Shown: piece after piece, positions 1 to 23,870 of the stretch
Layout: every line of letters begins with the position of its first letter
How positions within the stretch are numbered: position 1 is the first letter of the stretch
The notes under the pieces: model-generated
Database searches by the model: none
What the model was told of the DNA's origin: nothing
The model's input: only the letters and a program-made list of their open reading frames with translations
DNA from: a virus
Reading direction: 5' to 3' (one strand)
IMG/VR virus record: IMGVR_UViG_3300018038_000179
Coordinates: 1-23,870 of that record
Length of the DNA: 23,870 nucleotides
Program-made: the position numbers and the translations under genes

Positions 1-891
1 TTATGGGTGCGAGGCGATCAGTTGCGCGCCCTTTACGGCCACGCTGGTTACCGGGTTCAGATTGCGGTAAATGATCACACCATTGAGCCCGTAGCCGAGC
101 AGCCGATCGTACCAACGCGGCTTCGTAAGCTGGTTGATGTTTCCGGTAATGCCGGCCACGTTGGTGCCTATGCCCTGCCACGTCGCGATGCCGGTCGGCA
201 GAGCGTTCCGGAAGTCGAGTGACACCTGGGCGAAGTTGCCCGCGGCCCGCTCGATGCTCTTGGACGCCCCGACGTAGCGGTTGAAGAAGCAGTCCGGGTT
301 GTACTCGCAGTCGAGGAACAGTGGGGCGGCGTCATCGACCTGCTTGGTGAATCTGGCGGCGTGCGTCACGACCGGCTGGAGGTCGCCGCGCAGCTCCTCG
401 ACCTCCCCCAGCGCGCCGTCCACGCGCTCGAGCGTGTCACCCACGCGCCGATCCGCGGTGGTCCGGATGGCGCCTACCTCAGCCAGCGCAGCGGTCCGGA
501 TGGCGGTGACCTGGCCCATGACGTCCTGGCGCAACGCGGCTACCTGCCGCTCCGTCCGGCCCAGGAGGTCCTGGCGGGTTAACGTGATTTGGGAGGAGAG
601 CTCCTGACGCAGCGCGGCGACCTGGGCGGCCAAGCCCGCACCTCCGTCCCGCAGGTCCCGAGAAATGGCCACGGGTAGCGCACGGGTGGCCTTTGTGGCG
701 GCGTGGAGCAGGAAGGTGGCTTGGACTACCAGACCGGTTACGGCGGCCAACAGGGCGCAAGTGAGCGCGAGTTTCAGGCGGTTGAGGAACGGCGGCGGGT
801 CCGGCGTCCAGAGTGGGTACAGGCGGCCCGGTTCGTAGGGCGGCGTCCCGCCGGTAGCCGCGGACGGCGTTGGGGTCTCCCGGTCAGGCAT
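1..891 (-). CDS. Membrane-anchored coiled-coil protein, possible lysis partner
   Basis: A 296-residue protein whose ATG lies inside the end of the endolysin gene (eight-base overlap) and whose stop is at bases 1-3. A proline-rich N-terminus (1-36) is followed by one transmembrane segment (about 40-63, LALTCALLAAVTGLVVQATFL). Residues about 76-180 form a long coiled coil with repeated QVAALRQ-type sequence. A cysteine pair (C194, C201) in DCEYNPDCF follows, then a C-terminal domain (205-296). This topology (short cytoplasmic N-terminus, one anchor, long periplasmic helix) recalls inner-membrane spanins such as Rz, though it is about twice as long. No outer partner lipoprotein is seen in the window. 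A holin-like or adhesion role is also possible. The family is not recognised; the lysis link rests on its neighbour. Confidence 0.6.
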   Translation of the reverse strand: MPDRETPTPSAATGGTPPYEPGRLYPLWTPDPPPFLNRLKLALTCALLAAVTGLVVQATFLLHAATKATRALPVAISRDLRDGGAGLAAQVAALRQELSSQITLTRQDLLGRTERQVAALRQDVMGQVTAIRTAALAEVGAIRTTADRRVGDTLERVDGALGEVEELRGDLQPVVTHAARFTKQVDDAAPLFLDCEYNPDCFFNRYVGASKSIERAAGNFAQVSLDFRNALPTGIATWQGIGTNVAGITGNINQLTKPRWYDRLLGYGLNGVIIYRNLNPVTSVAVKGAQLIASHP

Positions 892-1378
892 TGGGACCTT
901 TCTGGCGCGCGGCGGCGATGGCGCGCGTCACGTTCTGCTGGTGGGCGATCAGCGTCACCAGCGTGGCGTAGCCGGGGTCGGTGGCGTATTTCGCAGCCAC
1001 CGCACAGATCAATTCGTCGAGGTTGTGGTCCTGCAGGTATTGCGCCCACGCGGCCTTGTACGGGTCGGCCGTGGTGATCAGCGCGGCATAGTCGGCCGCC
1101 GACGCTTGGATGGAACCGTAGTCGGCGAACGCCAGCGTCTCGTCCTCCGGCTTGCCCTCGACGACCTCGACAGTGGGGTCCTGGCATGACTGCGGGTCGC
1201 GCGGGTTCGCCTTCATCCCAAAATAATTTGCATTGCCGCACGGTTTCGCTCCCCAGCGCGACTCGACTGCCCATTGCGCGACCATCATCGGCGCCGGGCA
1301 GCCGGTAGCCTCCTCCAGCGCAACCGCGATCTGTGCGATCTGGGCCAGCCGGGCCTGGCGGTCGGTATCCTCGGACAT
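884..1378 (-). CDS. Glucosaminidase-type endolysin (GH73-like)
   Basis: A 164-residue protein predicted to cut the glycan chains of peptidoglycan (between GlcNAc and MurNAc) and lyse the host at the end of infection. The start at 1378 has an excellent ribosome binding site (AGGAGG, four bases before the ATG); the longer frame to 1801 lies in the fiber gene. The family pattern is clear: MMVAQWAVESRWG (29-43) holds the likely catalytic glutamate E39, NYFGMKA (51-57) follows, and FADYGSIQASAADYAALI (84-101) is the usual third block, as in FlgJ and related glucosaminidases. No signal peptide or cell-wall-binding domain is present, so release would need a holin-like helper. It overlaps the next gene by eight bases. 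Confidence 0.88.
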   Translation of the reverse strand: MSEDTDRQARLAQIAQIAVALEEATGCPAPMMVAQWAVESRWGAKPCGNANYFGMKANPRDPQSCQDPTVEVVEGKPEDETLAFADYGSIQASAADYAALITTADPYKAAWAQYLQDHNLDELICAVAAKYATDPGYATLVTLIAHQQNVTRAIAAARQKGPNA

Positions 1379-1419
1379 CTGTCCTCCTGCAGGATTTATC
1401 GACTGCTTCCGGCCGGACG

Positions 1420-4400
1420 CTACATCGATGCCGCAGCGGTCGCCCTGCCGCGCCCCACAAGGCTGCCAGCGAGCTGCCCTGGCCCGTAGTTCGCGGTGCC
1501 GACCGCCCCCGATGCCATGATCGGAGAGCACGAGCCGATCAGGTGGACGGTCGCACCCGCTAGCCCGCTGGCCTGCGAATCGCCCTCGACCGATTCGGCA
1601 TCGTAGATCGCGAGGCTCACGTACGCCGCAGCGCTGCCGCCCTCGCACGAGCCGGTTGCGACGATGGGCGAGAACACCTGGGCCCGGGCGAGGCTCGACC
1701 CGCGCAGCGCGGCCACGAGGCGCAGCATTGCGTAGGTGGCCACGGCTACCGCGGACCCAGGGACCTCCGGCGTCGTGACGCCCTCGCCCAGATAGACGCA
1801 CTGCGTATCGCAGTCCAGCTCTGGCGATAGACCGTCGGCCTCGCCTGTCGTTGCGGTCGAGAGCTCTGAGGCTGAGGTGCTGCTGCTGCCGCCCTCGGTC
1901 GAGCCGCTGACCACCACCAGATGCGCACCCTCGACGCCGGTGGCAGTGGAGCCGCCGGAGGCCGCGCCGGTGTCCGTGAATTCCTGCGCGGCGAGCCCGG
2001 CGAGCAGACTCGCACCCTTGAGCATAGCCGCGATCAGGAACGAGATGCTGACTCTCGCCGCCGCATAGCCGTGGCCGGTCGCGGCGGCGTGCACCCAGGC
2101 CGCAAGAAAAGCAGAGGCGGCCGAGGAGCCCAGGAGCGCGCCGGTGGCGTAGACCAGTAGGACACCGCCCCCGCCAGTGGTCTTGAAGAAGGCCTCCAGG
2201 ATCGTGATCGTATCAAGGAAGCTCTCGTGGTAAGCGCGGACCGTGCTGATAGTCTCCAGCAGGTTGAGCGCGTCCGCCAGGGAAGCGAATTGCGCGTGCG
2301 ATTTGCCGAAGATATCCGAGAGGTTGATCGTGTCGGAAAAGTTCGGTGTCTGGTTGTGAGTCAGGCTGGAAATGTCCGAGAGGGCGAATGTGTCCGACTC
2401 ATTCAAGAAATGGAGTTGCAACGTGGCGAAGACATCCGCCAGGGAGAACGTGTCCGTGGGTGCGGGCGGAAAATATCCATGCGTCGTGCTGAACGTTGGT
2501 TCCAGCAAAGAGAACTGATCGGCGACGACGCCGCGGGCAGTTGCTTTCTGGATTGTGTCCAGCAACGTGAAGGGGTCCGAGAAAGAACCCGGCGCGTGGG
2601 TGTGCGCCGGGCTGAAAGATTCCACCACAGCGAACGGATCGACCGGCAGCTTGCCAGGCTTTTTAGAAAACACATCGGCAAACACGCTGGTGAATGAATC
2701 GGACAGTGTGGGGGAAACGTGCCCGTGGTTCTTTGCAAAAACGTCCGCGAAAACGGAATAGATCCCGGTCTCGCCCGCGAAGGAGCGCGCGGTCGTTTTC
2801 GCCACTTGATCAGAGACAGAAAATTGGTCGGAGAGAGCTAGCGGAACGTGAAAGGGGGTGACCGTCGGCATGACGTAGGCGACAAGGCCTATAAAGGAGG
2901 ATGTGGGCGTGTACGTGAAACTATCGGTATGGGAGCCGGGATTGCCGGAATTGATGGTGTAGTCCATGATCCCGCAAAAATTCATGCTCTGCCCGTTGAA
3001 CGCAACATGGCCGCCGTTACCCCACATCAGACCAACCGTGGAAGCCGTCGTGGCACTGGCTACGATGAACATTTCCAGTTCGTTGGCATTGGTTGGCTGC
3101 GCGGCACTCACGCTGGCGGTGCCTACGGCGCTGCTGGAGTAATTGAAAGAGGTAACCGAATCGAACGGGTTTCCGGTAGCCGCGCCGGAAATAATCAAGA
3201 ACTGAAGCACGAAATCGACTTGGCTTCCGAAATTGAACGTGACGGAAGTTCCGGTCGTACCTGTGGGTTGCCCTGCGGTGACCCACGCGTGGTACAGGCC
3301 GCTTTCGGAGGTAGAAACTGGGCCGGCGTAAAACGTCATGTTCGTGCAGGTGGGGTAGCCGCTCTGGAACCCATTCGCGCTGTTAGCTGCGGCGAAAATG
3401 ATGAGGGTTTGACCGGGAGACATCGCGGGGATCGTGAAGCCAGATCCGCTGGCAATGCCGGAACCGCCAGACGTCCACCCCTGCACGATGGAGATGGCCC
3501 CAACCGCCGGCGCGTTCAACGAACTCGTGAACGACTCCACCATGGTGTAGGCGTCCAAAAACGTGGAGCGACTGATCGCCTTCGAAATGCTCTCAACCAG
3601 TATGAATGGATCTGAAAATGCCTTAGCGTTGATCGTCTGCGTTGCCAGGAACGATTCCGTGATGGTAAACGGATCTTTCGGCAGCTTGGCAGGATTCCTT
3701 ACGATTCCCAAATCCTGAAAGGAAAATGTTTCGGTAAAAGATTCGCCCGGCAGTACGCGATGCTGGACGAAGGTATCGGAAAAGACGCTGGTAAAGGGGT
3801 CGGAGAGACTGCTTCGCGCGGTACTCTTCGCAATGGTCTCCGTGATCGGTAGGGGGTCGGAGAAAGTTTGGTTATAGGAATCGCCGCCGAGAGAGCCTTT
3901 GAGAATGAATACTATTCCAAAATAAGGCGGCGATCCTGTAATCGCTCCGTTGATGTCTTCCATCCGGATACTGAAATTAGAAACTGCGGAGGTGGCGACT
4001 TCTGCCGCCCACCCTTGATCGGTTTGGCCAGATGGAGACCACCCTACGAACGTCTGCGAATAATAAGTCCCGCCCAAAGCGGAGGACAAGCTGCTGGCCA
4101 TGGGGGCGGAATAATCCCACCAGAGGCACGCCAAAAGGGCATCGCCGGCGTTGCAACTGATTCCGGTAACGACAGTTTGATTCGTGTTTTCCGGAAAACT
4201 GCTTGGTAGATTCCCGACTCCGGTGTATACCCCGCGTATCATGTTCGGCTGACTCACGAAACCCTGCCAGCGCGATATTGTGCCCACCAGAAAACACGAA
4301 ACGTTGTTATGCACAGTAATGGTGGTGCCCGGAGTGCCTGTGGCGAACCCCACCCACAGCTCTATCTCGCAGTTGTTGGTCGAGTTGACCCAATCCGTGA

Positions 4401-4584
4401 GGTACGTCCACGTGACGTTCGTTTGGGTGATGCTGGTAAAATCGCTGCCGGTCGACCAGCCTGTGAGAACTGCAAAGAAGACATCAGAACTGGTGAGCGT
4501 GCCGCCAATCGTAATATTCATCGACGTGGCATTGGCGTCGGTGGCGTTGTCCCCGACGTTGCCACTCTCGTAGGTGATGGCCAT
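1420..4584 (-). CDS. Large repeat-containing tail fiber-like protein
   Basis: A 1054-residue protein with GGAG seven bases before the ATG. Residues 1-230 form a beta-rich globular domain ending YFGIVFILKG. Residues 241-352 are about six units of a 19-22 residue repeat (consensus F/L-S-D-x-F-x-L/V-x-D/E-x-F/I). Residues 360-573 form a second globular beta domain ending FIGLVAYVMP, probably related to the first. Residues 582-801 carry about ten more repeat units. Residues 803-1054 are glycine/alanine/serine-rich with 'A-x-G' spacing and cysteines at 925, 929, 980 and 1019. Position and make-up suggest a surface fiber or adhesin, with the globular domains as possible carbohydrate binders. No signal peptide or enzyme motif is seen. 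Base composition is lower in G+C in its N-terminal part than in its C-terminal part, suggesting mosaic origin. Confidence 0.65.
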   Translation of the reverse strand: MAITYESGNVGDNATDANATSMNITIGGTLTSSDVFFAVLTGWSTGSDFTSITQTNVTWTYLTDWVNSTNNCEIELWVGFATGTPGTTITVHNNVSCFLVGTISRWQGFVSQPNMIRGVYTGVGNLPSSFPENTNQTVVTGISCNAGDALLACLWWDYSAPMASSLSSALGGTYYSQTFVGWSPSGQTDQGWAAEVATSAVSNFSIRMEDINGAITGSPPYFGIVFILKGSLGGDSYNQTFSDPLPITETIAKSTARSSLSDPFTSVFSDTFVQHRVLPGESFTETFSFQDLGIVRNPAKLPKDPFTITESFLATQTINAKAFSDPFILVESISKAISRSTFLDAYTMVESFTSSLNAPAVGAISIVQGWTSGGSGIASGSGFTIPAMSPGQTLIIFAAANSANGFQSGYPTCTNMTFYAGPVSTSESGLYHAWVTAGQPTGTTGTSVTFNFGSQVDFVLQFLIISGAATGNPFDSVTSFNYSSSAVGTASVSAAQPTNANELEMFIVASATTASTVGLMWGNGGHVAFNGQSMNFCGIMDYTINSGNPGSHTDSFTYTPTSSFIGLVAYVMPTVTPFHVPLALSDQFSVSDQVAKTTARSFAGETGIYSVFADVFAKNHGHVSPTLSDSFTSVFADVFSKKPGKLPVDPFAVVESFSPAHTHAPGSFSDPFTLLDTIQKATARGVVADQFSLLEPTFSTTHGYFPPAPTDTFSLADVFATLQLHFLNESDTFALSDISSLTHNQTPNFSDTINLSDIFGKSHAQFASLADALNLLETISTVRAYHESFLDTITILEAFFKTTGGGGVLLVYATGALLGSSAASAFLAAWVHAAATGHGYAAARVSISFLIAAMLKGASLLAGLAAQEFTDTGAASGGSTATGVEGAHLVVVSGSTEGGSSSTSASELSTATTGEADGLSPELDCDTQCVYLGEGVTTPEVPGSAVAVATYAMLRLVAALRGSSLARAQVFSPIVATGSCEGGSAAAYVSLAIYDAESVEGDSQASGLAGATVHLIGSCSPIMASGAVGTANYGPGQLAGSLVGRGRATAAASM
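2182..2841 (-). repeat. Fiber repeat block 2 (about 10 units)
   Basis: Codes for residues 582-801. Units include LSDQFSVSDQVAK, LSDSFTSVFADVFSK, VDPFAVVESF, FSDPFTLLDTIQK, TDTFSLADVF, SDTFALSDI, FSDTINLSDIFGK and LDTITILEAFFK. It resembles block 1 closely (compare LSDPFTSVFSDTF with LSDSFTSVFADVF), suggesting duplication of a whole domain-plus-repeat segment. Confidence 0.7.
3529..3864 (-). repeat. Fiber repeat block 1 (about 6 units)
   Basis: Codes for residues 241-352 of the fiber-like protein. Units include FSDPLPITETIAK, LSDPFTSVFSDTF, KDPFTITESF, FSDPFILVESISK and FLDAYTMVESF, spaced about 19-22 residues apart. The DNA is diverged, so the repeat is seen mainly at protein level. Confidence 0.7.
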
Positions 4585-4594
4585 TCAGTGGCTC

Positions 4595-5155
4595 CTACGT
4601 CTGATATTTATGCGTGACGGTAAGCTGATCGGTCGAAACCACGTTGACAGCGGAGAACGACTGGTACGCCATCATGTTGCCGCCCGACGATGCGTTGTCG
4701 ATGATGCACTCCTCGGTGACGGCAAACGAAGAGGTAAAGGTCCACGTCTTCACAAGCTGCGTCGTGTCGTTGGTGACGGTGGTGGTCACCTGCGAAGCGG
4801 TCGCGGCGCCGCGTGAACCACCGCCGGTGGTGATTTCGGATGCCAGGGCGGTCGCGGTCGCGGGGGTGCCTTGGGTACCGATCCCGATCGCCAGATTGAC
4901 CATGGCGTTATAGGAGCCTTGGTTCGAGATGCGGCCGTTTCCGGCGGCGTGTCCTACGTTCGTGATGGTGTTCGCGCGCACCAGCCGATCGGTCCAGTTC
5001 CCCAACAGGAACCAGCCCTTGAGATCCATCCCGAGATGGCGACGGATGTACCGGCCAAGGGCGTTCTCGGCCCACAATCGTTTGCGGCGCCCATTGGCGT
5101 CCAGGACGGCAATTTCCGTCCAGCCATTGAGCCGCATTTTAGTTTTTAACGTCAT
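4595..5155 (-). CDS. Tail structural protein with C-terminal beta domain
   Basis: A 186-residue protein starting MTLKTKMRLNGWTEI. The start at 5155 is supported by GGAGG nine bases upstream and overlaps the previous gene by 17 bases; a second ATG at 5137 has poorer support. The N-terminal 60 residues are basic and helical (NGRRKRLWAENALGRYIRRHL). The C-terminal part has the pattern LAIGIGT...ATALASEITTGG...TWTFTSSFAVTEECIIDN...MMAYQSFSAVNVVSTDQLTVT, which I know from phage structural proteins near tail fibers. It may link the fiber to the tip. The fiber gene follows ten bases later. Confidence 0.6.
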   Translation of the reverse strand: MTLKTKMRLNGWTEIAVLDANGRRKRLWAENALGRYIRRHLGMDLKGWFLLGNWTDRLVRANTITNVGHAAGNGRISNQGSYNAMVNLAIGIGTQGTPATATALASEITTGGGSRGAATASQVTTTVTNDTTQLVKTWTFTSSFAVTEECIIDNASSGGNMMAYQSFSAVNVVSTDQLTVTHKYQT

Positions 5156-5480
5156 TGATCGGTACCTCCTCGTGAAAGTTCAAGTTGTAGTGTTGGCCGA
5201 TCGCAGCAATTGCATCGTTTGCGGTGTTTTCGTCTGCTGCCTTCTTCTCGGCTTCCTTGGCCCACTGCGCGGTGAGCTCGAGGTCGTTCTGCATGACATC
5301 GGCCTGCTCCTGGTAATACTCCGGGCGCGTGTTCTCGGGTAGATGGGCGTACTGCTGCGAGTGGACGGTCTTGCCAGAGTCGTCCAGGAAATCAACCTCC
5401 GCCGCGACGTGAAGCGCGGGCTCGCCCGTAACCGGGTGGGGAAGGTACTTCTTAGTAAGTGCGCGAATAGCAGCTTTCAT
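5139..5480 (-). CDS. Small acidic helical protein, unknown
   Basis: A 113-residue protein starting MKAAIRALTKKYLPHPVTG. I do not recognise it. A beta-like first half (EPALHVAAEVDFLDDSGKTVHSQQYAHLP) is followed by a charged helix (residues about 50-90, ELTAQWAKEAEKKAADENTAND). Its position among tip and fiber genes suggests a minor structural or assembly role, for example as a chaperone for the fiber, but nothing in the sequence shows this. The stop lies inside the next gene: the two overlap by 17 bases, and the next gene's ribosome binding site (GGAGG) lies in this gene's last codons. Confidence 0.5.
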   Translation of the reverse strand: MKAAIRALTKKYLPHPVTGEPALHVAAEVDFLDDSGKTVHSQQYAHLPENTRPEYYQEQADVMQNDLELTAQWAKEAEKKAADENTANDAIAAIGQHYNLNFHEEVPINDVKN

Positions 5481-5486
5481 GAGTTT

Positions 5487-5870
5487 TTAAGTCTCCGTAA
5501 CCGTCAAGCCACCGGTGGCGAACGTGAGCTGGTCACCGGTATTGATGGTCTTTGATGCCGTGAGATTGCCGTACCACAGCATGTTTCCGAGCTGGTCGAA
5601 CAGTGCGAACGCCACGATGGTGCCCCAGGGCGCGGCAGCCTGCGGGAATGTCACGGAGGCGTTGTTGCTGATCGTCCCATTGGCTGGCGAGGCGAACGTG
5701 CCTGCGGTGCGCGCGTAGCCGCTTGATCCGTTGCTGACTTCAACCCCGCCGCCGCCAGGACCAGGCGACGAAGTATAGAGTGCAACCAGGATCTGCGTCG
5801 GTGACGTGTACGCGACGCCATTGAGGACCGCACTGAGAAAGGTGTTGTCAAGATAGTAGCTCTTTGCCAT
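5487..5870 (-). CDS. Tail tip / fiber-like beta protein B
   Basis: A 127-residue protein starting MAKSYYLDNTFLSAVLNG, with GAGGAG six bases before the ATG. It consists almost only of the beta domain shared with the upstream neighbour: ILVALYTSSP, a glycine-rich turn (GPGGGGVEVSNGSSGYAR), SVTFPQ, AFALFD and MLWYGNL, then GDQLTFATGGLTVTE. The general pattern ('LYTS.P...G.EVS..GYAR...FD...G..LWYG.L......GD......G.L.VT') is common among small phage tail proteins. It probably decorates the tip or serves as an attachment subunit. A local duplication with later divergence explains the resemblance. Confidence 0.65.
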   Translation of the reverse strand: MAKSYYLDNTFLSAVLNGVAYTSPTQILVALYTSSPGPGGGGVEVSNGSSGYARTAGTFASPANGTISNNASVTFPQAAAPWGTIVAFALFDQLGNMLWYGNLTASKTINTGDQLTFATGGLTVTET

Positions 5871-5880
5871 GAATTACTCC

Positions 5881-6549
5881 TCAGAAAGCCAGGGCATTCG
5901 GGCCGGCGACGGTGAAGCCGGCTGTCGTTCCGCGCGTGGCGTCGATGACGTTGAAATACAGATAACTGCCCAGCGTTTGATCTGGCATTGCGTTCAAGAA
6001 CAACGCGAGGCCCGTGTCGCGCGGGATTGCATTGCTGCCGGACGGCAGTGGGATGCTAGGCATGCCCTCGACGTCGGTCGCCCAGGCCATCTGGTTCATG
6101 AACGAGATCGCTGCAGGGTTGTCGATGGGAGTGATCCCCACGTACGGGCCCCAGTTGGCCGCAGCGCCCATCGCGGGGTTCGTCCAGTCGACCAGCAGCG
6201 CGCCAGCCCGGATCGTAGGCGTGCTGCCTGCCTGTCCGGTCAGGAAGCCGCTGCCGGGCAACGCGCCCCAGTAAGTCAGGTCGCCTGTCGAAGTGAGGAA
6301 GATCCCGAAGAAGAGCGCCGTTGCCCAGTTGCCGGTTGCGGTCCAGGAGATCGCGCTGGTGTTCGACGCGCACATGTTGAGGACCGGCGAAAGAGTGATT
6401 GACTGACGCGCGTAGCCGGGCGCATTCACGCCGCTCAGCTCAACTCCGACGCCATTGCCCGCAGGACTTTGGCTGAAGAGCCCGATCTGCAGCGAGCTTG
6501 CGAGCACGCTGAGGAGATTCGCGTTCTGGTAAAGGTACGCCTGGGGCAT
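5881..6549 (-). CDS. Tail tip / fiber-like beta protein A
   Basis: A 222-residue protein starting MPQAYLYQNANLLSVL; the longer frame to 6606 lies in the previous gene. Residues 20-98 share a pattern with the next gene: LQIGLFSQSPAGNGVGVELSG, NAPGYARQ, ASNTSAISW and LTYWGAL align with ILVALYTSSPGPGGGGVEVSN, SGYARTA, SNNASVTF and MLWYGNL. That shared domain is a small beta sandwich I associate with phage tail fiber or tip proteins. Residues 100-222 are an extra C-terminal part without a motif I know. Spacing of two bases from the previous stop suggests coupling. No strong ribosome binding site is seen. Confidence 0.55.
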   Translation of the reverse strand: MPQAYLYQNANLLSVLASSLQIGLFSQSPAGNGVGVELSGVNAPGYARQSITLSPVLNMCASNTSAISWTATGNWATALFFGIFLTSTGDLTYWGALPGSGFLTGQAGSTPTIRAGALLVDWTNPAMGAAANWGPYVGITPIDNPAAISFMNQMAWATDVEGMPSIPLPSGSNAIPRDTGLALFLNAMPDQTLGSYLYFNVIDATRGTTAGFTVAGPNALAF

Positions 6550-6551
6550 GG

Positions 6552-7433
6552 CTATGCGATCTTGATGAGTAAGCTGGGCGTGGTGTTCTCCGAGATGGCG
6601 AGCCACGTTCCGCTGTCATACGAGATCGTGGTGCCACGCGGCAGGGCCTGATTCAATACGAGCGCGTCCCACATGTAGCCGCACGCGCGCTGGTTGCCCG
6701 TCTGCGAACCAGTCGATCCGGTCTGGTATGCCATCACGCGCGGCTCGTAAAACTCGACGGAGCCGTCGAACCAGGTCGCGGCAACCGACGTGTAGCCTCC
6801 AGTGCCGCTCGCAAACTGCACGATTCCCCAGAGGTTCCACGCGCTCGATCCGGTGTGGCCCGCTCCGTTTAAATAGCTGAACGAGCCGCTCATTCCCGGG
6901 AGCCCGGAGGCGGAGCCAAAAAGCCCGGTGCTGCCCAGCGTGTCATTGCCGCCTGTCGAGCCATACGCGATAAGGAACGAACTAATCAGGCCCGTGAGAT
7001 TCGACGGCAGGTACGGCACGCACCAGAAGTAGCTGCTCTGCGCGGGACACGGAATCGTCGTGCGAACGAGGTAGAAATAAAAGCCGGTGGCGATCAGCTG
7101 ATAGGTGAAGCCCGCACCACAAGCGATGCTCACCGGCGACTGGTTCTGGTAGCTGGAGGTGCCGACGTTGGTCGTGGAGAGCATGCTCGCGGCCTCCAGG
7201 ATGGCGGGGGCCGTGCCTGAAGTAGCGGTGCCGTTGTAGAGCCACAGGTCGCCCTGCAAGCCCTGCGGAGTGGCCGCACTGCGTACGCGCCAGATACCGT
7301 TCGACGAACCGGACTGCACGAGCGACCAGCCAGCAGAGATTAGCGCGTTCACCAGCGCTTGATTGAAATTCGTTTGCGTGCTGCCATCGATGGTCGTATT
7401 GAGAATGGTCTGGCCGCTATAGATGACGCTCAT
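6552..7433 (-). CDS. Conserved-looking phage tail tip protein, function unknown
   Basis: A 293-residue protein starting MSVIYSGQTILNTTIDG, with GGAG eight bases before the ATG. Features are LVNALISAGWSLVQSGSSNGIWRVRSAATPQGLQ near residues 27-59, a middle strand TGFYFYLVRTTIPCP, the YFWCVPYLPSNLTG segment, and a beta-rich C-terminus. The 'ALVNALISAGW...W.v.SA.TPQGLQ' order and the 'VPYLP..L.G' motif recur, to my memory, in uncharacterised proteins of tail modules. It may form the tip or bind receptors; this is inferred from position. The gene is coupled by an ATGA overlap to the preceding one and ends two bases before the next. Confidence 0.55.
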   Translation of the reverse strand: MSVIYSGQTILNTTIDGSTQTNFNQALVNALISAGWSLVQSGSSNGIWRVRSAATPQGLQGDLWLYNGTATSGTAPAILEAASMLSTTNVGTSSYQNQSPVSIACGAGFTYQLIATGFYFYLVRTTIPCPAQSSYFWCVPYLPSNLTGLISSFLIAYGSTGGNDTLGSTGLFGSASGLPGMSGSFSYLNGAGHTGSSAWNLWGIVQFASGTGGYTSVAATWFDGSVEFYEPRVMAYQTGSTGSQTGNQRACGYMWDALVLNQALPRGTTISYDSGTWLAISENTTPSLLIKIA

Positions 7434-8278
7434 TGCAATGTCTCCATTTCAAGAACCACGCTGTAACCGGTGCCGGTGCCGGATCCTGAAGGGCCGCTCA
7501 GAATGTAGGGTCGCAGCAGGTCGCCCGGCTCAAACAAAAGGCCGGGCGCGAAGGTCTGACTCGCGAGGGTGCCGCTGATCGTCGGCTCGATGACCGGCTG
7601 CCCGCCGGCAGGGAAGATCGATGTCCAGGTTGAGACGCCTGGACGCAGCACCTGGATGTCGAGCGTGACGTTCGCGAGGGGCGGCTGCTTGACCTGGACG
7701 TAAATCGCCCTCGGCTGATTATTGCGGACCACCAGATAGTAGCCGCCAAAGTCGCGTCCCAGGGGCGGCGATGAGATCAGGCCGAAGGCCATCGTGGCGC
7801 GGTCGAACGATGGCGGCGTGATGCTCGCCAGGGCCAGCACGCACTGGAAGCCGGTCGCGAAGCCCGGGCCCACGCCGGTCGAGAGGATGTCGAGGCGCAG
7901 CAGGTTGGTGATCGCGAAGCCGCTTGTGGGCGCGAAGTCGTTCGAGGTGGTCGGCCCGGAGGCGGTCATGCTGATCGGGTTATTTAAGATCGAGTTCCAC
8001 GTGTTGCCGCCATCCTGGCTGAGCAGGATGTCGAACGTAAAAGAGCCCGCCGCCGGTGGTTGCGCCAGGAAAGCATACAGGGCCGATGGCGTCGCCGCTT
8101 GGGAGATGATGTGGCGCGTGCCCTTGTCGACGCCCGGCAGGATCGGATTGCCGAAGCCCGAGAAGAACGTGGCCTTGTTCCCGAGCGCATCGCTCGCGGC
8201 GAGCGCGCCGCCCACGTCGCCCAGCGAGGCCGCGCCGGGCCCGTTAAGCTGAATCCAGTCCGATGGTGTCGGCGTCAT
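7430..8278 (-). CDS. Structural protein with an internally duplicated beta domain
   Basis: A 282-residue protein starting MTPTPSDWIQLNG at an ATGA overlap with the hub gene; the longer upstream frame is inside the hub gene and is rejected. I do not recognise the family. Residues 79-150 and 203-282 can be aligned: each has FTFDILLSQDGGNTWNSI or VTLDIQVLRPGVSTWTSI, then a TFAP/DFAP segment, LLRLDIL or LLRPYIL, a glycine-rich turn and a closing VL strand. It therefore looks like two tandem beta sandwiches. Position between hub and fiber genes suggests a tail tip accessory or carbohydrate-contacting protein. It ends in an ATGA overlap with the next gene. Confidence 0.6.
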   Translation of the reverse strand: MTPTPSDWIQLNGPGAASLGDVGGALAASDALGNKATFFSGFGNPILPGVDKGTRHIISQAATPSALYAFLAQPPAAGSFTFDILLSQDGGNTWNSILNNPISMTASGPTTSNDFAPTSGFAITNLLRLDILSTGVGPGFATGFQCVLALASITPPSFDRATMAFGLISSPPLGRDFGGYYLVVRNNQPRAIYVQVKQPPLANVTLDIQVLRPGVSTWTSIFPAGGQPVIEPTISGTLASQTFAPGLLFEPGDLLRPYILSGPSGSGTGTGYSVVLEMETLQ

Positions 8279-11200
8279 TGTGCGGGCGCTTTCAGGTAGA
8301 GCGTGCCGCGCGCAGGGCTCATATCGGTGAGCAGCCAGTACGCGCCGGAGGGGCTGATGACCTTCACATAATTGATATCGGGTGAGTTTTTGTGGCCGTA
8401 AAAGTTTTGATTGGGCACCTGCCCGGGCCGCTGGAGCGTGAACACGAGGCAACCGGGTATGGAGACGCTCGCATTTGCGGCATGCAAAGCCTGCGTCGTG
8501 CCCAGTTGGCCGGGGACGACAGTGAGGTTGGGCGTGCCAGTGCCCGCCGTCACCAGGAAGGACTCGCTGTCAACTGTGAGGTATGTACCGTTCGGTTCCG
8601 TGTAGTTGGAATTCAGCACCAACGCTGTTGCGCCCGCCGCGATACCGGCATTTAACTGGCTCGTGGCGCCGGTGACGTGCGAGGTATCGAACTGCACGGT
8701 GCAGTGGCTCGCCAGTTGCGTCATGCTTTGGCTGACGGTTACAGTCCCCAAGCTGCCGTAAATCCAGTCTTCGCGGACCGGAGCGCTTCCATCGTCGGGC
8801 GATTCGTTGCCGTTCACGTCGACGGTGAAGCCGGCGATCAGCATGGGCTGCAGGATGAAGTTCTGGGTCGGGACCGAAATCGTGACGGGCGTCGTCGGCA
8901 CCGCGTTGCCCGCCGCGCTCGAATCTGATTGGTACGCCCAGGTGGGGCCTTCGACGATCCATATGGTCGTGATGTCCATCAGCAGCGGCGGCTGGAAGGT
9001 TAGCTGGGTCGCCGTGTTCGCGGTAATGGTGGAGGGTGGCTGGTTGCGCCCGGTGCCCTTGATAATCCGGATAAGATTCCCGACTTCCGCGCCCGGCGTC
9101 ATGCCACCGTAACCGTTGGCGATGTTCTGATATCCGGTATCGGTGACCGAGGAAACGAGAGTGGGGTTCGCCGTGAGCGACGTGCCCACGTTGCGGATCA
9201 CCACCGCGTCGCCCACGAGCACGATGGTGCTCGGGTCGCGGTCGAGCGTCATCGCGCCGGTGGTGTTGTCGAAAGCGGTGATATTGAAGCTCGCAAACGG
9301 CGTCGGCGCGTTGGGCCGGCCTACGCAGGAGAGTATGCGGCCTACCGGAGTGAAGGTACCGCCGGGATCGACAAGGCCGCTGCAGATGACGATGTTGACC
9401 GCGACGCCGGTCACCGCCAGCCCGGCAACCCCGGAGTGAACGAGCAGTTTCGCCTTCACCCGCACCCGGCTCACGTAAGGCGTCGGCAACGCCCACGTGG
9501 AGCGAGCCACCGGGCCGTTGAACGAGATGGAAGCCGGACCGTACGTCGTGCCGCCGCCGGTCGGCGTCAGCTCGCCGGTCATCTGCTCGCAAATCAAGTC
9601 GTCCTCGACGCCGATGAAAAGCACGAAGCTGGCAAGGCCTGTAATCGCCGGCCATGTGATATCGTTCAGCGTGAAGCTGTCGGTCCCGAGGATGCCGGTA
9701 CCGAGGACCGCGATGTTCGAGGGCGCCGATGGCAGGCCGTTGGCGTCGAGCGCGCAGATCGACAGGTACAGCGTTGCGCAGGGGGGAACCGATCCGCCGG
9801 TCGAGGACTGCGCAATAGATCCGATAGCGGGAGCGCCCGCGCCCGTAGGGCTGAACTGCGTTACCGGGAGCTTGCCGGTAATCAGCATTAAAGCCTGTTG
9901 ACTGCCGTCCGAGAGGGTGCTGTACTCCTGGTCCGAATCGAAGGTCCACTCGCCCGGAAAGAGCGCGTCGTTGGCGGCAGCCTGGATTTGGTATGGAGCC
10001 CACGCCGGGCCGAACGGGATGGGGTAGAAGATCGGTGGCGGTGGCGCAGGCGCGACGTCGACGGGCTTCGGGCCGACGACCAGGTCGTACATCGATGTGG
10101 TCACCGTGCGCCCTTGGATCTCGACCGACCAGTCCTTCTTGAGCGCCCACCGCTCGATGCGGAAGCACATCGTGATGACGTGGAACGCGAGCCCGGTCCC
10201 GCTGGGCGGCGCGGGCGACGTGGTGATGGTGGACCCGTCGCTCGCGACGGCGGTGATCGTCACCTGCTCGCCGCCGATCAGGATTACCTTATCGATCAGT
10301 TCGGTATCGCCCGAAGGTGTGCCGGCATACGTCCATGCGTCCCCGCTCACCCAGGTGGCGGTGGCTCCCGCTACATTGCAGACGCCGCGCGCGCCGGGAA
10401 TGTCGGGATCGGTCATCGAGACGACCTGCCCGACCTCATTTCCGAGGCCCAGGAGCGTCGTCAGCCAGGAAGCCGTTCGCGCGTTACGCCACTCCATCGG
10501 GGTAACGCCGCCAACCTCCTCGCGCGTCCTGGTGGCGGCAACGCGCAGCGCCTGGCTCAACGTCGAGATGCCGACAGAGTGCATCTGGCTCGTGAGCGGC
10601 GCTCCCTGCCGGCCATAGTAGGCGGCGTGGCTCTTGTCGCAGTACTCGGCGGTGTTGGCTTGGAACTGATATGCGACATCGGCATAGCTGATCACGAGGT
10701 GCTCGAACGCCGCGGTGACGGGCGTGAGCTTAAGGCTCTGATACAGCCGGTTCGCGACAGTATAAGCGTCGACCGCGCTGGCGTTGACCCGGATGCCGAG
10801 CTTGAGCGCCCCGAATTCCCAGGTGTAGAAGCCCAGGCAGCAGTTGAGGACCTCCGTCACCCAATCGCGGAACGGCTTCTGGCTCCCGATGGTGCCCTGA
10901 AACTGGAACTGGGTTTCGGTCGTTCCGCTAGTCGCGCTCACCCATCCGTTCGTAAGCGCGAGCGAGATCGGCACAGTTACCAGATTTCCGGAAGAATTGG
11001 TGTACTGGAATGTCGCGTTCCCGCTTGTGTCCACGACCACCATGGGGCTTACGCCGACAAGTTCTCCCGCCGATGTGACGGCATAAGTGGTCCCGCCACC
11101 ACCCAGGACGGGCGCGACCTGCAGCGCCGCGAGGTCGGCCGCGCCCGTCCCGGCGGCGTTCGTGAGAGACGAGAGGACGAACATCTGTAGCTGCGCCGCC

Positions 11201-13644
11201 GGGTTATCGATTGCGGGCAGGGTGTTGCCGGGCAGCGGGCTATTCTGGATCGGAGTAAGGTAGTACGCGAACCAATCGTATTTGCCGTCCCCGTGGAACG
11301 TGATGCTGCCGACCGTCGATGTCATGCCAACAGGCATCCGGTCCTGAACCGAGGCGATAAGCGCCAATTCCGCGTTGCCGGTCGGGTTCGGCCCGGCGAT
11401 CACGACGCAGGCCTGCACGTAGGCGTTCCAGACCGTGTTGAAGTTGGCGATGAACAGCGCCTGGTTCGTGGTGGTCTGGTAGACGGGCGCCAGCGCCTGC
11501 CAGGCGGAAAGGTTCTGCTGCAGCAGCGTCGCGGCCTGATTTGCCGCGTTGCTCATCGGAACGCTGAATTCGTTCCCGACGAACGCGCTGCCGATGAGCA
11601 TGACGAGCCCGGCGATCAGCGCTTCCGGATCGAAAAGCGCGTAGCCGGCGACGAGAAGCCCGATACCGACGAAGGTCCCAACTGTCGATCCGGCAAAGCT
11701 GAAGAAGGAACTCGGCGGCAGCGTGACCACGATGGACTGCGGGTTGATGGGTGGGGGGATACAGTGCGCGAGGTTGCACGCGCGCATCAGCATGTTGATG
11801 ACGACCCAGAAGGGGTTCACGAGGCCCATCACCGACGTGCGGTTTCCGTTGTGGTCCCATGCGTAACCCGTCAGCCCGTAGTCGATGGGAATCGTCATCT
11901 GGTGCTGGTCGGGCGTGGAAGGCTGGATCGTGCTCGACTTCGTGATGCGCAGTTCGCACAGCGCAATCCCGGCGGCGTAATTGTTCGGCTCCCACACTTG
12001 CGGTGTGCCCGCGCCCAGTGAAAAGTAATCCGTGGTCGGGTTCACCGGATCGTTGCCGGCCACCTGCCGCAGACCCATGCCGGGCTGGTTCTTCGTGATG
12101 TTCAAGTTGCCGTTGACCTTGAATCCTTGCCACGTGTAGCCGTCAACCATGGGCGCCACCACGTACCGGAAGCCATCGGCGGTCGCGACCACCGCCGACT
12201 GCGTAAAGCCGCCCAGCGGCCCGGCGCCCAGGATGCCCAGCGAATCGGCATAGGTGGATTCGTCACGGTACGCGACCATCAACGCCGTGGCCATGAACGC
12301 GTAGAGCGGGTTCCCTCCGGAGTTGCACCAGATCTCCGGCAACGCGAGGCCCCAGATCGTTTCCGAGATGATCGAAGTGGCGGTGACCACATTACGCCCA
12401 AAGCCGATGAAGCCCGTCGAGTCATCCTTGATCGTCACGCCCTGCGGGTCGGCCTGCTGCCCGCCGAAGTAAGGCGTCATCCCGTGCGCTTGGCATCCGT
12501 TGGCCGATTCCAGATAGTAATCGCACGAGTTTGGGTCGCCGCCCGAAACCGTGGCACCGCTGCTGTTGTTGTATTGGAAGGCCACGCCAGCCGTCGATTC
12601 GCCCGACGTCTGCAAGCTCCCCTGCGTGGCGAACGGACAGTAGACGCCATCGTTGTATTGCTTCCAGCACATCCGGCTCGCCTGCCGCTCCGGGTACTGG
12701 TTCATAATCTGGAAGAATCCATCGGAGCAGGCCACCGGAAAGTTCGGCGTTCCGTCGCTCGTATACGTCCGCAGGACGCCCTTCCAGATTTGGATTACGA
12801 TGCCGGAGTTCACGTGGAGCGCACAGAAGTCGATGGCGGCGTACATCAGGTCCGTGTCGTTCGAAAGCTGCGTCATGACGCGGTCGGCGTTACCAAACGT
12901 GAATTTCACGTTGTCGGACGAGCCTTTGATGTCCTGCGAGATCAGAACGTCGGAGCCTTGCTCTCCAATGCCGGTGACGCGCGGCAGGTATAGCTGCGAA
13001 CTGGCCGACCAGCCCATAGCTGCGGCGACCGCGCCACTGGCGGCGTCCGTAAGAGTCACGCGCCGGTCGGACAGCCAGATATCCGGAACCGCGGCCTCTC
13101 GCACCCGAATGTGGATCAGCGGGATGATCTGTTGTGTCTCGGAAAGCAGCGCCGCGGTGAGCGCGCTCGAGGGGAACCGCAGGCAGGTGGAACTGACGTT
13201 GTACGTCGGTGCCTGCGTAGGATCGACGACCTCGATGAAGTTCAGCCCGGCCTGGCAGTAGTTCCGCAGGTCTTCGAGGGAGAGCGGTGTCTGCTGGAAT
13301 GTGACGAGCGTCGGTGTGGTAGTACCGTCGGCATTGGGGACGTTATAAGTGAACGCCTGCCACGGCCCCTGCATCGACTCCCAGAAGGATCGCAACTCCC
13401 GTGCTTCGGTCCAGCCCAGGTTCGGCCGGACGAACCGGAAGCTGCGCGGCCCGATGCCGACGAAATACCGCTGCTCCTGCTTGGCGTCGAGCGAGCCAAA
13501 TCGGTGCGTGATTACAGGGCGCGCGACCGAGAAGCCAAACGGCGGCTGGGTGGTGAGGGGGAAGACCTGCGTCCCGCTGAGGCCAGCGCCGCCGGTCGAG
13601 AGCGTGGTGGTGGGTACGGTGATGCGGCCAATCGTGTCGGCCAT
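8275..13644 (-). CDS. Giant tail hub / tail tip fusion protein
   Basis: A 1789-residue protein expected at the tail end, probably acting as hub and host-contact platform. Residues 40-140 look like a second distal-tail domain (ELRSFWESMQGPWQAFTYN). Residues about 160-345 recall the DUF2163/BR0599 hub family, with the pair C326...C336 in QASRMCWKQYNDGVYCPF. Residues about 580-625 (YAWDHNGNRTSVMGLVNPFWVVINML) recall the tip protein region of lambda J-like proteins. Residues 654-692 contain two adjacent hydrophobic segments. About 920-1190 is a hub-like alpha/beta region with an RTREEVGGVTPMEWRN segment. A proline hinge (1196-1205) leads to an FN3-like beta region (1285-1360) and a long beta C-terminus. 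The ribosome binding site is GAGG, seven bases before the ATG. I see no NlpC/P60 peptidase, which is often present in such clusters. Confidence 0.75.
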   Translation of the reverse strand: MADTIGRITVPTTTLSTGGAGLSGTQVFPLTTQPPFGFSVARPVITHRFGSLDAKQEQRYFVGIGPRSFRFVRPNLGWTEARELRSFWESMQGPWQAFTYNVPNADGTTTPTLVTFQQTPLSLEDLRNYCQAGLNFIEVVDPTQAPTYNVSSTCLRFPSSALTAALLSETQQIIPLIHIRVREAAVPDIWLSDRRVTLTDAASGAVAAAMGWSASSQLYLPRVTGIGEQGSDVLISQDIKGSSDNVKFTFGNADRVMTQLSNDTDLMYAAIDFCALHVNSGIVIQIWKGVLRTYTSDGTPNFPVACSDGFFQIMNQYPERQASRMCWKQYNDGVYCPFATQGSLQTSGESTAGVAFQYNNSSGATVSGGDPNSCDYYLESANGCQAHGMTPYFGGQQADPQGVTIKDDSTGFIGFGRNVVTATSIISETIWGLALPEIWCNSGGNPLYAFMATALMVAYRDESTYADSLGILGAGPLGGFTQSAVVATADGFRYVVAPMVDGYTWQGFKVNGNLNITKNQPGMGLRQVAGNDPVNPTTDYFSLGAGTPQVWEPNNYAAGIALCELRITKSSTIQPSTPDQHQMTIPIDYGLTGYAWDHNGNRTSVMGLVNPFWVVINMLMRACNLAHCIPPPINPQSIVVTLPPSSFFSFAGSTVGTFVGIGLLVAGYALFDPEALIAGLVMLIGSAFVGNEFSVPMSNAANQAATLLQQNLSAWQALAPVYQTTTNQALFIANFNTVWNAYVQACVVIAGPNPTGNAELALIASVQDRMPVGMTSTVGSITFHGDGKYDWFAYYLTPIQNSPLPGNTLPAIDNPAAQLQMFVLSSLTNAAGTGAADLAALQVAPVLGGGGTTYAVTSAGELVGVSPMVVVDTSGNATFQYTNSSGNLVTVPISLALTNGWVSATSGTTETQFQFQGTIGSQKPFRDWVTEVLNCCLGFYTWEFGALKLGIRVNASAVDAYTVANRLYQSLKLTPVTAAFEHLVISYADVAYQFQANTAEYCDKSHAAYYGRQGAPLTSQMHSVGISTLSQALRVAATRTREEVGGVTPMEWRNARTASWLTTLLGLGNEVGQVVSMTDPDIPGARGVCNVAGATATWVSGDAWTYAGTPSGDTELIDKVILIGGEQVTITAVASDGSTITTSPAPPSGTGLAFHVITMCFRIERWALKKDWSVEIQGRTVTTSMYDLVVGPKPVDVAPAPPPPIFYPIPFGPAWAPYQIQAAANDALFPGEWTFDSDQEYSTLSDGSQQALMLITGKLPVTQFSPTGAGAPAIGSIAQSSTGGSVPPCATLYLSICALDANGLPSAPSNIAVLGTGILGTDSFTLNDITWPAITGLASFVLFIGVEDDLICEQMTGELTPTGGGTTYGPASISFNGPVARSTWALPTPYVSRVRVKAKLLVHSGVAGLAVTGVAVNIVICSGLVDPGGTFTPVGRILSCVGRPNAPTPFASFNITAFDNTTGAMTLDRDPSTIVLVGDAVVIRNVGTSLTANPTLVSSVTDTGYQNIANGYGGMTPGAEVGNLIRIIKGTGRNQPPSTITANTATQLTFQPPLLMDITTIWIVEGPTWAYQSDSSAAGNAVPTTPVTISVPTQNFILQPMLIAGFTVDVNGNESPDDGSAPVREDWIYGSLGTVTVSQSMTQLASHCTVQFDTSHVTGATSQLNAGIAAGATALVLNSNYTEPNGTYLTVDSESFLVTAGTGTPNLTVVPGQLGTTQALHAANASVSIPGCLVFTLQRPGQVPNQNFYGHKNSPDINYVKVISPSGAYWLLTDMSPARGTLYLKAPAQ

Positions 13645-14063
13645 TACGCGACCTCGACCAGTTCAAGCCCGGAGACGTTGCTGCGGCACACGTCGGTCGC
13701 CTGCGTCCACGCGTTGTTCCGGAACACCACCGTCACACGGCCCTGAACGTTCGCGCCGGTAGGATCGTAGTTGCTGCCGGGAAGGTGGCCGGCGATTACG
13801 TCGAAGGGATCGTAAAAGAAGAAGGGCAGCAGCCCGCCGTTCTGTGCTTCGAGGAACGCATACAGCGCCGCCAGCGCCGTCGCGTTGAGGCGCTTGGTCT
13901 GGCGGTAGCTGCGGCGCGATGTCTGTGCGAGCTGCGAACGATGGATCGTTCCGTCGTGATACTGGTTCTGAAGCTGAACGTACTCGCGCATCTCGGTGAA
14001 CGCGGTTGACAGCGAAAACGGCATCACGCCGGTCGGATCGGCATATAAGAGGTTTCCGGGCAT
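13644..14063 (-). CDS. Small distal-tail-like protein
   Basis: A 139-residue protein starting MPGNLLYADPTGVMPFS. The frame extends upstream to 14339, but that part lies within the tape measure gene. The segment HRSQLAQTSRRSYRQTKRLNAT followed by ALYAFLEAQNGGLLPFFFYDPFD resembles the pattern in distal tail proteins of the DUF2460 type (a strand, then 'L...FFEA..G....F.F.DP.D', then strands). Such proteins join the tube end to the tip. The N-terminus of the following hub gene carries a similar pattern, so this may be one of two related domains. No clear ribosome binding site is seen before the ATG. The stop overlaps the next start (TAATG). Confidence 0.55.
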   Translation of the reverse strand: MPGNLLYADPTGVMPFSLSTAFTEMREYVQLQNQYHDGTIHRSQLAQTSRRSYRQTKRLNATALAALYAFLEAQNGGLLPFFFYDPFDVIAGHLPGSNYDPTGANVQGRVTVVFRNNAWTQATDVCRSNVSGLELVEVA

Positions 14064-14086
14064 GTTGGCTTTGATGGTGCGGCGAG

Positions 14087-14140
14087 TTAGTATCCGGGCA
14101 TGAAAACTGTTAATACGATTGTTCTGGATGCGCTGCGCAT
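14087..14140 (-). CDS. Possible 17-codon coupling ORF after the tape measure gene
   Basis: A TGATG junction joins the tape measure stop to an ATG opening a 17-codon frame (MRSASRTIVLTVFMPGY), ending 24 bases before the next gene. The next gene has no clear ribosome binding site, so ribosomes finishing this mini-frame could reinitiate there. It may equally be chance. No function is claimed. Confidence 0.2.
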   Translation of the reverse strand: MRSASRTIVLTVFMPGY

Positions 14141-17100
14141 CACGACACCATAAGCCCCGGCACTTGCAGGTTGGCCGACTGCTGCGCGCGCCCGTAGCCG
14201 GTGGCCTGCGCCGCCATGGACTGATCCGCCACGAAGTCCGACGTGATCGGCTGGCCGTTGATGTTGAGCGAGATGCTCGTGGCGCCCATGCCCGATTCCA
14301 CGTTGGGGCCAGCCGTCGTCGGGAACGGCGACCCACCAAGCCCGCCCAGAGTCGGCAGGTTCGATGTGTACGAGTGCCACGCGTTGTTCTGGAAGCTGGC
14401 CTGCTGGTACAGGTTCCCGCCCTGCTCGACGAGCGATCCGGCGTAGGGCGTGGAAGCGGAGAGCGGCATCTTCTGACCGGTGGCTTCCGAATAGAGCATT
14501 ACCAGTTGCCGGACCTTGGGCGACCGCACAGCGACCGCGATATCGTTGCCGAACTCGGATTGCGCGATGCTGACGACCTGCTTGATGGTCCCGCTGTTCT
14601 GCGGGATATCGACGCCATAGATCGATTTGATGTCGTCGTGCGCTTTCTTTTGCGGCGACTCGATACCGGCGAGCTTCTCCCCAATGCCGATGCCGGCGCC
14701 AGCCACGCCGCCGATGAGTGCGCCGAGCGGACCGCCCATCTGAAAACCGATCATCGCGCCTCCGGCAGCGCCCATGCCGACGCCGCCCCACGTTCCCTGG
14801 TGCGAACCCAGCAGGCCGCTTTCGGCGAGCATCATCCCGGCGGCGCCGACGGCCGGAGACTTGGCCACGGCGCCCAACCCGCTCACGAAGCCGCTGCTTC
14901 CCGAGTCCTGGAGGGATGTGAATTCCTTCTGGTTCCAGACGGAGCTTTTGAGGTTGGATAGGATCTGCGATCCGCCGCCGGAACCCTGGAGCTTGCCCCC
15001 CGCCGCCATCTGAATCATCTGCGACAGGCCCTGGTTCATCGGCAGATTGGCCATCGCCGCCGTGCCGAACGAACCGTTGGGCCCGGTCTGGCTGATGGGC
15101 GCGCTCATATCGAGCGTCTGCGCGATGCGGTCGTGGTTCAATGGCAGGTTCGCGAGGTCCGAGAAACTAGGCCCTGCGACCGCTGCGACCGTGGCGACGC
15201 TCCCGGCGCCAACGCCAACGCCACCGCCACCGCCGCCGGTCCGGATCGGGACCGAGACGGCCGGCGCGGAGATGCTGGGCAAGGAGACGCCGGGCATGCC
15301 GGTAGCTGCAGGAACCGATGGAGCCGACATGCCCATCGCGCCCGCGAGCACGGCGGTCATCGCCGCAATGTGCGCCGTGTTCTGGATCGTCGCGGCTGTG
15401 TTCTGGTCGGTCGAGACCTTGACCGGGTCGCCGCTCTTGCCACCCCCGAACATGTTCTTGAAGACGCCGGCAATCCCGCCCTTGCCGTCGTCGCCATAGA
15501 TAATCGGGTGCAGCACGCTCGCGGTCACGCCACTGATGCCCGACACCACCGGCTTGAGCACCTCCTCGTGAATCGTCTTCGCGAGGTCCTTGCCGAAGTC
15601 GCGGGGCTTGGTAAAGAGCGTGTTGTAGAGCTTGTCCAGCACCTTCTCGATGGATTTTTCCTGCGCATCGAGCGCGTCCTGGGCCTCCTTGGCCGCTTTT
15701 TTCTGGGCCTCAGCGAGCTTCTCTTCCCACTGGTATCGCAGCTCGCCCACGGCGTTCGCGGCAGCTTTCTCGGCGACCATGCGCTGCTCGATGGCCTCGA
15801 GCGGGTTTGTGGACAGGTTGCTTAGCGCCGCCTGACGCGTCTTTTCGATCTGGCCGTAGTCGAGAGCCTGCTGCGCCTTGAGAACTCCCAGCGCGTCATC
15901 GTCGCTCGAAATCCCGATCATGCGCTTGGCATGCGCGAGCGCTTGCGATTCGCCCGTATCCCGAAGTTTCACCCATTCGGCGGCGAGCTTCGCAACCGCC
16001 TTGCTCTGCTCCTCCAGCCTCTTATTGCCCTCGGCGATGTCCTGGGCGAACGCCGATCCGATAGCCTTCGAAGACTTGCCGGACAACTCGTCCCACTTTT
16101 TCTTCTGCTCGTCGATTTCTTTGTTCAGCCGGTCCTGCTCGGTGTTGTACTCCTTGACCCACTTTGCGTCGTACACCTGCTTCAGGATCTCTACCAGAGG
16201 TGCAGCCTTCCCCTTGAAGCGTTCGAGGGCGTCTTCGATGGCCTCCTGGCGCTCTGCCGCAATTGCCGCAAACCGGTCCTCGCCCCCGCCCTGAAGTTCG
16301 GCCAATTCGCGCCGGGCCGAACGCACGGCGGCGCCATAACCCTCGTCGCCGGTTTTGCCCGCCGGTGGTTCGATCATCGGCGGGTGAGGTTTGGGGCGCG
16401 CGGCGATGGCGTCGAGTGCTTCAGTTACGTCGGCGAGCTTCGTCTGATTCGTGGCCCATTGTTCCGCGTTGGCGCTCAGCTTGCCGACGGGCATCGGGAA
16501 CCCGTAATAAGCGCCGACGGCAGCCACCCCCTCCTTCACCCAATCCATCATGCCGGGCTTGGTCTGCGCTACTTGTTGCTGGAGAGTCTTCTGCTGCGCC
16601 TGCAATGCCGCCGTACCCTGCTGCTGAAGATCGGCAATGTGCTTGGCATGCGCCTCGCGTTCCGCCAACTCCTGCTTGCTCGGCGCGGGCGCTTTGCTTG
16701 CGATCTTGTCGATGACCCAACCGAAGGCGTTTGCCATATCGACGAGCAGCGACTTGATGTTGCGCACCGCCGATTCCCACCGCGTTTCGAACTCGACGAC
16801 CTTCTGGTTCAATTCCTCGTAGCGCTTCACGTCGGATTCGTTCGGCCCGAAGCCCAGCTCCCGCGCCCGCTGGATGCGCTCCCGCAAGCCATCCATGACC
16901 GGAATTGCCTCGATCCCGGCGCGCTTGAACAGATCCATCGCCACCTTGTCGCGGTCAAAGCCCTCCGGCAGCGATTCGAGGCCTTTCGAGATTTGTAGCA
17001 AGACCGTCGAGGTCGGGACCATGCCGGTGCGCACGCCTTGGATATCGACGCCAAAGCGTTGCAGCCAGGCGCGCGCCTTCTCACCCTCCTTGCCGGTATC

Positions 17101-17784
17101 GTCGACCGCGTTCGAGAGTCCCCGCATCATGCGTTCGAAGATCGAGACGTCCTGGCCCACCGCGCGCGCTGCGAAGCCGAACTGCGCGACCTCTTTTGCC
17201 GTCAAACCCGTCCGCAATTCCGCGTCCTTGATGCGCACGCCATACTCCCCAAGGCTCTTGGCCGCTTCAAGCGTGGCGATAGCAAAGCCGGTGATGACCG
17301 CCGCGCCCGCGCCGAGCGCTACGCCCAGCGGGCCGATCTTCCCGAGCAGTCCGGTCACCGCGCTCCCCGCGCCCTGGATCGGATTCTGAACCGACTGAGC
17401 GATGCGTTCGCCGAACGTTTCAATCGACTTGGTTTGCTTTTCCAGCGCCGCCGTGGCGTCGGCCTTCTTCTGTGTGGCGATCATGCGGTCGTACGCGCTG
17501 GTGATCGCGTCGATGGCCTGCGGCTCCTTGGCATAGCGCTGGAGCAAGGAGTCGCGCTGCGCGATCAGCCGGTCGACGCCGCTCTTGCCGTAGGTTTCAG
17601 CTTGCTTTTCGAGTGACGAGATCAGCCGTTGAATCGACGTGCGGGTCTGATCGGTAATGCGAATGACCTTGCCGTGCGTGCCCTCGGCCTGCCGCTCGAA
17701 ATTTTGGAGGTTCTGGTTCGCGCTGCGAACCGGCCCTGCCGTCGTGTCTTCGGCTTCGAGAATGACCTTTTCTGCTGCTGGCAT
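14140..17784 (-). CDS. Tape measure protein
   Basis: A 1214-residue protein that sets tail length and is ejected during infection. Residues 1-135 are helical and charged. Residues 137-175 form a glycine/alanine-rich hydrophobic stretch (GPLGVALGAGAAVITGFAIA). Residues about 500-750 are long charged helices with EEQSKAVAKLAAEW-type sequence. Residues about 970-1040 are very glycine-rich and hydrophobic (GAAGGAMIGFQMGGPLGALI), a typical tape-measure feature that may cross the host membrane. It is the second-longest gene here and follows the chaperones. By the common rule of about 0.15 nm per residue, the tail would be near 180 nm. No peptidase or lysozyme motif is obvious. The start overlaps nothing and follows the previous stop by one base. 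Confidence 0.9.
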   Translation of the reverse strand: MPAAEKVILEAEDTTAGPVRSANQNLQNFERQAEGTHGKVIRITDQTRTSIQRLISSLEKQAETYGKSGVDRLIAQRDSLLQRYAKEPQAIDAITSAYDRMIATQKKADATAALEKQTKSIETFGERIAQSVQNPIQGAGSAVTGLLGKIGPLGVALGAGAAVITGFAIATLEAAKSLGEYGVRIKDAELRTGLTAKEVAQFGFAARAVGQDVSIFERMMRGLSNAVDDTGKEGEKARAWLQRFGVDIQGVRTGMVPTSTVLLQISKGLESLPEGFDRDKVAMDLFKRAGIEAIPVMDGLRERIQRARELGFGPNESDVKRYEELNQKVVEFETRWESAVRNIKSLLVDMANAFGWVIDKIASKAPAPSKQELAEREAHAKHIADLQQQGTAALQAQQKTLQQQVAQTKPGMMDWVKEGVAAVGAYYGFPMPVGKLSANAEQWATNQTKLADVTEALDAIAARPKPHPPMIEPPAGKTGDEGYGAAVRSARRELAELQGGGEDRFAAIAAERQEAIEDALERFKGKAAPLVEILKQVYDAKWVKEYNTEQDRLNKEIDEQKKKWDELSGKSSKAIGSAFAQDIAEGNKRLEEQSKAVAKLAAEWVKLRDTGESQALAHAKRMIGISSDDDALGVLKAQQALDYGQIEKTRQAALSNLSTNPLEAIEQRMVAEKAAANAVGELRYQWEEKLAEAQKKAAKEAQDALDAQEKSIEKVLDKLYNTLFTKPRDFGKDLAKTIHEEVLKPVVSGISGVTASVLHPIIYGDDGKGGIAGVFKNMFGGGKSGDPVKVSTDQNTAATIQNTAHIAAMTAVLAGAMGMSAPSVPAATGMPGVSLPSISAPAVSVPIRTGGGGGGVGVGAGSVATVAAVAGPSFSDLANLPLNHDRIAQTLDMSAPISQTGPNGSFGTAAMANLPMNQGLSQMIQMAAGGKLQGSGGGSQILSNLKSSVWNQKEFTSLQDSGSSGFVSGLGAVAKSPAVGAAGMMLAESGLLGSHQGTWGGVGMGAAGGAMIGFQMGGPLGALIGGVAGAGIGIGEKLAGIESPQKKAHDDIKSIYGVDIPQNSGTIKQVVSIAQSEFGNDIAVAVRSPKVRQLVMLYSEATGQKMPLSASTPYAGSLVEQGGNLYQQASFQNNAWHSYTSNLPTLGGLGGSPFPTTAGPNVESGMGATSISLNINGQPITSDFVADQSMAAQATGYGRAQQSANLQVPGLMVS

Positions 17785-17785
17785 C

Positions 17786-18355
17786 TTAAGCCACTCGTTT
17801 CAACCCGCTGAAGTATTGCTGCGCGCCGATCTGCCGGAATCCTCGCGAGGCCCGCTCGACCGCGGCGCGCTCCTGATCGTCCATCCCATTGGCGCCGTCT
17901 ACCGCCACCACCAGGGGCCGATAGTTCTCCATGGCAGAGACGGTGATCGCCCGATCGCGCTCCGACACACCCCACATCCGCTCGATCTGATTGCCGTAGA
18001 ACGCGATCTCGGACGCGGTCTGCATGCGGCCCGGCAGCGACTCATCGAGGAACCCGAGAGTGGCCCTGTTTTCGTTGACAACCAGAACCTTCAGACAGCG
18101 CAGCGTGTGGCCGGTCCACGTCCAGTCGCGGATCGGCTGGAGGCCGCGTGCGGTCTTCATATCGGGGTAACCCTTGTGGCCGTCGCGCCCCGGCTTGAGC
18201 GCCGCCGCCGCCTGGTCGTAGATGTTCATCCCACTTTGGATGCGTTGCCGGATGGTGTCCGCGAGCAGTTCGCCAAAGCCCAACATCTCGTCCGAGGTAT
18301 ACGGCGAGTAAACGAAGCGGGCGTGCCGCACCACCGGCTGATATCGAAAGCCCAT
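17786..18355 (-). CDS. Unknown protein between chaperone and tape measure genes
   Basis: A 189-residue protein starting MGFRYQPVVRHARF, with AGGAGAT just before the ATG. I do not firmly recognise it. The layout is a helical N-terminal part (LADTIRQRIQSG), a middle with GRDGHKGYPDMKTARGLQPI and WTWTGHTLRCLKVLVVNENRATLGFLDE, then MWGVSERD near residue 130 and a helical C-terminus. This order (helix, basic linker, 'TG-x-T-x-x-x-L' strand pair, 'G-x-S-x-x-D') is reminiscent of virion morphogenesis or tail-completion proteins such as Mu gpG or P2 gpS. The position, after the chaperone and before the tape measure gene, is unusual for those. Its stop lies one base before the tape measure start. Confidence 0.5.
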   Translation of the reverse strand: MGFRYQPVVRHARFVYSPYTSDEMLGFGELLADTIRQRIQSGMNIYDQAAAALKPGRDGHKGYPDMKTARGLQPIRDWTWTGHTLRCLKVLVVNENRATLGFLDESLPGRMQTASEIAFYGNQIERMWGVSERDRAITVSAMENYRPLVVAVDGANGMDDQERAAVERASRGFRQIGAQQYFSGLKRVA

Positions 18356-18358
18356 CGC

Positions 18359-18751
18359 CTATCTCCTGGAGAGTTTGCGCAGCAGCAATTCCTGAAAACT
18401 CTTGGCGTCCCGATCCGCCGCGTCGACGCTGTCCTTGTGTTCCGCTTCAATCAACTCCATCGCCCGAAATTCCTCCTCGGTGATATCGTCCAGCGTGATC
18501 GTGATGCCGATTGTCTTCGCGTTCAACAATCGAAAGCACCGGCGCACCAGAAGCCCGTTCGGCGTCTCCATCGCCTCGTCGAGCAGGTTTTTCGGGCAGT
18601 TCGGCCCGTGACTGACGTCAATCGCCTTCCATCCGGCTTTGCAAGCCGGGCAGCCATCCAGCTCCTCCGACGAGGAGTAGCCGCACACCCGGCAGCGAAA
18701 CACGCGGTCCGGACAGTCTTCCTCCCTGCCACAGGCTGATTGCTGCCGCAC
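18359..18751 (-). CDS. Zinc-ribbon protein in the second tail-chaperone position
   Basis: A 130-residue protein if started at GTG 18751. Cysteines at 20, 23, 34 and 37 form a CxxC...CxxC zinc ribbon, with more cysteines at 7 and 13. The C-terminal half is acidic and helical (LDDITEEEFRAMELIEAE), like second-frame tail chaperone products. The GTG has no good ribosome binding site. The frame stays open upstream into the chaperone gene in the -1 register with no ATG, GTG or TTG. So the protein may be made as a frameshift extension of the chaperone, or from a CTG at 18775 preceded by GAGGGG. The stop is followed after three bases by the next ATG, with AGGAGA as ribosome binding site. Confidence 0.6.
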   Translation of the reverse strand: MRQQSACGREEDCPDRVFRCRVCGYSSSEELDGCPACKAGWKAIDVSHGPNCPKNLLDEAMETPNGLLVRRCFRLLNAKTIGITITLDDITEEEFRAMELIEAEHKDSVDAADRDAKSFQELLLRKLSRR

Positions 18752-18774
18752 CGCCGACCGGATCAGGAATCGCA

Positions 18775-18801
18775 GGCCCGGCCCCTCTGGGGAGTCGGGC
18801 C
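18775..18801 (-). other. GC-rich hairpin at the chaperone / zinc-ribbon junction
   Basis: Six bases after the chaperone stop codon, the minus-strand RNA can form an outer GGCCCG/CGGGCC stem with an inner CCCC-AGA-GGGG stem. It is not followed by a T-run. The location fits a structure that stimulates -1 frameshifting, or one that hides the GAGGGG element in front of a CTG codon at 18775. Both uses are inferred. Confidence 0.4.
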
Positions 18802-18804
18802 CCG

Positions 18805-19416
18805 CTATTCCGGGTCGTCGTCGCCTTCGATAGCGAGCTGTGCGATCACCTCGGAGACGGCCGCTGACTTGTGAACAATCGGCACCGTCCCCGCGTACCC
18901 CACGTGGGAGACGTGGAGCTTGTCGTAAAGCGCCCCACTCGGCTCCAGGAAGGCCCGCGTCTCCACCGAGCGCCGCGCCGCCATCACGCTGGTCGAGGCC
19001 TTCTCGTGCTCCTGCATCTCCTTGGCGGTCGGCATGCGCAGCACGTGCACCACGCGCGCGCCCGGAACCTTCATCGCGATCCGGTAGTTATTGCCCTCGC
19101 GTTCGATGGCAGTGATGTTCGTCCGCTCGACGCGCCCGATCACCATGCCGGCCTCGGCGTCGTCGAAAGCCGGGCCGTCCTTATCGAGGCGGATCTTGGC
19201 GAATAGCTCCGCGTTGATCCTCGGAAGGTCGATGTCCTCGCTCTGCGACTTCCCGCGCCCGAGGAAATGGCGAATGGTGCGTTGCGCGCGCGCCCACCCG
19301 CACCATTCCTCATCGGAAGGGAAACGAACCTCGCACCGTTTCTCGCCGCCCGATAAGATCGGCACGATGATGGTTTTCGAGGCGTCAAAAAGGGGATTGC
19401 TGGTTTGCTGTTCCAT
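18805..19416 (-). CDS. Tail assembly chaperone-like protein
   Basis: A 203-residue, charged, mostly helical protein between the tube gene and the tape measure region, the usual place of the lambda G-type chaperone. Chaperones of this kind coat the tape measure protein during tail assembly and are absent from the mature virion. The N-terminal beta part contains KTIIVPILSGGEKRCEVRFPSDEEW, reminiscent of chaperones or tail proteins that begin with a small beta domain. The C-terminal half contains helices and ends in an acidic EGDDDPE tail. The next reading frame is -1 relative to this gene, and a GC-rich hairpin starts a few bases after the stop. The ribosome binding site before the ATG is weak. 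Confidence 0.55.
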   Translation of the reverse strand: MEQQTSNPLFDASKTIIVPILSGGEKRCEVRFPSDEEWCGWARAQRTIRHFLGRGKSQSEDIDLPRINAELFAKIRLDKDGPAFDDAEAGMVIGRVERTNITAIEREGNNYRIAMKVPGARVVHVLRMPTAKEMQEHEKASTSVMAARRSVETRAFLEPSGALYDKLHVSHVGYAGTVPIVHKSAAVSEVIAQLAIEGDDDPE

Positions 19417-19449
19417 CGATTGCTATATCGGACGGAAGGAGTCGCACGC

Positions 19450-20502
19450 CTACGCGGGGGGTGCGCAAATTCCTGCCTGGGGTGTGGTGATCGACATCGT
19501 GACGAGCCCGTTGGTCGGGTCATACAACTGGACGCCGGTAACCTGCATCGTGGCGATGCCATCGGTGTTGGACAACTCGACCACGTTAAACCCCATCGAT
19601 TGAATGTCCATGGTGAACACGTTGTTGGCGTCGCGGGTAAAGGTGATCGTCGCCGGACCGATGACCTGATTGACCAAGTTGCCGTACTCCGCAGAGCCTG
19701 CCTGCACGCGCACCACAAACTGCACGGCGAAGCTCCGGTCGCCCCACTCGAAGCGTCCCTGAATCTGGAAGCCGTCCTGTTCGCCAGAACCTGGAAAGAA
19801 GCCCGGCCGGAAGTTGTTTTCCCACGAGGCGTCGAGCGACACAAAGTTCTTGCCAGATCCGCCCGCGAGGTAATTAATGCCGTTGATGGTCAACGCGGTG
19901 ACCATCCCCGCGTTGAACTCGTGGAGCTGCTGAGCCCCGGTCGGAAGGGTAATCCCGCTCGGCGTCAGGTACTGACCGGTCGTCACGCACTCGGCGACCA
20001 GGGTGGCGCTCGCGCGGCCCGGAGAGTTCTTGATCGCAAGCTTCCAGTTCTTGATCGCGCACCCGATCAGGATTTCATCCAGAATCGCCGAGGCTCCGGG
20101 CCGCATTTGCTGCACGAACGAGAAGTAGGGCAGCTCGAGGCCGGTCGGGTTGGTCGCGCCCATCGCCGGAACAATCGTGTAGGTGGTGGGAGGCGTCGCC
20201 CCGGTGCCGGCAACCGCGGTCACGTTTCCGAGCGAGAATGCCATCACGAACGCCAGGAATTCGGACGAGCAGTACTTCGAAATCTCGTACGTCGGCATGT
20301 TGTAGTGCGACTTGAAGAGCTGCGTCGGGAACTCATGCCCTTTGCCGATTTCAGCGCGGTCGTCCTCGTTCACCGGCACCTTGGCCCACGGCTTGGTGTT
20401 GAGATTCGTAAGGCGCCAGATCGCCGTCTGCGCGGCGGGCGTGGTGATGTTCGTCTGCTGCCCGTAGCTCCAGCCATCCATCAGCTCGTTTATGTTCGCC
20501 AT
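19450..20502 (-). CDS. Major tail tube protein
   Basis: A 350-residue protein that very probably forms the tail tube through which DNA passes. It starts MANINELMDGWSYG with GGAGG upstream inside the end of the preceding gene. It is rich in beta strands, with segments such as FAVQFVVRVQAG, ATITFTRDANNVFTMDI and a closing VELSNTDGIATMQVTGVQLYDP, in keeping with tube protein folds. It lies directly before the tail assembly chaperone and tape measure genes, the usual place. At 350 residues it is longer than lambda gpV (246), so an extra surface domain is likely. No sheath gene follows, which argues for a non-contractile tail. Exact family not recognised. Confidence 0.7.
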   Translation of the reverse strand: MANINELMDGWSYGQQTNITTPAAQTAIWRLTNLNTKPWAKVPVNEDDRAEIGKGHEFPTQLFKSHYNMPTYEISKYCSSEFLAFVMAFSLGNVTAVAGTGATPPTTYTIVPAMGATNPTGLELPYFSFVQQMRPGASAILDEILIGCAIKNWKLAIKNSPGRASATLVAECVTTGQYLTPSGITLPTGAQQLHEFNAGMVTALTINGINYLAGGSGKNFVSLDASWENNFRPGFFPGSGEQDGFQIQGRFEWGDRSFAVQFVVRVQAGSAEYGNLVNQVIGPATITFTRDANNVFTMDIQSMGFNVVELSNTDGIATMQVTGVQLYDPTNGLVTMSITTPQAGICAPPA

Positions 20503-20504
20503 GG

Positions 20505-20663
20505 CTACTTGGCCTCCTTCGGAGTGGTAGTCGGTTTCACCGGCGCGGGTACCTGATGCCAGCCAGCAGCCATCAGCGGCGTCAGGGCTGCGCTCGTCGC
20601 CGGGACTTCCTTGATTTCGTCGCCCTGCGGCGATTGCATAAAACAGGTTGGAACGTTCTGCAT
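20505..20663 (-). CDS. Small hypothetical protein upstream of the tail tube gene
   Basis: A 52-residue protein starting MQNVPTCFMQSP. I do not recognise it. I prefer the ATG at 20663 because GAGG lies at proper spacing before it; a GTG at 20687 in the same frame is possible and would add eight residues. The C-terminal half is proline- and lysine-rich (VPAPVKPTTTPKEAK). The gene ends two bases before the tube gene start and is likely co-translated with it. Such short genes before tail tube genes are common and mostly unassigned. Confidence 0.5.
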   Translation of the reverse strand: MQNVPTCFMQSPQGDEIKEVPATSAALTPLMAAGWHQVPAPVKPTTTPKEAK

Positions 20664-20691
20664 CGTATCCTCGACTCCGGTTGGCACCGGC

Positions 20692-21189
20692 TTACGGGTT
20701 CGTGGCCTCGATCAGCCGGACCGCCACTTCGAAATACTCAAACGTGGTTCCGTCTGCGCTGATCACGATAGTGTTGCGCCGCGCCTCGGGCAAATAGAAA
20801 TCCATCGGCTCGGCGTTCGGATCGATCTGAGTGTGGAGCATCTTTAGCGTGCTGCTCTCTGGGATGTCTTCGACGATCCAGGTCCAGAGATCCTCATAGC
20901 CGACGTTTGCGGTTTCCGGCGCACGCAGAAACAGCGCGAAGTGGTGAACGAAGACAAGCGCGTTCCCGAGCCTGCCAGGCCCGCTGCCGTTCCAGACAAT
21001 CATCAGCGAGCCGGGCGGCATCGACAACACCGCCAACCTTACGTTCGCCTGAGTGGGCTGCCCGAAGACGGTGATGTTCTCGGAATAGAACTGTATCTGC
21101 GCGGAATTCCCGCCCAGCGCCTCGACCAGATTCGGAAGGGCCTGTAGTGCGGTAACCCATTCCGCGAGAATCGTTTTGGGGTTAATCAT
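20692..21189 (-). CDS. Probable tail terminator / tail completion protein
   Basis: A 166-residue protein starting MINPKTILAEWV at an ATGA overlap with the head-joining gene, which marks translational coupling. The frame is open further upstream (to 21279), but that part overlaps the previous gene and looks like shadow sequence. A helical start (residues 1-20) is followed by an alternating alpha/beta body including the RNTIVISADGTTFEYFEVAVRLIE strand region near the end. Size and place between the head-joining gene and the tube gene match tail terminators of the lambda gpU type, which cap the tail tube and bind the head. Family assignment is by context. Confidence 0.5.
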   Translation of the reverse strand: MINPKTILAEWVTALQALPNLVEALGGNSAQIQFYSENITVFGQPTQANVRLAVLSMPPGSLMIVWNGSGPGRLGNALVFVHHFALFLRAPETANVGYEDLWTWIVEDIPESSTLKMLHTQIDPNAEPMDFYLPEARRNTIVISADGTTFEYFEVAVRLIEATNP

Positions 21190-21518
21190 TGCGACGGCGG
21201 CTGCATTGTCAGCGTGAGGTGAATCATCCCGTACGGATCGGGCTGCCGTACGGTGGTCACCGTAAAGACCGCTCCCCATGCTTCAACGATGTCGCCGCGC
21301 GCGGGCAGGACCGGAAGATCCGTCGGGTTCACGTCGATCTCCTCAACACTCGCCACCGCGCCCGCTTCCATCCGCTCGCGGATGCGCCGGATGATCGTGA
21401 TCGTGGAGGCGGTGCCGACCGCCTGTCCCGCTTGCATCGCCTGGTACTCCACAGATTCGCCGAACGCGTTTTGCATGCTGAGATTCACGCTCGCGGCGGT
21501 GGCAGACCAATCGGGCAT
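21186..21518 (-). CDS. Probable head-tail joining / head completion protein
   Basis: A 110-residue protein placed between the decoration gene and the tail-terminator-like gene, where head completion or stopper proteins normally lie. The sequence has an early helical stretch, a middle region with DVNPTDLPVLPARGDIVE, and a beta C-terminus (VFTVTTVRQPDPYGMIHLTLTM). The 'GD-x-V...F-x-V...' pattern is typical of small head-tail joining proteins of the lambda FII kind. No motif is decisive, so the role rests on position, size and general pattern. The start codon lacks a purine-rich ribosome binding site, because it directly follows the hairpin and a pyrimidine tract. The stop overlaps the next start (ATGA). 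Confidence 0.55.
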   Translation of the reverse strand: MPDWSATAASVNLSMQNAFGESVEYQAMQAGQAVGTASTITIIRRIRERMEAGAVASVEEIDVNPTDLPVLPARGDIVEAWGAVFTVTTVRQPDPYGMIHLTLTMQPPSQ

Positions 21519-21532
21519 AAAAGAGAATGAGC

Positions 21533-21566
21533 GGAGGGACGGCGGGCGAAGAGCCGCCGCCCCTCC
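21533..21566 (-). terminator. Strong hairpin after the decoration gene, possible partial terminator
   Basis: A 13-base-pair stem (arms 21533-21545 and 21554-21566) encloses an eight-base loop. The single plus-strand mismatch (A-C) is a G-U pair in minus-strand RNA. After the stem the minus strand reads GCTCATTCTCTTTTATG, so a short pyrimidine run with four T's precedes the next start codon. This is weaker than a classical terminator because the T-run begins several bases after the stem. It may reduce read-through from highly expressed head genes into tail genes, or block RNA decay. Confidence 0.45.
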
Positions 21567-21575
21567 AGCGGGTTC

Positions 21576-21938
21576 CTAGAACGCCGGGTTCAGGCGCACA
21601 CGGACAGTCGGATCGCCCGCCGCGCCACCGGGCGCCGCAATCCCGTTTGCCTGCATCAGGACGGCGACACCGATCTTCTTGTTGGTGCCGACCGTCGAGG
21701 TGGCCTGGAATGCGGTGTTGTTCCAGTACACGTAATCGCCTTCGTTGAAAGTGCTCGTGTCCTTGGCGAGATCGAAGACACCCTCCACCTGCATTTCCAT
21801 GTTGTCGCCGAGGTTCTGGTTGTTGACGGCGATACCGAACAGGTATCCCGTGCCGGCGATCTCCACACCGCCGCCCGAGCTTACGGCATACGGCGCGATC
21901 ACCGTGATCGTCTTGCCTTGCTGAACGTAGTTCTTCAT
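21576..21938 (-). CDS. DUF2190-type capsid decoration (cement) protein
   Basis: A 120-residue protein beginning MKNYVQQGKTITV. The N-terminal pattern, the central GVFDLAK segment, the EGDYVYW turn and the C-terminal VRVRLNP match what I know of the DUF2190 family. These small beta-rich proteins sit on the outside of the head and stabilise it. The open frame extends upstream to 22004, but the ATG at 21938 has a good ribosome binding site (GAGAGG, six bases before it), and the upstream residues cross a hairpin and look non-coding. The gene follows the capsid gene, where decoration proteins usually lie. It is flanked by strong hairpins on both sides, which may favour abundant expression. Confidence 0.85.
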   Translation of the reverse strand: MKNYVQQGKTITVIAPYAVSSGGGVEIAGTGYLFGIAVNNQNLGDNMEMQVEGVFDLAKDTSTFNEGDYVYWNNTAFQATSTVGTNKKIGVAVLMQANGIAAPGGAAGDPTVRVRLNPAF

Positions 21939-21959
21939 CGCTTCCTCTCGTTCTCCTGT

Positions 21960-21983
21960 GCCGGGCCGGCGAACCAGCCCGGC
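21960..21983 (-). other. RNA hairpin between capsid and decoration genes
   Basis: A ten-base-pair stem with a TTCG loop lies between the capsid stop (22017) and the decoration gene start (21938). The arms are 21960-21969 and 21974-21983. One pair is C-A on the plus strand but G-U in minus-strand RNA, so the structure is complete only in the transcript of these genes. No T-run follows, so it is not a standard terminator. It could protect or punctuate the capsid mRNA. Confidence 0.5.
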
Positions 21984-22016
21984 GATGCTTTCATGCTGCC
22001 GCACCTACTCGGCGGC

Positions 22017-23870
22017 TTACGCGCCCGCGCTTTTCTGCAGGCCGCGATAGTCGATAGCCGCCGCGCCGAAGTCCATGCGCGCCTTGATCTCGACGCCATC
22101 GATCTCGAAGCCCTGCTTGGTCTCGATGTACACGCCCTGCTGGCCTTCGAGGTAGCAGTACTCGATGGTGTCGATCTGCGCCGGGTCCGCGATCAGATAC
22201 CACGCGATTTCGCTCGCGGCGTCGAGACGCGGCTCGACGACCGGAACGAGACCGCGCACCCACTCCGGCACCACCGAACCCGGAGTCGCCGAAGCGAGGT
22301 TGATCGGGAAGATGAACTGGAGTGCGTAAGTTTCGAGGGCGGTCGGTACCGCGATGAACCGCGGAATCAGGTTCAGGGGAGTACCCTGCGGCCCCTTCTG
22401 AAGGCGCATATTCTGGCGACCGTTGGCGAGCGCCGCCAGCGGGCCCGGCGCCTGGGTAGTGCCGGGATTGGTCTGCGGGTTGATGTTGGTGCCGGCGCCG
22501 GTCAGCAAGTTGTTATGGGCGGCGGCGAACAGCGCGGTCTGTCCCGTATCACCCGCGTAAATCGCCTGCGGGTTGTTGATGATCAGCCCCCAAACCGTGT
22601 CGGACTCCAGGCGGGCTGCGGCCACACCCAACAACGCCGGGACGCGAGTAAACGCCTGCAAGTCATCGTTGATAATCACCTTGCGGGTGATCGCCACGAT
22701 CTCGCCGTAGGTGGCGAGCTGGTAGCTAACGTTGTTGTCGGTCAACTGCGCGCGGTGGTACTCGCCCTTTTCATTCAACTGCTGCAGGCTGGGGGCATCC
22801 GCCAGCATCACGCGATTGATCGGCTTGAAGTCGGCCGCCGTCATCTGGCGGCAGAACGGCTGGAACGTGCGGGGATACGCTTCGTATCCCTGGCGCAGGG
22901 TTTTGTTGGCGACGTTCGCCAGGATCGCGGGGAAGTCCGAGGTCGACTCCGCGCCGCCTTCGAAATACTCCACGCTGCGGGACGGAGCGCGCATGGCGGT
23001 CTCCGCGATGCGGTTCGAGTCCCAACCGCGCGTGTCCACGCCACGGAGTTGCAAGTACTCCTTGGCCATGTCCATCAGCTTGAAGTTGCGGTACTCCCGT
23101 CCCTTCTCCTCTGCGTCACGCTGCTGCTGCTCTCCGCAGCCGGCGAGATACCCTCCGGAGAGCGGATGGCGGGCGAGAAAGAACCGGCTATCGGCGCGCA
23201 GGGTGATCGCGGCCTGCATGCACTCCAGCCGCTTGACCAAGGCATCCTTCCCGCTGCCCAACGTCCCGCCGGTATTCGGGTTCGGAGTGAAGACACCGCC
23301 CTGCACGTCCTTTTTGCCGTGCTGCTCCATCGCCGCGAACAACTGTTTGCGGGCGTCGTCCACCGAGATACCATCCGCGATGAACTTGCTGACGATGGTC
23401 GGCCCATCGATGCCATAGGGTTGGACAGTGGCGCCCAGCGCAGTGATCTCGCTGACGCGCAACCGCTCGGCCTTAATCGCTTCCTCACGGACGGCGGCCA
23501 AGGCCTGATCGTTTACAACACGGGCATCCGCGCCCGTAGCCTGCGTGGTTTCCGGCATTGCAGGTTTCTCCTTTTGTGGGCTGAGTGCCCGGATTGCATC
23601 AATCACGCCCTGATCGGGCGCACCGAAGACTGCGATTTCACCGTTGGGTTCCGCGTTCAAAAAACACGTGTTGAAATCCGCTGGCACGGGGCACGGAGAA
23701 ATCTCGAACGGCTCCCAGTCGGTCGCCTTGAACATCCCGATCTCCTGGCCGTTGAGATACGGCGGCTTCCCCTCCGGCATGCCCTCGGTCTGCATGTCGG
23801 TCTTCTCCCGCTTGTAAATGAACGTTCCGAAGCTCAGGTTCTGCACGATCCCAGTGGACGCCTTGCGAAA
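22017..23870 (-). CDS. Prohead protease / scaffold / major capsid fusion protein (5' partial)
   Basis: The product builds the phage head: a serine-type prohead protease, a scaffold and the major capsid protein in one chain. The reading frame is still open at the right edge, so the protease N-terminus with its catalytic residues lies outside the window. A GTG at 23846 is the first possible start seen and is probably not the true one. Counting from that GTG, residues 1-60 look like the end of an S78-type prohead protease, with the WEPFEIS...PVPAD motif at 44-57. Residues 95-190 are charged and helical, as in a scaffold. Residues 230-609 resemble the capsid domain of protease-capsid fusions, ending in a GVYIETKQGFEIDG-type strand pair. 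An internal ATG at 23558 has a strong ribosome binding site. The family call rests on remembered motifs and is fairly secure; the exact domain borders are inferred. Confidence 0.85.
   Translation of the reverse strand, partial: FRKASTGIVQNLSFGTFIYKREKTDMQTEGMPEGKPPYLNGQEIGMFKATDWEPFEISPCPVPADFNTCFLNAEPNGEIAVFGAPDQGVIDAIRALSPQKEKPAMPETTQATGADARVVNDQALAAVREEAIKAERLRVSEITALGATVQPYGIDGPTIVSKFIADGISVDDARKQLFAAMEQHGKKDVQGGVFTPNPNTGGTLGSGKDALVKRLECMQAAITLRADSRFFLARHPLSGGYLAGCGEQQQRDAEEKGREYRNFKLMDMAKEYLQLRGVDTRGWDSNRIAETAMRAPSRSVEYFEGGAESTSDFPAILANVANKTLRQGYEAYPRTFQPFCRQMTAADFKPINRVMLADAPSLQQLNEKGEYHRAQLTDNNVSYQLATYGEIVAITRKVIINDDLQAFTRVPALLGVAAARLESDTVWGLIINNPQAIYAGDTGQTALFAAAHNNLLTGAGTNINPQTNPGTTQAPGPLAALANGRQNMRLQKGPQGTPLNLIPRFIAVPTALETYALQFIFPINLASATPGSVVPEWVRGLVPVVEPRLDAASEIAWYLIADPAQIDTIEYCYLEGQQGVYIETKQGFEIDGVEIKARMDFGAAAIDYRGLQKSAGA
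23568..23575 (-). promoter_or_regulatory. Internal ribosome binding site inside the capsid fusion gene
   Basis: On the minus strand AAAAGGAG is followed by nine bases and then an in-frame ATG at 23558-23556 (MPETTQ...). It lies exactly between the protease remnant and the scaffold/capsid part. Starting there would give a 513-residue scaffold-capsid protein. This recalls lambda, where scaffold Nu3 is translated from a start nested in the protease gene C. The site is visible in the sequence; its use is inferred. Confidence 0.55.

Follow-up and report, generated by a model that had tools for sequence, protein, structure and literature searches.

A modular fiber-like protein of an uncultivated tailed phage carries a D-x-hydrophobic repeat of about 20 residues that recurs across many viral loci

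The IMG/VR record analysed here, a stretch of 23,870 bases that we refer to as the window, encodes a probable host-attachment fiber, P0001, in which globular domains alternate with arrays of an approximately 20-residue repeat. We favor reading P0001 as a modular, tail-associated adhesin of an uncultivated tailed phage, with a beta-structured, unit-adjustable stalk spacing its heads, and we put the probability of this reading at roughly 0.6. The repeat lacks a curated name, yet three Ser-codon patterns alone were enough to locate it at no fewer than 79 viral loci. Phage adhesins probably use it widely, as a building block that escapes annotation pipelines.

Domain layout and repeat unit of P0001

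The P0001 ORF runs on the minus strand from 4584 to 1420 and encodes 1,054 aa, beginning with an ATG that has a GGAG ribosome-binding site immediately 5' of it. The initial annotation placed the gene correctly at 1420-4584; the strand, however, is minus. Its proposed order of globular domain, repeat, globular domain, repeat and tail is borne out, and a full-length orthologue shares this layout. The N-terminal domain (aa 1-235; 3880-4584, minus strand) looks all-beta and has relatives in phage proteins from two other loci, L009 and L010. It is followed by array 1 (aa 236-352; 3529-3879, minus), which has six units of about 20 aa each, and by a middle globular domain (aa 353-575; 2860-3528, minus) that is weakly similar to the N-terminal one. 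Array 2 (aa 576-801; 2182-2859, minus) has 11 units, the first six of them largely collinear with array 1. Earlier estimates of about six and about ten units thus hold for the first block and fall short for the second. The C-terminal tail (aa 802-1054; 1420-2181, minus) is enriched in Gly and Ala as had been noticed (35% G+A, versus 21% across all of P0001). It is the best-conserved region between P0001 and its orthologue (66%), and contains conserved Cys residues at 925, 929, 980 and 1019.

The repeat unit of P0001 can be written x-S-D-[PTQ]-F-[TS]-[LVI]-x-[DE]-[ST]-[FI], within a period of about 20 residues. Unit starts fall between aa 238 and 340 in array 1 and between aa 582 and 787 in array 2, with spacings that vary from 19 to 22, and the units at 708-787 place P0001 among D-x-hydrophobic phage arrays with an 18-22 aa period. 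The two arrays hold nine strict motifs, while 2,000 shuffles yielded at most two, which substantiates the regular core with Asp and aromatic residues in phase that was described initially.

Near-identical units are common to both repeat blocks, as had been claimed, and the arrays are homologous as wholes (37% identity over 112 aa, E 1e-20), with several top scores of the unit-to-unit comparison on or beside the diagonal. Because the arrays are homologous and largely collinear, the repeat half of a domain-plus-repeat cassette is duplicated. The duplication predates the split from the known orthologue, since the orthologous arrays of L002 are closer to their P0001 counterparts (56% and 55% identity) than array 1 is to array 2. 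The initial annotation had suggested duplication of the entire cassette, and here the globular half fares less well: hhalign relates the N-terminal and middle domains with a probability of 41% (E 3e-4), HMMER finds no significant match between them, and their common origin is only suggestive.

Gene neighbourhood and orthologue

The window carries a tailed-phage structural module that includes a Phage_capsid_4 capsid, a cement protein and a head-tail attachment protein. It continues with a 1,214-aa tape-measure-like ORF, a DUF2460-like gene and a 1,789-aa hub-like ORF (the tape-measure and hub labels come from size and position alone), followed by several small fiber-like genes, the P0001 gene and a glucosaminidase-type endolysin (884-1384, minus) directly downstream of it. 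Among the small fiber-like genes is a member of the Gp80 family, or podophage GP4 fiber I (5487-5870, minus). Directly upstream of P0001 lies a phrog_5417/Gp80-like small fiber-type protein (4595-5155, minus), whose relatives stand beside arrays in many phages. This context locates P0001 in a tail-fiber gene module and, together with the architecture, backs the fiber-like character first proposed; it is also what points to a place for P0001 on the virion and to a putative role in receptor binding. The fiber-type neighbours themselves, Gp80 (PF23140) and phrog_5417, are small, single-domain proteins without a repeat, unlike P0001. Elsewhere in the window, the capsid ORF (22017-23870) is at least 617 aa long and open at the window end. 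Phage_capsid_4 accounts for residues 292-613 only, leaving an N-terminal half that could represent a protease or scaffold fused to the capsid.

The orthologue, P0002 (IMG/VR contigs L002/L003), is 1,047 aa long and 59% identical to P0001, and the gene order of the module is fully syntenic between the window and L003. Conservation varies along it: genes at 4595-5155 and 5487-8278, gp80 included, are 89-97% identical and the gene at 5139-5480 is 71% identical, while capsid and tape-measure genes stand at 75-77%, the endolysin at 61% and the last gene at 34%. At 59%, below its upstream fiber-module neighbours (71-97%), P0001 is thus a fast-changing part beside an otherwise well-conserved fiber module. 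The contrast between window positions 4595-8278 (3886-7558 in L003), mostly 89-97% identical, and the capsid and tape-measure genes raises the separate possibility of a recent exchange of the adhesion module.

The association with phrog_5417-like genes, which are distant Gp80 relatives, extends to other phages. Such a gene is present at 9 of 25 loci in a first set and at 27 of 62 in a second set that repeated the neighbour test. In all 36 cases among these 87 loci it lies on the strand of the array, in many of them less than 400 bases away, and it is absent from 430 kb of comparison loci, which are mostly cellular with few viral. Several neighbours at the other array loci are phage structural genes (portal, major head, minor tail).

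The repeat class across viral and cellular sequences

We defined the class by D-x-h-x-h-x-[DE] units spaced 17-23 residues, with a minimum of three in succession. A first DNA pattern, written for three units, recovered 25 viral loci, and two further Ser-codon versions brought the total to 87. True arrays, with up to 62 motifs, are present at 79 of them; because some loci sit on the same or near-identical contigs, they represent somewhat fewer independent phages. Spacings of 20 (739 cases) and 18 (224) dominate, followed by 21 (88), 22 (74), 17 (32), 19 (21) and 23 (17), and the modal spacing is 20 or 18 in 73 of 79 loci. Steps of two are favored only as a tendency, since counts within a protein are non-independent and odd spacings occur. 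A strict rule of even spacings is ruled out by the spacings of 21 and 17, as well as by the 19-22 range in P0001.

Homology between P0001 and the arrays of other phages is seen with an HMM built from two-unit stretches of non-window arrays in the first locus set, with the duplicates L039/L045 excluded. P0001 scores 37.5 bits against this profile (E 3e-11), compared with 6.9 for the best of 200 shuffles. The link of the external arrays to the family is carried by P0001 itself, because P0002 scores just 6.2 bits, inside the shuffle range.

In cellular sequence, the same pattern produced 39 hits over 257 billion bases from bacteria and archaea, and only one of them, on an Omnitrophota MAG contig (L054), is a true array; a family search across 193 genomes of that phylum added one more weak match. 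Since the pattern favors a single codon choice, that the class is mostly viral is less certain than that it is present in many viruses. Acidobacterial pattern matches, considered as arrays, turned out to be 6-residue DGIMLS repeats. Long LSDGIM-type hexapeptide repeats make up the bacterial proteins, mostly from Acidobacteriota, at L048, L067, L068, L072, L074, L079 and L085. Two phage proteins (L027, 2450-2580; L031, 2186-2316) carry a tight 6-residue VSDTIG-like repeat, whose period equals the Asp-to-Asp spacing within the 20-residue unit.

The domains attached to arrays differ, from the N-terminal domain in the window to other domains that look sandwich-like by eye (L034, L036, L041) and repeated spacers (L040). 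A single domain family for all array heads was rejected: among those compared, only the N-terminal domain, L009 and L010 are significantly related. Heads carried by a copy-number-variable beta stalk are best read as exchangeable. A short Arg-rich C-terminal motif of about 10 residues (R-x-[ITV]-x-V...R) recurs in the array proteins of L024, L030, L041, L043 and L047, and is possibly a shared module, absent from P0001.

Searches for known families

The initial annotation knew of no named family for the unit, and we likewise found no curated one: P0001 has no family match in Pfam, NCBIfam or PDB sequences, Pfam returned nothing convincing for eight whole array proteins and 47 array segments, and our literature search found no description of a D-x-hydrophobic repeat of about 20 residues. 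The class is nevertheless common among uncultivated phages, and some related arrays already belong to a PHROG cluster that has no annotation, phrog_12240 (PHROGs v4, unknown function). Part of its 387-position profile covers this type of repeat, and of 47 array segments from other phages 25 match it; it has no match to the window or the L002 record at E 10, and none to array 2 at E 0.01. Several profile matches were set aside as effects of composition or period: midnolin in the PDB with array 2 alone (E 0.5), and designed helical repeats (E 0.001) and the Hap autotransporter (E 0.005) with the 47-row profile.

Whole-protein tblastn against INPHARED phages recovered no relatives, a failure that we attribute to fast divergence of the family. 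Pattern scans built from P0001 alone, or run on genome contigs from the pair with its orthologue, were unsuccessful for the same presumed reason. An artificial repeat consensus gave zero matches as a query, probably owing to low-complexity masking.

Fold of the arrays and alternative explanations

In our preferred reading, the two globular, all-beta-looking domains of P0001 would be heads or spacers, which the two arrays separate and extend. Each unit of about 20 residues would form one long beta-strand plus a turn, and consecutive units would therefore stack into an elongated, rigid stalk, for which we propose a beta-solenoid or related beta-fiber. The pattern of residues is consistent with strands. 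Counting from the first Asp in 265 external units of 20 residues, even positions hold D, hydrophobic residues or R, and odd ones mostly Ser, Thr or Ala; outside the motif positions, hydrophobics occupy 41% of even versus 14% of odd offsets. P0001 has the same bias outside its motif (32/75 even versus 28/135 odd, p 0.001). Given units 4-11 of array 2 and a 47-row alignment, the best AF2 model is all-beta and solenoid-like, each unit contributing roughly one long strand (pLDDT 65.7, pTM 0.57), and the remaining four models have pLDDT 41-60. Over-prediction of beta-solenoids is a documented weakness of AF2 on repeats, with unrealistic ones produced for perfect repeats (PMC11795689). The arrays modelled here are divergent and an alignment was supplied, and the warning still applies, so that the beta-solenoid suggested by the initial annotation, while compatible with a model of moderate confidence, is unproven.

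Structural comparison adds little specificity. Foldseek finds no significant match of the array model in the PDB (best E 2), and in BFVD one high-probability but non-significant match, A0A6J5QLN7, which comes from an uncultured Caudovirales phage and is uncharacterised. With VIA-align, run on families from the Foldseek shortlist, the top ranks are 7muq_AM (Z 13.6, rmsd 2.8 over 155), 6x62_AX (Z 13.2) and 3jx8 (Z 13.2), with several beta-helix enzymes below; for repeats, Z values of this size may reflect only a common arrangement. The repeats of curli CsgA and other beta-solenoids are likewise about 20 residues long. The CsgA fibril (8enq) resembles the AF2 array model (pLDDT 66) weakly (rmsd 8.7, Z 8.2) and shares no sequence match, P0001 has no curlin-repeat Pfam match, and we treat the likeness as analogy only.

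Trimeric phage and viral fiber shafts are repetitive beta stalks with heads, their length set by repeat number, and P0001 probably belongs with them by function, although its unit is none of the named shaft repeats compared. The arrays might, then, form an intertwined trimeric shaft of the triple beta-helix or triple beta-spiral kind rather than a single-chain solenoid, and would still be a fiber stalk. Many phage fibers are trimers, and hydrophobic and small polar residues alternate from end to end of the 20-residue unit, with no conserved Gly or Pro turn, as intertwined strands predict. We nonetheless consider such a shaft rather unlikely: the monomer AF2 model from 47 rows is a compact stack, albeit at moderate confidence, and the arrays have no sequence match to the triple-beta fibers or to any other solved fiber shaft in the PDB. 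P0001 also lacks runs of three or more left-handed beta-helix hexapeptides ([LIV][GAED]xx[STAV]x) and runs of five or more collagen-like G-X-Y triplets.

A poorer prospect still is that the arrays serve as flexible linkers, largely disordered or elastic, that do no more than space globular modules. The unit is rich in Ser, Thr and Asp and of low complexity in many relatives, and AF2 on the N-terminal domain plus array 1 with six rows reached a pLDDT of only 32, a model that we set aside. A linker of this sort sits badly with Asp and hydrophobic residues kept in phase over hundreds of residues in many phages, and with the even/odd alternation beyond the motif. Where the alignment was deeper, AF2 returned continuous strands at moderate confidence. 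The calcium-dependent stalk that the initial annotation had also floated is very improbable in the form of an RTX-like beta-roll. The two in-phase acidic residues per unit would suit such a roll, as would the DSGxGxD units with matching Asp spacing in the L010 relative, but P0001 has neither the GGxGxD motif nor conserved glycines in its unit, and no RTX match in Pfam. The L010 protein (5791-7443) itself has a relative of the N-terminal domain followed by ADSGLGAD-type units with an Asp spacing of 6, across two ORFs; these units are possibly a Gly-rich variant of the repeat.

The unit-adjustable adhesin stalk thus remains our reading of P0001. Its extension to the class is more tentative, and we rate it slightly short of even odds: an undescribed, widespread phage stalk repeat, beta-solenoid-like, with units mostly of 18, 20 or 22 residues whose steps of two would preserve the in/out alternation of the strand, serving uncultivated phages as a length-adjustable, head-exchangeable adhesin spacer and almost absent from the scanned cellular genomes.

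Whole-unit length change

The initial annotation held that the segment can change length and proposed comparing repeat number in related phages. P0001 and P0002 have equal numbers of units, so this pair offers no example; another pair with the same repeat class does. The loci L024 and L039 are 99.9% identical in both flanks of the junction, 6.8 kb and 0.9 kb long, and their array proteins are exactly one 20-residue unit apart, besides one substitution and a contig edge. This is direct evidence of whole-unit gain or loss in the repeat class, outside the P0001 lineage. By the same route, arrays would change length through in-frame 60-bp events and alter how far the heads reach, with possible consequences for adsorption; the effect of length, like the rigidity of the stalk, is suggested by context. 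Whole-unit change would be a simple means of altering the reach of a receptor-binding head while leaving the head itself untouched. In practice, viral metagenomes could be screened for candidate fiber genes with a profile of the repeat. Array genes also occur in tandem, at 5342-7486 and 7510-10743 of L024, and the longest array protein found is a 2,737-aa ORF at about 18-25 kb of G007, the contig behind L023.
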